Both the position numbers and the translations under genes were made by a program. This document shows, piece by piece, positions 1-64,000 of a stretch of 64,000 bases of DNA. The notes beneath the pieces were generated by a model, which had not been told where the DNA came from, searched no databases, and saw only the letters and a list, made by a program, of their open reading frames with translations. The DNA lies in the NCBI RefSeq assembly GCF_001463765.1, contig NZ_BBWK01000025.1:1-64000 (forward strand), given 5' to 3'. Source of the stretch: Aureimonas sp. AU4. GTDB lineage: Bacteria; Pseudomonadota; Alphaproteobacteria; Rhizobiales; Rhizobiaceae. Position 1 is the stretch's first letter. Each line of letters begins with the position of its first letter.

Positions 1-772
1 CCCCCTGCCCCCGCGCATCCGCGAGGGGTTCCGCTTCGAGAACGTCGGCTTCCGCTATGCGGGCTCGGAGCGCTGGGCCGTGCGCGGCCTCGACGTCCAA
101 CTACCCGCCGGTGAGGTGGTCGCGCTGGTCGGCGAGAACGGCGCGGGCAAGACGACGCTGGTGAAGCTGCTCGCCCGGCTCTACGACCCGACCGAGGGGC
201 GCATCCTCCTCGACGGCACCGACCTGCGCGAGTTCGACCTTGCCGAGCTGCGCTCGCGCGTCGGCGTCATCTTCCAGGACTTCGTGCGCTACGACCTGTC
301 GGCGGGCGAGAACGTCGCGGTCGGGCGGATCGAGGCGCGCGGGGACGCGAACCGCATCCGCGAGGCAGCCGGGCGCAGCCTCGCCGACGAGGTGATCGAG
401 CGCCTGCCGGAGAAATACGACCAGACGCTGGGCCGCCTGTTCGCGGGCGGCGTCGAGCTGTCGGGTGGCGAATGGCAGAAGATCGCGATCGCCCGCGCCT
501 ACATGCGCGACGCCGAGGTGCTGATCCTCGACGAGCCGACGGCGGCCCTCGACGCGCGTGCCGAGTTCGCGGTCTTCGAGCGCTTCCGCGAGCTCAGCGC
601 CGGCCGCACGGCGGTGCTCATCTCGCACCGCTTCTCGTCGGTGCGCCGGGCCGACCGCATCCTGGTTCTCGCCGGTGGCCGCATCGAGGCGGAAGGAACG
701 CACGAGGCGCTGATGGCGGCTGGCGGACGCTATGCCGAGCTCTTCGAGCTGCAGGCCGCCGGCTACCGTTGA
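1..772 (+). CDS. ABC exporter ATP-binding domain (5' truncated)
   Basis: This is the C-terminal nucleotide-binding domain of an ABC transporter. The reading frame is open from base 2 with no start inside the window, so the gene begins upstream, probably with a transmembrane domain. The visible part shows a complete ATPase core: Walker A GENGAGKTT, Q-loop FQDFVRYD, signature LSGGEWQK, Walker B VLILDEPTAALD and the H-loop ISHR. The spacing and the 'YDPTEGRILLDGTDLREFD' segment fit the exporter subfamily (MsbA/lipid, peptide or bacteriocin export) better than importers. The substrate cannot be judged. The next gene converges on it with a 6-bp gap. Confidence 0.93.
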   Translation, partial: PLPPRIREGFRFENVGFRYAGSERWAVRGLDVQLPAGEVVALVGENGAGKTTLVKLLARLYDPTEGRILLDGTDLREFDLAELRSRVGVIFQDFVRYDLSAGENVAVGRIEARGDANRIREAAGRSLADEVIERLPEKYDQTLGRLFAGGVELSGGEWQKIAIARAYMRDAEVLILDEPTAALDARAEFAVFERFRELSAGRTAVLISHRFSSVRRADRILVLAGGRIEAEGTHEALMAAGGRYAELFELQAAGYR

Positions 773-778
773 GCCGCG

Positions 779-1663
779 CTAGCCGAGCGCCAGCACGGAG
801 CGGCGCAGTTGCTCGGTCAGCGCGAGGCGGTCGCTCGTCTGCCCGATCTCGTCCGGCGCGATCGGGCGGCCGACCGTGATGCGCAGCTGCCGGCCGCGCA
901 GGCGGCGGAACTCGCCCACCAAGAGCCCGAGACGCACGGTGGCCGAGACGCGGCTGGCGAGGTGGAAGAGCGGCCCGTTCTGCCCGGCGCAGTGAACGGG
1001 CAGGACGCCCGCGCGGCCCCCACGCACGAGCCCGGCGGCGAACGTCTTCCAGGGCAGGTCCTCGGCGCGCCCGAAGGGTCGGGGCGCTGTGGCGACCGCG
1101 CCGGCCGGAAACACGATCACGATCGTGCCCTCGGCGAGAAGCTCGGCGGCGCGCCGCTTGGTGGCAAGGTTCAGCGCCACCGCCTCGCGCGTTTCCTCGA
1201 ACGAGACCGGCAGGCCGTAGCGCGCCATCTCGGGGATCTGCATGAGGTCGTTGTGGAGAAGGATGCGCGCCGGCCGGCCGAGCCGCTCCGCGAGCGCCAG
1301 CATGGCCGCGCCGTCGCCGATGCCGAACGGATGGTTCGCGACCATCACGAGGCGCTCGGGCAGCTCGCCCGGCCGGAGCGGCCAGCTTCCGCCGATGTCG
1401 AGACCGATCCGCATCGTCTCCAGCATGAGGTGGAAGGGCTGCGGATGCCCCAGCGCCACGCGTTCGCGCCATTGCCGGTAGAGCCGCTCCAGCTCGCGCC
1501 GCCCCGACAGCATCTCCAGCGAGCGGATGAGGGCGCGTCGCGCGAGCGGGTCGGTCGGTCGCGCATAGCTGATCGCCGCCACCTCGTCGCGCGCTCGGTG
1601 AAGGCGCGGCAGGCGGATGCCGCGTCTCGAGCCCCGCTCCTGTCCCGCCCCGTCGATCCGCAT
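779..1663 (-). CDS. PlsC/hemolysin-type lysophospholipid acyltransferase
   Basis: A 294-residue protein of the glycerolipid acyltransferase superfamily, expected to transfer an acyl chain to a lyso-lipid at the inner membrane. Motif I is ANHPFGIGDG, with His and Asp separated by five residues as in hemolysin-like or ornithine-lipid members, not the four of classic PlsC. Motif III is FPAGAVAT in place of the usual FPEG. The chosen ATG at 1663 has a GGGGA ribosome-binding site just upstream; the open frame continues further but with shadow-like composition. Bases 1664-1797 probably hold its promoter. The substrate (lysophosphatidate or ornithine lipid precursor) is not resolved. Confidence 0.82.
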   Translation of the reverse strand: MRIDGAGQERGSRRGIRLPRLHRARDEVAAISYARPTDPLARRALIRSLEMLSGRRELERLYRQWRERVALGHPQPFHLMLETMRIGLDIGGSWPLRPGELPERLVMVANHPFGIGDGAAMLALAERLGRPARILLHNDLMQIPEMARYGLPVSFEETREAVALNLATKRRAAELLAEGTIVIVFPAGAVATAPRPFGRAEDLPWKTFAAGLVRGGRAGVLPVHCAGQNGPLFHLASRVSATVRLGLLVGEFRRLRGRQLRITVGRPIAPDEIGQTSDRLALTEQLRRSVLALG

Positions 1664-1797
1664 GCGCCGTCCCCTGCCGCCTGGCCGAAGCCAGAGGCAT
1701 AGCGCCTGCCCGTGACGGGGAGGCGACAGCGGCTGTGGAGCCTCCGCAGCCGGTGCGGGAGCGCTCCGGCGTCGCACGATGCGTCGATACGAATGGC

Positions 1798-2550
1798 CTA
1801 GAGGCCGAGAAGCCCGTGGCCGTCGGGGTCGTGGGCCGGAATGCCGTCGCCGCCGGAAAGGCGCAGCGCCGTGCGCTGGCCCGGCACGGACGCAAGGGCG
1901 CCGGGGGTTCGGTAGCACAGGAGTTCCAGATGCGGCGGCGCGCCACCCGGCGGCTGGAGCCCCGTCACCTCCACCGCGACGGCGGAGGGGTCGACGCCGG
2001 CCAGCCCGTCCATGCGGGCCTGCTCGGCACCGCGGTTCGTTTGTCGCGACAGGACTGTGAAGCCGAGCTGCCCGTAGAAGCGCAGGCTCTCGTCGGTGTC
2101 GCGCACCGAGACGGCGCTGTGGTCGATGCCCTGAAACAGGCCGGGCCGCTCGCGCCAGAGGTTCGGCACGTTCCCTGAAGGAAATCGGAGGAACTCCAGC
2201 GGGTGCCCATCGGGGTCGCGAAACTTGAAGGCGGTGGCGCAGCCGGACGCCTCGGGCAGGTGTTCGGGTCCGTTGAGCGAGATCGCCCGCCAACCGGGAA
2301 CCGCGCGCAGGCGCTCCATCGCCGCCGCCATGTCGAAGACGATGATCGCCATGTGCTGGAAGCCGACCGAGTTCGAGGGCGCCGAGGCGGGTGGCCCGCT
2401 GCCGCGCTTGAACTCGACGCGCTCTTGCCCGAGCCGCACCGCTCCCTCGCCGTCCGCCACGGCATCGAAGGCCGCGCGATAAAAGGCGGCGAGCCGGGCG
2501 GGGTCGCGCGCCTCGCGCACGATCGCGGCGATACGCAGCGCGCCGCTCAT
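1798..2550 (-). CDS. VOC-superfamily (glyoxalase/dioxygenase fold) protein, two modules
   Basis: A 250-residue protein with two successive vicinal-oxygen-chelate modules (about residues 5-125 and 130-250). Metal-ligand-like segments include GFQHMAIIVFD, FRDPDGHPLEFL, GIDHSAVSVRD and HLELLCY. The repeated 'DPDGH' signature is typical of glyoxalase, bleomycin-resistance or extradiol-dioxygenase relatives. Its ATG overlaps the stop of the upstream SMP-30 gene by 4 nt (ATGA), so it is the last gene of a four-gene operon with DoxX, cupin and SMP-30. The exact reaction is unknown; context suggests processing of an oxidised sugar or alcohol product. Confidence 0.85.
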   Translation of the reverse strand: MSGALRIAAIVREARDPARLAAFYRAAFDAVADGEGAVRLGQERVEFKRGSGPPASAPSNSVGFQHMAIIVFDMAAAMERLRAVPGWRAISLNGPEHLPEASGCATAFKFRDPDGHPLEFLRFPSGNVPNLWRERPGLFQGIDHSAVSVRDTDESLRFYGQLGFTVLSRQTNRGAEQARMDGLAGVDPSAVAVEVTGLQPPGGAPPHLELLCYRTPGALASVPGQRTALRLSGGDGIPAHDPDGHGLLGL

Positions 2551-3506
2551 GGCCAGCGCGCTCCGCGCGTGTTCAGGAACACGGCCATCAGCGTGTGGCT
2601 CGCGCCGATGAAGAGCCGATCGCGGTGCGGCCCGCCGCCGAAGGTGAGGTTCGAGACGGTGACGCCGAGGTGGATGCGCCCGAGAAGCCGGCCGTCGGGG
2701 CCGAGGCAATGGATGCCGTCGCCCGCGCTCGACCAGATGCGGCCCGCCTCGTCGACGGCCATCCCGTCCGTGTAGCCGGGCGAGACCTTGGCGAGGTCGC
2801 GCACGGCCCCGAGTGTGCGCCCGTCCGGCAAGACGGGCAGGACGCGAAGGACCTGCACGGGATCAGGACGGCTCTGGTCGCCCGTCTCGGCGACATAGAG
2901 GAGCGTCTCGTCGGGCGAGAAGGCGAGACCGTTCGGCCCCTGGAAGTCGAGGCTAACGGCCGAAAGGTCCCGCGTGTCGGGATTGAGCCGGTAGACCGTC
3001 GGCGGGAGCTCGGCCGCCTGCCGCTCGCCCTCGTAGTCGTTGGCAATGCCGTAGGGCGGGTCGGTGAACCAGATCGAGCCGTCACTCTTCACCACGACGT
3101 CGTTGGGCGAGTTGAGCCGGCGCCCCCGGAAATGCGTGGCGAGCGTGGTGAGCGAACCATCGTGCTCGACCCGAACCACCGCGCGATCGAGGTTGACGCA
3201 GGCGATGACGCGCCCCTCGCGGTCGCGCGCCTGTCCGTTGGCGTTGCCGGACGGCTCGCGCCAGACATGGAGGCCGCCGCGCTCGCTCCACGCCATGGTG
3301 CGCCCGCGCGGCAGGTCCTGGAACAGGAGCGTCGCCCAGTCCCCCATCCAGACCAGCCCCTCGATCCAGCGAAAGCCAGTCGCCAGCACCTCCACCGGCG
3401 CGTTCGAGAGCGTCAGCTGGTCGAACTCGGGCTCCACCGTCTCGAAGCGGAAGTCGGCGATGGGAAGCCCGGCATCCGGGACGCCGCCGGTCAGCGGAAA
3501 CGGCAC
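2547..3506 (-). CDS. SMP-30/gluconolactonase-family lactonase
   Basis: A six-bladed propeller of the SMP-30/gluconolaconase/LRE family, about 319 residues. Recognisable family segments are EGLVWMGDW near the N-terminus, LNSPNDVVVKSDGSIWFTDP in the middle, QGPNGLAFSPDE and YTDGMAVDEAGRIW; these carry the Glu, Asn and Asp metal ligands of the family. Members hydrolyse sugar lactones. No ATG gives a full-length protein; the GTG at 3506 has a GGACGA upstream and overlaps the cupin gene by 16 nt, so this start is a best guess. It overlaps the VOC gene by 4 nt at its 3' end. Confidence 0.85.
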   Translation of the reverse strand: MPFPLTGGVPDAGLPIADFRFETVEPEFDQLTLSNAPVEVLATGFRWIEGLVWMGDWATLLFQDLPRGRTMAWSERGGLHVWREPSGNANGQARDREGRVIACVNLDRAVVRVEHDGSLTTLATHFRGRRLNSPNDVVVKSDGSIWFTDPPYGIANDYEGERQAAELPPTVYRLNPDTRDLSAVSLDFQGPNGLAFSPDETLLYVAETGDQSRPDPVQVLRVLPVLPDGRTLGAVRDLAKVSPGYTDGMAVDEAGRIWSSAGDGIHCLGPDGRLLGRIHLGVTVSNLTFGGGPHRDRLFIGASHTLMAVFLNTRGARWP

Positions 3507-3940
3507 GGCGTCGTCCGGTCGCGCTGGGAGTCGAACTGCACGACCATGAGGACAGCCGGCTCGTCGCCCGCCGTGCCCGACATGTGCCCCTTGCGGCCGT
3601 CCTTCTCCCGCGTGCCCTGGTCCTCGCCGAACGAGATTTCGCCCGGCCCCATCTCGACCCGCGTACCGTCCATGGATTCCACCCACCAGCGGCCCGAAAG
3701 CGGGATGATCCATTGCGGCGCGGGGTTCTCGTGCCAGGCGCCCTCCCAGCCCGCCGGCTGCACCGTCACCATGACGGTCATCCCGTCGTGATGCTTTTCG
3801 CCCTGCCATTGCGGGGCGGCGGGCGGCTGCATGCTTTTCAGCTCGAACTCGGTCATCTCGCACTGGCGCTGCCGGCTGACGCCGTCCTCGTCGGTGTAGA
3901 GGTGCCAGTAGGATACGCGGGGCGGGGTCTCGTCGCTCAT
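3491..3940 (-). CDS. Cupin-domain protein
   Basis: A 149-residue single-domain cupin. The region from about residue 50 to 130 carries cupin motif 1-like HHDGMTVMVTVQPAGWEGAWHE and motif 2-like GPGEISFGED with a downstream HMSG. The charged N-terminus (YTDEDGVSRQRQCEMTEF) is conserved in cupins found beside sugar-oxidation genes. The start ATG at 3940 overlaps the stop of the DoxX gene (ATGA), and the 3' end overlaps the SMP-30 gene. It may be an isomerase, a dioxygenase or a sensor; no function can be assigned from sequence alone. Confidence 0.8.
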   Translation of the reverse strand: MSDETPPRVSYWHLYTDEDGVSRQRQCEMTEFELKSMQPPAAPQWQGEKHHDGMTVMVTVQPAGWEGAWHENPAPQWIIPLSGRWWVESMDGTRVEMGPGEISFGEDQGTREKDGRKGHMSGTAGDEPAVLMVVQFDSQRDRTTPCRFR

Positions 3941-4404
3941 GGCTGGGTCTCGGCAAGGCTGTAGGGATGGGTGGAGCCGAACGGGTCGGCGAAGAAGCGG
4001 TCGACGCTCGCCGCCGTCGTGCCGAAGGTGACGAGCAGGAAGCCGCCGGCCAGCGCGAAGTTCTTCAGGAAGTCCCAGAACAGGTCGCGGCCCTTGCTCG
4101 GACCGGTGAAGGCGAAGTCCCCTTGCGCCCAGAAGCGCTTCCACAGGACGGCGGTCGCCATGCAGTAGCCGGCCAGAACCAGGGCGGCCATGCGGTCGGC
4201 GACGCCCGTCAGGACGCCGAGCGACATGACGATCTCGACCGCGAGGCCGGCAAAGATGAGCGCTCTGGCGAGCGTGCGCGAGGGCGCGATCTCGCCCGCC
4301 TGGCCGACGGCCCCCCGGAAGTTCACGATCTTGTCCATCGCGCTGAAGGGCAGGAACAGGGCGACGAGGAGGAGCCGGATCCCGAAGGCGATGACGAGCG
4401 ACAT
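3937..4404 (-). CDS. DoxX-family integral membrane protein
   Basis: A 155-residue protein with about four hydrophobic helices (approximately residues 3-22, 45-65, 67-87 and 115-135), matching the DoxX/DoxD family. It contains the characteristic charged linker FSAMDKIVNFRGAVGQ after the first helix. DoxX proteins are often partners of redox enzymes that feed electrons to quinones. The chosen start is the ATG at 4404; an upstream in-frame extension lacks helix character. It is the first gene of the operon DoxX-cupin-SMP30-VOC and is divergent from the GMC oxidoreductase, so it could carry its electrons, though that is inference. Confidence 0.82.
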   Translation of the reverse strand: MSLVIAFGIRLLLVALFLPFSAMDKIVNFRGAVGQAGEIAPSRTLARALIFAGLAVEIVMSLGVLTGVADRMAALVLAGYCMATAVLWKRFWAQGDFAFTGPSKGRDLFWDFLKNFALAGGFLLVTFGTTAASVDRFFADPFGSTHPYSLAETQP

Positions 4405-4556
4405 GGGACCGGAACTCCGCTGGGTCTTGCCGCCGCTGAACGCCGCGCTTCCCCCTCGGTTGCACATGTGGACGAAACGTCATCACGCGTTCGGGAACGG
4501 CGCCCGAGCCCGATCGTTGCCCGGCTCACGTATTGGGACGCCTGAAGGGATGCGCC
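4405..4556. promoter_or_regulatory. Divergent promoter region between doxX and GMC oxidoreductase
   Basis: These 152 bp must drive both the leftward DoxX operon and the rightward GMC gene. The 8-bp palindrome CACATGTG lies near its middle, followed by an imperfect dyad around CGAAACG...CGCGTTCG. A GAAGGGA ribosome-binding site lies just before the GMC start. No -35/-10 pair is convincing by eye. The dyads are plausible regulator sites, but no regulator gene is adjacent. Confidence 0.4.
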
Positions 4557-6134
4557 ATGGATGACCGCTACGACGTCGTGATCGTGGGCGCGGGACCGGG
4601 CGGGGGCACGGTGGCCTGGCGTCTCGCGCAGACCGGCAAGCGCGTGCTCCTCGTCGAGCGCGGCGACTATCTCAAACGCGAGCGCCAGAACTGGGATACC
4701 GAGGAGGTCTTCGCCAAGGGCCGCTACCAGGCGCGGGAGACCTGGGTCTCGTCGAGCGGCGAGAGCTTCCGGCCGGGCCTGCACTACTTCGTCGGCGGCA
4801 ACTCCAAGGTCTACGGCGGGGTGCTGCTCCGCCTGCGGGAGGAGGACTTCGACGCGGTGCGCCACCCGGACGGCGTCGCGCCGGAATGGCCGGTGAAGTA
4901 CGACGAGTTCGAGCCCTACTACCAGGCGGCGGAAGAGCTCTTCGAGGTGCGCGGCCAACGCGGCGAGGACCCGACCGAGCCCCCCTCCCCCAAGCCCTAC
5001 AAGCACCCGGCGATCCGTCACGAGCCGCGCATCCAGAAGCTCGCCGACGACTGGGCGCGAGAGGGGCTTCACCCGTTCCACCTGCCGATGGGAGCCCTAC
5101 TCGACCAGGACGAGACGGGCGCGGCGACCCCGCACTCGCCGCTCCTGCGCTGCGATCCGTTCGACGGCTATCCCAGCCTCACCAACGGCAAGGCGGACGC
5201 GCAGGTGATCTGCGTCGACCCGGCTCTCGAGGCCCACCCGAACCTCACGCTTCTGAAGAACGCCTATGTCGAGCGTCTCGTGACCGACGCGGCGGGCACG
5301 AGCGTGGTGGGCGTCGAGACGGTGGTCGAGGGCCGCCGCCACACGATCCGGGGCGACATCGTGGTGGTGGCCTGCGGCGCGCTCTCCTCGGCGCTCCTGT
5401 TCCTGCGATCGGGCAGCGACCGGCATCCGGACGGGCTCGCCAACCGCTCGGGCCAGGTCGGGCGCAACTACATGCGCCACAACAACGCGACCGTTCTCGC
5501 CATCTCCAAGGAGCCGAACCCGACCGAGTTCCAGAAGACGCTCGGCCTCAACGACTTCTACCACCCCCACGCGAAGTCGCCGTTGAACCCGTTCGAATAT
5601 CCGCTCGGCCATATCCAGATGGTCGGCAAGTCAGACGGCATGCAGATCGAGGCGGAAGGGCTGGCGGGCTTCCTCCAGTGGCTGCCCGAGAAGCCGTTCG
5701 AGTGGATCGCGCGGCACTCGATCGACTTCTGGCTGACCTCGGAGGACCTGCCCAAACCCGAGAACCGCATCTTCTACCGCGACAACCGGGTCCATCTCGA
5801 CCTGACGCAGACCAACATGGACGGGCAGCGCGCCTTGCGCGAGATGCTGCGCGGGATCTGCGACAAGGCCGCGATCCACCCGCACCTGATGGACCGCACG
5901 CTGTATCTGGGCAAGGACACGCCGATCGGCGGCACGGCGCACCAGGCCGGCACGCTGCGCTTCGGCCCCGACCCCGCGCGCGACGTCCTCGACCTCGACT
6001 GCCGCGCACACGGGATCGACAACCTCTATGTCACCGATGCCAGCTTCTTCCCCTCGATCGGCGCGGTGAACCCGACGCTCACCATCATCGCCAACGCGCT
6101 GCGCGTGGCGGACCGCATCGCCAGGCGCCTTTGA
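4557..6134 (+). CDS. GMC-family FAD-dependent oxidoreductase
   Basis: A 525-residue flavoprotein of the glucose-methanol-choline family, oxidising an alcohol or sugar hydroxyl with FAD. The N-terminal dinucleotide fold is VVIVGAGPGGGTVA (GxGxxG at residues 11-16). A second FAD contact region is YFVGGNSKVYGG. The C-terminal catalytic pair is present: His462 in GTAHQAGT and Asn505 in GAVNPTLTI, with DASFFPSIG before it. The ATG at 4557 is preferred to an upstream start because GAAGGGA precedes it. No signal peptide is seen, so it is probably cytoplasmic. The divergent SMP-30 gene suggests the product could be a lactone. Confidence 0.92.
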   Translation: MDDRYDVVIVGAGPGGGTVAWRLAQTGKRVLLVERGDYLKRERQNWDTEEVFAKGRYQARETWVSSSGESFRPGLHYFVGGNSKVYGGVLLRLREEDFDAVRHPDGVAPEWPVKYDEFEPYYQAAEELFEVRGQRGEDPTEPPSPKPYKHPAIRHEPRIQKLADDWAREGLHPFHLPMGALLDQDETGAATPHSPLLRCDPFDGYPSLTNGKADAQVICVDPALEAHPNLTLLKNAYVERLVTDAAGTSVVGVETVVEGRRHTIRGDIVVVACGALSSALLFLRSGSDRHPDGLANRSGQVGRNYMRHNNATVLAISKEPNPTEFQKTLGLNDFYHPHAKSPLNPFEYPLGHIQMVGKSDGMQIEAEGLAGFLQWLPEKPFEWIARHSIDFWLTSEDLPKPENRIFYRDNRVHLDLTQTNMDGQRALREMLRGICDKAAIHPHLMDRTLYLGKDTPIGGTAHQAGTLRFGPDPARDVLDLDCRAHGIDNLYVTDASFFPSIGAVNPTLTIIANALRVADRIARRL

Positions 6135-6161
6135 GGCAGGATCCGTGCTAGAGGGCGCCCC

Positions 6162-6974
<813 letters not shown>

Positions 6975-6978
6975 TCCG

Positions 6979-7206
6979 TCAGACGATGAACAGCGCCACG
7001 AGGGCCGACCACATCAGCGACGACAGGCCGAGGCCGATCAGCAGGCCCTTGGCGGGACGCAGGCCCTCGTTGGCCGCGGCGACGCCTTGTGCGGAACGGC
7101 TCCAGGTCGCGCGGCCGGCGGGAGCAAGCGACATGGTGGTCATGTGCGACATGGGCGAGACGAGTCCCCTGAAGGCGGCGCGGACGAGCGTGTCCGAACG
7201 AGACAT
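6979..7206 (-). CDS. Small protein with one C-terminal membrane helix
   Basis: A 75-residue protein of unknown function. The N-terminal half is polar and methionine-rich (SPMSHMTTMSLAP), and residues 54-75 form a clear hydrophobic helix ending in the C-terminal LVALFIV, so it is probably a tail-anchored inner-membrane protein. The ATG at 7206 is preceded by the inverted repeat at 7229-7244. It converges on cysQ with a 4-bp gap and is divergent from the gene at 7419. It matches no family I can name. Confidence 0.6.
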   Translation of the reverse strand: MSRSDTLVRAAFRGLVSPMSHMTTMSLAPAGRATWSRSAQGVAAANEGLRPAKGLLIGLGLSSLMWSALVALFIV

Positions 7207-7228
7207 GGGCGATCCTAGCCGACGAGTC

Positions 7229-7331
7229 CTTGCGCTATCGCAAGCAAAACTCCTGCAATTTGAGCCAAAGACGCGGTAAGAAGCCGGGCGGGAGGGCCGG
7301 CTTCTCGCCACCGACCTGCCCCCGCGGCAGG
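7229..7331. repeat. Cluster of three perfect inverted repeats between divergent small genes
   Basis: Three perfect hairpins occur within 103 bp: CTTGCG/CGCAAG at 7229-7244 (4-nt loop), AGAAGCCGG/CCGGCTTCT at 7279-7305 (9-nt loop) and CCTGCC/GGCAGG at 7315-7331 (5-nt loop). Read on the minus strand, the loop of the middle hairpin is CCCTCCCGC, which resembles an anti-Shine-Dalgarno sequence. A small non-coding RNA or operator sites are both possible. No U-tract follows any stem, so these are not classic terminators. Confidence 0.45.
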
Positions 7332-7418
7332 CTCGCGCCAGTTGGTCGTGACACGTTCGAAACCGTCGCATCCCGTTCGACACGCCTCAAACCCGTCAAC
7401 CATGGTTGGTCCCGTTCC

Positions 7419-7766
7419 ATGCAGCTTCAGCGAATCTGGACCGATGCGCAGGCCGAGATCCGGTTCTGGCAGTTGATGCGCTCGATCGAGGAGGCGCGCG
7501 TCTCGCAAGGTGGATTCTGGTCGCGCCTGACGGGGGCTCCCCGGCGCGCGGCTCGGCGCAGCGAAGCGTTGCAGCGCGAGGCCGACGCGCTGGTGGAACG
7601 CTTCACGCTGGCGGCAAGCGCCGCCCCGGAGGCACCGCGCCCCGTGCCCGACGAGGTCGAGCGCCTGGCGCGCATCCATTCGGCGATCCGCGTCGCGGCG
7701 ACGCTCGCCAACGACGCGTCGCCGGCTCCCGTGCGCCATCGCACCCGGACCGGCCAGGGTGTCTGA
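7419..7766 (+). CDS. Hypothetical helical protein
   Basis: A 115-residue, soluble, mainly alpha-helical protein with no motif I recognise. Notable segments are IWTDAQAEIRFWQLMRSIEE at the N-terminus and a basic patch (PRRAARRSEALQREADAL) in the middle; the C-terminus is basic and probably disordered. The ATG at 7419 is taken because the upstream in-frame sequence runs through the hairpin cluster and looks non-coding. The YkgJ-type gene follows after 30 bp and may be in the same transcript. Confidence 0.6.
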   Translation: MQLQRIWTDAQAEIRFWQLMRSIEEARVSQGGFWSRLTGAPRRAARRSEALQREADALVERFTLAASAAPEAPRPVPDEVERLARIHSAIRVAATLANDASPAPVRHRTRTGQGV

Positions 7767-7796
7767 TCCCGCCGGGTCGCGGCGGGCCGACAAGCC

Positions 7797-8102
7797 ATGA
7801 TCGTCCCTTTTTCGAGCTCGCCCTCCTACGACTGCCAGCTGTGCGGCGCCTGCTGCTCGACCTCGCGCGAGTGGCCGCGCTTCTCCCTGGAAAGCGACGA
7901 GGAGATCGAGCGCATTCCCGAACCCTTGCGCGAGGCCGGCGGCATGCGCTGCGAGGGCGAGCGCTGCCTTGCCCTGTCGGGCGTCGTCGGCGAAGCCACG
8001 CGCTGCACGGTCTATGCGCTGCGCCCCCTCGTCTGCCGCGACTGCGAGCCGGGCGATCCGGAATGTCTCGAGGCCCGGCGAACGTTCGGCCTTCCGGTGT
8101 GA
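7797..8102 (+). CDS. YkgJ-family cysteine cluster protein
   Basis: A 101-residue protein with the YkgJ/zinc- or iron-binding cysteine cluster: CQLCGACC (Cys13, 16, 19 and 20), then CEGERCLAL and TRCTVYALRPLVCRDC. Such proteins bind a metal through about eight cysteines; their role is unknown, although some relatives are linked to protein modification. The domain fills the whole protein. Start ATG at 7797 has no strong ribosome-binding site. It lies among unrelated small genes, so context gives no help. Confidence 0.85.
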   Translation: MIVPFSSSPSYDCQLCGACCSTSREWPRFSLESDEEIERIPEPLREAGGMRCEGERCLALSGVVGEATRCTVYALRPLVCRDCEPGDPECLEARRTFGLPV

Positions 8103-8181
8103 GAAGAATGCCCCTGCCTGTCTTGGCAGCGTCATTCACTCGTGATTAACTTTTCCTCATCGCGAACCGGGAGACGCCGTC

Positions 8182-8445
8182 ATGTTCGTCGTGAGGATCG
8201 AGACCGAAGAGGTCCGCAAGTTCCGTGCCTTCCGTCGCCTGCGCGACGCCTTCGCCTATGCCCGACGCTCGGACGACGAGACGCAGGACAAGGGTGCCAG
8301 CGTCTTCGACGTCGCCGACACGGACGACGCCGAAATCGCCGTGATGGCGGTTCGCGACGGACTGGGCGCACCGCTCGCCGCGCGCGAGCCCGACACCGCC
8401 GTCATGCTCGCATCGATGGGACTCGGCACCGGACTTCGCATCTAA
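8182..8445 (+). CDS. Hypothetical acidic small protein
   Basis: An 87-residue protein with no recognised domain. The N-terminal half alternates charged and aromatic residues (KFRAFRRLRDAFAYARRSDD), and the C-terminal half is acidic then hydrophobic (DTDDAEIAVMAV ... VMLASMGLG). The start ATG at 8182 is preceded by GGGAG. Codon use matches the neighbours, which supports a real gene. It is separated from flanking genes by about 80 and 137 bp, so it is probably monocistronic. Confidence 0.6.
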   Translation: MFVVRIETEEVRKFRAFRRLRDAFAYARRSDDETQDKGASVFDVADTDDAEIAVMAVRDGLGAPLAAREPDTAVMLASMGLGTGLRI

Positions 8446-8526
8446 GGCCCGGAAAGCCTGGCGCGGTTAACAAAGCCTGACCGCGAGCCATGAGTTTCGT
8501 GCATGGCGACCATGACCGATGCTGCA

Positions 8527-8555
8527 TTGCAGCAGAAGCGGACGGTTCATAGATT
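8527..8555 (+). promoter_or_regulatory. Candidate sigma-70-type promoter for the DUF3563-like gene
   Basis: TTGCAG (8527-8532) and TAGATT (8550-8555) are separated by exactly 17 bp. Transcription would begin near 8562, about 20 nt before the ATG at 8583, with AAGGAAC as ribosome-binding site in between. A small hairpin (TGCTGC/GCAGCA) overlaps the -35 box. Found by eye only. Confidence 0.45.
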
Positions 8556-8582
8556 GGGTTCAGCCAAGAAGGAACCGAACCC

Positions 8583-8741
8583 ATGACCATCACCAGCCGC
8601 CTGCGCCAGGCCTTCCGCACCGTCTCCTCCGAGGATCGCGCCAACCGCTACCTCAACGAGGCGACCTCGCTCGTTGACCTGGAGCGTCGCCAGCGCGAGA
8701 TCGACCGCGGCCTCTTCGTTCGCCGCAACTACCCGTTCTAA
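8583..8741 (+). CDS. DUF3563-like small protein (52 aa)
   Basis: A 52-residue protein from ATG 8583 to TAA 8741. The strong ribosome-binding site AAGGAAC lies 7 nt before the start. The core RYLNEATSLVDLERRQREID contains the conserved DLE motif of the DUF3563 family of very small, highly charged bacterial proteins that are common in rhizobia. The C-terminal RGLFVRRNYPF is basic. The family has no known function. It has its own candidate promoter and is probably not part of the lut operon, which starts 93 bp downstream. Confidence 0.7.
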   Translation: MTITSRLRQAFRTVSSEDRANRYLNEATSLVDLERRQREIDRGLFVRRNYPF

Positions 8742-8794
8742 GCGCCGCCCCGGCCGCCCCGGCCGCGCCCCGCGCGGCCATCGGCGCTTGCGCC

Positions 8795-8833
8795 GGGAGC
8801 CCCGCCGCGCCATGACGATGGCGGGAGGCTCCC
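8795..8833 (+). promoter_or_regulatory. Hairpin covering the lutA ribosome-binding site
   Basis: GGGAGCC (8795-8801) pairs perfectly with GGCTCCC (8827-8833), and CGCC/GGCG pairs inside it after small bulges. The GGGAGG ribosome-binding site of lutA (8823-8828) lies in the right-hand part, directly before the ATG at 8835. The structure could limit translation of the operon until unfolded. It may also be chance in such GC-rich DNA. Confidence 0.35.
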
Positions 8834-8834
8834 C

Positions 8835-9623
8835 ATGCCAGAGGCAATCACCACCCCGTCCGGCGAAGGGCCGCGCGTCGCGCTCTTCGTGACCTGTCTC
8901 GTCAACGTCATGCGCCCGGCGATCGCCGAGTGCGCGCGCGAGCTGCTTCTCGCCGCCGGCTGCCGGGTCGAGGTGCCGCTCCGGCAGACCTGCTGCGGCC
9001 AGCCCAACTTCAACGCGGGCGACCGCGAGGGCGGCCAGGCGCTGGCGCGCCACCAGATCGAGGTGCTGGAAGGCTACGACTACGTCGTGGCCCCGTCCGG
9101 CTCCTGCGTCGGGTCGCTGCGCCACGACGCGGGCACAGCGCTCGCCGACGACCCGGTTTGGGGCCCGCGCGCCCGCGCGCTCGCCGCGCGCACCCACGAG
9201 GTCGTCGGCTTCCTGCACGACGTCCTCCGCTTCCGCCCCGAGCCCCCTTCGCACCGCGCAACGGCGACCTACCATCCGACCTGCTCGGGCCTGCGCGAGC
9301 TGGGCCTGCGAGAGCAGCCCAAGGCGCTTCTCGGCCGCATTCCCGGGCTCGAATGGGTGCCTCTTCCCGAGGCCGAGACGTGCTGCGGCTTCGGCGGCAC
9401 GTTCTGCGTGAAATATCCCGCGATCGCCAATGCCGTGGTCGAGGAGAAGGCGCGGGCCGTCGAGGCCACCGGCGCCGACATCCTGATCGGCGGCGACCTC
9501 GGCTGCCTCATGAACATGGCCGGCAAGCTGCAGCGGCGCGGCTCGCCCGTGCGCGTCTTCCACACGGTGGAGGCGCTGGCCGGCCGGTTGTCGGGTCCAG
9601 CCCTCGGGGAACCCGGCGCATGA
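8835..9623 (+). CDS. lutA: L-lactate dehydrogenase complex protein LutA
   Basis: A 262-residue CCG-domain protein, the LutA/LldE subunit of the three-part L-lactate:quinone oxidoreductase found in Bacillus and Campylobacter. Two cysteine-rich repeats are visible: CCGQPNFNAGD near residue 54 and ETCCGFGGTFCVKYP near residue 185, each with its upstream Cys (TCLVNVMRP; YHPTCSG). These hold iron-sulfur centres. It is the first gene of lutABC; its stop overlaps the lutB ATG (ATGA). No LutR-type regulator is adjacent. Confidence 0.93.
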   Translation: MPEAITTPSGEGPRVALFVTCLVNVMRPAIAECARELLLAAGCRVEVPLRQTCCGQPNFNAGDREGGQALARHQIEVLEGYDYVVAPSGSCVGSLRHDAGTALADDPVWGPRARALAARTHEVVGFLHDVLRFRPEPPSHRATATYHPTCSGLRELGLREQPKALLGRIPGLEWVPLPEAETCCGFGGTFCVKYPAIANAVVEEKARAVEATGADILIGGDLGCLMNMAGKLQRRGSPVRVFHTVEALAGRLSGPALGEPGA

Positions 9624-11059
9624 GCGCGCTGCCGACCCCCGAAAACTTCGACGGGCGTACGCAGAAGGCGCTCGCCGACGCGCGCCTCAAGATCGCGATC
9701 GACCGAACCGCCGGCACCGCGCGCGCCAAGCGCGCGGCGATCGTGGGCCAATGGCCGGATTTCACGCTCGCGCGCGAGCGCGGGCGCGAGATCAAGGACC
9801 ACGTCGTCGAGAACCTCGACCACTATCTCGCCGAGTTCGAGCGCAACGCCGTGGCGTCCGGCGCGGTGGTGCATTGGGCCGAGACGGCCGACGAGGCCTG
9901 CCGCATCGTGGTCGACATCTGCCGGCGCGCGGGCGCGCGCTCGGTGACGCGCTCCAAGTCCATGCTCGGCGAGGAGATCGGCCTGCCCCACGCGCTGGAG
10001 GAGGCCGGCATCGAGCGCGTCGAGACGGACCTGGCCGAGCACATCGTCCAGCTCGCCGGAGAGCGGCCCAGCCACATCATCTGGCCCGCCATGCACAAGA
10101 CGCGCGAGGAGATCTCGGATCTCTTCCGCCGGCACCATGCCGAGCCGCACCGCGAAGAAACGGCCGAAGCCATGGCGGCCTCGGCGCGGCGGCACCTGCG
10201 CGAGCGCTTCCTGCGGGCCGATGTCGGCATCTCGGGCGCCAACTTCCTCGTCGCCGACACGGGCTCGGTCTGCACCGTGACCAACGAGGGCAACGCGGAG
10301 ATGACCACGACGCCGCCGCGCATCCACATCGCGACGGCCGGCATCGAGAAGCTCGTGCCCACGGCCGCCCACGCCGCGATGATGCTGCGCCTTCTCGTGC
10401 GCTCGGCGACCGGGGCCGCGCTCACGCAGTACACGACCTTCCACACGGGCCCCAGGCGCGCGGGCGACCTCGACGGGCCGGACGAGTTCCACATCGTCCT
10501 CGTCGACAATGGGCGCTCGCGCATGCTCGCCGACCGCGAGATGCGGCCCATGCTGCGCTGCATCCGCTGCGGCGCCTGCATGAACCACTGCCCGGTCTTC
10601 AACCAGATCGGCGGCCATGCCTATGGCGGCACATATCCCGGACCCATGGGCGCGGTGCTGACGCCCGCGCTCGACGGGCTCTCCATGCAGACGCGCGATC
10701 TGGCCCACGCCTGCACGCTGAACGGGCGCTGCCGCGAGGTCTGCCCGGTGGACATCCCGCTGCCGACGCTTCTCAAGGGCTGGCGCACGCGCTCCTGGCG
10801 CGAGGGGCTGGAGCCCAAGACCATGCGCCGGGGCCTTTCGCTCTGGCGTTGGGCGGGGACGCACCCGCGCCTCTATCGGCTGGGCGCCGCCGTGGCCGCG
10901 CGGGCCCTGCGCCTGGCCGCGCGCGGCCGGGGGCGCCTCGGGCGCCTGCCCTTCCTGGCGGACGCCTGGACGCGCTACCGCGACCTGCCCGCTCCGCCCC
11001 CCGGCCCGACCTTCCTCGAGCGCGAGGCGCAGCGCCTGCGCGAGGGAACGCGATCGTGA
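9620..11059 (+). CDS. lutB: Lactate utilisation iron-sulfur protein LutB
   Basis: A 479-residue LutB/LldF subunit. The N-terminal two thirds is the LUD domain (for example GVTR-like SVTRSKSMLGEEIGL, and GSVCTVTNEGNAEM). The C-terminal third has two 4Fe-4S ferredoxin motifs: CIRCGACMNHCPVF and CTLNGRCREVCPVDIPL. It is the electron-transfer core of the L-lactate oxidation complex at the membrane face. The start ATG overlaps lutA by 4 nt, and the stop overlaps the GTG start of lutC. Confidence 0.94.
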   Translation: MSALPTPENFDGRTQKALADARLKIAIDRTAGTARAKRAAIVGQWPDFTLARERGREIKDHVVENLDHYLAEFERNAVASGAVVHWAETADEACRIVVDICRRAGARSVTRSKSMLGEEIGLPHALEEAGIERVETDLAEHIVQLAGERPSHIIWPAMHKTREEISDLFRRHHAEPHREETAEAMAASARRHLRERFLRADVGISGANFLVADTGSVCTVTNEGNAEMTTTPPRIHIATAGIEKLVPTAAHAAMMLRLLVRSATGAALTQYTTFHTGPRRAGDLDGPDEFHIVLVDNGRSRMLADREMRPMLRCIRCGACMNHCPVFNQIGGHAYGGTYPGPMGAVLTPALDGLSMQTRDLAHACTLNGRCREVCPVDIPLPTLLKGWRTRSWREGLEPKTMRRGLSLWRWAGTHPRLYRLGAAVAARALRLAARGRGRLGRLPFLADAWTRYRDLPAPPPGPTFLEREAQRLREGTRS

Positions 11060-11712
11060 CCGGCGCGCGCGAGCGGGTGCTGGGCGCGGTGCGCGCTGCG
11101 CTGTCGGGCACGCCGCGCCGCCCGGCGGACGAGATCGCGAGCGAGGCGCGCCGGCTTCTCGACGAACCCGAGCGGGTGCGTCCCGTTCTGCCGCCCGGCG
11201 AGCCCGTCGCCCTGTTCGAGGCGGCGGTGGCGCGCCTGCCGCCCGGCGCCTCGATGGAGCGGGTCGATGGCTGGGACGCCCTGCCGGCGCGCGTCGCGGC
11301 CCGCCTTGCGAGCCTTGGCGCCGGCCCGGCGCTGAAGCTTGCGCCCGAGCCCGTCCTGACGCGCCTCGACTGGCGGCGCGCCGGTGTCGAGCTCGTCGAG
11401 GATGCCAACGAGCGCGCCGCCCTGTCGCTTGCCGAATGCGCGGTGGCCGAGACCGGAAGCCTCCTCCTGCGCTCGGGGCCGCGGATGGCGGTGCTCGACG
11501 CCTTCCTGCCGCTGCACCATCTCGTGGCGGTGCGGGCGAGCGACGTCCTGCGCCACCTCGAGGACGCCGTCGCCCGCGCCGATCTCGCGCGCTCGCGCAA
11601 CCTCGTCGTCGTCACCGGCCCGAGCGGCACGACCGACATCGAGGGCAGCCTCGTGATCGGCGTCCACGGCCCCGCGACGCTTCATATCCTCGTGGTCGGA
11701 AACGCGGCGTGA
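11056..11712 (+). CDS. lutC: Lactate utilisation protein LutC
   Basis: A 218-residue LUD-domain protein, the LutC/LldG subunit. Family segments are LSLAECAVAETGSLLLRSG, LPLHHLVAV and the C-terminal TGPSGTTDIEGSLVIGVHGP. The GTG start at 11056 overlaps the lutB stop (GTGA), so translation is probably coupled. It completes lutABC, which oxidises L-lactate to pyruvate. The gene ends 7 bp before a convergent response-regulator gene, leaving no room for a private terminator. Confidence 0.92.
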   Translation: MTGARERVLGAVRAALSGTPRRPADEIASEARRLLDEPERVRPVLPPGEPVALFEAAVARLPPGASMERVDGWDALPARVAARLASLGAGPALKLAPEPVLTRLDWRRAGVELVEDANERAALSLAECAVAETGSLLLRSGPRMAVLDAFLPLHHLVAVRASDVLRHLEDAVARADLARSRNLVVVTGPSGTTDIEGSLVIGVHGPATLHILVVGNAA

Positions 11713-11719
11713 CCCGGCG

Positions 11720-12103
11720 TCAGGCGCCCAGCAGCGTCGTCAGCGCGTCGCGCAGCTCGCGGTTCGAATAGGGTTTCGACAGGACGTCGGTCGCGGTCTC
11801 GTCGAGGATGCCATCCGGCAGGAGGTTGAGGTTGCCGGTGGCGAAGAGAACGGGGAAGCCCGGCCGGCGACGGCGCAGTTCCAGCGCGAGGTCGGGGCCC
11901 GACAGGTCGGGAAGCGTCACGTCGAGGATCGCCGCGCGGTAGCCGTCCGCCCCGGCGAAGCTGACCAGCGCCTCCTCGCCCGAGCCGGCCTCCTGGCACT
12001 CGAAGCCGGCATCCTCGATCCACTCCACGGTCAGCGCCCGGATCATCGGATCGTCCTCCACGAGGAGGACCTTGCCGCGCGTCGGCGCTTCATGCTGAGA
12101 CAT
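11720..12103 (-). CDS. Single-domain response regulator
   Basis: A 127-residue receiver domain with no output domain. Conserved residues are the acidic pair in LLVEDDPMIRAL, phosphoacceptor Asp61 in AAILDVTLPDLSG and Lys110 in VLSKPYSNREL. The ATG at 12103 is used; a TTG two codons upstream is possible. It is divergent from the LOV hybrid kinase at 12226 and closely resembles the REC domain fused to that kinase, so it is a likely partner or phosphate sink in the same light-responsive relay. That link is inferred from position. Confidence 0.88.
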   Translation of the reverse strand: MSQHEAPTRGKVLLVEDDPMIRALTVEWIEDAGFECQEAGSGEEALVSFAGADGYRAAILDVTLPDLSGPDLALELRRRRPGFPVLFATGNLNLLPDGILDETATDVLSKPYSNRELRDALTTLLGA

Positions 12104-12187
12104 CCGCAATCTTCTTCGAGTTCCGGCCGGCCGGGAGGTGAATCCGGCGCCCTGTCCCCACGAGGCCGCCTTGTCTTGGCATAGGTC

Positions 12188-12214
12188 GGAACCATGTTTC
12201 GAGTAAACAGCGTC
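12188..12214 (+). promoter_or_regulatory. Possible EcfG-type (general stress response) promoter of the LOV kinase
   Basis: GGAAC at 12188-12192 and CGTC at 12211-12214 are separated by 18 bp. The alphaproteobacterial EcfG consensus is GGAAC followed 16-18 bp later by CGTT, so one base differs and the spacing is at the upper limit. The ATG of the LOV kinase is 12 bp further on, which would give a very short leader. Tentative. Confidence 0.25.
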
Positions 12215-12225
12215 ACAGGCTTTTC

Positions 12226-13851
<1,626 letters not shown>

Positions 13852-13953
13852 ACCTGAAAATACCAACCTGCGCGGGTATATTCCGGGGTTTTATTTGTTG
13901 CTCTTATAAATGGTTTAATGCGCGGGCTGTTTCGATTGACCCATTCTGGCGTC

Positions 13954-14442
13954 ATGAACGAACGCCCCTCGCTTGTTGCTTCCGCTCCGATCACGATCCA
14001 GGACGCCGGGGAGGCAGGGCTGGTGACGTCGCTCCTGTCGATCTCGAAGACCACCCGGGCCTTTCTGTCGCTGCTTCTGACCGAGATCGACCTTCATCCC
14101 GGCCAGGACCAGCTTCTGCACCGCCTTGTGCCCGGCCAGCCGGTCAGCGTCTCGGCGCTGGCCGATCAGCTCGCGGTGCGCCCGTCCACCGTGTCCAAGA
14201 TGCTCGACCGCCTGATCGAGAAGCAGCTCGTCAACCGCTCCAGCAATGCCACCGACGCGCGCCGCACGATGGTGATGCTGACGCCCGCCGGCGAGGCGGC
14301 GCGCGACAACGTGCGCGGCCTCTGGGACCGGCTCGAGACCGAGCTGGCCGGCGCCTTGCCGGAGGCGGATCGACAACCGCTCCTCCAGGCGCTCCAGCAG
14401 ATCGACGGGCTTCTCACCGCCAAGCTGCGCCGGCTGCGCTAG
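13954..14442 (+). CDS. MarR-family transcriptional regulator
   Basis: A 162-residue winged-helix regulator of the MarR type. The recognition region is VSVSALADQLAVRPSTVSKMLDRLIEKQLVNRSS, followed by the wing DARRTMVMLTPAGEAARD. The C-terminal helix (PLLQALQQIDGLLTAKLRRL) serves dimerisation. An alternative ATG at 13918 would add 12 residues; neither start has a good ribosome-binding site. The unusually AT-rich 13880-13920 just upstream probably contains its promoter. It may regulate the neighbouring LOV kinase or opg genes, but nothing in the sequence decides this. Confidence 0.87.
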   Translation: MNERPSLVASAPITIQDAGEAGLVTSLLSISKTTRAFLSLLLTEIDLHPGQDQLLHRLVPGQPVSVSALADQLAVRPSTVSKMLDRLIEKQLVNRSSNATDARRTMVMLTPAGEAARDNVRGLWDRLETELAGALPEADRQPLLQALQQIDGLLTAKLRRLR

Positions 14443-14581
14443 GCATCTTTCCGGCTCGACACGCCGCGCGCCGCCACATTTTCGCTTCTCGCGAAAGGCA
14501 CCAAGCCGAACCCTGCCGGAACCGGTGGACAGCGGGCACCCGTTTCGGGCACTCGCTGGGCAAACTCGTGCCTGTTGCTCT

Positions 14582-16282
14582 ATGCTCAAGTCCATGCGTG
14601 CGTTGTCGAATCGAGAGAAGACCTCCCTTCCTGTGTCGAGTCCCACAGCTTCCCGGCGCGACGCGCTGAAATATGGTCTGGCCGGCGCCCTGTCGCTGGT
14701 CTGGTGGGCGCGCGACGCCCGCGCGCAGGGCAACCCGGGCGCGCCCGGCAGTTCGCAGCCGGCCGCGCCCGCCGCGCCTCCCCCGGCGCAGCCCGCGACC
14801 CCGCCCACGGTGGTGGACACGCAGGCCTTCTCGTTCGACGCCCTGACGGCGGCCATGCGCAACCGCGCGGCCCAGCCCTACCAGGCGCCCGGCGACGTCC
14901 TGCCCCAGCCCGTCCAGGAACTGGACTACGACGGCTACCGCCGCATCCTGTTCCGCCGCGAGCGCACGGTCTGGGCGAACGAGCCGCTCCAGTTCCAGAT
15001 GCAGGCCTATTTTCCGGGCTTCCTCTACAAGGAGCCGACGCACGTCTTCATCGGCGACGGCACGCGCTTCCAGCTCCAGGCCTTCTCGGGCGCGGACTTC
15101 GAGTTCCTCGCCCCGCTCGACCCGACCCTCTACCAGGGCCTGGCTCTGCCGGGCGTCGCGGGCTTCCGCCTCAACACGCCGATCGACCGGCCCGACCTCT
15201 TCGACGAGCTCGTCTCGTTCCTGGGCGCGTCCTACTTCCGCGCGCTCGGCATGAACAACCGCTACGGCCTCTCGGCGCGCGGCCTCGCCCTCAACACCGC
15301 GACCTCGGTGGAGGAGGAGTTCCCGCGCTTCACGAACTTCTACGTCGTGAAGCCCCAGGCCGGCGAGGAGAGCATCCAGATCTTCGCCGAGCTCGACAGC
15401 CCGAGCCTGGCGGGCGCCTATTCCTTCACCGTGCGCCCCGGCGTCCAGACCGTGATCGACGTGACGGCGCGCCTCTTCTTCCGCAGCGCGGTGGAGCGGC
15501 TGGGTGTCGCCCCGCTCACCTCGATGTACCACTTCGGCGAAAACGACCACAACGTGCGCGAGGACTTCCGGCCGGAGATCCACGACTCCGACGGCTTGGC
15601 GATCCAGCGCCCGAACGGCGAGCACCTGTGGCGCCCGCTCAAGAACCCGGACGACCTCGCCCTCTCCTATTTCGGCGAAACCTCGCCGCGCGCCTTCGGC
15701 CTCCTGCAGCGCGACCGCGACTTCTCTCACTACCAGGACGTCGAGGCGCATTACGAGCTGCGCCCCTCGCTCATGATCGAGCCGCTCGGCGACTGGGGCC
15801 GGGGCATCGTGCAGCTCGTCGAGATCCCGACCAACTCCGAGGTCAACGACAACATCGTCGCCTTCTGGGTGCCCGAGGAGAAGCCGCAGCCGGGCTCGCA
15901 GTTCGAGTTCCGCTACCGCATGCGCTGGGGCTTCCTGGAGGACGCGCTGAGCCATCAGGCCCGCGTCACCGGCACGTTCGCGGGGGTCGGCGGCAACGGC
16001 GCGGACACGACCGAGACGGACCTCAGGCGCTTCGAGATCAACTTCGGCGGCGGCACGGCGCAGAACCTGCCCGCCGACGCCATGCTGACGCCGATCGTCG
16101 ACGTGCCGGAGAACGCCCGGCTCATCCATAGCGGCATGGCGCGCCTGCCCGACGGCGGCTGGCGCCTGTCGATCGAGCTCCAGAAGCTCGACGCCATGCC
16201 CGTGGAGCTGCGCGCCAAGCTCCTGTTCAACCAGACCACCGTCTCCGAGACCTGGCACTACCAGTGGACCGGCAAGCCGTGA
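14582..16282 (+). CDS. opgG: Periplasmic glucan biosynthesis protein OpgG/OpgD
   Basis: A 566-residue OpgG/MdoG-family protein for osmoregulated periplasmic glucan synthesis; relatives are now classed as beta-1,2-glucanases (GH186). The N-terminus has a Tat signal: SRRDALKYG (Arg25-Arg26), a hydrophobic stretch, and a probable cleavage after ARA near residue 48, followed by a Pro/Ala-rich linker. A Tat signal is typical of OpgD. Family segments include FPGFLYKEPTHVFIG, TSMYHFGENDHNVREDFRPE and FWVPEEKPQPG. The start could also be the ATG at 14594. Its stop overlaps the GTG of the next small gene, with opgH after that. Confidence 0.93.
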   Translation: MLKSMRALSNREKTSLPVSSPTASRRDALKYGLAGALSLVWWARDARAQGNPGAPGSSQPAAPAAPPPAQPATPPTVVDTQAFSFDALTAAMRNRAAQPYQAPGDVLPQPVQELDYDGYRRILFRRERTVWANEPLQFQMQAYFPGFLYKEPTHVFIGDGTRFQLQAFSGADFEFLAPLDPTLYQGLALPGVAGFRLNTPIDRPDLFDELVSFLGASYFRALGMNNRYGLSARGLALNTATSVEEEFPRFTNFYVVKPQAGEESIQIFAELDSPSLAGAYSFTVRPGVQTVIDVTARLFFRSAVERLGVAPLTSMYHFGENDHNVREDFRPEIHDSDGLAIQRPNGEHLWRPLKNPDDLALSYFGETSPRAFGLLQRDRDFSHYQDVEAHYELRPSLMIEPLGDWGRGIVQLVEIPTNSEVNDNIVAFWVPEEKPQPGSQFEFRYRMRWGFLEDALSHQARVTGTFAGVGGNGADTTETDLRRFEINFGGGTAQNLPADAMLTPIVDVPENARLIHSGMARLPDGGWRLSIELQKLDAMPVELRAKLLFNQTTVSETWHYQWTGKP

Positions 16283-16581
16283 GCGTCACCGCTCCTCCGG
16301 GCGAGACGCGGCCCTTCGACACGCGGCCCGCGGGCGAGCTGGTGAACCGGCCGGACCTCACCGAGGCCCAGCTCCTTCAGGCGATCGCCGAGCGCCTCGC
16401 CTTCGAGAACCGCACCGGCCCCGAGCCGGCCGTGGTGATCGAGGCCGCGCGGCTCGGCAAGCGCAAGGCGCTGACCTTCCTGCGCCAGCTCGTCCTTCCC
16501 CCTCCCCGGTCCCGCCTCGAGATGCCGGTGCAGCCGATCCTGCGCGAGCATCTTGCGGGGGGCCCGCAAGGATCGCATTGA
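16279..16581 (+). CDS. Hypothetical protein coupled between opgG and opgH
   Basis: A 100-residue protein starting at the GTG that overlaps the opgG stop (GTGA), which implies coupled translation. It is soluble and helical, with NRPDLTEAQLLQAIAERLAF and ARLGKRKALTFLRQL as the main helices; the C-terminus PVQPILREHLAGG may be flexible. There is no signal peptide or membrane segment, so it should act in the cytoplasm, next to the cytoplasmic face of OpgH. I do not recognise the family. Codon use matches opgG and opgH. Confidence 0.65.
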   Translation: MSVTAPPGETRPFDTRPAGELVNRPDLTEAQLLQAIAERLAFENRTGPEPAVVIEAARLGKRKALTFLRQLVLPPPRSRLEMPVQPILREHLAGGPQGSH

Positions 16582-16674
16582 TTTCCGTCGGCAAATAGCC
16601 GATCGGAACGCGCTCCGCCCCCGCCGATCCTCCCCGGCGAGAGGGCGCCGACCTGAAGGCACGCGGACAGGCCC

Positions 16675-18489
16675 ATGATCGCTCTCGGCAGATTGCTCTT
16701 TGCGCTGACCGCCCTCCTGCTCGCTTTGGCGGCGGGCGTTCTCTTCGCCATCGTCGTCACCGCCAACGGCACGACCTGGCTCCATGTCGTGCAGGTCCTC
16801 CTCCTGTCGATCTGCTGCCTCTGGCTCGCCTGGGGCTTCAACACGGCGGTGGTGGGCATCGTCTCGCGGCGCGGCCAGCGCTGGCGCGCGCCCGTCGTGC
16901 CCGGCCGCCCGCCCGGCCGCACCGCGATCCTGATGCCGGTCTACAACGAGGACGCCGAGGCCGTTCTGGCGCGCGTGGCCGCCATGATCGAGGGCCTGCG
17001 CGCGATCCGTAGGCTCGACCGCTTCGACGTCCACGTCCTGTCGGACTCCACACGGCCCGAATGCGTGGTGGCCGAGCGGCGAGCGACCTTCCTCGTCGCC
17101 TCGGCGCTGGAAGTAGGCGGTCAGCTCTTCTATCGCAACCGCACCAAGAACATCGGCCGCAAGGCCGGCAACATCGCCGACTTCGTCACCACGAGCGGCG
17201 GCGCCTACGACTACATGCTGATCCTCGACGCCGACTCGCTCATGCGGCCCGAGACCATGGTCGAGATGGTGGCGCGCATGGACGCCGATCCCGAGCTCGC
17301 CCTTCTTCAGACCCAGCCGCTTATCATCGGCCGGCGCACGCTGTTCGGGCGCGCGCTCCAGTTCTCGGCCGCGCTCTACTCGCCGGTCTTCTCGCGCGGC
17401 ATCGCCCAGCTGCAAGGGCGCGAGGGTCCGTTCTGGGGCCACAACGCGATCGTGCGCACGCGCGCCTTCGCCGCCCATTGCGGCCTGCCGAACCTGTCGG
17501 GCAAGCCGCCCTTCGGCGGGCACATCCTCTCGCACGACTTCGTGGAAGCCGCGCTTCTCGCCCGGTCGGGCTGGAAGGTGCGCGTCGATCCCGACCTGCA
17601 CGGCTCGTTCGAGGAGGCCCCCACCAACCTCATCGAATACGCCAAGCGCGACCGCCGCTGGTGCCAGGGAAACCTCCAGCACGGCCGCCTGATCCCGGCT
17701 CCCCAGATCAACCTGTGGAGCCGCATCTCCATGGTGACCGGCATCATGGCCTATGCGGCCTCGCCGATCTGGCTCCTGTTCCTGATCGTCTCGCTGCTCG
17801 ACCCGATCCTGGCGCCGGCGCCTGACTACTTCCCCGCCGACTCGCTGTTTCCCGTCTTTCCGCGTCCCGAGACCGGCAAGGCGCTGCTGCTGCTGCTCGG
17901 CATCTTCCTGCTTCTCCTCCTGCCCAAGACCCTGATCGCGCTGCGCACCGCCTTCTCGCGCCGCGCGCCGGCCTTCGGGGGCGCGGCCAACATCGTGCTC
18001 GGCGGCGCGCTGGAGCTCGCGCTCACCTCGGCGCTCGCCCCCATCATGATGATGTTCCAGACCAAGGCCGTGGTGGAGATCCTCGCCCAGACCGACAGCG
18101 GCTGGCCCTCCACCGACCGCGACGACGAGGGCTTGCCGCTTGGCGTCGCCTTCCAGGCCTCCTGGTGGATGGTGATCGCGGGCGCGGCGCTCCTGTTCAC
18201 GACCTTCTTCTACGCGTTCCAGCTCTTCCTCTGGGTGTGCCCGATCGCGGTGCCGCTGCTTGTCGCACCCTTCTTCATCTCGCTCACCGGCAACCCGGCC
18301 TTCGGCGACCGCATCCGCCGCTCGGGCCTCCTCGCCACGCCCTTCGAGATCGACCCCGAGCCCGTGATCCGCGCTTCCGAGAAGTGGCGGCGCCGGCTGG
18401 TGGACGAGGTCGCCGCGCGAGAGGCGGCTCGCCCCGCCGCGTCGGCTCCCGCGCCCGACAAGCTGCAATTCACGCCGCACCCCGCCTGA
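16675..18489 (+). CDS. opgH: Glucans biosynthesis glucosyltransferase OpgH
   Basis: A 604-residue membrane glucosyltransferase (GT2) that polymerises the glucan backbone from UDP-glucose and passes it to the periplasm. Two N-terminal helices (about 1-30 and 40-62) precede the catalytic domain with TAILMPVYNED, the DAD in LILDADSLMRPE, HDFVEAALLARSGW and RRWCQGNLQH. Several helices follow to residue 570. E. coli OpgH is about 847 residues; this one lacks the long cytoplasmic N-terminal extension that contacts FtsZ there. It is the third gene of the opg operon. Confidence 0.94.
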   Translation: MIALGRLLFALTALLLALAAGVLFAIVVTANGTTWLHVVQVLLLSICCLWLAWGFNTAVVGIVSRRGQRWRAPVVPGRPPGRTAILMPVYNEDAEAVLARVAAMIEGLRAIRRLDRFDVHVLSDSTRPECVVAERRATFLVASALEVGGQLFYRNRTKNIGRKAGNIADFVTTSGGAYDYMLILDADSLMRPETMVEMVARMDADPELALLQTQPLIIGRRTLFGRALQFSAALYSPVFSRGIAQLQGREGPFWGHNAIVRTRAFAAHCGLPNLSGKPPFGGHILSHDFVEAALLARSGWKVRVDPDLHGSFEEAPTNLIEYAKRDRRWCQGNLQHGRLIPAPQINLWSRISMVTGIMAYAASPIWLLFLIVSLLDPILAPAPDYFPADSLFPVFPRPETGKALLLLLGIFLLLLLPKTLIALRTAFSRRAPAFGGAANIVLGGALELALTSALAPIMMMFQTKAVVEILAQTDSGWPSTDRDDEGLPLGVAFQASWWMVIAGAALLFTTFFYAFQLFLWVCPIAVPLLVAPFFISLTGNPAFGDRIRRSGLLATPFEIDPEPVIRASEKWRRRLVDEVAAREAARPAASAPAPDKLQFTPHPA

Positions 18490-18594
18490 GGCCAGGCGGC
18501 GCCGGGCCTCAGGCGGGCAAAGGTTCGCCTGCCCTGCGGGTTGCCGCTCCCGGCCCGTTCTGAAACCATGCCGCCTCGAAACGGGAGGCGAATC

Positions 18595-19977
18595 ATGGTG
18601 ACCACAACGGCGGAGCCGCGCGGCTCCTGGCTGTCGCGAGAGCGCACGGTCGCCGAACCCGGCTTCAGCCGCTGGATGGTGCCGCCCGCCGCGCTGTGCG
18701 TTCATCTGTGCATCGGGCAGGCCTACGCCTTCTCGGTGTTCAACCTGCCGATGACGCGGCTCCTCGGCGTCAGCGAGCCCGCGCCCGGCGACTGGGCGCT
18801 GACCGAGATCGGCTGGATCTTCTCGATCGCGATCGTCTTCCTCGGCCTGGCGGCCGCCTTCGGCGGCGCCTGGGTGGAGCGCGTCGGCCCGCGCCGCACC
18901 ATGGCGACGGCGGCCGCCTTCTTCGGCGGCGGCTTCCTGGTGGCCGCGCTCGGCGTCCACCTGCACCAGCTCTGGCTGGTCTATCTCGGCTACGGGGTCT
19001 TGGGCGGCACGGGCCTCGGCCTTGGCTACATCTCGCCGGTCAAGACGCTGATGACCTGGTTTCCCGACCGGCCCGGCATGGCGACCGGCATGGCGATCAT
19101 GGGATTTGGCGGCGGCGCCTTCGTGGCCTCGCCGCTCTCGGTCTGGCTGATGGGCCGCTTCGCCTCGCCGGCCTCGGTGGGCGTGGCCGAGACCTTCGTG
19201 GTGCTGGGTTTCGGCTACTTCCTGTTCATGATGGTGGGTGCGGCCATCGTGCGCGTGCCGCGCGCCGGCTGGGCGCCGGCCGGCTACACGCCCGCCCGCA
19301 CGTCGACGGGCCTCGTCACGACCGCCGACGTCCATGTCGACGAGGCCATGAAGACACGGCAGTTCTGGCTTCTCTGGGGTATGCTCTGCCTCAACGTGAC
19401 GGCCGGCATTGGCGTCCTCGGCCAGGCCTCGGCCATGATCCAGGAGATGTTCCCGGGCGTCATCACGGCGGCGGCGGCGGCCGGCTTCGTCGGCCTCCTG
19501 TCGCTCTTCAACATGGCGGGCCGCTTCGTCTGGGCCTCCACCTCCGACTATATCGGCCGGCGCGCCACCTACATGATCTTCTTCGCGCTCGGCCTCGTGC
19601 TCTACGCACTGGTGCCCTCGTCGGGCCGCATGGGCTCGGTGGTGCTCTTCGTCCTGTTCTACGCGGTCATCATGTCGATGTACGGCGGCGGCTTCGCGAC
19701 GATCCCCGCCTACCTCCGGGACGTCTTCGGGGTGCGCTATGTCGGCGCGATCCACGGCCGGCTGCTGACCGCCTGGTCCGTGGCGGGCGTCGCAGGCCCG
19801 GTGCTCGTCAACTACATCCGCCAGTACCAGCTCGACCAGGGCGTGGCGAAGGCCGACGCCTACACGATCACCATGTACATCATGGCGGGGCTGCTGGCGG
19901 CGGGCCTCGTCCTGAACCTCCTGATGACGCCGGTGGACAAGCGTCACCACCTGCCGGCCGACGCGGCTAAGGCGTGA
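18595..19977 (+). CDS. OFA-family (oxalate/formate antiporter-like) MFS transporter
   Basis: A 460-residue inner-membrane transporter with about 12 helices in two halves. Family hallmarks are HLCIGQAYAFSVFNLPM in helix 1, YISPVKTLMTWFPDRPGMAT after helix 4, GMAIMGFGGGAF and GRFVWASTSDYIGRR. OFA members exchange small carboxylates such as oxalate and formate or lactate. The ATG at 18595 has a near-perfect GGGAGG ribosome-binding site, so a longer upstream start was rejected. No decarboxylase gene is beside it, so the substrate is open. Confidence 0.9.
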   Translation: MVTTTAEPRGSWLSRERTVAEPGFSRWMVPPAALCVHLCIGQAYAFSVFNLPMTRLLGVSEPAPGDWALTEIGWIFSIAIVFLGLAAAFGGAWVERVGPRRTMATAAAFFGGGFLVAALGVHLHQLWLVYLGYGVLGGTGLGLGYISPVKTLMTWFPDRPGMATGMAIMGFGGGAFVASPLSVWLMGRFASPASVGVAETFVVLGFGYFLFMMVGAAIVRVPRAGWAPAGYTPARTSTGLVTTADVHVDEAMKTRQFWLLWGMLCLNVTAGIGVLGQASAMIQEMFPGVITAAAAAGFVGLLSLFNMAGRFVWASTSDYIGRRATYMIFFALGLVLYALVPSSGRMGSVVLFVLFYAVIMSMYGGGFATIPAYLRDVFGVRYVGAIHGRLLTAWSVAGVAGPVLVNYIRQYQLDQGVAKADAYTITMYIMAGLLAAGLVLNLLMTPVDKRHHLPADAAKA

Positions 19978-20107
19978 GGGAACGAGCCATGCGGCACACC
20001 GCCGCTCAACGCCGCGCTCGCGCCCGTGTGAGCGGGCCCCGCTGGCCTCCGCCGCCCGGAGCGGCGTAGAAGAGGCGTGCAACACGGACGCGGGAGACAC
20101 GCGGCGC

Positions 20108-20320
20108 ATGGCGCTCGGCGACAACAACCACCCCTTCTTCCGCCCGCTCTGGCGGCGCGTTCTTCTGGTCGCCGTCTGCGCCGCCTGGGCGCTGTTCGAA
20201 CTCCTCGTGACGGGCGACCGGACCTGGGCGATCATGACCGGCATCGTCGCCGCCTACGCGGCCTGGACGTTCCTGATCACCTATCAGCCGACGCCGGCCG
20301 ACCCGGCCGGCAAGGACTGA
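20108..20320 (+). CDS. Small two-helix inner-membrane protein (DUF3329-like)
   Basis: A 70-residue protein beginning with a polar segment NNHPFFRPLWRR, then two hydrophobic helices (about 17-35 and 40-58) joined by a short charged turn, and a polar tail. This matches my recollection of short DUF3329 proteins in rhizobia, a domain also found at the N-terminus of PhoR kinases. The ATG at 20108 has GGGAG about 10 nt upstream. It converges on cobT with a 9-bp gap. Its function is unknown. Confidence 0.65.
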   Translation: MALGDNNHPFFRPLWRRVLLVAVCAAWALFELLVTGDRTWAIMTGIVAAYAAWTFLITYQPTPADPAGKD

Positions 20321-20329
20321 GCCTCGGGC

Positions 20330-21349
20330 TCAGTCCCGGTTGGCGACGCCGGCCTGAGAGAAGGTCGCCATGCCCGAGTGGCAGGCGACCGCCGCCTTGA
20401 CGATGCCGGCGGCGAGCGCCGCCCCCGTGCCCTCGCCGAGCCGCATGCCGAGCGCGAGCAGCGGAACCTTGTTCATGCGCTGAAGTGCCGCCTGGTGGCC
20501 GCGCTCGGCCGAGACGTGGCCGAACAGGCAATGGTCGAGCGCCGTCGGGTCGAGCGCATGGAGGACGGCGGCCGCCGCCGTCACCGTGAAGCCGTCGACG
20601 ATCACCGGCACGCGCTGCATGCGGGCGGCCAGGATCGCGCCCACCGACGCCGCGATCTCGCGTCCCCCCAAGCGCCGCAGCACCTCCAGCGGATCCGACA
20701 GGTGCCCGGCATGAAGGTCGAGCGCCTCCTGCACGATGGCGGCCTTGCGCTGGAGACCGGCCGCGTCGTGGCCGGTGCCCGCCCCCACCCAGTCCGCCGC
20801 CGTGCCGCCGAAGAGCGCGGCAAAGATCGCGGCCGCGACCGCCGTGTTGCCGATGCCCATCTCGCCGATGCACAGGAGATCCGGCTCGCCGGCCAGGCAC
20901 TCCATGCCGAAGGCCATGGTAGCGGCGCAGTCGCGCTCGCTGAAGGCCGCCTCGCGCGAGATGTCGCCGGTCGGCACGTCGAGCGCGAGGTCGAAGACCT
21001 TGAGCCCGAGGTCGTAGGTCGCGCAGATCTGGTTGATCGCCGCGCCCCCGGCCGCGAAGTTCTCGACCATGGCCTGCGTCACCGAGACCGGAAAGGCCGA
21101 GACGCCGCGCGCCGCCACGCCGTGGTTGCCCGCGAACACGCAGACCACCGGCCGGTCGACGGTCGGCGCGCGGCCCTGCCAGGCCGCCATCCACTCGGCG
21201 ATCTCCTCGAGGCGCCCGAGCGAACCCGACGGCTTGGTGAGCTCCTCCTGACGGTGGCGCGCGTCGTGCCGCGCCTGCGTATCGGGTCCCGGCATGGAGC
21301 GCAGGAGCGCGCGGATGTCGTCGAAGGGCAGGCCGGTGATGCTGGACAT
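20330..21349 (-). CDS. cobT: Nicotinate-nucleotide--dimethylbenzimidazole phosphoribosyltransferase
   Basis: A 339-residue enzyme that makes alpha-ribazole 5'-phosphate for the cobalamin lower ligand. Characteristic segments are TKPSGSLGRLEEIAEWMA, VCVFAGNHGVAARGVSAFP, CIGEMGIGNTAVAAAI and the C-terminal RLGEGTGAALA. The catalytic Glu lies in that last segment. The start ATG at 21349 is preferred over a further upstream candidate. It is divergent from cobS across 94 bp; no riboswitch is visible there. This is the cobU of Pseudomonas denitrificans nomenclature. Confidence 0.95.
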   Translation of the reverse strand: MSSITGLPFDDIRALLRSMPGPDTQARHDARHRQEELTKPSGSLGRLEEIAEWMAAWQGRAPTVDRPVVCVFAGNHGVAARGVSAFPVSVTQAMVENFAAGGAAINQICATYDLGLKVFDLALDVPTGDISREAAFSERDCAATMAFGMECLAGEPDLLCIGEMGIGNTAVAAAIFAALFGGTAADWVGAGTGHDAAGLQRKAAIVQEALDLHAGHLSDPLEVLRRLGGREIAASVGAILAARMQRVPVIVDGFTVTAAAAVLHALDPTALDHCLFGHVSAERGHQAALQRMNKVPLLALGMRLGEGTGAALAAGIVKAAVACHSGMATFSQAGVANRD

Positions 21350-21443
21350 GGGTCTTCCTGGCAAACGCGTCGCGGCGGTCTTGGCCCCTTGCGCGCGCCA
21401 TGGCAAGCGCCGGTCCCGCCGGTAAGCCTTTGCGCGAATCGCC

Positions 21444-22235
21444 GTGATCGCGGCCTATGGCGCGATGCGCCCCGACCTCGCCCTTCTCCGAACGCTCACC
21501 TTCCTGTCGCGCCTGCCGCCCGTTTCCTTCGCCTTCCGGGACGGGCCGCATCCGCTGGGCGCGGATGCGCCGCTGTTTCCGCTTGCCGGCGCGCTGATCG
21601 CCCTGCCGCCCGCGCTCCTTCTGCCGCTCGGCACGGCGCTCGGCCTCGCCCCGCTCGTCGCGGCGACGCTGTGCGTGCTCTCGCTCGTCGCGCTGACGGG
21701 GGCGCTCCACGAGGACGGGCTCGGCGACACGGCGGACGGGCTCTTCGGCCACCGCGCGACCGCCGATGCGCTGCGCATCATGAAGGACAGCCGCGTCGGC
21801 ACCTATGGTGCGCTGGCGCTGACGGGATCGCTGGTTCTGCGCATCGCGCTTCTCGCCGATCTCGCCGCCGTCCGGCCCGGCGCAGCGGCGCTGGCGCTCG
21901 TGGCGGCGTCCGCCGCGAGCCGGGGCTGGATGGCGTGGCTCTGGAGCCGGCTTGCGACCGCCGATCCGGGAGGGTTGGCGGACAGCGTCGGCCGTCCCTC
22001 GGCGGCGGCCGGACGCGCGGGGCTCGTTCTCGGCCTCGCGATCGCGGCGGCGCTCGGCCTCGCCGTGGCGGACGTGCCGGGTCTCGTCCTGCCCGCGCTC
22101 CTCTCGGCGCTGCCGGTTCTCTGGCTGGCGCGCGTCCTGCGGCGGCGCCTGGGCGGGCAGACCGGCGACACGCTCGGTGCCGCGCAGCAGCTCTGCGAGA
22201 TGGCATTGCTTCTCGGCTTCGCGCTCGTCGTCTAG
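21444..22235 (+). CDS. cobS: Adenosylcobinamide-GDP ribazoletransferase
   Basis: A 263-residue integral membrane enzyme (CobS, also called CobV) that joins adenosylcobinamide-GDP with alpha-ribazole in the last step of cobalamin assembly. The metal-binding motif GALHEDGLGDTADGLFGH sits near residue 90, followed by RIMKDSRVGTYG. About six hydrophobic helices are seen. The GTG at 21444 is used; an ATG seven codons later is an alternative. The stop codon shares CTAG with the stop of convergent cbiB. Confidence 0.92.
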   Translation: MIAAYGAMRPDLALLRTLTFLSRLPPVSFAFRDGPHPLGADAPLFPLAGALIALPPALLLPLGTALGLAPLVAATLCVLSLVALTGALHEDGLGDTADGLFGHRATADALRIMKDSRVGTYGALALTGSLVLRIALLADLAAVRPGAAALALVAASAASRGWMAWLWSRLATADPGGLADSVGRPSAAAGRAGLVLGLAIAAALGLAVADVPGLVLPALLSALPVLWLARVLRRRLGGQTGDTLGAAQQLCEMALLLGFALVV

Positions 22236-23191
22236 CCGAAGACGAGCGCCAGGCCGAGCGTCAGGACGAGGAGCAGGTCGCAGAAGCGGCGGAAGATGCG
22301 AAGCGCCCGCGCGATGTCGGATAGGCCCGCCTCGCGCCGACCTTCCGCGCAGAGGAAGGGCGCGTCCACCTCGATCTCGCCGTAGCGGCGCGGGCCACCG
22401 AGCGCGAGGCGCAGGGCGCCCGCCATCGCCCCTTCCGGCCAGCCGGCATTGGGCGAGCGGTGGTGGGGCGCGTCGCGCCGCGCGACGGTCCAGGCCCGGC
22501 GCATGGCGCGCCCCCCGTAGCGCAGGCCGCTCAGCGCGAAGAGCAGCGCCGAAAGCCGCGCGGGGGCGAGGTTGGCGAAATCGTCGAGGCGCGCGCTCGC
22601 CCAGCCGAAGGCGCGGCGACGCTCGTCCATGTGGCCGACCATGGAGTCGGCCGTGTTCAGCATCTTGTAGGCGAGAAGCCCGGGCAGGCCGGCGAGGGCG
22701 TAGAAGAACCACGGCGCCACGACGCCGTCGGAGGCGTTCTCCGCCAGGCTCTCGATCGCCGCGCGGCAGACGCCCGCTTCGTCGAGCTGATCCGGATCGC
22801 GCCCGACGATCATCGACACGGCCTCGCGCCCGCCCTCCAGCCCGTCGCGGTCGAGCGCCCGCTCCACGCGCTCCACGTGATCGGCCAGACTCTTCTGGGC
22901 GAGGAAGACCGAGGCGATCACCGCTTCCAGCACGAGGCCGAAGGGCCCGAGCGCGCGGAACAGGGCATGGAGCACGGCGCCCGCCGCCATCGCCAGCAGG
23001 AGAAGGGCGAGGATGGCGAGCGTTCCGGCGACCTTGCGCCGACGCTCCGGCCATTCGGGGCGGTTGAGATACCACTCGGCGCGGCCGATCAACCAGCCGA
23101 GCCAGACCACGGGATGGGGCAGACGGCGCCAGAGCCGGTCCGGGTCGCCGAAGACGCGGTCGAACAGGAGGGCGAGCGACAGGGCGATCAT
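22232..23191 (-). CDS. cbiB: Adenosylcobinamide-phosphate synthase CbiB
   Basis: A 319-residue membrane protein of the CbiB/CobD family that attaches the aminopropanol arm to adenosylcobyric acid. Conserved segments are LFDRVFGDPDRLWRRLPHPV at the N-terminus, VSMIVGRDPDQLDEAGVCRA, IESLAENASDGVVAPWFFY and NTADSMVGH. The ATG at 23191 overlaps the stop of the upstream decarboxylase gene (ATGA), so the two are co-translated. The two enzymes act successively in side-arm formation. Confidence 0.94.
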   Translation of the reverse strand: MIALSLALLFDRVFGDPDRLWRRLPHPVVWLGWLIGRAEWYLNRPEWPERRRKVAGTLAILALLLLAMAAGAVLHALFRALGPFGLVLEAVIASVFLAQKSLADHVERVERALDRDGLEGGREAVSMIVGRDPDQLDEAGVCRAAIESLAENASDGVVAPWFFYALAGLPGLLAYKMLNTADSMVGHMDERRRAFGWASARLDDFANLAPARLSALLFALSGLRYGGRAMRRAWTVARRDAPHHRSPNAGWPEGAMAGALRLALGGPRRYGEIEVDAPFLCAEGRREAGLSDIARALRIFRRFCDLLLVLTLGLALVFG

Positions 23192-24204
23192 GCGGCGATC
23201 TCCCGCAGGGCGTCACGCAGCGACCGGCAAAGGCGTCCGGCCTCGCCTTCGCTCGCGCACAGGCCGAAGCGCAGCGCGTCCGGTTCCGTCTCGAAGGGGC
23301 GAACGAGGATGCGCCGGCGCGCCAGCGCCTCGAACAGCGCGTGCGCGCGGCGGTGACGCACGAGCGCGAAGAGCGCGGCGTCGCCCATCGGCTCCAGACC
23401 GGCCTCCCCGATCGCGCGGCGCGTCCAGCCGCTCGCCGCCCGGATGCCGACGCGAAGGCGCGCCAAGGCGGGACCATCCTCCAGAAGGGCCGTCCCGACG
23501 GCGATGGCCGGCCCCGAGACCGGCCACTCGCCCAGCCGGGCGCGCAGCGGCGCTTCCAGCGCCGGGGGCACGAGAGCGAAGCCGAGGCGCAGGCCCGCCA
23601 GCCCGAAGGTCTTGCCGAAGGAGCGCAGCACCACGAGGCCGGGCCGCCCGGCCTGGGCTGCCACGCTCTCGCGCGGGTCGGCGTCCATGAAGGCCTCGTC
23701 GACCACGAGGACGCCGCCGCGCGCCGCCAGCCGGTCGGCGAGGTCCAGAAGGATAGCGGCTGGAAAGCGGCGGCCGTCGGGATTGTTGGGGTTGGCGACG
23801 AAGGCGAGCGACGCGTCGGCCGCCCCGTCGCGCGGGTCCTCGATCCGCACGACCCGGTGGCCGGCGGCCTCCAGCGCCTTCCCATGTCCGCCGTAGGCGA
23901 AGCGCAGCGCGGCGGCCGCCCCGGCGGGCACGAGATGGGGGAGCGCCGCGATCAAGGCCCCGGAGCCCGACGCCGCCACGATCCGCGCTTCGAGCCCCGC
24001 GCCCGTGAAACGGCGGAAGGCGTCCACCATGCGCGCCTCGTCCTCGGCCTCCGGCAAGCGCGTCCAGCTTTCCGGCGGAACGGGCGGCAGCGCGGGCGGG
24101 CGCGGGTTGATGCCGGTGGACAGGTCGAGCCAGTCGGCGCGAGCCCCGCCATAGGTCCGGATCGCCGCCAGGAGCGCGCCGCCGTGAACGAGCGCTTCCC
24201 TCAT
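23188..24204 (-). CDS. cobD: Threonine-phosphate decarboxylase (CobD/CobC)
   Basis: A 338-residue fold-type I PLP enzyme that converts L-threonine 3-phosphate to aminopropanol phosphate, the substrate of CbiB. The N-terminus has HGGALLAAIRTYGG and LDLSTGINPRPP, typical of the family; the PLP lysine is in SFGKTFGLAGLRLG; VANPNNPDG binds the cofactor. The ATG at 24204 overlaps the cobB stop (ATGA). In P. denitrificans usage this gene is cobC. Confidence 0.92.
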   Translation of the reverse strand: MREALVHGGALLAAIRTYGGARADWLDLSTGINPRPPALPPVPPESWTRLPEAEDEARMVDAFRRFTGAGLEARIVAASGSGALIAALPHLVPAGAAAALRFAYGGHGKALEAAGHRVVRIEDPRDGAADASLAFVANPNNPDGRRFPAAILLDLADRLAARGGVLVVDEAFMDADPRESVAAQAGRPGLVVLRSFGKTFGLAGLRLGFALVPPALEAPLRARLGEWPVSGPAIAVGTALLEDGPALARLRVGIRAASGWTRRAIGEAGLEPMGDAALFALVRHRRAHALFEALARRRILVRPFETEPDALRFGLCASEGEAGRLCRSLRDALREIAA

Positions 24205-25496
24205 GCGCGGTCGATCACGTGGAGGAAGGAGCCGGCGACACGGCCCGCCTGCAGACCCGCGAGCCCGAGGTCTTCGCCCAGCGCGTCGCGCGCCCGGAAC
24301 AGGGGGGCGCCCCGCTCCGACAAGGTGCTGGTGTAATGGAACTCGTGTGCGGTGAGCGCGCCCTCCCACGGCCCGCCCGGCAGCGTCTCCAGACGGCGAT
24401 AGCCGAGATGCCGGCGGCGCTCGTGAAACGAGGTCTCGACGCCGAGCAGCCCGAGCATGGCGTGACGCGCGCCGTTCGCATCCACCAGCCCCTCGCCCAG
24501 AACCATGTAGCCGCCGCACTCGCCATAGACCCGCGCCCCGCCTGCCGCGGCCCGGTGCATCCCCGCGCGAAAGGCCGCCACCGCCGCCAGCCGTCCGGCA
24601 TGGAGCTCGGGATAGCCGCCCGGCAGGAACACCGCGTCGGCCGCCGCGTCCGGCGCCTCGTCGGCAAGCGGCGAGAAGGGGTGAAGGCTCGCGCCCGCCG
24701 CCCGCCAGCCGTCGAGGAGATGGGGGTAGGCAAAGCCAAAGGCGGTATCCTGCGCCACGGCGACGCGCGTGCCCAGCGGCGCGAGGGTTTCAGCCGAGAC
24801 CGTTTCGCGTGAAACATCGGGGACCAGCCATCGGTCCAGCGCCCCGGGCATAAGGCCTGCCGCGAGCCAGTCGGCGGCGTCATGCAGGAACGTGGCCAGG
24901 CCCGCGTGCTCACCGGCCTGGACGAGGCCGAGATGGCGCTCGGGCAGCACGAGATGCGGCGCGGGGGGCAAAACGGCGAGCACCGGCAGATCGAGCGGTG
25001 CGAGGGCCTCGCGCAGCATCCGCTCGTGGCGCGTCGAGGCCACGCGGTTGAGCACGAGGCCGGCAAAGCGCAAGCGCGGCCGGTGGTCGCGAAAGCCGCG
25101 CACGAGCGCCGCGACCGAGTGCGACTGGCGCGCGCAGTCCACCACCAGCACGACGGCAAGGTCCAGCAGCTCGGCGAGATCGGCCGACGAGCCCGTCCCG
25201 TCGGCCGCGCCGTCGAAGAGACCCATCATCCCTTCCGCGACCAGCGGCACAGGGCCTTGCGCCAGCGCGCGGAGGAGAACCGGGCGCATGGCGTAGGGGT
25301 CGAGATTGACGGAGGGAACGCCCGCCGCCGCCGCGTGGAAGGTGGGGTCGATATAGTCCGGCCCCGCCTTGGCAGGGCGCACGGCGACGCCCTCGCGCCG
25401 CAGGTGGGCGAGGAGCGCGAGCGTCACCAGCGTCTTGCCGGAGCCCGAATGGGGCGCGGCGACGAGGAGACCGGAGGGGAATGCGCGATCAGGCAT
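24201..25496 (-). CDS. cobB: Cobyrinate a,c-diamide synthase
   Basis: A 431-residue glutamine-dependent amidotransferase (CobB/CbiA). The N-terminal ATP-binding fold begins GLLVAAPHSGSGKTLVTLAL, with KAGPDYIDPTFH next. The C-terminal class I glutaminase has its nucleophile Cys in VYGECGGYMVLGEG and the catalytic His in HEFHYT. It amidates the a and c carboxylates of (cobyrinic or hydrogenobyrinic) acid; which form it uses depends on when cobalt enters. It is first in the operon cobB-cobD-cbiB and is divergent from cbiD across 46 bp. Confidence 0.94.
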   Translation of the reverse strand: MPDRAFPSGLLVAAPHSGSGKTLVTLALLAHLRREGVAVRPAKAGPDYIDPTFHAAAAGVPSVNLDPYAMRPVLLRALAQGPVPLVAEGMMGLFDGAADGTGSSADLAELLDLAVVLVVDCARQSHSVAALVRGFRDHRPRLRFAGLVLNRVASTRHERMLREALAPLDLPVLAVLPPAPHLVLPERHLGLVQAGEHAGLATFLHDAADWLAAGLMPGALDRWLVPDVSRETVSAETLAPLGTRVAVAQDTAFGFAYPHLLDGWRAAGASLHPFSPLADEAPDAAADAVFLPGGYPELHAGRLAAVAAFRAGMHRAAAGGARVYGECGGYMVLGEGLVDANGARHAMLGLLGVETSFHERRRHLGYRRLETLPGGPWEGALTAHEFHYTSTLSERGAPLFRARDALGEDLGLAGLQAGRVAGSFLHVIDRA

Positions 25497-25542
25497 GACG
25501 GCCGCGCTTTTCGCACGACCGCGCGCCGCCTATAAGCCCCCC

Positions 25543-26670
25543 ATGGGCTTCAACCTCGGCAAGCGGCGGGACGGCGCGAGCGTCGCGATGCGCGAGGGCG
25601 CGCCCCTGCGCCGGGGCTGGACCACGGGCGCCTGCGCGACCGCCGCCGCCAAGGCCGCGAGTGCCGCGCTTCTCACCGGCCGCTTTCCCGATCCGGTCGC
25701 GATCACGCTGCCGCGCGGCGAGACGCCGGCCTTTTCGCTCGCGCGCGAGCGGCTCGGCGACGGCGAAGCCTTCGCCGCCATCGTCAAGGACGCGGGCGAC
25801 GATCCCGACGTCACCCACGGGGCCGAGGTCTGGGCGCGCGTGCGCTGGCTGCCCGTCGGCTCCGGCCTCGTGTTCCGGGCCGGCGAGGGCGTCGGCACGG
25901 TGACCAAGGCGGGCCTGCCGATCCCGCCCGGCGAGCCGGCGATCAACCCGGTGCCGCGCCAGATGATCCGCGCCGAACTCGAGGGCCTCTGCGACGCGCA
26001 CGGCCGGGCCCTGGATGCCGAGGTGACGGTCGGCGTCACGGACGGCGCGCGGCTGGCGGAGAAGACGTGGAACGGGCGGCTCGGCATCCTCGGCGGCCTG
26101 TCGATCCTCGGCACGACCGGCATCGTCCACCCCTTCTCCTGCTCGGCCTGGATCCACTCCATCCATCGCGGCATCGACGTCGCGCGGGCCGAGCGCGTCG
26201 GGCACGTGGTGGGCGCGACCGGCTCCACCAGCGAGGCGGCGGTCCGGCAACTCTATCCGCATCTGCCGGTGATCAGCTATCTCGACATGGGCGACTTCGC
26301 GGGCGGGCTCCTGAAGTACCTGCGCCGCCATCCGGTGGAGCGCCTCACGATCGCGGGGGGCTTCGCCAAGCTCGCCAAGCTCGCCCAGGGCGCGCTCGAC
26401 CTCCACTCCGGGCGCTCGCAGGTGGACCTTGAATTCCTCGCCGCGCTTGCGCGGGACCTCGGCGCCGACGGCGACCTCGGGGGACGGATCCTCCGCGCCA
26501 ACACGGCCAAGGAGGCGCTCGATCTCTGCGCGGCGGCCGGGCTCGACATCGCGGGCCTCGTGGGGAGCCGGGCGCTCGGCACGGTGCGGGAGGCGTTGCG
26601 CGGCGCGCCCGTCGCGGCCGAGGTCGTGGTGGTGGACCGCGCGGGCCTCGTGATCGCCCATGCCCGCTAG
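25543..26670 (+). CDS. cbiD: Cobalt-precorrin-5B C1-methyltransferase CbiD
   Basis: A 375-residue CbiD, the C1-methyltransferase of the cobalt-early (anaerobic) corrin route, which replaces the CobF of the aerobic route. Hallmarks are RRGWTTGACATAAAKAA, GAEVWARVRW, the TKAGLPIPPGEPAINPVPR segment, GILGGLSILGTTGIV and GDFAGGLLKYLRRHPVERL. The ATG at 25543 is used. It overlaps cobK by 11 nt. No cobF or cobG was found anywhere in the window, so CbiD is probably the functional enzyme for this step. Confidence 0.95.
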   Translation: MGFNLGKRRDGASVAMREGAPLRRGWTTGACATAAAKAASAALLTGRFPDPVAITLPRGETPAFSLARERLGDGEAFAAIVKDAGDDPDVTHGAEVWARVRWLPVGSGLVFRAGEGVGTVTKAGLPIPPGEPAINPVPRQMIRAELEGLCDAHGRALDAEVTVGVTDGARLAEKTWNGRLGILGGLSILGTTGIVHPFSCSAWIHSIHRGIDVARAERVGHVVGATGSTSEAAVRQLYPHLPVISYLDMGDFAGGLLKYLRRHPVERLTIAGGFAKLAKLAQGALDLHSGRSQVDLEFLAALARDLGADGDLGGRILRANTAKEALDLCAAAGLDIAGLVGSRALGTVREALRGAPVAAEVVVVDRAGLVIAHAR

Positions 26671-27400
26671 ATCGGTGCTCGTTCTCGGCGGCACGGCCGA
26701 AGCGTCGCTTCTCGTCGCGCGCCTCGCGCGCGAGCATCCCGAGATGCGGCTCGTCCTGTCGCTCGCCGGGCGCACGCGCGAGCCGATCCTACCGGCCGGC
26801 GTCGCAGTCCGCATCGGCGGCTTCGGCGGCGCGGCGGGGCTGGCCGCCTACCTCCAGGCCGAGGGCGTGACCCATCTCGTCGACGCGACCCACCCGTTCG
26901 CGACCGGCATGTCGCGCAACGCGGTGGAGGCGGCCCGTCTCGCCGGGGTCCCTCGCATCGCGCTCCTGCGCCCGCCCTGGGAGCAAAGGACCGGCGATCC
27001 GTGGACCGAGGTGGATTGCCTGCGGAGCGCGCGCGACGCCCTGCCGATGGGCGCGACGGCCTTTCTCGCGCTCGGCGCCCAGCACGTCGCCCCCTTTCGC
27101 CACCGGCCGGACCTCCGGCTCGTCTGGCGCGTCGTGGACGCGCCGGAGGGCCCCCTGCCCTTCGCCGCCACGCTCGTCCTCGGCCGCCCCTCGACCGACC
27201 CGGCGGAGGAGGCCGCGCTGTTTGCGGGCCATGCGATCACGCACCTCGTCTGCCGCAACTCGGGCGGCCGACGCGCCCATGCCAAGATCGAGGCTGCGCG
27301 GCGGCTTGCGCTTCCGGTCGTGATGATCCGCCGGCCCGCGCCGCCCCCGCCACCGATCGCGGGCGACCTCGATGCCGTCGTCGAGTGGCTGGAGACTTAG
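26660..27400 (+). CDS. cobK: Precorrin-6A reductase (CobK/CbiJ)
   Basis: A 246-residue NAD(P)H-dependent reductase of the corrin ring. The N-terminus SVLVLGGTAEASLLVARLA binds the nucleotide, then LVDATHPFATGMSRNA and HLVCRNSGGRRAHAKIEAAR give the family pattern. The start ATG lies inside the end of cbiD. Its TAG stop shares bases with the TAA stop of convergent cobM in the sequence TTAG (27397-27400). Confidence 0.93.
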   Translation: MPARSVLVLGGTAEASLLVARLAREHPEMRLVLSLAGRTREPILPAGVAVRIGGFGGAAGLAAYLQAEGVTHLVDATHPFATGMSRNAVEAARLAGVPRIALLRPPWEQRTGDPWTEVDCLRSARDALPMGATAFLALGAQHVAPFRHRPDLRLVWRVVDAPEGPLPFAATLVLGRPSTDPAEEAALFAGHAITHLVCRNSGGRRAHAKIEAARRLALPVVMIRRPAPPPPPIAGDLDAVVEWLET

Positions 27401-28179
27401 CCGGCTTTCGCGCGCTTGGCGTGAGGCCGCAGGATGTGCGGATGCGCGGCGTCGTAGAGCGCCGAGTCGCGGAAGTCCTCGGCCGCGAGCGCCCGGCCGA
27501 CGAGAACCAGCGCGGTGCGGGTGAGCTTGGCCTCGCGGACTTGGCGGCCGATCGTCGCGAGCGTGCCGTGGATGAAGAGCTCGTCCGGCCAGCCGACGCG
27601 ATAGGCGACCACGACCGGGCAGTCCGGTCCATAGCCCGGCAGCGGCGACAGTTCGCGCTCGATATGGGCGAGGTTGCGGATCGACAGGTGGATGGCGAGC
27701 GTCGCGCGGCTTTTTGCCAGCGTCGCGAGATCCTCGCCCTCCGGCATGGCAGAGGACTTCATGGCGGTGCGCGTCACCACCACGGTCTGGCAGACCTCGG
27801 GCACGGTGAGCTCGAGTTTCAGCGCGGCGGCGGCCGCCGCGAAGGCCGGCACGCCGGGCGTCACGTCGAAGGGAATGCCGAGCCGGTCCAGCCGCCGCAT
27901 CTGCTCGGCGGTCGCGCCGTAGATCGACGGATCGCCCGAATGGACGCGCGCGACGTCGAGCCCCGCCTCGTGGGCGCGTCGCATCTCCTCGACGATCTCG
28001 TCCAAGTGCATCGGCGCGGTGTCGAGGACGCGGGCGCCCTCTGGCGCGGCGCGCACGATCTCTTCGGGCACCAGCGAGCCGGCGTAGAGGCAGACCGGGC
28101 AGCGCTCGATGAGGCGAAGCCCGCGCAGGGTGATGAGGTCGGGCGAGCCCGGCCCCGCGCCGATGAAGTGGACGGTCAT
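27397..28179 (-). CDS. cobM: Precorrin-4 C11-methyltransferase (CobM/CbiF)
   Basis: A 260-residue SAM-dependent tetrapyrrole methylase. The N-terminal VHFIGAGPGSPDLITLRG is the family signature; ARVHSGDPSIYGATAEQM and VTPGVPAFAAAAAAL form the SAM pocket, and CQTVVVTR is typical of CobM/CbiF. The ATG at 28179 overlaps the stop of the cbiG-cobJ gene by 4 nt. It is the last gene of the leftward operon cbiX-cobH-cobL-cobI-cbiG/cobJ-cobM. Confidence 0.95.
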   Translation of the reverse strand: MTVHFIGAGPGSPDLITLRGLRLIERCPVCLYAGSLVPEEIVRAAPEGARVLDTAPMHLDEIVEEMRRAHEAGLDVARVHSGDPSIYGATAEQMRRLDRLGIPFDVTPGVPAFAAAAAALKLELTVPEVCQTVVVTRTAMKSSAMPEGEDLATLAKSRATLAIHLSIRNLAHIERELSPLPGYGPDCPVVVAYRVGWPDELFIHGTLATIGRQVREAKLTRTALVLVGRALAAEDFRDSALYDAAHPHILRPHAKRAKAG

Positions 28180-29981
28180 GACTGGATCCCGGTGCCGGGC
28201 TTGGCGGCATAGCCGCGCGGCGTATAGGCGAAGCGGCGTCCCTCGGGCGTGACGAGAAGACGCGTGTTGGTGGAGCCGACGAGGACGACGGTCAGCATGT
28301 CGACCTCCTCGACGTCGAGGGCCTGAAGCTCGACGATGCGCACGCTCTCGCCCTCGCGCCCAAGATTGGTGGCGAGCACGACCGGCGTGTCGGCGGGGCG
28401 GTGTTGCAGGAGCACGTCGCGGGCGTGGGCCAACTGCGTGCGGCGGCGCTTCGACACGGGATTGTAGAAGGCAACGACGAAGTCGCCCTCGGCCGCCGCC
28501 TGCACGCGCCGCTGGATATCCTCCCAGGGGGTCAGGAGGTCGGACAGCGAGATGGTACAGAAGTCGTGGCCGAGCGGGGCGCCGGCCTTGGCGGCAGCCG
28601 CCTGCAGCGCCGAGATGCCGGGCGAGACCTCGACGGCGATGCGCCGGGCCGCCTTGGATACCTCGCCCCGGTCGAGAAGCTCGAAGACCAGCGTCGCCAT
28701 GGCGTAGATGCCGGCGTCGCCCGAGCAGACGAGCGCGACGGTCCGGCCCTCGCCCGCCAGCTCCATCGCATGGCGCACGCGCGCTTCTTCGGCGCCGAGG
28801 TCGAAGTCGTGGCGCGTCCGTCCGTCCGCGAGGGGCCCGAGGAGGTCGAGGTAGAGCGAGTAGCCGACGAGGTCGGTACTCTGCTCGACAAGGGCCGAGA
28901 CGGCGGGCGAGCGCCAGGGCGCGCCGCCCGGTCCGATGCCGACCACGAAGAGCCGTCCCCGCGCCTGCCCGACGGTGGCCGGGTCGATCGGCAGGGGCGC
29001 GCGCGCGAGCGCGGCGGTGGCGCGCGCGCTCTTCTGCTTGGAGACCGCGAGCGCGCCTTGCGGGCCGACGGCGGCGAGCGCCGCGCCTTCCGACACGCCG
29101 TGGCAGCCCGTCTCGCGGAACACGATGGCGGACGGATTCATGAGGCGCGGGCGCTCGCGCTCCAAAGTGGCGGCGTCGAAGAAGCGGGCCGGCACGCCGA
29201 AGCGTGCGGCCACCGCATGAACCGCCGGCTCGTCGGCCTTGAGGTCGATCGACGCGACGCAAGCCAAGCTCAGCGGCGAGACGCCGGCTTGCGACAGGAC
29301 CCGCTCGGCCAGCGCGACGGCCTCTTCGGGCGGGGCGCCGCGCTCGGCGCCGATTCCGAGCACCATGGTCCGGGGGCGGTAGAGAAGTTCGAGCGGCTTC
29401 GCCTCGCGAGCTTCTTCCGTGACGGCGAGCGTGACGCGCCCGTCGTCGGCGACGGGGATGCGAGAGGTCTGGAGCCACGGCGCCGCGCCCTCGATCCACG
29501 CCTCCGCGCCCGCGACGAGTTCGGCCATGACGCCCTTTGCGTCGGCCGCGTTCTCCAGCGTGTAGCCTAGCGGAGGAGCGTCGAGGGCGACGCCGAAGCG
29601 CAGGTCGCCGGCCGTCGTGACGGCGGCGTGTCCGCCGAGCCCTTCGGCGAGGCGCCGCGCGAGGTCGTTGGCACCGTGGTGGCCGCCGAGCAGCGGCACC
29701 GCGGCCGAGCCGTCCTCGGCCAGCGCCACGACCGGCGGCTCGGCGCCCTTGTCGGTCAGCAGCGGCGCGAGGATGCGGATCACCGCGCCCGCCGCCATGA
29801 CGGCAATGAGCGGGCGACCGTCCCGAAACAGCCGGCGCAGGTGGTCGCCCGCCGCCTCGAACAGGATCTCGGCCTCGTCCGCGCGCCCGCGCGCGCCGTG
29901 AACCTCGCCGCCGACCAGCGCGGCGGCGCGGCGCGCGAGCGGCAGCGCGCCGGAGTGGAGGACGACGATGGCGGGCCTCAT
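28176..29981 (-). CDS. cbiG-cobJ: CbiG-CobJ fusion: cobalt-precorrin-5A hydrolase / precorrin-3B C17-methyltransferase
   Basis: A 601-residue fusion. Residues 1-325 are CbiG: the N-terminal PLIAVMAAGAVIRILAPLL and LGGHHGANDLAR, then a C-terminal CbiG part with GIGAERGAP and VSEGAALAA. Residues 343-601 are CobJ/CbiH: LFVVGIGPGG, CSGDAGIYAMA, EVSPGISALQAAAAKAGAPL and the FYNPVSKRRRTQL segment. The linker is about 17 residues. CbiG opens the ring-A lactone and releases acetaldehyde, a step of the cobalt-early route. The fused methylase is therefore perhaps better called CbiH. The ATG at 29981 overlaps the cobI stop. Confidence 0.93.
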   Translation of the reverse strand: MRPAIVVLHSGALPLARRAAALVGGEVHGARGRADEAEILFEAAGDHLRRLFRDGRPLIAVMAAGAVIRILAPLLTDKGAEPPVVALAEDGSAAVPLLGGHHGANDLARRLAEGLGGHAAVTTAGDLRFGVALDAPPLGYTLENAADAKGVMAELVAGAEAWIEGAAPWLQTSRIPVADDGRVTLAVTEEAREAKPLELLYRPRTMVLGIGAERGAPPEEAVALAERVLSQAGVSPLSLACVASIDLKADEPAVHAVAARFGVPARFFDAATLERERPRLMNPSAIVFRETGCHGVSEGAALAAVGPQGALAVSKQKSARATAALARAPLPIDPATVGQARGRLFVVGIGPGGAPWRSPAVSALVEQSTDLVGYSLYLDLLGPLADGRTRHDFDLGAEEARVRHAMELAGEGRTVALVCSGDAGIYAMATLVFELLDRGEVSKAARRIAVEVSPGISALQAAAAKAGAPLGHDFCTISLSDLLTPWEDIQRRVQAAAEGDFVVAFYNPVSKRRRTQLAHARDVLLQHRPADTPVVLATNLGREGESVRIVELQALDVEEVDMLTVVLVGSTNTRLLVTPEGRRFAYTPRGYAAKPGTGIQS

Positions 29982-30694
29982 GCGAGCGTCCCCCGGATGG
30001 CGGGCTCGGTGCCGCGATAGACGAGAATCATCGCGAAATAGGGCGCCTCGTCGCCGGTCTCGCTCAAGGGGAGGACGCGCTCGCCCCCTTGCGTGACGCG
30101 CTCGGCATAGATCGCGTCGTCCATCAGACCGAGTTCTCCGAGGAGCCGCTTCACGCGCGAAAAATGCCGGCCGAGCTTCAGGACGGCGAGGCTGGTGGCG
30201 GCCTCGATCGCCGGGCGCAGCGTCTCGTCGGGCAACGTCGCGGGGAGCACCGTCACGACGTCGCCGCGCGCGCTCAAGGGCCGGCGGGCGCCTGCGGCGG
30301 CGGCCATCACGGACGAGACGCCGGGCACGACGACGGTGGGAAAGCGGTCGGACAATCGGGCATGGAGATACAGGAAGGAGCCGTAGAAGAAGGGGTCGCC
30401 CTCGCACAGCACCGCGACGTCGCGGCCGGCCTCGAGGTGCTCGGCGATCAGCGGGGCGGCGCGATCGTAGGCGGCCTGGCCGGGCGCGCGGTCGCCCGAC
30501 ATGAGAAGGGGGATCGCGATCTCTTCCTGTTCGCCGGGCAAGTGCGGCGCGGCGATCGCGCGCGCGAGGCTCTGCGATCCTTCCGCCGCGGGATAGGCGA
30601 TCACCGGAACGCTGCGCAGGATGCGGTGCGCTTTCAAAGTGAGAAGCTCGGGGTCGCCGGGACCGAGGCCGAGGCCGTAGAGCGTGCCGGTCAT
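29978..30694 (-). CDS. cobI: Precorrin-2 C20-methyltransferase (CobI/CbiL)
   Basis: A 238-residue tetrapyrrole methylase. GLGLGPGDPELLTLKAHRIL is the start signature, VAVLCEGDPFFYGSFLYLH the SAM-binding loop and VVPGVSSVMAAAAGARRPL the next conserved block. It adds the C20 methyl group to precorrin-2 or its cobalt form. Both ends overlap neighbours by 4 nt (cobL upstream, cbiG-cobJ downstream), indicating coupled translation. Confidence 0.95.
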   Translation of the reverse strand: MTGTLYGLGLGPGDPELLTLKAHRILRSVPVIAYPAAEGSQSLARAIAAPHLPGEQEEIAIPLLMSGDRAPGQAAYDRAAPLIAEHLEAGRDVAVLCEGDPFFYGSFLYLHARLSDRFPTVVVPGVSSVMAAAAGARRPLSARGDVVTVLPATLPDETLRPAIEAATSLAVLKLGRHFSRVKRLLGELGLMDDAIYAERVTQGGERVLPLSETGDEAPYFAMILVYRGTEPAIRGTLA

Positions 30695-31902
30695 GGCCGG
30701 GCCTTTCGCAGGCACCAGTGGGTCACGGGCATGGCCGGGCGCCAGCCGCGATAGGGACCGACCGGCTCGGCGTGGCTGACCGCGACGCGCAAGAGTTCGC
30801 CGCCGTGCACCTCGTGGAGAGCGAGGAGGATCGCCTCCGACTCCAGCGTCACGGCATGGGCGACGAGCCGGCCGCCGCCCTTCAGCGCGGCGAAGGCGGC
30901 GTGGAAGACGCCGTCCGTGAGCCCGCCGCCGATGAACACGGCATCGGGCGCGGGCAGGCCCTCGAACGCGGCGGGTGCCTTGCCCTCGATGATCAGCAGG
31001 CCGTGCGTGCCGAGCCGGAAGGCGTTCTCGGCGATCATCGCGCGGCGCTCCGCGATCGGCTCGACCGCGATCGCCCGGCCACCGGGCGCGGCGCGCAGCC
31101 ATTCCACCGAGATCGAGCCCGAACCGGCTCCCACGTCCCACAGGAGCTCGCCGGCGCCGGGTGCGAGGGCGGCGAGCGCGAGGGCGCGCGGCACGCGCTT
31201 GGTCATCTTGCCGTCGTGCCGGAAGGCGTCGTCCGGCAGGCCGGTGGCGAAGGGGTGATGCACCGTCCCCTCGCCCATCCGGCACTCCACCGCGAGCGTG
31301 TTGAGAGCGGCGACGTCGGGAAGCGCGAACCCGTCGGCCTCTGCCTCACGCACCCACTCGGCCGGGCCGCCGAGATGTTCCAGGACGGCGATGCGGCTCG
31401 GGCCGAAGCCGCGACGGCGGAGGAGATCGGCGACGCGGGCCGGCGAGGCGCCGTCCTCGGACAGGACGAGGAGCCGCGCGCCCGGCGCGACGTGCGGATT
31501 CAGCGCCTCGACCTCGCGCCCGTGAATGGTCAGGCAGCGCACCGCCTCCAGCGCCCAGCCCATCCGTGCGGCCGCCAGCGAAAAGGCGGACGGCCCCGGC
31601 AGGACGCGCATCTCGCCCGCGTCGAGAAACGTGCGCAGCCAGCGCGCCGGGCCGAACCAGGACGGATCGCCGGTCGCGAGCACGACAGCGGGAGACCCAC
31701 GCGCGGCGAGGATGTCGGCGGCCGACTCGGCGAACGGCGAGCGCCAGCGGACGCGCCGCGCGGGATGGTCGCCCAGCATGGCGAGATGACGCTCACCCCC
31801 GAACACGGTCTGCGCCCCGTCGAGTGCGCGGCGCGCCTCGGGGGTCAGCGTGTCGAGGCCGCCGTCACCGACGCCGATCACGTGGAGCCAGGGCGCGCTC
31901 AT
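30691..31902 (-). CDS. cobL: Precorrin-6Y C5,15-methyltransferase (CobL/CbiET)
   Basis: A 403-residue two-domain enzyme. Residues 1-205 are the CbiE-type methylase (HVIGVGDGGLDTLTPEARRA, PGPSAFSLAAARMGW). Residues 215-400 are the CbiT-type methyltransferase/decarboxylase with the SAM loop LLWDVGAGSGSISVEWLR and VFIGGGLTDG. It methylates C5 and C15 and removes the C12 acetate carboxyl. Its ATG overlaps the cobH stop and its stop overlaps cobI. Confidence 0.95.
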   Translation of the reverse strand: MSAPWLHVIGVGDGGLDTLTPEARRALDGAQTVFGGERHLAMLGDHPARRVRWRSPFAESAADILAARGSPAVVLATGDPSWFGPARWLRTFLDAGEMRVLPGPSAFSLAAARMGWALEAVRCLTIHGREVEALNPHVAPGARLLVLSEDGASPARVADLLRRRGFGPSRIAVLEHLGGPAEWVREAEADGFALPDVAALNTLAVECRMGEGTVHHPFATGLPDDAFRHDGKMTKRVPRALALAALAPGAGELLWDVGAGSGSISVEWLRAAPGGRAIAVEPIAERRAMIAENAFRLGTHGLLIIEGKAPAAFEGLPAPDAVFIGGGLTDGVFHAAFAALKGGGRLVAHAVTLESEAILLALHEVHGGELLRVAVSHAEPVGPYRGWRPAMPVTHWCLRKARP

Positions 31903-32528
31903 GCGAGGCCCGAGACGAGGGCGTTGACGGCGGCGGCCGCCACGGCCGAGCCGCCGCGCCGGCCGCGCAAGGCGGCGAAGGGGACGCCGCGAGGGCTCCG
32001 CTCCAGCTCGGCCTTGGACTCGGCCGCGCCCACGAAGCCGACGGGGAAGCCGAGGATCACGGCCGGGCGCGGCGCCCCGGCATCCAGCCGCTCCAAGAGG
32101 CGGAAGAGCGCGGTCGGCGCGTTGCCGATCGCGACCACCGCGCCCTCCAAGTCCCAGAGGTCGACCTGCGCGGCCGAGCGCGTCGTGCCGGTCTCACGCG
32201 CCATCGCCGGTACGCGCGGATCGTTGAGGAGGCAGACGACCTCGACGCCGGCCGGCAGGTTGCGCGCGATGATGCCGTGCCGCACCATCTCGGCGTCCAC
32301 CAAGATATGCGCGCCTCCGGCCAGCGCCGCGCGGCCCGCCTCCACCGCATCGGGCGAGAGGGCGAGGTCGTCGATCGCATCCACCATGCCGCAGCTATGG
32401 GCGATGCGGATGGCGAGATCGCGCGCGGTCTCCGGCAGGCACGCGAGCGCTTCCGCCCCCTCCTCGCGGATGGTGCGGAAACTTTGATCGTAGATCGCGG
32501 CGGGATCGCGCTCGTAGTGAAGAGCCAT
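31899..32528 (-). CDS. cobH: Precorrin-8X methylmutase (CobH/CbiC)
   Basis: A 209-residue enzyme that moves the methyl group from C11 to C12, giving (hydrogeno/cobyrinic) acid. Conserved segments are YDQSFRTIREE near the N-terminus, the active-site IRIAHSCGMVDAIDDLALS with its His, HILVDAEMVRHGI and GFPVGFVGAAESKAEL. It follows cbiX after 6 bp and overlaps cobL by 4 nt. Confidence 0.95.
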   Translation of the reverse strand: MALHYERDPAAIYDQSFRTIREEGAEALACLPETARDLAIRIAHSCGMVDAIDDLALSPDAVEAGRAALAGGAHILVDAEMVRHGIIARNLPAGVEVVCLLNDPRVPAMARETGTTRSAAQVDLWDLEGAVVAIGNAPTALFRLLERLDAGAPRPAVILGFPVGFVGAAESKAELERSPRGVPFAALRGRRGGSAVAAAAVNALVSGLA

Positions 32529-32534
32529 CGCGCC

Positions 32535-33647
32535 TCACCGTTTCATCGAGCGCGGGCCCAGCGGGTGGTCGGCATGGGGATAGGGATGATGCGTGTGGTC
32601 GTGCCCGTGCGAATGCCCGTGCGCGTGGTCATGGCCATGCGCGTGGTCGTGGCCATGGTCGTGCGAATGGGAGTGAGCGTGCCCATGGGCGTGGTCATGC
32701 CCGTGGTGATGGTGCTCGTGGTCGCCGTGCGCATGGTCGTGATGAGCGTGCCCGTGCCCGTCCGGGGCCGCCGGCCCGGTGCCGATGCCCTCGACGTGGT
32801 GGTGATGGCTCTCCTGCGGCAAGCCGACTTCCGCCTCGAAGCCCAGCACCTGCTCGCGATACTTGCACATCTGGCAGTTCATCGTGTTGGTGCCCTCGCC
32901 TATCTCCGCGAGCCGATCGACGAAGGTCTCCACCACGAGGTCGTGGGCGCCGAGATAGCCCGCCTTCAGGAAGCGGATCTCCGGGTGCCCGGCCGCGACC
33001 TTGTCGACGCCGGCATAGATGCGGTCGATGAGGATGCCGGTGAACAGGAAGTAGGGGAACACGACGATCCGCCGGTAGCCGAGGCGGGCGGCATGGGTCA
33101 GCCCCGGTTCGACCAGGGGGAAGGTGACGCCAGAATAAGCCGTCTCGCCCCAGCCGAAGCCGAGGCCCTCCCAGAGCATGCGCATGACCTTGGCGACGTT
33201 CGAGTTGGCGTCGGGGTCGGAGGCGCCCCGCCCCACCACCACCAGCATCGTGTCGTGCAGCGGCTCGCCGTCGCGCCAGCCGTCGCGGCGCAGCGCCTCG
33301 CGAATGCGCTCGCCGGCGGCGCGGATCATCTTGGGGTCGATCCCCAGCTCGCGGCCGTACAGGATCTCGACGCCGTTGGCGCTCGCATAGGTGTTGAGGA
33401 CGGAGGGGATGTCGTTCTTGGCGTGGCCGGCGGCGAACAGCATGCCCGGCAGCGCCATGATCTGCGTGGCGCCCGCCTCGCGCAGGCGGTCCAGCCCGTC
33501 GCGGATAATCGGGGTCGCGAACTCGAGATAGCCGTAGTCGACGCGCCAGTCCGGCAGGCGGCGCGCCATCTTCTCGGAGAGGCCCCGGAACTCCTCCACC
33601 GCGCCGCGGTCCCGCGAGCCGTGGCCGCACATCATCAGCGCCTTCAT
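32535..33647 (-). CDS. cbiX: Sirohydrochlorin cobaltochelatase CbiX with His-rich tail
   Basis: A 370-residue CbiX that inserts cobalt into sirohydrochlorin, the committing step of the cobalt-early route. The two chelatase halves carry MMCGHGSRD (His9) and FAAGHAKND (His75), then VVVGRGASDPDANSN in the second half. MNCQMCKYR (Cys258 and Cys261) is the CxxC motif known from long CbiX proteins. Residues from about 280 to the end form a tail with about 37 histidines, likely a metal store or sensor. It is the first gene of the cob operon and is preceded by a structured leader. Confidence 0.93.
   Translation of the reverse strand: MKALMMCGHGSRDRGAVEEFRGLSEKMARRLPDWRVDYGYLEFATPIIRDGLDRLREAGATQIMALPGMLFAAGHAKNDIPSVLNTYASANGVEILYGRELGIDPKMIRAAGERIREALRRDGWRDGEPLHDTMLVVVGRGASDPDANSNVAKVMRMLWEGLGFGWGETAYSGVTFPLVEPGLTHAARLGYRRIVVFPYFLFTGILIDRIYAGVDKVAAGHPEIRFLKAGYLGAHDLVVETFVDRLAEIGEGTNTMNCQMCKYREQVLGFEAEVGLPQESHHHHVEGIGTGPAAPDGHGHAHHDHAHGDHEHHHHGHDHAHGHAHSHSHDHGHDHAHGHDHAHGHSHGHDHTHHPYPHADHPLGPRSMKR
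32565..32810 (-). repeat. Low-complexity His/Asp/Gly codon tract in cbiX
   Basis: About 245 bp of degenerate repeats of CAC/CAT alternating with GAC, GGC and GCC codons (HDHAHGHAH-like units). The units vary in codon choice, so the tract is an imperfect repeat and not a simple microsatellite. Length differences between strains would be expected through slippage. Confidence 0.85.
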
Positions 33648-33800
33648 GGGCGCCTCCTTTCATCCAAAGGCCGAAAGGAGGCGCGGCGCGCTGGGGCGCT
33701 TCCGCGTGGCTCTTTCCGACAGTCTCCCCGCCAGCCCCCGGATTGGGTCGGCCGCGACAGGAATCGTTTCGTGAGCTCGAACCGTCGAGCACCGTCAGGC
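33648..33800 (-). promoter_or_regulatory. Structured leader of the cbiX-cob operon (candidate riboswitch)
   Basis: About 150 nt between the promoter and cbiX. It contains the hairpin GCTCG-ACGGTT-CGAGC, then AATCC followed by GGGGGCTGG, ACTGTCGG and GAGCCAC...GGAAGCGCC. Those blocks appear in the same order as the conserved pieces of a cobalamin riboswitch core (AATCC, GGCTG, ACTGT, GCCAC, GGAAG), but the canonical B12 box is missing. It ends in an RBS-hiding hairpin. A divergent or shortened cobalamin riboswitch is the leading idea; another metal or corrin sensor is possible. Confidence 0.45.
33650..33684 (-). promoter_or_regulatory. Perfect 12-bp hairpin hiding the cbiX ribosome-binding site
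   Basis: On the transcribed strand GCGCCTCCTTTC pairs without mismatch with GAAAGGAGGCGC, around an 11-nt loop. The right arm contains the AAGGAGG ribosome-binding site and ends 2 nt before the cbiX ATG. When formed it would block ribosome entry. No U-run follows, so it is not a terminator. This is the layout of a translational expression platform. Confidence 0.8.
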
Positions 33801-33806
33801 AGCGCG

Positions 33807-33835
33807 GTTAAACAGGGCCCGGGATGCCGCGTCAA
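33807..33835 (-). promoter_or_regulatory. Sigma-70-type promoter of the cbiX-cob operon
   Basis: On the minus strand TTGACG (33830-33835) and TTTAAC (33807-33812) are separated by exactly 17 bp. Initiation is expected near 33800, giving a leader of about 150 nt. It lies just after the kdpE stop at 33847, so the cob operon need not depend on kdp transcription. Confidence 0.6.
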
Positions 33836-33846
33836 CGCGCGCCCGT

Positions 33847-34533
33847 TCAGTCCTCGCCGATGCGGTAGCCGACGGCGGGCTCGGTCAGGATCAGGCGCGG
33901 GCGCGCCGGGTCGTCCTCGAGCTTGGCGCGCAGCTGCCCGACATAGACGCGCAGGTACTGCGTGTCGTGCTCGTGCGCCGGGCCCCAGACGGCGCGCAGG
34001 ATCTGGCGGTGGGTGACGACCTTGCCGCTGTGGCGCACGAGAAAGGCGAGGAGCTCGAACTCCTTGGGCGTCAGGCGCGTCTCGGCGCCGCCCTTGAGGA
34101 CGCGGCGGCGCGCAAGGTCCACCTCGAAGTCGCGCAGGCGCAGCTGCGCCGTCTCGCCGGCCGCCGAGATGGCGTGGCGCAGAGCCGCGCGAAGCCGCGC
34201 CATCAGCTCGCCCACGCCGAAGGGCTTGTTCACGAAGTCGTCGGCGCCCAGATCCAGCACCTCGATCTTCTCGGCCTCGCGGTCGCGCGCCGATAGCACC
34301 ACGATCGGCACGCGCGACCAGGCGCGCACGCGCTCCACCACCTGCTTCCCGTCCATGTCGGGCAGGCCGAGGTCGAGCACGACGGCCGCGGGAGACTGGT
34401 TGGCGACGGCCGCGATCCCCGCCTCGCCCGTGTCGGCGCGCAGGACCTCGTAGCCCGCCGCCTCCAGCGCCGGCTTCAGGAAGCGGTGGATGGCGGGCTC
34501 GTCGTCCACCACGAGGATGGCGGGGCGGGTCAC
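33847..34533 (-). CDS. kdpE: Response regulator KdpE
   Basis: A 228-residue OmpR/PhoB-type regulator of the kdp operon. The receiver has LVVDDEPAIHRFLK, phosphoacceptor Asp54 in VVLDLGLPDMDG and Lys in FVNKPFGVGEL. The C-terminal winged helix includes TPKEFELLAFLVRHSGKVV and QYLRVYVGQLRAKLEDDP. The GTG start overlaps the kdpD stop (GTGA). Its binding site is probably the KdpE-like box at 42080-42105. Confidence 0.95.
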   Translation of the reverse strand: MTRPAILVVDDEPAIHRFLKPALEAAGYEVLRADTGEAGIAAVANQSPAAVVLDLGLPDMDGKQVVERVRAWSRVPIVVLSARDREAEKIEVLDLGADDFVNKPFGVGELMARLRAALRHAISAAGETAQLRLRDFEVDLARRRVLKGGAETRLTPKEFELLAFLVRHSGKVVTHRQILRAVWGPAHEHDTQYLRVYVGQLRAKLEDDPARPRLILTEPAVGYRIGED

Positions 34534-37205
34534 GGGCGGGCCCCGGCCTCGAGGGGCAGGACGAGCCGGAAGCGGGCGCCGCGCTCGCCGGCGGGCGTGG
34601 CGTCGAGCTCGGCCCGCCCGCCATGCGCCTCCAGGATGCCGCGCGTGATGGCCAGGCCCAGCCCCGCGCTTTCGCCCGCGTCGCCCCCCGTTCGCGGCCG
34701 GGCGCGGGCGAACTTCTCGAAGACGTGGGGCGCGACGTCCTCGGCCACGCCCGGCCCGTCGTCGCGGATGCGGATCACCATCTCGTTGTCCTCGCGCGCG
34801 GCCGAGAGTGCGATGGCCGCGCCAGGGCCAGCATAGCGCATCGCGTTGCCGACGACGTTGCCGATCGCCTGGTCGAGAAGGCTCTGGTCGGCGAAGACCA
34901 GCGGCAGGTCGGGGGCGGCCGCGACCTCGAAGCGCTGCGTGGCGCCCCGCCGGCGCGCGAGGTCGACGACGCGGTGGAGCGTTTCGGTGACGTCCACCCA
35001 GTCGCGGCGGAGATCCAGCGTTCCCGCCTCGAGGCGCGTGACGGCGAGGAGGTTGCGCACCATGCCGTCGAGATGCTGCGCCTCGTCGCGGATCTGCGAG
35101 AGGAGGTCTCGCCGCGCCGGCTCCCCCATGCGGTCGCCGTAGTCGAGAAGCGCGCTCGCCGCCCCCAGCACCGAGGCGAGCGGGGTGCGGAAATCGTGGC
35201 TGATCGAGGCGAGGAGGATGTTCCTCACGCGCTCGGTCTCGGCCTCGAGGCGCACGCTGCGCACCTCGGCCGACAGAAGCGCGCGGTGCAGGGCCGCGGC
35301 GGTCTGCTCGGTGAGGGCGGACAGGAGCGTGCGCGCCTCGGCGTCCAGCGGGGCGGCGTCCGGCGCGCGCTCGACGCCCAGAACGCCGACCTTGCCCTCG
35401 CGCACGGTGAGGGGCACGAAGGACCAGGCGGTCGAGGGCAGCGTGCCGGTGCCCCGGCCCGCCGGCTCGCCGTGCTCGAAGGCCCAGCGCGCGGCGGTGC
35501 GCGCCGAGCCGTCGAGCCGGTCCTCGGGCGGCCAGGCGGCGGCGACCTCCAGATCCCCGGGGCCGGGCCGCAGCAAAACGGCCGAGCGCCCGGTCGCGGT
35601 GTTGATCTCGCCGACGGCCGCCTCCATCACCGCGCCCGCGTCCGGCAGGGCCGAGAGCGTGCGGGTGAACTCGTAGAGGCGCCGCGCGGCGAGCGTGCGG
35701 CGTGCCGACAGGCGCATCTCCTCGCGCGCGCGGCCCGCCAGCGCCGAGATCGTCACTGCGATGATCAGGAAGACGCCGAGCGCCAGCACCTCGTGCGGAC
35801 GGGCGACCGTGAAGGAGCCGGTCGGGTCGATGAAGAAGAAGTTGTAGGCGGCGAACGACAGGAACGAGGCGACCACCGCCGGCCAGACGCCGAAGACGAG
35901 AGCGGGCACCAGCACCGCGAGGAGATAGAGCATCGAGAGGTTGGGCAGCGGCATGAATCGCACGAGCTCGCGCCCGAGAAGCGTCGCGCAGGCGACGCTG
36001 AGGACCGCCGCGCCGTAGCCGGTCCAGGTGCCGAACTCGGGCCAGCGCCAGCGCGCCGGGCGCTGCTCGGAGGTCTCGGTGAGGACGAGGACCGAGACGC
36101 CGCGCGCCCGGCGCACGAGGGCGTCGGCCAGCCCCCGCCGCGCGAAGGGCAGGAGGCGCCCACGCCCCTGCGCCTTGCCGACCACGATCTGCGTCACGTT
36201 CTCGAAGCGCGCGAAGCGCAGGATCTCGGCCGGCAGGTCAGCGGCGACCAGGCTGTGCGTCTCGGCGCCGAGGTCGCGCGCCAGATGCAGCGCGGCGTCG
36301 AGGGAGGCGGCCGACGCCGTCTCGGGCACGAGGCCCGGGCGCTCGATCGTCACCGCGAACCAGTGGGCGCTCAGGAGGTCGGCGAGACGCTTGCCCTCGC
36401 GCACGAGGCGCTCGGCCTGCCGGTCGGGCCCGAGGCACACGAGAAGCCGCTCGCCGGCCGCCCAGGGACCCTCGATCGCCCCGCCCTGCATGCGCTCGAT
36501 CAGGTCGGAGTCGACCTGGGCGGCGACCTGGCGCAGCGCCAACTCGCGCAGCGCCGTGAGGTTGGAGGGCTTGAAGAAGTTGCGCGTGGCGCGCGTCGCG
36601 GTGTCCTCGACATAGACCTTGCCCTCGGCGAGGCGGCGGATCAGCTCGTCGGAGGGCAGGTCGACCAGCACGATCTCGTCGGCCACCTCCAGCGTCGTGT
36701 CGGGCACGGTCTCGCGCACGCGCACGCCCGTGATTCGCTGGACGACGTCGTTGAGGCTCGTCACGTGCTGGACGTTCATCGTGGTCCAGACGTCGATGCC
36801 GGCGAGCAGCAGCTCGGCGACGTCCTGCCAGCGCTTGGGGTGGCGCGAGCCCTCGACGTTGGAATGGGCGTACTCGTCGACGAGGAGGAGCGAGGGCCGG
36901 CGCTTGAGGGCCGCGTCGAGGTCGAATTCCGGCACGAGCCGTCCGCGATAGGGAATGAGCGCGCGCGGCAGGATCTCCAGCCCCGCCGCCATGGCCTCGG
37001 TCTCGGCGCGGCCATGCGTCTCGAGGACGCCCACCAGCACCTCGCGCCCGTCGGCCTTGGCCGCGCGCGCGGCCTGGAGCATGGCGTAGGTCTTGCCGAC
37101 GCCGGGCGCGGCGCCGAAGAACAGGCGCAGCTTGCCGCGCCCCTCGCGCTCGGCCTGGCCGAGAAGCGCGTCGGGGGAGGCGCGGGGCGCGTCGTCCTGG
37201 TTCAT
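34530..37205 (-). CDS. kdpD: Osmosensitive K+ channel sensor kinase KdpD
   Basis: An 891-residue KdpD of normal length. The N-terminal KdpD domain has Walker A FFGAAPGVGKTYAM (31-39) and VLVGVLETHGRAETEAM, followed by a universal-stress-like domain (about 245-370), four closely spaced membrane helices (about 395-500), a GAF-like region, HisKA with His670 in SISHDFRTPLASV and an ATPase ending in AGLGLAITRGI. It senses low K+ and phosphorylates KdpE. It follows kdpC after 115 bp and overlaps kdpE by 4 nt. Confidence 0.96.
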   Translation of the reverse strand: MNQDDAPRASPDALLGQAEREGRGKLRLFFGAAPGVGKTYAMLQAARAAKADGREVLVGVLETHGRAETEAMAAGLEILPRALIPYRGRLVPEFDLDAALKRRPSLLLVDEYAHSNVEGSRHPKRWQDVAELLLAGIDVWTTMNVQHVTSLNDVVQRITGVRVRETVPDTTLEVADEIVLVDLPSDELIRRLAEGKVYVEDTATRATRNFFKPSNLTALRELALRQVAAQVDSDLIERMQGGAIEGPWAAGERLLVCLGPDRQAERLVREGKRLADLLSAHWFAVTIERPGLVPETASAASLDAALHLARDLGAETHSLVAADLPAEILRFARFENVTQIVVGKAQGRGRLLPFARRGLADALVRRARGVSVLVLTETSEQRPARWRWPEFGTWTGYGAAVLSVACATLLGRELVRFMPLPNLSMLYLLAVLVPALVFGVWPAVVASFLSFAAYNFFFIDPTGSFTVARPHEVLALGVFLIIAVTISALAGRAREEMRLSARRTLAARRLYEFTRTLSALPDAGAVMEAAVGEINTATGRSAVLLRPGPGDLEVAAAWPPEDRLDGSARTAARWAFEHGEPAGRGTGTLPSTAWSFVPLTVREGKVGVLGVERAPDAAPLDAEARTLLSALTEQTAAALHRALLSAEVRSVRLEAETERVRNILLASISHDFRTPLASVLGAASALLDYGDRMGEPARRDLLSQIRDEAQHLDGMVRNLLAVTRLEAGTLDLRRDWVDVTETLHRVVDLARRRGATQRFEVAAAPDLPLVFADQSLLDQAIGNVVGNAMRYAGPGAAIALSAAREDNEMVIRIRDDGPGVAEDVAPHVFEKFARARPRTGGDAGESAGLGLAITRGILEAHGGRAELDATPAGERGARFRLVLPLEAGARP

Positions 37206-37320
37206 GGCGGCCTTCGAGGGTGGACGGTTGCGGGAAACGGCCGAAGGGACGCACCGGCCGGCACGTCCCCCTGGACCAACGAGATAGAGCGGGCGGGCCC
37301 GGCGCGGGAGAAGACGCCGC

Positions 37321-37929
37321 TCAGTTGGCGGCGACCGGCGCGGACGGCGCCGGGGGCGCGGCGGCCGGGGCGGCCGCGTCGAGCGCGAGGTTCACGGCGA
37401 GCACGTTGACGCGCGGCTCGCCGAGGACGCCGAGGGTCCGGCCGCGCGTGTTCTCGGCGATCACGCGGCGCACGGTGTCGGCCGGGACGCCGCGCGCTCC
37501 GGCGATGCGGGCGACCTGAAGCTCGGCAAAGGCGGGCGAGACGTCGGGGTCGAGGCCGCTCCCCGAGGTGGTGATGCTGTCGGCCGGCAGCACGCCGGCG
37601 CCGGTCGCGGCCTTCAGCGCCTCGCCGTCGGTGCGCAGCCGCTCGGCGAGCTTGGCGCTGGTGGGCCCGAGATTGGTGCCCGACGACGAGGAGGCGTCGT
37701 AGCCGTTGCCGGCCGCCGACGGGCGGCCCTGCAGGTAGATGCCTTGGGTGAAGCTCTGTCCGATCAGGGAGGAGCCGACCGGGCGGCCGTCGCGAAGCAC
37801 GAGGCTGCCGGCGGCCTCGCGCGGGAAGGCGGCGCCCGCCACCGCCGTCATGGCGGCGGGGTAGGCGAGGCCGAGGAGGACCGTGAGGAGCACGAGGAGC
37901 GTCACGGCGGGGCGAAGCTGGGTGAGCAT
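37321..37929 (-). CDS. kdpC: K+-transporting ATPase subunit KdpC
   Basis: A 202-residue KdpC with one N-terminal membrane helix (about 7-30) and a periplasmic domain. Family blocks are GSSLIGQSFTQGIYLQGRPS, DASSSSGTNLGPTS, PADSITTSGSGLDPDVSP and ENTRGRTLGVLGEPRVNV. A C-terminal Ala/Pro-rich extension of about 18 residues is unusual and may be disordered. It stabilises the KdpA-KdpB complex. It starts 21 bp after kdpB. Confidence 0.95.
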   Translation of the reverse strand: MLTQLRPAVTLLVLLTVLLGLAYPAAMTAVAGAAFPREAAGSLVLRDGRPVGSSLIGQSFTQGIYLQGRPSAAGNGYDASSSSGTNLGPTSAKLAERLRTDGEALKAATGAGVLPADSITTSGSGLDPDVSPAFAELQVARIAGARGVPADTVRRVIAENTRGRTLGVLGEPRVNVLAVNLALDAAAPAAAPPAPSAPVAAN

Positions 37930-37950
37930 GGGTCGGTTTTTCCGGAAAGG

Positions 37951-40005
<2,055 letters not shown>

Positions 40006-40067
40006 GGGAGGATTTCCTTTGGTCGGGTCGCGGGGCGCGACCGACGAACAAGACGGGGGATGAAAGC

Positions 40068-40092
40068 GGGACCCCGTCCGGGGCGGGGTCCC
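40068..40092 (-). other. Intercistronic hairpin between kdpA and kdpB
   Basis: GGGACCCCG pairs perfectly with CGGGGTCCC around a 7-nt loop, within the only sizeable gap of the kdpFABC transcript. On the minus strand the following bases are GCTTTCATCC, not a U-tract, so complete termination is unlikely. It could protect the upstream mRNA end or tune KdpA to KdpB ratio. Confidence 0.55.
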
Positions 40093-40101
40093 AAAGAAGC
40101 G

Positions 40102-41811
40102 TCAGAAGGTCTTGTTGCTGAGCATCTGGACCTGCTCGGCGATGGGGCCGAGGGCGAGCGCGGGGAAGAACTGGAGACCGCCGAGGATCAGGATGATGCC
40201 GGCCAGCAGCCCCACGAAGAGCGGCCCGTGGGTCGGGAACGTGCCCGACGAAGGGGCGAGCTTGGGCTTGGGGGCGAGCGAGCCCGCGATCGCCATCATC
40301 GGCACGATGTAGGCGAAGCGGCCGAGCAGCATGGCCAGACCCAGCGTCGTGTTCCACCAGGGCGAGTTGGCCGACAGGCCGCCGAAGGCCGAGCCGTTGT
40401 TTCCCGCCGCCGAGGTGTAGGCATAGTAGATCTCCGACAGGCCGTGCGGTCCCGCGTTGCCGAGGCCCGACAGCGCCGCCGGCAGGACGGCGGAGACCGC
40501 CGAGAAGCCGAGGATCGCGGTGGGCAGGATCAGGATGGCGAGCACCGCCATCTTCATCTCCTTGGCCTCGATCTTCTTGCCGAGATATTCCGGCGTGCGG
40601 CCGACCATCAGGCCCGCCACGAAGACCGAGATGATCGCGATCACGAGGATGCCGTAGAGGCCGGAGCCGACGCCGCCCGGCAGGATCTCGCCGAGCATCA
40701 TCAGGACCATGGGCACCATGCCGCCGATCGGCGTGAAGGAGCCGTGCATCGCGTTGACGGCGCCGTCCGACAGGCCGGTGGTGACGGCCGCGAACATGGT
40801 GGAGGCGGCGAGGCCGAAGCGGACCTCCTTGCCTTCCATGTTGCCGCCGGTCGGGTCGAGGCCGGCGCTCGCGAGGACGGGCGTGCCGGCGGCCTCGGCC
40901 CAGTAGGCGATGCCGATGCCGGCGACCAGGAGAAGGCCCATCACCGACAGGATGGCATAGGCCTGCCGGCGATCGCCGATCAGCCGGCCGAAGGCGAAGA
41001 CCAGCGCCACCGACACCACCAGCATCTGCCAGATCGTCAGCGCGTTCGTGAGCGGCGAGGGGTTCTCGTAGGGGTGCGCGGCGTTGGCGTTGTAGAAGCC
41101 GCCGCCGTTCGTGCCGAGCTGCTTGATCGCGAGTTGCGAGGCGACGGGGCCGAGCGCCAGCGTCTGCTGGTTGCCCTCCAGGGTCTGCACCGTGGCGGAC
41201 GCGTTGAGCGTCTGCGGCGTGCCCATCGACACCTGCCAGAGGCCGGTCACGATGGCGAGCGGCAGGAGCACGTAGAGCGTGGCGCGCGTCGCGTCCGCAA
41301 AGAAGTTGCCGACGCTCGACGCGCCCGAGCGCGCGAAGGCGCGCACGAGCGCCACCGCCAGCGCGATGCCGGTCGCCGCCGACAGGAAGTTCTGGACCGT
41401 GAGCCCCGCCATCTGGCTCAAGATGCTCATGGTCGTCTCGCCGCCGTAGCTCTGCCAGTTCGTGTTGGTCACGAAGGAGACGGCCGTGTTGAAGGCCAGA
41501 TGCGGCGACAGGCCCAGAAACCCTTGCGGGTTGAGCGGCAGGAAGGCCTGCGCGCGCAGGAGACCGTAAAGGAGCACGAAGCCCGCCGCGTTGAAGGCGA
41601 GCATGGCCAGCGTATAGCCGAGCCAGCCCTGCTCCTTGGCGGGGTCGATCGCGGCGAGGCGATAGAAGCCGCGCTCGAGCGGACCGAGCACGGGCGACAG
41701 GAAGGTGCGCTCGCCCGCGAAGACGCGGCTCATGAAGGCGCCGAGCGGCACGGCCGCCGCCAGCACGAGGGCGAGGATCAGGAGAATCTGGAGCCAACCG
41801 ATAAGGGTCAT
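40102..41811 (-). CDS. kdpA: K+-transporting ATPase channel subunit KdpA
   Basis: A 569-residue, about ten-helix subunit that binds and conducts K+. Filter and family regions are [50 protein letters not shown] and [15 protein letters not shown]. The length is close to the E. coli 557. Its ATG at 41811 lies 7 bp after the kdpF stop. Confidence 0.96.
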
Positions 41812-41818
41812 GACGCGC

Positions 41819-41905
41819 TCAGAAGCGTTCGGGTCGCACGAGGGCGAACAGGAGATAGGCGGCGAGCGCGAGGCTCACGCCGCCACCGAGAACGAGGTCG
41901 AACAT
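41819..41905 (-). CDS. kdpF: KdpF small subunit (28 aa)
   Basis: A 28-residue hydrophobic peptide, starting MFDLVLGGG and ending VRPERF, with one membrane helix. Length, helix and the C-terminal RPERF match KdpF, the accessory lipid-like stabiliser of the Kdp complex in E. coli. It sits directly before kdpA. The start context (16 nt) is identical to that of the micropeptide gene just upstream. Confidence 0.85.
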
Positions 41906-41920
41906 GGGAGATCGTGCCTT

Positions 41921-41998
41921 TCAGGCGGCCCAGCGGGCATAGGCGCCCATCAGGACGAAGAAGCCGATCCCCACCAGGAGATACAGGAGGTCGAACAT
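41921..41998 (-). CDS. 25-aa membrane micropeptide upstream of kdpF
   Basis: An ORF of 25 codons encoding one hydrophobic helix, starting MFDLLYLLVG and ending GAYARWAA. It lies 15 bp before kdpF, is first in the kdp transcript, and shares with kdpF the exact 16-nt start context (GAGGTCGAACATGGGA on the plus strand, at 41894-41909 and 41987-42002). It may be a second KdpF-like subunit arising by duplication, or a leader peptide. Short ORFs of this kind occur before kdpF in other alphaproteobacteria as I recall. Confidence 0.65.
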   Translation of the reverse strand: MFDLLYLLVGIGFFVLMGAYARWAA

Positions 41999-42079
41999 GG
42001 GACGGGTCGTCGCTTGCCTTTGACGGTTGAACGACACTCTATTTGCTCGCCCCGCCGTAAGCGCTCCATCGGGACTTCG

Positions 42080-42105
42080 CGGCCGGGGCGTAAGGATCGC
42101 ATAAA
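42080..42105 (-). promoter_or_regulatory. KdpE-like operator of the kdp operon
   Basis: On the minus strand TTTATG-N6-TTACGCCCCG, followed by GCCG. The E. coli KdpE site has TTTATA-N6-TTACACCCCG followed by CCCG, so nearly all conserved positions agree. It is about 80-105 bp before the first kdp micropeptide gene, the right place for an activator. A second partial copy (CTTACGGCGGGGCG) lies 30 bp nearer the gene. Confidence 0.7.
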
Positions 42106-42191
42106 GGCGTTGCCACGGGCCGCCGCCTCGCGCTCTATGCGCCCCGCCTCGTTCCTCCCCGCCTCGCCTGTCCCCTCCCCGAGAATCCGCC

Positions 42192-42938
42192 ATGTCGCCC
42201 GACCTCCTGTTCCTCGTCCTGGTGGGCGCCGCGTTTCTCGCCGGCTTCGTGGACGCCATCGCGGGCGGGGGCGGCATGATCACCGTGCCGGCGCTCCTCC
42301 TGTCGGGCATGGACCCCTTGACCGCGCTCGGCACCAACAAGCTGCAGGGGCTGTTCGGCGCGGGCTCGGCGACGATCGGCTACGCGCGGCGCGGCCTCGT
42401 GAACCTCGGCTCGCTCCTGCCCGCGGCCGCGCTCTCGGCGCTCGGCTCGGCCGCGGGCGCGGGGCTCGCGACCGTCCTGCCGGTGGAGTTCCTGGAGCGG
42501 CTTCTGCCCTTCCTCCTGATTGCGATCGCGCTCTACTTCGCCTTCAAGCCGGGCCTGTCGGACGTCGACCGCGAACGCCGCCTGTCGCCCGCGCTTTTCG
42601 CGCTCCTCGCGGTGCCCCTGATCGGCGCCTATGACGGCCTGTTCGGGCCGGGTACGGGATCCTTCTTCATGCTCGCCTTCGTGGGGCTCGCGGGCTACGG
42701 CGTCCTCAAGGCCACCGCCCATACCAAGCTCCTGAACTTCGCCTCGAACCTCGGGGCCTTCGCGGTCTTTGCGGGCGTCGGCACGATCGACTGGCGCACG
42801 GGTCTGGCGATGGGCGTCGCGCAGTTCGCGGGCGCGCAGGTCGGCGCCTGGCAGGCCTCGCGGCTCGGCGCGCGCCTGATCCGCCCGCTTCTCGTCTCGG
42901 TCTGCATCGCGCTCGCCGTGAAGCTCCTCACCGCATGA
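42192..42938 (+). CDS. TSUP-family (TauE/SafE) membrane permease
   Basis: A 248-residue membrane protein with about seven helices, of the TSUP family of sulfite, sulfoacetate or other anion exporters. The family duplicates [20 protein letters not shown] in the N-terminal half and [16 protein letters not shown] in the C-terminal half. [19 protein letters not shown] is also conserved. Its stop overlaps the ATG of cobQ (ATGA), so the two are translationally coupled. That suggests a role linked to cobalamin, perhaps cobalt or a precursor, but family knowledge alone would say sulfur compounds. Confidence 0.9.
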
Positions 42939-44422
42939 GCCGACCCACGGCCGCCCTCATGCTGCAGGGCACGGGCTCGGACGTCGGCAAGAGCGTGCTC
43001 GTCGCGGGCCTCTGCCGCCTGTTCGCGCGGCGCGGCCTCAGCGTTCGCCCCTTCAAGCCGCAGAACATGAGCAACAACGCCGCCGTCGCGCGGCTGCCGG
43101 GCTCGGCGGAGCGCGGCGAGATCGGCCGGGCGCAGGCGCTCCAGGCGCTCGCCTGCGGGGTGCCGCCGAGCGTCCTGATGAACCCCGTGCTTCTCAAGCC
43201 GCAGGGCGAGACCGGGGCGCAGCTCGTGGTGAACGGGCGGGTGCGCGGCACGTTCTCGGCGCGCGACTACCAGGGGATGAAGGCCGGGCTTCTCGCCGAG
43301 GTCCTCGACAGCTACCGGGCGCTCGCCCGCGAGGCCGATCTCGTGATCTGCGAGGGCGCGGGCTCGCCCGCCGAGATCAACCTGCGGGCCGGCGACATCG
43401 CCAACATGGGTTTCGCGCGCGCGGCCGAGATGCCCGTGGTGCTGGTCGGCGACATCGACCGGGGCGGGGTGATCGCCTCGCTGGTCGGCACCCACACCGT
43501 GCTGCCGGAAGCGGACCGCGCGCCGGTGCGGGGCTTCCTCGTCAACAAGTTCCGCGGCGACCCGGCGCTGTTTGCGGACGGCATGACGGCGGTGACGCGC
43601 TTCACCGGCTGGCCGGCGCTCGGGCTCGTTCCCTGGCTGCCGGAGGCCTCGCTCCTGCCGCCTGAGGACTCCGTCTCGCTGGAGCGGCGCATCGAGGGCT
43701 CGGGCGGCGAGATGCTCGTCGCCGTGCCACGCCTGCCGCGCATCGCCAACTTCGACGACCTCGACCCGCTCGGCGCCCACCCCGCGATCCGCGTGCGCTT
43801 CGTGCGGCCGGGCGAGCGCGTGCCGCCCGAGGCCGCGCTCGTGGTGCTGCCCGGCTCCAAGGCGACCGCGAGCGATCTCGCCGAACTGCGCGGCCAGGGC
43901 TGGGACCGCGACATCCTCGCCCACCACGCGCGCGGCGGACGCGTTCTCGGCCTGTGCGGCGGCTACCAGATGCTGGGACGCACGATCCGCGACCCGCACG
44001 GCCTCGAGGGGCCGGCCGGCGACGAGACGCCGGGCCTCGGCCTCCTTGCGGTGGATACCGAGCTTCGCGCCGACAAGACGCTGCGCGAGGTCGCGGGGCA
44101 TGTCGGCGGCCATCCGGTGGAGGCCTACGAGATCCACATGGGCGAGAGCGCGGGGCCCGACACGGAGCGCCCCTTTGCCGTGGTCGGGAACCGCCCGGAG
44201 GGCGCGCGGGCGCGCGACGGGCGCGTGGCGGGCACCTATCTGCACGGCGTGCTCGCGGGCGACGGCGCGGCCGGGGCCGTCCTCGCCTCGCTCGGCCTTT
44301 CCCTGCCCCCCGCCCCGGCGGGCTACCGCGAGGGCGTGAACCGGGCCCTCGATGCAATCGCCGACCGGCTGGAGCAGGCGGTGGACGCGCAAGCGCTGCT
44401 TCGCATCGCGCGCGGCGCATGA
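42935..44422 (+). CDS. cobQ: Cobyric acid synthase CobQ
   Basis: A 495-residue amidotransferase that amidates the b, d, e and g carboxylates of adenosylcobyrinate a,c-diamide. The N-terminal ATP-binding fold has [19 protein letters not shown] and [32 protein letters not shown] is a family hallmark. The C-terminal glutaminase nucleophile Cys is in [12 protein letters not shown], with His in YEIHMGES and GTYLHGVL. It is coupled to the upstream TSUP gene and stands apart from both main cob blocks. Confidence 0.96.
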
Positions 44423-44516
44423 CCGCGAGGTGACAGGGACCTTACCAAGGTTTCACGCAGCGCATGGCCGCACTGCCCTAGCTTGAGGGACGAGACGTCC
44501 GATTCGAGGTCGACCC

Positions 44517-45110
44517 ATGAGCATCGCCGGCGCGCAGTCGCCCTCCCCCCTCGCCGATCGCCCCACAGGCTATGGCCTCGTCACCCGCACGCTCCACTGG
44601 GGCATGGCGCTGCTCTTCGCCTGGCAGTTCGCGGGAGCGATGCTTCATGCGCTGGCCGAGCGCACGCCCGTCGAGCGCTTCGTCTGGGCGACGCATTATT
44701 CCGTGGGCGTCACGCTCTGGGCGCTTGTGCTCGCGCGCGGCGCCTGGGGCCTGGCGAACCTCGGCAGCCGGCCACGGCACGAGGGGCCGCCGCTCCTCGC
44801 CAGGGCGGCGACGCTCGGCCATCTCGCGCTCTACGCGCTGATGGTCGTGGTGCCGACGCTCGCCATTCTGCGCGCCGCCGGCAACGGGCGGGGCTTCTCG
44901 GTCTACGGCCTCCAGCTCGTCGCGCCCGGCGGCGAGCCGAACGCTGCGCTCGTCGCGCCCGGCAACGTCCTGCACGGCTTCCTCGGCTGGACGCTTCTGG
45001 TTCTCGTCGCCGGCCACGTCGCGGTGGCGCTGTGGCACGCCCGGGTGCGCCGCGACGGGACGCTGCGGCGCATGACGCACGGGCCCGAGGAGAGCCGGCT
45101 GATCGGCTAG
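44517..45110 (+). CDS. cybB: Cytochrome b561-type membrane cytochrome
   Basis: A 197-residue di-heme b-type cytochrome of the YodB/CybB family with four membrane helices. Likely heme ligands are the His of TRTLHWGMALL (helix 1), THYSVGV (helix 2), VLHGFLGW (helix 3) and VAGHVAVALWH (helix 4). Such proteins move electrons between quinol and periplasmic or superoxide partners. The ATG at 44517 follows a 94-bp gap after cobQ. The stop shares CTAG with the convergent SDR gene. Confidence 0.88.
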   Translation: MSIAGAQSPSPLADRPTGYGLVTRTLHWGMALLFAWQFAGAMLHALAERTPVERFVWATHYSVGVTLWALVLARGAWGLANLGSRPRHEGPPLLARAATLGHLALYALMVVVPTLAILRAAGNGRGFSVYGLQLVAPGGEPNAALVAPGNVLHGFLGWTLLVLVAGHVAVALWHARVRRDGTLRRMTHGPEESRLIG

Positions 45111-45955
45111 CGCTCTTCGGCGAACCGCTTGAAGCGCTCCGCCCAGTCCTTGTGCCAGCGCGACAAGGGCGGGCGATTCTCCACGATGTCGCCCGCCGCC
45201 CACAGGATGCGCCGCTCGTCGAGCTCGCGCGAGACGTCGTTGTCGGGGCACAGGATGTAGAAGTCGCCGGCCTCCAGGCGCTCCATCATGAAGTCCACCG
45301 TCTGCTCGGCGGTCCAGGCGGCGGCCGGCTTCTCGGTCCGCTCCCCGCGCGTGAGGTCGGTCCACACGAAGCCGGGGATCAGGAGCGCGGCCTCGACCTG
45401 ACCGCCTTCCGTCTGGCGCAGCTCGTGCTGCAGCGCCTCGGTGAACACCTTCACGCCGGCCTTGGCGACGTTGTAGGCCGGGTCGCCCGGCGGCGTGGTG
45501 ATGCCCTGCTTGGAGCCGGTGTTGATCACGAGCGCGGGCTCGCCGTGCGCACGCATGGCCGGCACGAAGGCGCGCGTGCCGTTGATGACGCCCCCTAGGT
45601 TGATCGAGAGAACCGCGTCCCAGGCCGCCTGCTCGCCGAAGATCGAGGAGCCCGGCTGGATCGCGGCGTTGTTCATGAGGACGTGGACCTTGCCGAGCGT
45701 GCGCTCGATATGGGCGCTCGTGCGCTCCAGCCCCTGCCGGTCCGACACGTCGCAGGCCGCCGCGAGCACGAGGCCCGGCTCGTCGGCGATGGCGAGCAAC
45801 TCTTCCTGCGCCCGCTCCAGCTCCTCCATGCGCCGGTCGATGATCGCGACCTTGAGTCCCGCGCGCAGGAAGCGCTTGGCGGCGGCGAGCCCGATGCCGG
45901 ACGCGCCGCCCGTGATGACGGCGGTGTGGAGCGGGGCGATGGCGGGATGATGCAT
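45107..45955 (-). CDS. Short-chain dehydrogenase/reductase
   Basis: A 282-residue classical SDR. The NAD(P) fold shows AVITGGASGIGLAAAKRF, an acidic/basic pocket IIDRRMEE, NNAAIQPG, and the catalytic Ser/Tyr/Lys in NTGSKQGIT and AYNVAKAGV. The C-terminal segment with YILCPDNDVSRELDERR and a lid helix is longer than usual. The substrate is unknown. It is convergent with cybB and divergent from the phosphatase gene across 201 bp, which holds GC-rich dyads but no promoter that I can identify. Confidence 0.88.
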   Translation of the reverse strand: MHHPAIAPLHTAVITGGASGIGLAAAKRFLRAGLKVAIIDRRMEELERAQEELLAIADEPGLVLAAACDVSDRQGLERTSAHIERTLGKVHVLMNNAAIQPGSSIFGEQAAWDAVLSINLGGVINGTRAFVPAMRAHGEPALVINTGSKQGITTPPGDPAYNVAKAGVKVFTEALQHELRQTEGGQVEAALLIPGFVWTDLTRGERTEKPAAAWTAEQTVDFMMERLEAGDFYILCPDNDVSRELDERRILWAAGDIVENRPPLSRWHKDWAERFKRFAEER

Positions 45956-46156
45956 GGGATCGGGTCCTCGGGACGGGAAGCTCGGCGGCGGATCGCCGGG
46001 AGATAGGCCGGCGCCGCGCCCACGGCGAGGCGGCGCCGCCGCCCCGCCCGGTTCGGCTCGATGCCCGCCTGACGATTGCGCGGCGCCGCGCCGCTGGTGG
46101 CGGGCCCGCGCCGCCCTAGCTCACCGGGTCGTGAGAGCGAGACGGGGGACGAGCGC

Positions 46157-46906
46157 ATGGCGGACACGACGGGCTGGCCGACGAGCCTGTGGATCGTTCG
46201 CCACGGCGAGAGCCTCGGCAACGTGGCGCGCGATCTCGCCATGCGCGACGGGCTCGCGCGCATCGACATCGAGACGCGCGACGTCGACGTGCCGCTGAGC
46301 CCGCTCGGCGGAAGCCAGGCCGACGCGGTGGGCCACTGGTTCGCGGCCATGCCCGCCGACGAGCGGCCCGAGATCGTCCTGTCTTCGCCCTACATGCGCG
46401 CCCGGCAGACCGCGCGGCGGATCGTCGAGGAGGGAGCGATCCCGGTGGAGCGCGTCGCGACCGACGAGCGGCTGCGCGAGAAGGAGTTCGGCGTCCTCGA
46501 CCGCCTGACGGCGCGCGGCATCGAGGAGAGCCATCCCGACCAGGCCGAGTTCCGCCGCATCCTCGGCAAGTTCTACCACCGGCCGCCGGGCGGCGAGAGC
46601 TGGTGCGACGTGATCCTGCGCCTGCGATCCATGCTCGACACGGTGTCGCTGCACTACGGCGGCAAGCGCGTCCTGATCGTCGGGCACCAGGTCGTGGTCC
46701 TGTGCCTGCGCTACGTGATCGAGCGGCTCGACGAGGAGGCGATCCTGGCGATCGACCGCCAGACCGAGGTCGCCAACTGCGGGATCACGCACTACGAGCG
46801 CGAGGGCGGCGAACTCAGCCTGCGCCGCTACAACTTCACCGCCCCCATGCGGCGCGAGGGCACGCCCGTCACCGCCGAGCCCGACCGCAAGGCGGCCGCC
46901 GGATGA
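46157..46906 (+). CDS. Histidine phosphatase (phosphoglycerate-mutase-like)
   Basis: A 249-residue member of the histidine phosphatase superfamily. The catalytic RHG is in LWIVRHGESLGN, the second Arg in SSPYMRARQTARRI, the acid Glu in LREKEFGVLDR and the second His in VLIVGHQVVVLCL. The start ATG at 46157 has GGGGGA upstream. Its stop overlaps the ATG of the NAD(P)H-hydrate dehydratase. Known members include phosphoglycerate mutases and the alpha-ribazole phosphatase CobC, which is otherwise not found in the window; assignment to CobC is only a guess. Confidence 0.85.
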   Translation: MADTTGWPTSLWIVRHGESLGNVARDLAMRDGLARIDIETRDVDVPLSPLGGSQADAVGHWFAAMPADERPEIVLSSPYMRARQTARRIVEEGAIPVERVATDERLREKEFGVLDRLTARGIEESHPDQAEFRRILGKFYHRPPGGESWCDVILRLRSMLDTVSLHYGGKRVLIVGHQVVVLCLRYVIERLDEEAILAIDRQTEVANCGITHYEREGGELSLRRYNFTAPMRREGTPVTAEPDRKAAAG

Positions 46907-47805
46907 GCGCCGCCGTCGCCATGGACGAGCCCGTCGCCGTCGACCGCACCTTCCTGCTCGGCCAGCCACTGCCGAACCTCTCGGCCACCGGCTCCAAGGA
47001 CGACCGGGGCACGATTCTCGTCGTCGCTGGCTCGCGCGAGGTGCCGGGCGCGGCGCTCCTCGCCGCCACCGCCGCGCTGCGCGTGGGCGCGGGCAAGCTG
47101 CAGATCGCGACCGTGCGCTCCATGAGCCTCGCCATGGCGATCGTCATGCCCGAGGCGCGCGTCATCTCGCTGCGCGAGACCGGCGAGGGCGAGATCGACC
47201 CGGCCGAGCTGGAGCGTCTGGTCGAGGATGCCGCCAAGGCCGACGCCGTGCTGCTCGGCCCCGGCATGGTGGAGGAAACGGGCTCGCGCTCGCTGGCGCT
47301 GGGGCTGATCGAGCGCATCCGCGCGCCCATGGTGCTGGATGCGGCCGCGATCACGAGCCTGGCGTCCGATGCCGAGCGCCTGCGCCGCGCGCCGGGCCGC
47401 CTCGTGCTCACCCCCCATGCCGGCGAGATGGCGGCCTTTCTCGGACAAGCGCGCGAGGCTGTCGAGGCCGACCCCGCGCAGGCCGGCCTGGAGGCGGCGC
47501 GTCGCACCGGCGCGGTGGTGGCGATGAAGGGCGATTCCACCTTCGTCTGCGAGCATGGCGAGGCGCCCTGGCTCTGCGAGGGCGGGGGCGTCGGCATGGC
47601 GACCTCGGGCTCGGGCGACGTCCTGTCGGGCGTCGTGGCGGGGCTGCTCGCGCGCGGCGCCGCGCCGCGCCTTGCGACGCAATGGGGCGTCTTCCTCCAT
47701 GCCGAGGCCGGGCGGCGCCTTGCCCGGCGCATCGGCACGGTGGGCTTTCTCGCGCGCGAGCTTCTCGACGAGCTGCCGCTCGCGCTGGAAGATCACCGCC
47801 CTTGA
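46903..47805 (+). CDS. nnrD: ADP-dependent NAD(P)H-hydrate dehydratase domain protein
   Basis: A 300-residue ribokinase-like protein of the NnrD/CARKD family, which repairs hydrated NAD(P)H. Family segments are TILVVAGSREVPGAALLAAT, VLLGPGMVEETGS, LTPHAGEMAAFLG, VAMKGDSTFVCE and the catalytic GMATSGSGDVLSGVVAGLLA. Unlike many bacterial forms, no NnrE epimerase domain is fused. It overlaps the phosphatase gene by 4 nt. The 300-bp space after it holds the cobalamin riboswitch. Confidence 0.9.
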   Translation: MSAAVAMDEPVAVDRTFLLGQPLPNLSATGSKDDRGTILVVAGSREVPGAALLAATAALRVGAGKLQIATVRSMSLAMAIVMPEARVISLRETGEGEIDPAELERLVEDAAKADAVLLGPGMVEETGSRSLALGLIERIRAPMVLDAAAITSLASDAERLRRAPGRLVLTPHAGEMAAFLGQAREAVEADPAQAGLEAARRTGAVVAMKGDSTFVCEHGEAPWLCEGGGVGMATSGSGDVLSGVVAGLLARGAAPRLATQWGVFLHAEAGRRLARRIGTVGFLARELLDELPLALEDHRP

Positions 47806-47852
47806 GGCGGATCCGCGATTGACTCCCCGCCCCACCCCCGTATCCTGCGCGG

Positions 47853-48061
47853 CGGATGGTCCCGCGCCACGCTTCGTGCGCACGGGCTAAGAGGGAATGC
47901 GAAGGGCCGACTCAAGTCGAGGGCCCGGATCGCAGCCGACCCCGCGACTGTAGAGCGGCGAGGTTCCTCCACCGGGCTCGATGGGCCCGGAAACGCCACT
48001 GGATTCGTCCGGGAAGGCAGGAGACGACCAGCGACCCGCGAGCCAGGAGACCTGCCATCCG
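47853..48061 (+). ncRNA. Cobalamin riboswitch
   Basis: A classic cobalamin riboswitch of about 209 nt. P1 pairs CGGATGG (47853-47859) with CCATCCG (48055-48061). Conserved core blocks occur in order: GAGGGAATGCGA, CGCAGCCGACCCCGCGACTGT, GCCACTGG, CCGGGAAGGC, GACCCGCGAGCCAGGAGACCTGCC (the B12 box, about 48034-48056). It lies directly before cbtB and should lower expression of the cobalt transporter and the downstream cob genes when adenosylcobalamin is plentiful. Confidence 0.94.
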
Positions 48062-48066
48062 TACGA

Positions 48067-48085
48067 GGCGACCCGCCGGGTCGCC
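48067..48085 (+). promoter_or_regulatory. Hairpin of the riboswitch expression platform
   Basis: GGCGACCC pairs perfectly with GGGTCGCC around a 3-nt loop, 5 nt after the aptamer and 6 nt before the GGAGG ribosome-binding site of cbtB. No U-tract follows, so control is probably at translation, as is usual in alphaproteobacteria. Confidence 0.6.
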
Positions 48086-48105
48086 GTCACGGAGGTTGAA
48101 CCGTC

Positions 48106-48285
48106 ATGAACACGCAAGTTGCGGCCCCCGCCGCGCAAGGCTCCGCGCAGGCCCGCTGGCTCGCCGCCTCGGCCGCCCTTCTCCTCGCCCTGCCCCTTCT
48201 GTGGGGCGCGGGCTTCGCCTCGGCCGACGCACTGCACGACACCGCGCACGACGTGCGCCACGCCATGGGTCTGCCCTGCCACTGA
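48106..48285 (+). CDS. cbtB: Cobalt transporter subunit CbtB
   Basis: A 59-residue protein with one membrane helix (about 19-40) and a His-rich C-terminus: DALHDTAHDVRHAMGLPCH, which is the CbtB family signature. It has a GGAGG ribosome-binding site before the ATG at 48106 and directly follows the cobalamin riboswitch. It should work with CbtA as a cobalt importer in the inner membrane. A weak hairpin (GGCGCG/CGCGCC) follows the stop. Confidence 0.9.
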   Translation: MNTQVAAPAAQGSAQARWLAASAALLLALPLLWGAGFASADALHDTAHDVRHAMGLPCH

Positions 48286-48459
48286 GGCGCGGGCCGGTGC
48301 GCTGACGCGCCGTTTCCAAGGCTTCCCATGCTCCGCCGCCTTCCGCGCCGGCCGCCCCGTTCGGGTCGGGTCGGCGCGGGATGACGACGGCTTGCGCCCT
48401 TTTCCCCGATCGCTCGAGCCCGGCCGTGAGGCCGCGCCGCGATTTCGCAGGTGAATGTC

Positions 48460-49200
48460 ATGATCGTTCGAACCCTTCTCGTGGCGCTCGTCGCCGGCAT
48501 CCTCGCCGGCGCGGCGGTCACGCCCCTCCAGCACTGGAAGACGACGCCGCTCATCCTCGAGGCCGAGACCTACGAGGGTGGCGGCGGCCACCACGACCAC
48601 GCGCCGCACGAGCACTCCGCCCTCTCCCTCGCGTCGCCCGCCCATGCCCACGCGCCGGCCGCGGCCGACGGCGAGGCGGCGGGAACCGCGGAGCGCCTCG
48701 CCGGCTCGCTTCTGGCGAACCTCGTGCTCGGCGCCGGCTTCGCGCTGCTCCTGTCGGCCGCGAGCTTGGCCGCCAACCGCCCGATCACGGCGCGCAACGG
48801 CGCGCTCTGGGGACTGGCGGGCTTCGCCGTCCTGACGCTCGCCCCCGCGCTGGGCCTGCCGCCGGAACTGCCCGCCATGCCCGCCGCCGACCTGCACGCG
48901 CGGCAGATCTGGTGGCTGGCGACCGTGCTGACGACGGCGGGCGGCGCCGCGCTCCTTGCGTTTCGCCGCGAGACGGCCGCGCGCCTCGGTACGGTCGCGC
49001 TTCTCCTGCTGCCGCATCTTGCGGGCGCGCCGCACCCCGCCGACATCGGCTCGCCCGTGCCGGCCACGCTCGCGGCCGAGTTCGTGATGGCCTCGCTCCT
49101 TGTTTCCGCTGCCTTCTGGGCGCTCGCGGGCCTCTTCACCGGGCTTCTCGCGGAGCGCTTCGCGGGCCACATCCGGCCGGCAAGGCTCCGCGCGGCGTGA
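48460..49200 (+). CDS. cbtA: Cobalt transporter subunit CbtA
   Basis: A 246-residue membrane protein with about five helices. After the first helix (residues 3-20) comes a conserved LQHWKTTPLILEAETYE block, then a His cluster (GGHHDHAPHEH, AHAHAP) that may capture metal in the periplasm. NLVLGAGFALLL and WWLATVL mark later helices. The ATG at 48460 is preferred over a GTG nine bases upstream because AGGTGA precedes it. The stop overlaps the cobU GTG. Between cbtB and cbtA are 174 bp of non-coding DNA. Confidence 0.88.
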   Translation: MIVRTLLVALVAGILAGAAVTPLQHWKTTPLILEAETYEGGGGHHDHAPHEHSALSLASPAHAHAPAAADGEAAGTAERLAGSLLANLVLGAGFALLLSAASLAANRPITARNGALWGLAGFAVLTLAPALGLPPELPAMPAADLHARQIWWLATVLTTAGGAALLAFRRETAARLGTVALLLLPHLAGAPHPADIGSPVPATLAAEFVMASLLVSAAFWALAGLFTGLLAERFAGHIRPARLRAA

Positions 49201-49712
49201 GCGTCGCGCTGGTTCTGGGGGGGGCGCGCTCCGGCAAGAGCCGTTTTGCGGAAGCGCTCGTGCGCGATACGGGCCGCGAGCCCGTCTATCTCGCGACGGG
49301 CCAGGCCTTCGACAGCGAGATGGAGCGCCGCATCCACGAGCATCAGGCGCGCCGCCCGGCGCCCTGGCGCACCGTGGACGCGCCGCTCGATCTTCCCCAC
49401 GCCATCCGCCGCGAGGCGGGGGCGGGCACGGCGCTTCTCGTGGACTGCCTGACGCTCTGGGTCACCAACATCCTCCTCGCCGAGCGCGACATGGCGGCGG
49501 AGCGCGAGGCGCTTCTCGCCGCCCTTCGCGACCTGTCCCCCGACAGCTCGGCCGTCCTCGTGTCCAATGAGGTCGGCCTCTCCATCGTCCCCGACAACGC
49601 GCTCGCCCGTCGCTTCCGCGACGAGGCGGGCCTCCTCCATCAGGCGGTCGCCGCGCTCGCGCACGAGGTTCATCTCGTGGTCGCCGGCTTGCCCGTCCGC
49701 ATCAAGGGCTGA
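49197..49712 (+). CDS. cobU: Adenosylcobinamide kinase / guanylyltransferase
   Basis: A 171-residue CobU (CobP) that phosphorylates adenosylcobinamide and transfers GMP to it. The P-loop is LVLGGARSGKSRFAE; later blocks are VYLATGQAFDSEM, the His in RRIHEHQARRPAPW that accepts GMP, VDCLTLWVTNIL and VSNEVGLSIVPDNALARRFR. The GTG start overlaps the cbtA stop (GTGA). The N-terminus starts directly at the P-loop, as usual. Confidence 0.94.
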   Translation: MSVALVLGGARSGKSRFAEALVRDTGREPVYLATGQAFDSEMERRIHEHQARRPAPWRTVDAPLDLPHAIRREAGAGTALLVDCLTLWVTNILLAERDMAAEREALLAALRDLSPDSSAVLVSNEVGLSIVPDNALARRFRDEAGLLHQAVAALAHEVHLVVAGLPVRIKG

Positions 49713-49718
49713 CAACCA

Positions 49719-50801
49719 ATGCGCAAGATTCCCGCCACCGTCGTCACCGGCTTCCTGGGTGCCGGCAAGACCACGCTGATCCGCCATCTCCTGGAGAATG
49801 CCGGCGGCCGGCGCATCGCGCTCGTGATCAACGAGTTCGGCGACCTCGGCGTCGACGGCGACCTTCTCAAGGGCTGCGGCGTCGAAACGTGCCGCGAGGA
49901 GGACGTCGTGGAGCTCACCAACGGCTGCATCTGCTGCACGGTGGCCGACGACTTCATCCCCACCATGGAGAAGCTGATCGAACGCGCCGACCGGCTCGAT
50001 CATATCGTGATCGAGACGAGCGGCCTCGCCCTGCCCCAGCCGCTGGTCGCCGCCTTCAACTGGCCGGAGGTCAAGGCGCGCGTCACCGTCGACGGCGTCG
50101 TCACGGTGATCGACGCGGCGGCCGTCCGCGCCGGGCGCTTCGCCCATGACGAGGAGAAGCTCGCCGAGCAGCGCGCGGGCGACGCGAGCCTCGACCACGA
50201 CGATCCGCTCGAGGAGCTCTTCGAAGACCAGATCCGCGCGGCCGACCTCCTCGTCCTCAACAAGTGCGACCTTCTCGACGCCGCCGGCATCGCCGCCGTG
50301 CGGGAGGCGATCGCGGAGGCCGCCGGCGCGCGGCTGCCCGCGATCGTGGAGGCGTCGCAAGGGCGCCTGCCGGCCGACGTGCTGCTGGGCCTTGGCGCCG
50401 GCACCGAGGACCTCATCGCCGGGCGGCGCTCGCATCACGAGATCGAACACGAGGGCGGCGAGCCGCACGACCACGACGACTTCGAGAGCTTCGTGGCCGA
50501 TTTCGGCGCGATCCGCGACCTGCCCGCCTTCGAGGCGGCGTTGCGCGACACGATCCGCCGCCACGACATCCTGCGCGTGAAGGGCTTTGCCAGCGTCGAG
50601 GGCAAGCCGATGCGCCTCGTGGTCCAGGCTGTCGGCGAGCGGATCGCGACCTACTACGACCGCAGGCTCATGCCCGCCGAAGAGGGACGCTCGGCGCTGG
50701 TGGTGATCGGGCTGCACGACCGCATCGAGGAGGGCGAGGCGCAGATCGCTGAGGCCCTGCGCGCGGCGGCCGGCGCGCAAGCCGCGCAGGCCGCCGAGTA
50801 G
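49719..50801 (+). CDS. cobW: CobW GTPase metallochaperone
   Basis: A 360-residue G3E-family GTPase thought to deliver cobalt to the CobNST chelatase. The P-loop is VVTGFLGAGKTTLIRH; the metal site is NGCICCTVADDF (CxCC); VIETSGLALPQP and LVLNKCDLL are the switch and base-recognition loops. A short His/Asp patch (HEIEHEGGEPHDHDD) precedes the C-terminal domain. It lies 6 bp after cobU and 7 bp before cobN. Confidence 0.95.
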   Translation: MRKIPATVVTGFLGAGKTTLIRHLLENAGGRRIALVINEFGDLGVDGDLLKGCGVETCREEDVVELTNGCICCTVADDFIPTMEKLIERADRLDHIVIETSGLALPQPLVAAFNWPEVKARVTVDGVVTVIDAAAVRAGRFAHDEEKLAEQRAGDASLDHDDPLEELFEDQIRAADLLVLNKCDLLDAAGIAAVREAIAEAAGARLPAIVEASQGRLPADVLLGLGAGTEDLIAGRRSHHEIEHEGGEPHDHDDFESFVADFGAIRDLPAFEAALRDTIRRHDILRVKGFASVEGKPMRLVVQAVGERIATYYDRRLMPAEEGRSALVVIGLHDRIEEGEAQIAEALRAAAGAQAAQAAE

Positions 50802-50808
50802 CCGCGCC

Positions 50809-53800
50809 GTGCATCTGCCGCTCGCGCAAGGGGTTTCGCTCGCCGACGGGACGCCGGCCGTCGACCTCCGGCAGACGCCGGGGCGCGTTCTCGTCCTGTC
50901 CGCCGCCGACACGGAGCTGGCGAGCCTGGCGGCGGCGGCCGGGCGGCTGGACCTGCCCGGCGATGCGCTGCGGCTGGCGAATCTGGCACAGCTCAACCAC
51001 CCCATGTCGGTGGACGCGCAGCTGGAGCGTCTGGCGCCGGGCCTCAGCCTCGCGGTGATCCGGGTGCTGGGGGGGCGCGCCTACTGGGCGCATGGCTGCG
51101 AGGCCTGGAGCGCGGCGGGGCGGCGGCACGGCTTTCCCGTGCTGTTTCTTCCCGGAGACGAGCGGCCCGATGCCGAACTGGCCGCGCTCTCGACGCTCGG
51201 CGAGCCCGATGCCGGTCGTCTCGCGGCCTATCTCATGGGCGGCGGCCCGGAGAACGCCGACGCCTTTCTGCGGGCGACGCGCGCGATCCTCGACGGCACA
51301 GGCTGGCCCGAGCCCGCCCGGCCGCTGCCGCGCGCGGGCGAATGGCAGCGGCCGCGCGCGAACGCTGGCGCGCCGGTGGCCGCCGTCTGTTTCTACCGCG
51401 CGCTCCTTCAGAGCGGGCAGCTCGCCCCCGTCGAGGCGTTGTGCGAGGCGATGGAGCGCGAGGGGCTCGACCCGTTGCCGGTCTTCGTCGCGAGCCTCAA
51501 GGATGGACCGAGCGTCGACGTCCTGCGCACGCTGTTCACGCAGCGCCCGCCCGCCGTCGCCGTGAACCTCACGAGCTTCGCGGTTTCGGCCCTGCGGGGC
51601 GAGCGCGCGCCGACGGTGCTCGAGGAGAACGGCGCGGTGGTGCTGCAGGGCGTGCTGTCGGCGGGCTCGCGCGAGAGCTGGGACGCCTCGCCGCGGGGCC
51701 TGGGCGCGCGGGATCTTGCGATGAACGTGGCGCTGCCGGAGGTGGACGGACGCGTCTTCGCGCGCGCGCTCGCCTTCAAGGCGCAGGCGCGCTTCGACGC
51801 GCGCTGCCAGGTTTCCGTGGTCACGCACGAGCCGGACGCAGGCGGCATCCGCTTCACCGCGCAGCTGGCCGCAAGCTGGGCGCGGCTGCGCGCGAAACCT
51901 GCACCGGAGCGTCGCGTCGCGATCGTGCTCGCCAACTACCCGAACCGCGACGGGCGGCTCGGCAACGGCGTCGGCCTCGACACGCCGGCGGGAACGGTGG
52001 AGGTGCTGCGCGCGATGCGGGACGCCGGCTACGGGGTCGGCGACATGCCGGCGGACGGCGACGCGCTGATGCGGCGCCTTGCCGAGGGGCCGACGAATGC
52101 GGGCGTCGCGGGCCGCCGGATCGGGGAAACCTGGCCGCGCGAGCGGCACGAGGCCTTTCTTGCGACCTTGCCGGACGCGCTGCGCCAAGCCGTCACCGAC
52201 CGCTGGGGCACGCCGGAAAGCGACCCGATGTTCGCAAACGACGCCTTCGCGCTGCCGGTCATGCGCCTGGGCGACGGCGTCGCGATCGGCGTCCAGCCGG
52301 CGCGCGGCTACAACATCGATCCCGCCTCGAGCTTCCACGATCCCGCGCTGGTTCCCCCGCACAACTACCTCGCCTTCTACGGCTGGCTACGTGCTGGGCT
52401 AAAGGCCGATGCCGTGATCCACATGGGCAAGCACGGCAACCTCGAATGGCTGCCCGGCAAGGCGCTGGGATCCTCCGAGACCTGCTGGCCGCAGGCGCTT
52501 CTCGGCCCCCTGCCCCATCTCTACCCCTTCATCGTCAACGATCCCGGCGAGGGAAGTCAGGCCAAGCGCCGCACGGCCGGCGTCGTGGTGGACCACCTGA
52601 CGCCGCCGCTGACGCGCGCCGACGCGCACGGCGCCGCGCGCGACCTCGAAGCGCTGGTGGACGAGTATTTCACGGCTACCGAGGGCGATCCGCGCCGCGC
52701 CAAGCTTCTGGCGCGCGAGATCGCCGATCTCGCCAAGGCGAGCGGCCTTCTGGCCGATGCCGGTCTGGGCTCGCTCGACGATCCCCAGACGCTTCAAAAG
52801 CTCGACGGCTGGCTCTGCGAGCTCAAGGAGATGCAGATCCGCGACGGGCTCCACGTCTTCGGCCGCTCGCCGGAGGGCCGGCTGCGCCGCGACACGCTTC
52901 TGGCGCTAGCCCGCCTGCCGCGCGGTCTGGAGCCGGCGGAGGCGTCGCTGACACGCGCGCTCAGTGACGATCTGGATCTGCGCTTCGACCCGCTCGGCGG
53001 CGACTGGGGCGAGCCGTGGGAGGGGCCGCGCCCGTCTGTCCTCGCGGACATCCTGCCCGGTCCCTGGCGCAGCCGAGGCGACGCGGTGGAGCGGCTGGAA
53101 GCGCTGGCCGTCGCCCTGATCGGGGGCGAGGCCGAGCCGGAGGCCGGCTGGGCCGGCACGCGCGCGGTGCTCGGCGACATCCGGGGGCGCCTTGCGCCCG
53201 CGCTGGACCGCTCGGGAGCGGCCGAGATCGCGGGGCTGCTGGCCGGCCTCGACGGGCGCTTCGTACCCCCCGGCCCGTCGGGCGCGCCGACGCGCGGGCG
53301 GCCCGACACGCTGCCGACGGGGCGCAACTTCTTCTCGGTCGACACGCGCGGCGTGCCCACCGAGGCGGCCTGGAGCCTCGGGCGCCGCTCGGCCGAGCTG
53401 TTGCTCGCCCGCCACGCGCAGGATCACGGCGAGCCCTTGCGCGCGCTGGCGCTGACCGCTTGGGGCACCGCCAACATGCGCACGGGTGGCGACGACATCG
53501 CGCAGGCGCTCGCCCTGATCGGCGTCCAGCCGACCTGGGAGCGGGCGAGCGGGCGCGTCACCGGATTCGAGATCCTGACGCCCGCCCGTCTGGGGCGCGG
53601 ACGCGTCGATGTCACGCTACGCATCTCCGGCTTCTTTCGCGACGCCTTTCCCGAGCAGATCGCCCTGTTCGACCGTGCCTGCCGGGCGGTGGCACTGCTC
53701 GACGAGGACGAGGAGGACAACCCGATCGCCGCGCGCTTTCGCGACGAGGCGACCGCCTTCGAACGCGAAGGACATGCGGCCGAGGCCGCGCGGCGCATGG

Positions 53801-54489
53801 CGGGGGCGCGCGTCTTCGGCTCCATGCCCGGCTCCTACGGCGCGGGGCTGCAGGCGCTGATCGACGAGGGCGGCTGGCATACGCGCGCGGATCTCGCCGA
53901 AGGCTTCCTCGTCTGGGGAGGCTTCAGCTACGGCGACGGCGAGGAGGGCATGCCCGCCCGGCCCCTTCTGGAGCGCCGTCTCGCCGCCGTCGAAGCCGTC
54001 GTCCAGAACCAGGACAATCGCGAGCACGACCTTCTCGACTCCGACGACTACTACCAGTTCGAGGGGGGGCTGGCGGCGAGCGTCGAGCACCTTTCGGGGC
54101 AGGCGCCCGCGAGCTACCACCTCGACCACTCCAACCCCGAGCGCCCCGTGCCGCGCACGCTCGCCGAGGAGATCGCGCGGGTCGTGCGCGGGCGCGCCGC
54201 CAACCCGAAGTGGATCGCAGGCGTGATGCGACACGGCTACAAGGGCGCCTTCGAGATGGCGGCCACCGTGGACTACCTCTTCGCGTTCGCCGCCACCACG
54301 AACGCCGTGCCCGGCCGCCACTTCGACCTCCTGCACGACGCCTATATCGGCGACGAGGCCGTGCGCGGCTTCATGGAGAAACACAATCCCGCGGCGCTCG
54401 CCGAGATGGAGGCGCGTTTCGCGGAAGCGGTGCGGCGCGGCTTCTGGCATCCTCGCCGCAACGACCTCACGACAAGGATCGCCTCATGA
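50809..54489 (+). CDS. cobN: Cobaltochelatase large subunit CobN
   Basis: A 1226-residue CobN/magnesium-chelatase H-like protein that binds hydrogenobyrinate a,c-diamide and inserts cobalt late, in the aerobic route. Conserved blocks are ANYPNRDGRLGNGVGLDTP, RGYNIDPASSFHDPALVPPH, VIHMGKHGNLEWLPGKALG, WGTANMRTGGDDIAQALALI and QDNREHDLLDSDDYYQFEGG. The GTG at 50809 is used and fits the short spacing after cobW. The chelatase partners CobS and CobT (the AAA+ and VWA subunits) are not in the window. The stop overlaps the cobO ATG. Confidence 0.96.
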   Translation: MHLPLAQGVSLADGTPAVDLRQTPGRVLVLSAADTELASLAAAAGRLDLPGDALRLANLAQLNHPMSVDAQLERLAPGLSLAVIRVLGGRAYWAHGCEAWSAAGRRHGFPVLFLPGDERPDAELAALSTLGEPDAGRLAAYLMGGGPENADAFLRATRAILDGTGWPEPARPLPRAGEWQRPRANAGAPVAAVCFYRALLQSGQLAPVEALCEAMEREGLDPLPVFVASLKDGPSVDVLRTLFTQRPPAVAVNLTSFAVSALRGERAPTVLEENGAVVLQGVLSAGSRESWDASPRGLGARDLAMNVALPEVDGRVFARALAFKAQARFDARCQVSVVTHEPDAGGIRFTAQLAASWARLRAKPAPERRVAIVLANYPNRDGRLGNGVGLDTPAGTVEVLRAMRDAGYGVGDMPADGDALMRRLAEGPTNAGVAGRRIGETWPRERHEAFLATLPDALRQAVTDRWGTPESDPMFANDAFALPVMRLGDGVAIGVQPARGYNIDPASSFHDPALVPPHNYLAFYGWLRAGLKADAVIHMGKHGNLEWLPGKALGSSETCWPQALLGPLPHLYPFIVNDPGEGSQAKRRTAGVVVDHLTPPLTRADAHGAARDLEALVDEYFTATEGDPRRAKLLAREIADLAKASGLLADAGLGSLDDPQTLQKLDGWLCELKEMQIRDGLHVFGRSPEGRLRRDTLLALARLPRGLEPAEASLTRALSDDLDLRFDPLGGDWGEPWEGPRPSVLADILPGPWRSRGDAVERLEALAVALIGGEAEPEAGWAGTRAVLGDIRGRLAPALDRSGAAEIAGLLAGLDGRFVPPGPSGAPTRGRPDTLPTGRNFFSVDTRGVPTEAAWSLGRRSAELLLARHAQDHGEPLRALALTAWGTANMRTGGDDIAQALALIGVQPTWERASGRVTGFEILTPARLGRGRVDVTLRISGFFRDAFPEQIALFDRACRAVALLDEDEEDNPIAARFRDEATAFEREGHAAEAARRMAGARVFGSMPGSYGAGLQALIDEGGWHTRADLAEGFLVWGGFSYGDGEEGMPARPLLERRLAAVEAVVQNQDNREHDLLDSDDYYQFEGGLAASVEHLSGQAPASYHLDHSNPERPVPRTLAEEIARVVRGRAANPKWIAGVMRHGYKGAFEMAATVDYLFAFAATTNAVPGRHFDLLHDAYIGDEAVRGFMEKHNPAALAEMEARFAEAVRRGFWHPRRNDLTTRIAS

Positions 54490-55127
54490 GCGAGAAGTCC
54501 CCCGTCCTCGCCGCCATGAGCGAAGAGGAGCTCGACGCGCGCCACGCCGAGAAGATGCGCAAGAAGAAGGCGGCGCGCGACAAGATCATCGCCACCAAGA
54601 CCGTGGAGAAGGGCCTCCTCATCGTCCACACCGGCAAGGGCAAGGGCAAGTCGACCGCTGCCTTCGGCCTCGTCTTCCGGGCGATCGGCAACGACATGCG
54701 GGTCGGCATCGTCCAGTTCGTGAAGGGCCGCTGGGAGACCGGCGAGCGCCGGGCGCTGGAGCGCTTCAGCGATCAGGTGACCATCACCGCCATGGGCGAC
54801 GGCTTCACCTGGGAGACGCAGGACCGCCAGCGCGACATCGCGGCGGCCCGCGCGGCCTGGGAGCGCGCCAAGGCGCTGATCCTCGACGAGGAGCACCAGA
54901 TGGTGGTGCTGGACGAGCTGAACATCGTCCTGCGCTACGACTACATCCCGGTTGGTGAGGTCGTGGACTTCCTGCGCGACCACAAGCCCGCGATGAAGCA
55001 CGTCGTCGTCACGGGCCGCAACGCGCGCGAGGAGCTGATCGAGCTCGCCGATCTCGTCACCGAGATGGAGATGGTGAAGCACCCGTTCCGCTCCGGCGTG
55101 AAGGCGCAGGTCGGCATCGAGTTCTGA
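54486..55127 (+). CDS. cobO: Cob(I)yrinic acid a,c-diamide adenosyltransferase CobO
   Basis: A 213-residue CobO/BtuR-type adenosyltransferase. The P-loop is LLIVHTGKGKGKSTAAFGL, with IVQFVKGRWETGERRALE and MVVLDELNIVLRYDYIP as further family blocks; VTGRNAREELIELADLVTEM ends the core. It adds the 5'-deoxyadenosyl group to the corrin cobalt. The ATG overlaps cobN by 4 nt, closing the riboswitch-led operon. Confidence 0.96.
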   Translation: MSEKSPVLAAMSEEELDARHAEKMRKKKAARDKIIATKTVEKGLLIVHTGKGKGKSTAAFGLVFRAIGNDMRVGIVQFVKGRWETGERRALERFSDQVTITAMGDGFTWETQDRQRDIAAARAAWERAKALILDEEHQMVVLDELNIVLRYDYIPVGEVVDFLRDHKPAMKHVVVTGRNAREELIELADLVTEMEMVKHPFRSGVKAQVGIEF

Positions 55128-55129
55128 CG

Positions 55130-55158
55130 AAAAAGGGCGGGCGCACCGGCACCCGCCC
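55130..55158 (-). terminator. Rho-independent terminator of the chemoreceptor gene
   Basis: On the minus strand a 7-bp GC stem (GGGCGGG/CCCGCCC, at 55135-55158) is followed at once by TTTTT (55130-55134). It lies between the convergent cobO and mcp genes. Read rightward it has no U-tract, so it should mainly end the leftward transcript. Confidence 0.75.
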
Positions 55159-55186
55159 CGTATCGTGCCATCCCGGCGGGAAGGCC

Positions 55187-57331
55187 TCAGGCGCTCATGC
55201 GCTCGAAGCCGTCGTCCTTGGTTCCGAGCGAAAGATCGAAGCCCCTGGGCGCGGCCTTGGCGGCGGGCTTGGGCGCCGCCTTCGGCGCGGGTGCGGCGAT
55301 GCGGCCGAGCTCGGCCTGAAGGGCGCGGGCGTCGCCCCTCGTCACCTTCGGGGCCGCGACCGGCGCAGGGCGCATGGCCTCGTCGCCGAGGCGGAAGAAG
55401 CTTGCGCGCTCCAGGAGGCACTGCGCCTCGGCGGAAAGCTGCTCGGCGGTGGCCGCCATCTCGTTGGCCGCGCCTGCGTTCTGCTGCGTCACGCTGTCGA
55501 GCTGGGTGATGGCCTGCGAGGTCTGCTGCGTCACCTGGTCGAGCTGTTGGATCGCCTGGTTGACCTGCTCGGCGCCCACCGTCTGCTCGCGGCAGGCAGC
55601 GGAGATTTCCGACACGAGCTCCGACGTGCGGCGGATGTCGGGCACGAGCTGGTCGAGGCGCTCGCCCGCGTCCTCGCAGGCCCGCAGCGTGCCCTGCGAC
55701 AGGTCGCCGATCTCGCCGGCGGCGAGCGCCGAGCGCTCGGCGAGCTTGCGCACCTCGGAGGCCACCACCGCGAAGCCCTTGCCGTGAGAGCCGGCGCGGG
55801 CCGCCTCGATCGCGGCGTTCAGCGCCAGAAGGTCGGTCTGGCGGGCGATCTCCTGCACCACGGAGATGCGCTGGGCGATCTGCCGCATGGCCTCCAGCGA
55901 GTTGCGCACGGCCTGGCCGCTGCGGTTCGCGTTCTCGGCGGCGAGCCGCGCCATCTTCTCGGTTTGGCTAGCGTTGTCGGCGTTCTGGCGGATGTTGGCG
56001 CTCATCTCCTCCATCGCGGCCGAGGCCTGGCTGGTGGCGGCCGACTGCTCGGCGGCGCCCGACGAGAGCTGCTCCGAGGTCGCGGCCTGCTCGGAGGCGC
56101 CCTGGCTCAGCTGCTCGGCCGTGCCGGCCGACTGGTTGGAACCCGCCGCGACCTGGCTCGACGAGGCGATGACGTCGCCCGCGAACTCGCGCAGGCGCAT
56201 CACCATCGTGTTCATGGCGCGCGTGAGATCGGCGATCTCGTCATGGCCGCGCACCTCGGCGGTGCGCGTCAGGTCGCCAGCGCCGATGTCCTCGGCAAGC
56301 TTCACCGAGCGGCCGAGGCCGCGCGAGATGGACAGCGAGATCCAGGCGGCGGCTCCCGCGCCGATCGCGATCGCCGCGAGCACGAGCGCGATCATCGACA
56401 GGCGCGTCGTGTCGAACCGCTCGGCGGACGACGTTATGGACTGGTCGGCGGCCTCGCCGGCCTTGCGGATCGCCTCGCGCACGATCGCGGTGGTCCGCTC
56501 GGCGGCCGGCTGCTGGTTCTGGGCGATGGCCTGGAGGGCCCGCGCGTTCCAGTTCTCGACACCGAGCTGCGCGAAGCCGCCGGCAGACTGAGCCAGGGTG
56601 CCCCAGGCGGACGACAGGCGCTCGACGTCGGCCGCGGCCACGGGAGCGACGAGGGTCCGCAACTCGTTGATCAGCGCCTTGGTGCGCGTGTCGAGATCGG
56701 TCAGCGCCTTGGCGTTGGTGGCGATGTCGGCGTCGCCGCTGAAGTCGACGGCGGAGATCATGTCGAGACGGGCCTCGGCCGCGCTCTGGCCGAGCGAGGT
56801 GAGAACCCGGTCGGCCCGCGCGGGGTCGCTGGCCGAGGAAGCCTGCCGGGCGATCGCGTCCAGCGCGGCCATGACCGCCTCGGCGGGGGCGCGCGTCTCG
56901 GTCAGGCCACGCTCGGACAGGTTCGGATCGGCCTTCTCGGCGATCGCGAGCGCGTCGTCGGAGGCGCGGCGCAGCTCGGCGATCGAGGCCTGCATCGCCT
57001 CGCCGTCGGCGGCCTGCTCGGGCGACAGACCCGAGCGGTAGCGCGCCAGCGTCTGGGCGGCATTGCTCCAGATCCCGTCATATTCCTTGCGAAGCGTCGC
57101 GCGCTCGCCGTCGTCGGCGGTCGTGTAGCGCAGGAGGACCCGGCGCAGATCCGCCACGAGAACGTCGACGCTCTGCACCGCCTGGACCTGCACGAAGGGC
57201 CCCTTGGCGAAGTCCTGCATCCCGTCGTTGATGGTGGACAGGCTGGTGACGCCGAATGTGCCGGCTCCCGCCAGGAGAACGAGCACCGCGCCGAACGAGG
57301 CGGCGAGCTTGGTCTTGATCGTCAGGCGCAT
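55187..57331 (-). CDS. Methyl-accepting chemotaxis protein
   Basis: A 714-residue chemoreceptor. Helix 1 (about 9-30) and helix 2 (about 320-343) enclose an all-helical periplasmic sensor of about 285 residues, larger than a single four-helix bundle and similar to the bimodular HBM type. A HAMP domain (344-395) and the signalling domain follow; the hairpin tip contains [20 protein letters not shown] and [15 protein letters not shown]. The C-terminus is Ala/Pro/Lys-rich without a CheR-binding pentapeptide. The ATG at 57331 places helix 1 at the N-terminus. The ligand is unknown. Confidence 0.93.
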
Positions 57332-57563
57332 GATCGAAGCGTCTCCGCGACCCGTCTCGGGGGTCGATGCCGGCTTGGGGAAAGGGGCGCCCCTCGGCCT
57401 CCTTCCACGCGACGGCACGCGTCGGTCGGACCCGGTCGGCGCGGAGCCGTCCGAGCGACGATCGAAGATGCGGGCAGGCGATGGGTTCGGGCTTTCTGGC
57501 CCCCCTCGATAGCCGCTCAACAGTTGAGATTCGGTTGTTGCTTCACATTTCGGAGAAGGACTT

Positions 57564-58847
57564 TCAGTCTCCGTGCAGCTTCAGCGCCGGTCCCTTCGCG
57601 GGCGACACCATGTCGGCCGCGATCGCGACCGTGCCGCGCAAGGGCCCCAGCACCCGCCACTGGTGCTGGCGCTGAAGCGCGTTGTAGGCGGCGACCGCCG
57701 CCACCCCGTCGATCTCGAGCGGGCGCTTGCCCCCGACCGGCAGAGAGCCGACGGCCCCGGCCCGCGCGAGCGAGACGAGCTTTCCCCGGTCGCGGTAGCG
57801 GAAGGGCTCCACCGGCTCGCCCTTGAGCGTCAGCGGCAGGACCTCGGCGAGATAGTCGGCCTGCTGGCTCGCGACCTGCGCGGTGGGCGGCAGCGGCTTG
57901 TCGGAGCCGCGCGGGGTGAGGCTCGCGGCGTCGCCCATCACCCAGACGTGCGGGACGCCCTCGGCGGCCAGCGTCCCGTCCACGACGATGCGGCCCCGCC
58001 GGTCGAGCTGGAAGGGGCCGAGCCGGCCGAGAACGGGCGAGCCCGTGAGCCCGCCGGCCCAGACGGTGAGCGTGGAGGGCCAGCGCTCGCCGCCCGCGCG
58101 CACCTCGTCCCGTTCCACCGCCGAAACCTTGACGCTGGTGACGACCTTGACGTCGAGCTCGCGCAGCCGCTGCGCGAGGCCCCGGCGCAACTCGTCGCTG
58201 GCGCCGGGCATCAGCTCGCCCGCCGCCTCGAGGATGGTGATGTCGAGGAGCTTCTTCTCGCGCTCGCGCGCGTTCTGGTCGAAGAAGGCGCGCTCGGAAT
58301 TGCGCAGGTGGGCGGCAAGCTCGGTTCCCGTCGCGCCCGAGCCGACGATCACGACATCGGCGGGCCGCCCGCTCTCGCGTGCGCCGATCATGGCGAGCAC
58401 GAAGCGCTCACGGAAGGCGTCGGCATCCTCCTTGCCGTCGAGGCGGATCGCGTTTTCCGTGACGCCCTCGACGCCGAAGTCGGCCGTCATGCCACCCAGC
58501 GCCACCACGCAGCCGTCATAGGCGACCTCGCGCGGCGGCACCTCGATTCCCGCCGTGCCGTCGCCCATCGCGGCCAGCCGCACGGCGCGGCGCTCGGGGT
58601 CGAGCCGCTCCACCGTGCCCTGCTCGAAGCGGAACTGCCGCAGATGCCCGAGCCGGTAGAAGGAAATCTCGGACAGCGAGGTCGAGACCGTGCCGGCGGC
58701 GAGCTCGTGAAGACGCGGCTTCCACACATGGGTCGGCTCGCGGTCCACCAGTGTCACATCGATGTTGCGGTGCCCGGCGAACTGCGAGGCGAGCTCCAGA
58801 CCGCCCGCGCCGCCGCCCAGGATCAGGAGCCGACGCGCCACGCTCAA
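57564..58847 (-). CDS. NDH-2-like NAD(P)/FAD-dependent oxidoreductase
   Basis: A 427-residue type II NADH dehydrogenase-like flavoprotein. The FAD fold is [19 protein letters not shown], the NADH fold [19 protein letters not shown], and [14 protein letters not shown] contacts [18 protein letters not shown] is typical of NDH-2. It would oxidise NADH with quinone at the membrane. The TTG start at 58847 overlaps the stop of the DUF3096 gene (TTGA); a GTG two codons later is the alternative. There is no obvious C-terminal membrane anchor. Bases 57332-57563 upstream of mcp hold no gene. Confidence 0.9.
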
Positions 58848-58984
58848 CTCACCCCCGCCGTCAGACCGATCAGGCCGACCGCGATGAGGTAGATCGCGAC
58901 GATATAATTCAAAAGGCGCGGCATCAGGAGGATCAGGACGCCCGCAACGAGCGCGACGACGGGCTGGATGACGATGACGTCCAT
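58844..58984 (-). CDS. DUF3096 small membrane protein (46 aa)
   Basis: A 46-residue, almost wholly hydrophobic protein with two helices separated by MPRLLNYIVAIYLI, the recognisable core of DUF3096. It starts at ATG 58984, 10 bp after the 3-hydroxybutyrate dehydrogenase gene, and its stop overlaps the TTG start of the NDH-2-like gene. The family has no known function. The pairing here suggests a membrane partner for the flavoprotein, though that is inference. Confidence 0.8.
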   Translation of the reverse strand: MDVIVIQPVVALVAGVLILLMPRLLNYIVAIYLIAVGLIGLTAGVS

Positions 58985-58994
58985 GCGATTCCTC

Positions 58995-59774
58995 TCAGGC
59001 GGTGTACCAGCCGTGGCTGGCGGTGATGCTCTGGCCGGTCAGCGCGGCCGAGGGGAAGGCGGCAAGAAACAGCGCGACCTCCGCCACGTCCTCCAGCGTC
59101 GTGAACTCGCCGTCCACGGTGCGGCCCAGCATGACGCGGCTCACCACCTCTTCCTGCGAGATGCCGAGGTCCCGCGCCTGCTCGGGGATCTGCTTCTCGA
59201 CCAGCGGCGTGCGCACGAAGCCGGGGCAGATGACGTTGGAGCGCACGCCGTGCGGCCCGCCCTCCTTGGCCATGACGCGGGCAAGGCCCAGAATGGCGTG
59301 CTTGGCCGCGACATAGGCGCTTTTGAGCGCCGAGGCCTCGTGGCTGTGCACCGAGCCCATGTAGATCAGCGCGCCGCGCTTTCGCGGATACATCTGCCGA
59401 ACGGCGGCCTTGGTGAGCAGGAACGAGCCGCCGAGATGGATGTCCACCACGCGGCGGAACTCCTCGTAGGGGAAGTCCTCGACCGGGTGGACGATCTGGA
59501 TGCCGGCGTTCGCCACCATGACGTCGACGGGTCCGAGCGTGCGCTCGATCTCCTCCATGCCGCCGTTGACCGCCGCCTCGTCGGTGACGTCCATGGCGAG
59601 ACCCAGCGCCCGGCCACCCGACGCCTCGATGGCCGCCGCGACATCCGCCGCGCGCCCACCGTCGAGGTCGGCGACGGCCACCGCCGCACCCTCGCGCGCA
59701 TAGCGCTCGGCGATCGCGCGCCCGATCCCCGAGGCCGCCCCCGACACTACCGCCACCCGATCCCGAAGCTGCAT
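58995..59774 (-). CDS. bdhA: 3-hydroxybutyrate dehydrogenase
   Basis: A 259-residue SDR close to D-3-hydroxybutyrate dehydrogenases. Evidence: [53 protein letters not shown] with the catalytic Ser, Tyr and Lys, [21 protein letters not shown] and the C-terminal [13 protein letters not shown]. The enzyme links ketone body or polyhydroxybutyrate turnover to NADH. It heads an operon with DUF3096 and the NDH-2-like gene, so the NADH it makes may feed that flavoprotein. Confidence 0.85.
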
Positions 59775-59914
59775 CGCCGAAACACCCTCGCGCCGCCGAG
59801 CGGCCCCATGTCCACGAGATAGGGGTGCGGCTTCCCGCGTCCACGGCTCTCGCCTCGCGTGCGCCGCACACCTATAAGACCCGCGACACGACGCAGACGG
59901 AAAGCGGACCTCCC

Positions 59915-60817
59915 ATGACGGCGCGCAGGATCGACGGACGGGCTTCGGCCGACAGGGTGCTCGCCGAGGCGCGCGAGGCGGGCAGCCACTTGCGCGAGGC
60001 GCACGGCGTGCGGCCGGGCCTGGCCGTGGTGCTGGTCGGCGAGGATCCGGCGTCGCAGGTCTATGTCGGCTCCAAAGGGCGCACGGCGGAGGCCTGCGGC
60101 TTCCATTCCGTCACGCACCGCCTGCCCGCCGACGTCGCGGAAGGCGACCTCCTCGCGCTCGTCGACGCGCTCAACGCCGATCCCGCGATCCACGGCATCC
60201 TGCAGCAGCTTCCCCTGCCCAGGGGGCTCGACGCGGCCCGCGTCGTGAACCGCATCCATCCCGACAAGGACGTCGACGGACTGACGTTGGTGAACGCGGG
60301 GCGTCTGGCGTCCGGCCAGATGGCGGAGGCCATGGTGCCCTGCACGCCGGCCGGCTCGATGCGCCTCATCCGCGAGGCGATCGGCGACGATCTGTCGGGC
60401 CTCCATGCGGTGGTGGTGGGCCGCTCCAACCTCGTCGGCAAGCCGATGGCGCAACTGCTGCTCGCCGCCGACGCCACGGTCACCGTCGCCCATTCGCGCA
60501 CCCGCGACCTCGCCGCGCTCTGCCGCACGGCCGACATCCTGGTGGCCGCCGTCGGGCGGCCGGAGATGCTCGGGGCGGATGCGATCAAGCCGGGCGCGGT
60601 GGTGATCGACGTCGGCATCAACCGCATCGACGCGCCCGAGCGCGGCGAGGGCCGGACGCGGCTGGTCGGCGACGTGCGCTACGGCGAGGCGGAAGGCGCG
60701 GCCGGCTTCGTGACGCCGGTTCCCGGCGGCGTCGGCCCGATGACGGTCGCCATGCTCATGGCCAACACCGTACGGGCGGCCTATCGCGCGGCGGGGCAGA
60801 CCCCGCCGGCTTTCTGA
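59915..60817 (+). CDS. folD: Bifunctional methylenetetrahydrofolate dehydrogenase/cyclohydrolase FolD
   Basis: A 300-residue FolD that interconverts methylene-, methenyl- and formyl-tetrahydrofolate. Catalytic Lys54 is in [13 protein letters not shown]; other blocks are [44 protein letters not shown] and the C-terminal [16 protein letters not shown]. The ATG at 59915 is used. It converges on grpE. Confidence 0.96.
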
Positions 60818-60828
60818 TCAAACCTCGG

Positions 60829-60845
60829 GGACGCCTCAGGCGTCC
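60829..60845. other. Short hairpin between folD and grpE
   Basis: GGACGCC and GGCGTCC pair perfectly around TCA, which is also the reverse complement of the grpE stop. Neither direction has a U-tract. It may help end both transcripts, since only 18 bp separate the two stop codons. Confidence 0.35.
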
Positions 60846-61585
60846 TTGGTGCTCTCGTCGGGCACGCCGGGCTTCGTGGCGGCCTCGCCCGAGGGCGCGG
60901 CGGGCGCGGCCTTCGGCCCGCCCTTCGAGACGCCCACCATGGCCGGGCGCAGGACACGCTCGCCGATCGCGTAGCCGTCCTGCACCACCTGCACCACGGT
61001 ATTGTTGGGGATCTCGGGGTTGGGCACCTCGAACATCGCCTGATGGAAGTTCGGGTCGAAGCGCTGGCCCTCCGGCTCGAGCTTCCTCACGCCGTGGCGC
61101 TCCAGCGTCGACAGCATGGCCCGGCCCGTCATCTCGACGCCCTCGACCAGCGCCGAGAAGCCGGCGTCGCCCGATTCACGCGCGCCCTCGGGCAGGGCCT
61201 GGATCGCGCGGGCGAGGTTGTCGGACACGGCCAGCATGTCGCGCGCGAAGTTGGCGACCGCGAACTGGCGCGCGTCCTTGATCTCGCGCTCGGTGCGGCG
61301 GCGCAGGTTCTCCATGTCGGCGGCGAGCCGCATCATGCGGTCGCGCAGCTCGGCATTCTCGCCCTCCATCTCCAGGAGGCGCTGCGACAGGGCGCCGGCC
61401 TGGCTCGGCGCCTCGGCGGCGGCCTCGCCCCCGGTCGGCACCGTGTCGCTCTCGGGCGCCTGCGGCGCCTGGCCCGGCGCGCCGCCGGCCGCGCCCGCCA
61501 CGCCCGAGCCCTTGAAGAAGGCCGCCCCTTCCGAGGCGCCGGAGGGCTGCTGGGAGGTCTCGTTGCGCTGCGTGTCGCTGGTCAT
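60836..61585 (-). CDS. grpE: Heat shock nucleotide exchange factor GrpE
   Basis: A 249-residue GrpE, the ADP/ATP exchange factor of DnaK. The long coiled coil (about 75-130: [33 protein letters not shown]) is followed by the beta-domain with [20 protein letters not shown] and [20 protein letters not shown]. The N-terminal 70 residues are a low-complexity Ala/Gly/Pro extension. It is downstream of hrcA with 149 bp between, the usual rhizobial order. Confidence 0.95.
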
Positions 61586-61734
61586 GGGTGGAAAGGCTCC
61601 TTCACTGACGGACGCAAAGACGAAAGCCGCCCAGCCACAAGGGCCGGCTTCCGCCGCTCCAAAAACGCGTATTGGGCCGCATATCGAATGCGACCCACCC
61701 GAAATCAAGGCTGGATCGTGGCGATGCACGCACG

Positions 61735-62865
61735 TCAGGGCCGGCGCGCGGTGCCCGCCAGGAGCCGCGACACGAGGCGGGCCGTGTAGTCCACCACCGG
61801 CACGATGCGCCGGTAGTTGAGGCGCGTCGGCCCGATCACGCCGACCGCGCCCACCACGCGCTGGTCTGCGTCGGAATAAGGGGCGATCACCAGGGACGAG
61901 CCGGACAGGGAGAAGAGCTTGTTCTCCGAGCCGATGAAGATGCGCACCCCGTTGCCGGCCTCGGCGAGGTCGATCAGCTCCACGATCGAGGACTTGGATT
62001 CCAGATCGTCGAAGAGGTGGCGCAGGCGGTCGAGGTCGGCCGCCTCCGACACGTTCTCCAGAAGGTTCGCCCGGCCGCGCACGATGAGGCGCGAGGGCTC
62101 GTCGCTCCCCTCGCCCGACCAGACGGCGAGCCCCTGGTCGACGAGCTGGCGCGACAGCGCGTCGAGGGCGCGCGCCGTCTCCTCGCGCAGCGCGTCGACG
62201 CGGCTTCGCGCCTCGGCGAGCGTGCGGCCGACGACGTGGGCGTTCAGGAAGTTGGCGGCCTCGACGAGCTGCGAGGCGGCGATGCCGGCGGGCAGTTCGA
62301 GGACGCGGTTCTCCACCTCGCCGCTCTCGTCCACCAGAACCACCAGCGCGCGGCGCGCGTCGAGCCGCACGAACTCGATGTGCTTGAGGCGCGGGTCGCT
62401 TTTCGCCGCGATCACGATGCCCGCCCCCCGCGACAGGCCCGACAGGAGCTGCGAGGCCTCGGTCAGGAGCGCGTTCACCGGGCGGCGCTCGCCCATGTCG
62501 CGGATCTTCTCCTCGATCTCGGCGCGCTCGCGCTCCGGAACGTCGCCCACTTCCAGAAAGGCGTCCACGAAGAAGCGCAGGCCGAGCTCGGTCGGCAGGC
62601 GCCCGGCGCTGACGTGGGGCGCGTAGATCAGCCCCAGCGCCTCGAGGTCCGACATGACGTTGCGGATCGAGGCCGGCGAGAGCTGCGAGGCGAGGAGCTT
62701 CGACAGGTTGCGCGAGCCCACCGGCTCGCCGCTGTCCAGGTAGGTGTCGACGATCAGGCGGAAGATGTCGCGCGAGCGCTCGTCGAGCCCGGCGCCCGCC
62801 GAGGCGGCGCGGCCGTGGATCAGGTCGAGCGGGGACGCGGCGTTGAGCGGCTTCATGCGCCTCAT
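61735..62865 (-). CDS. hrcA: Heat-inducible transcription repressor HrcA
   Basis: A 376-residue HrcA, repressor of groESL and similar genes through the CIRCE element. The N-terminal winged helix has [20 protein letters not shown] and [36 protein letters not shown] follows, and the C-terminal GAF-like domain has [12 protein letters not shown] and [16 protein letters not shown]. Two ATGs (62865 and 62856) are both usable. No CIRCE sequence was found here, so it should act elsewhere in the genome. Confidence 0.95.
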
Positions 62866-62884
62866 ATACGATCGCTCCCCTGCC

Positions 62885-62929
62885 CCGCAAAGCGGCCCGG
62901 ACCGCGCGAGGCGCCGAATTGCTTTGCGG
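62885..62929. repeat. 9-bp inverted repeat in the hrcA-rph divergent region
   Basis: CCGCAAAGC (62885-62893) and GCTTTGCGG (62921-62929) are perfect complements separated by 27 bp, with further imperfect pairing outside. It occupies the 121-bp divergent promoter region of hrcA and rph. It is not the CIRCE consensus. An operator or an RNA hairpin is possible. Confidence 0.5.
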
Positions 62930-62986
62930 AGCGGGAGGCGGGCCGCTAAAAGCCGCCCATCCCTATCAGCCAAGCGGACCTTCCCC

Positions 62987-63730
62987 ATGCGGCCATCCCG
63001 GCGCCAGAACGACGAGTTGCGAGCGGTTTCCCTGGAGCGCGGCGTGTCGCGCCACGCGGAGGGCTCGTGCCTCGTGCGCTTCGGCGACACGCACGTGCTC
63101 TGCACGGCGAGCCTGGAGGAGCGCGTGCCCGGATGGCTCAAGAATTCCGGCAAGGGCTGGGTGACGGCGGAATACGGCATGCTGCCGCGCGCCACGGGCG
63201 AGCGCATGCGCCGCGAGGCGGCCAGCGGCAAGCAGAGCGGCCGCACGCAGGAGATCCAGCGCCTCGTGGGCCGCTCGCTGCGCGCCGTGGTCGACCTCCA
63301 GGCGCTGGGCGAGCGCCAGATCACGGTGGACTGCGATGTCATCCAGGCGGACGGCGGCACGCGCACGGCCTCGATCACCGGCGCCTTCGTGGCGCTCGCC
63401 GACTGCCTCTCCTGGATGGAGACGCGCGGCATGGTCACGCGCGACAAGGTGATCCGCGACCACGTGGCGGCGATCTCGTGCGGCATCCACGAGGGCACCC
63501 CCGTCCTTGACCTCGACTATCTCGAGGACTCGGCCGCCGGAACCGACGCCAACTTCGTGATGACCGGGCGCGGCGGCATCGTCGAGATCCAGGGCACGGC
63601 CGAGGGCGAGCCCTTCTCGGAGGCCGAGCTCGGCGAGCTGATGCGCCTCGCGCGCCACGGCATCGGCCAGCTCGTGGAGCGGCAGCGCGCCGTTCTCGAA
63701 GGTCAGCCGCAGGTCGGCTCCGCCCGCTAA
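62987..63730 (+). CDS. rph: Ribonuclease PH
   Basis: A 247-residue phosphorolytic 3'-to-5' exoribonuclease that trims tRNA 3' ends. Family blocks are [91 protein letters not shown] and [18 protein letters not shown]. It is slightly longer than the 238 of E. coli at the C-terminus. It is followed by rdgB after 30 bp and is divergent from hrcA. Confidence 0.97.
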
Positions 63731-63760
63731 CCCTTCGCACAGCGCCCGTTCGGATTCGCC

Positions 63761-64000
63761 ATGACACAAGGCTCAACGCTCCGCCTCGACCCCGCCAATG
63801 GCCCGCTCCTCGTCGCGAGCCATAACGAGGGCAAGATCCGGGAATTCCGCGAGCTCCTCGCGCCGGTCGGCTTCACGGTGGTCTCGGCCGCCGAGAAGGA
63901 TCTGCCCGAGCCCGAGGAGACCGGCTCGACCTTCGAGGAGAACGCCGCGATCAAGGCGTTGGCCGCCGCCCGCGCCACCGGCCTTCTCGCGCTGTCCGAC
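63761..64000 (+). CDS. rdgB: RdgB/HAM1 non-canonical purine NTP pyrophosphatase (3' truncated)
   Basis: The first 80 codons of an ITP/XTP pyrophosphatase that cleans the nucleotide pool. The signature [20 protein letters not shown] lies near the N-terminus, followed by [20 protein letters not shown], which carries the substrate- and Mg-binding residues. The gene runs out of the window. Its place after rph is the usual order in rhizobia. Confidence 0.93.

Follow-up and report, generated by a model that had tools for sequence, protein, structure and literature searches.

A short leader RNA related to the 5' half of cobalamin riboswitches precedes corrin-ring genes in Aureimonas and other Alphaproteobacteria: a riboswitch candidate

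Few RNA sensors are as widespread, or as much studied, as the cobalamin riboswitches. PMC11260477 and PMC10907184 place the ligand in the four-way junction of helices P3–P6, which is organised by a contact between loops L4 and L6, and PMC10907184, PMC11260477 and PMC7689651 describe an architecture that includes a kissing loop and the B12 box. RF01689 (AdoCbl-variant) is a named variant of the cobalamin riboswitch from marine sequences (PMC2864571).

The stretch of DNA analysed here, referred to as the window, comprises 64,000 nt of Aureimonas sp. AU4 (contig NZ_BBWK01000025.1). It contains one full cobalamin riboswitch (RF00174) upstream of cbtA and, on the minus strand, a leader of about 150 nt between kdpE (end 33847) and cbiX (start 33647). 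KdpE- and KdpD-like proteins are encoded upstream of this leader (Pfam, NCBIfam), and genes for the corrin ring follow it (Table 1). A sequence-only reading had described a promoter, the length of the leader, a perfect 12-bp stem over the AAGGAGG of cbiX, the absence of the usual B12 box and a textbook riboswitch at 47853, and all of these hold. On balance the leader probably houses a small regulatory RNA acting in cis, about 80 nt long, whose ancestor was the 5' half of a cobalamin riboswitch and which regulates genes for the corrin ring, here cbiX, cobH and cobL. That it is a structured RNA, associated with particular genes and akin to one half of the cobalamin riboswitch, is well supported. 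No Rfam 15 family matched the short RNA, which makes it an unlisted relative of a familiar sensor and a riboswitch candidate without an Rfam family.

Table 1. Positions of the leader features, the downstream genes and the full riboswitch used for comparison in the window
Feature	Positions	Strand	Basis
Putative sigma-70-type promoter, TTGACG-17-TTTAAC	33807..33835	-	Sequence; TTGAC upstream in 49/93 motif loci
Conserved structured RNA, three-way junction of P1, P2 and P4-like arm	33716..33799	-	R1 35.0 bits, E 3.3e-7; covariation
P1, 5' strand, TGACGGT	33791..33797	-	R1 match, covariation
P2 hairpin, GCTCGA-CGGT-TCGAGC	33775..33790	-	R1 match, folding
Distal P4-like hairpin, GGCC-GA-CCC-AATCC-GGG-GGCT, with near-invariant GA bulge	33733..33753	-	R1 match, conservation
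P1, 3' strand, ACTGTCG, immediately following the P4-like arm, in the place of the B12-box strand	33717..33723	-	R1 match, covariation
Predicted stem-loop lying between conserved RNA and ribosome-site hairpin	33683..33705	-	Folding
12-bp hairpin around the cbiX ribosome binding site, predicted expression platform	33650..33684	-	Sequence, folding
cbiX, CbiX family chelatase with His-rich tail, first downstream gene	32535..33647	-	PF01903
cobH, precorrin-8X methylmutase	31899..32528	-	Pfam/NCBIfam
cobL, CbiE and CbiT domains	30691..31902	-	Pfam/NCBIfam
Full cobalamin riboswitch, RF00174, before cbtA (comparison)	47840..48073	+	87.9 bits

A conserved, covarying element in the cbiX leader

The putative promoter of the leader has its first hexamer starting at 33835 and its second at 33812 on the minus strand. 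A consensus promoter scanner listed no promoter at the leader, since in the second hexamer it needs A as the second letter and T as the sixth, and TTTAAC has neither. Comparison across the motif loci described below supports the assignment: TTGAC lies 20–60 nt upstream of 49 of the 93 related motifs, with a peak at −40 to −31, as against 1–4 of 93 per 40-nt window in the control region 60 to 200 nt upstream. The commonest spacing of the TTGAC-type promoter among these loci is likewise 17 nt.

When the window CbiX was used as a query, matches were found in 32 of 61 related genomes, and a recurrent string, ACGGTGCC..GGCT..CGGCCGACCCAA..GGGGGC..CTGTCGG, was seen upstream of cbiX; it recurs in the genus and is varied in other families. 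Ten sequences from outside Aureimonas (L019–L028) were aligned (alignment A4) and used to build a model, R1; the helix names used here were transferred from the Rfam structure line of RF00174. The A4 alignment has a 24-pair structure in which 94.2% of the cells are paired and 17 of the 24 pairs show changes on both sides. Covariation as high was reached in 0 of 500 shuffles, sliding the strands by 1–3 columns drops pairing to 35–55%, and RNAalifold, unaided, recovers 23 of the 24 pairs. The same model, with no Aureimonas sequence in its training, detects the window copy. In a larger alignment (A8) of 97 loci, which were picked for diversity among the matched loci and fitted to R1, so that the pair counts lean to that model, all 24 pairs show double changes with 93.8% of cells paired (0 of 500 shuffles). 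Covariation among relatives, a check proposed with the sequence-only reading, is thus found both in the small alignment and in the large one.

Several unpaired positions are near-invariant: an A in the strand that follows P2 (0.96), both positions of the GA bulge (0.98 and 1.00) and the first A of the loop (0.96). The 84-nt element of the window folded by itself is unremarkable (z −1.2), and the case for a structured element is one of comparison, not of the folding of the window copy. Riboswitches in general are marked by a conserved structure that covaries and stands in the leader of genes with a coherent metabolic role, and the alignments point to such a structure here. The comparative evidence makes a leader RNA for corrin-ring genes a well-supported assignment; as a riboswitch, it is a candidate.

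Relationship to the cobalamin riboswitch

Searches with R1 also pick up full cobalamin riboswitches. The full riboswitch of the window matches with its 5' half (47856–47942, 28.7 bits), and of the 30 RF00174 loci examined in 16 genomes, R1 finds 25 at E <= 0.006 and a further one at E 0.3, the match being to the 5' half of a riboswitch; the match at L066 falls in a neighbouring, divergent riboswitch. The shared parts of the alphaproteobacterial form of RF00174 are the GACGGT-type 5' strand of P1, the P2 hairpin, the GGTGC...AA P4 arm and a GCTG after P4, as well as the place in leaders of cobalamin genes. Some full riboswitches (L233, L239) even have the same GA-bulged P4 extension hairpin; by eye, the P4 arm of L233 is nearly identical to that of the short RNA.

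The two RNAs part company at P1 and beyond. Helices 2–4 covary in short RNAs and full riboswitches alike, whereas the short-type P1 shows double changes in 7 of 7 pairs in the short RNA (87.2% paired) and in 1 of 7 pairs in the full riboswitches (70.5% paired). In the short RNA the 3' strand of P1 follows directly after P4, the GGG strand of P3 and the B12 box are lacking, and the identified targets are corrin-ring genes. Allowing <= 3 mismatches, a B12 box turned up within 400 nt at a single one of the 94 short loci, L119, where it lies 382 nt beyond the motif, compared with none in shuffled sequences and 28 of 28 riboswitches; the window copy has none at this tolerance. The signature of the P3 strand occurs in 9 of 94 short loci, 8 shuffled and 27 of 28 riboswitches. 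These counts used 28 of the 30 RF00174 loci, L063 and L067 lying at contig edges. Two loose patterns, for J6/3 and P5, give weak tests, each arising by chance at roughly every second locus. They are found in 55 and 47 of the 94 short loci, as against 54 and 54 shuffled, and also close to the window copy.

At the gathering score, no Rfam family was found on the window element or in 14 related loci. The covariance-model check proposed with the sequence-only reading was negative: neither RF00174 nor RF01689 gave a match at E <= 10 in 33300–34100, and the same holds for both families in 13 other motif loci. The suggestion of a shortened cobalamin riboswitch needs to be divided. As to ancestry it stands, by the homology of the 5' half and by two intermediates; as to membership of RF00174 it does not, the B12 box and the P3 strand being absent. 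By the tested defining features the short RNA is outside RF00174; the case for calling it a cobalamin riboswitch is weaker for that, and the view that it may work in a similar way is untouched.

The apparent intermediates are found in Fodinicurvata fenggangensis (L193:2070–2236) and at L205:2752–2926. Both have an intact 5' half, a shortened P6 region and a degenerate B12 box; with RF00174 the first scores 46.8 bits, above threshold, and the second 25.8 bits, below it. The R1 matches make the short RNA a homologue of the 5' half of the alphaproteobacterial riboswitches. The simplest account of descent would be that a full riboswitch lost its 3' half and that P1 was then re-closed. On that account the 5' strand of P1, P2 and the P4 arm would have been retained, and a new partner strand for P1 would have taken the place of the ligand-binding half.

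The short RNA shares a superficial string, GGTGCC...GGCTGAGA, with the consensus of the 5' arm of the TPP riboswitch (RF00059); the rest of the TPP fold is unlike the short RNA. Kinship was rejected as a likeness of strings only, with no match to that family at E <= 10. The NiCo (czcD) riboswitch could overlap in its ligand, cobalt, and gave no match to the short RNA at E <= 10; its fold and partner genes differ. Five chance-level Rfam matches at E <= 10 lie in 33300–34100; they involve no cobalamin family and do not touch the element itself, three of them adjoining it. A mir-9235 match over the L027 motif (E 6.5) is on the opposite strand and was discarded as chance.

Distribution and downstream genes

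The motif is present at cbiX in all 18 Aureimonas genomes that have this gene, although L003 is only partial by R1 (19.7 bits, E 0.014). Most copies in the genus are divergent (26–41 bits with R1 for L001–L014 apart from L003), and three Aureimonas genomes without cbiX have matches only of the full-riboswitch type. A second model, R2, had 13 Aureimonas loci in its training, so that its scores within the genus are not independent.

A gene-blind search of 297 genomes of the order with R1 gave matches in 139 at E <= 0.01. The best 30 loci and 60 further hits were classified; some of the weaker matches overlap full B12 riboswitches. Within 1.5 kb of the best 30 loci, cbiX was found in 28 and cobH in the other two. 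Four of these 30 (L032, L033, L035 and L051) repeat seed loci and were excluded, which leaves, with the ten seeds, 96 classified hits: 94 short motifs and two 5' halves of full cobalamin riboswitches (L134 and L148, removed from the short set). Among the 84 non-seed short motifs, cbiX follows on the same strand in 72, cobH without cbiX in six and neither gene within reach in five, and one is at a contig edge, as detected by tblastn within the retrieved stretch. Among the five with neither gene, one has a CbiG_C (cobE-type) first gene by Pfam, and a second has a cobE-type gene as judged by eye.

In the set of named genomes, the best 80 of 587 relatives were taken, the closest records being Aureimonas. 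R1 matches 49 of the 80 cbiX loci at E <= 0.05 and R2 adds nine weak ones at E <= 0.012; by record title the matching loci include Hyphomicrobiales, Rhodobacterales and Rhodospirillaceae. The remaining 22 of the 80 have no match to R1 or R2 at these cut-offs, and the element is therefore not universal before cbiX. None of the 49 R1-matching loci contains the riboswitch core pattern, and a bare GGAGACC is seen in one (L181). RF00174 was sought in 20 of the 31 cbiX loci lacking an R1 match and found in none. With R2, 34 of 385 genomes of a class sample match, the genome of the window included; the ten best loci consist of six motifs with cbiX, three full riboswitches and the window copy. In a 349-genome sample of the phylum, of unspecified make-up by class, there are 18 matching genomes, every one within the Alphaproteobacteria.

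The RNA, about 80 nt long, occurs across many families of a single order, is also found elsewhere in the Alphaproteobacteria, and belongs to one kind of operon. Its small size, spread and single kind of operon make it a tractable orphan, for which a short list of compounds could be assayed directly. It may explain the regulation of cbiX and cobH operons that lack a full B12 riboswitch upstream. No description of the element was found among the literature matches listed; most subscription journals lie beyond the scope of that search, and a prior description is possible.

A small membrane protein with HPGH...GHxHW motifs is encoded between the motif and cbiX in many loci. It belongs to DUF6732 (PF20506) in L027 and L103, the two that were run against Pfam, and similar small ORFs are seen in L037, L044, L048 and others. 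The DUF6732 protein may be a cobalt-handling protein.

Control of cbiX and the possible signal

In the window, the perfect stem (GCGCCTCCTTTC/GAAAGGAGGCGC, 33684–33673 with 33661–33650) that takes in the AAGGAGG of cbiX has a folding energy of −25.5 kcal/mol (z −5.9, 0 of 200 shuffles). In 14 of the 18 Aureimonas leaders there is a predicted stem-loop and then a hairpin that pairs the Shine-Dalgarno (SD) sequence with an upstream CCTCC-like strand, the sequences of this hairpin differing on both sides between species. Against shuffled sequence, the fold of the SD region clearly stands out in just two leaders, L001 and L002 (z −3.3), and scores between −1.6 and +0.4 in the remaining 12. In L015–L018 the element abuts the SD sequence and the start codon comes 13 nt after the element. 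The SD hairpin is a predicted expression platform seen in Aureimonas and lies outside the conserved element.

In partition-function folding of the 14 leaders the SD sequence stays buried both with P1 enforced and with P1 forbidden (mean unpaired probability <= 0.07); unconstrained, it is paired in 13 of 14, with L011 at 0.22 unpaired. Thermodynamics alone therefore offers no switching path, and a simple switch between P1 and the SD pairing was rejected for Aureimonas, the SD sequence remaining paired under both constraints. The predicted default of these leaders is the OFF state, with no route to ON visible in the folds. Termination was rejected as a common mechanism, with terminator-like sites after the motif in 11 of 94 loci and 1–5 shuffled. 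We infer translational control by the leader RNA, most likely ligand-dependent. The RNA would bind a small molecule tied to cobalamin metabolism, such as a corrinoid, a corrin precursor or cobalt, and binding would alter the access of the ribosome to cbiX. The nature of the target genes points to corrin synthesis or cobalt as the source of the signal.

The most far-reaching form of this reading, which we put forward tentatively, is a new class of riboswitch in which the ligand-binding half was lost, the 5' half re-closed its outer helix and a new ligand (a corrin precursor or Co2+) came to regulate corrin-ring operons across much of the Alphaproteobacteria. If the ligand is not cobalamin, this would be an aptamer that acquired another specificity through the loss of one of its halves, and Fodinicurvata would hold living intermediates. 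The sequence-only reading had proposed, as its other option, a new sensor for cobalt or a corrin precursor. As to the ligand itself, re-use of the truncated scaffold to sense cobalt ions, sirohydrochlorin or a precorrin intermediate is somewhat unlikely when taken as a specific proposal. It accords with the narrow association with cbiX, cobH and the cobE-type gene, with the His-containing membrane protein (DUF6732 in two loci) so often found between motif and cbiX, and with the conservation of unpaired positions in an RNA whose parent's ligand core is lost. Five genomes of the test set that bear the motif without a CbiX match (G238, G041, G258, G327 and G958) speak against it, and they make a ligand specific to CbiX unlikely.

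A little less likely is that the RNA is still a sensor of AdoCbl, with the same ligand held in a reduced pocket of P1, P2, the P2–P4 strand and the P4 arm. The 5' half is homologous, and the identified downstream genes make the corrin ring, a usual target of feedback by cobalamin. However, the ligand site given in PMC11260477 and PMC10907184 is the P3–P6 junction with its L4–L6 contact, of which no trace was found here. Full riboswitches, moreover, persist in 16 of 16 genomes examined, and no transporter gene was seen to follow any of the 84 non-seed short motifs, a count in which the first gene of L105, L106, L107 and L112 has no identification.

It is improbable that a regulatory protein binds the RNA in place of a metabolite. 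A protein could recognise the small stem-loops with their near-invariant GA bulge, and folding gives no alternative state, but the RNA is kin to an aptamer that binds a metabolite and retains part of its layout. A decaying remnant without function is very hard to credit: the riboswitch core is absent and most Aureimonas copies are divergent, yet every pair shows compensatory change in 97 sequences, including the new P1 that is hardly supported in full riboswitches, and the element is often kept beside a promoter element. Equally slight is the chance that the riboswitch is complete, with its 3' half further downstream behind an insertion, as the degenerate 3' halves at L193 and L205 might suggest; RF00174 has no match at E <= 10 in the 13 other motif loci, the B12 box appears within 400 nt in the single locus named above, and in L015–L018 the next 13 nt already lead to the start codon.

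Three smaller observations concern other copies and the genome of the window. A third R2 match in this genome (G000:C71:28377–28460, 26.6 bits) precedes an ORF that by eye resembles an M3-type peptidase, and is probably due to chance. A partly degenerate copy lies upstream of cbiX at L029:2490–2568 on the minus strand (33 bits with R2), with a conserved P4 arm and a changed 3' part. In what is a pathway of the aerobic type, the genome encodes both CbiX, which is an early-type chelatase with a long His-rich tail, and CobN (cobN at 51226–54462 on the plus strand).
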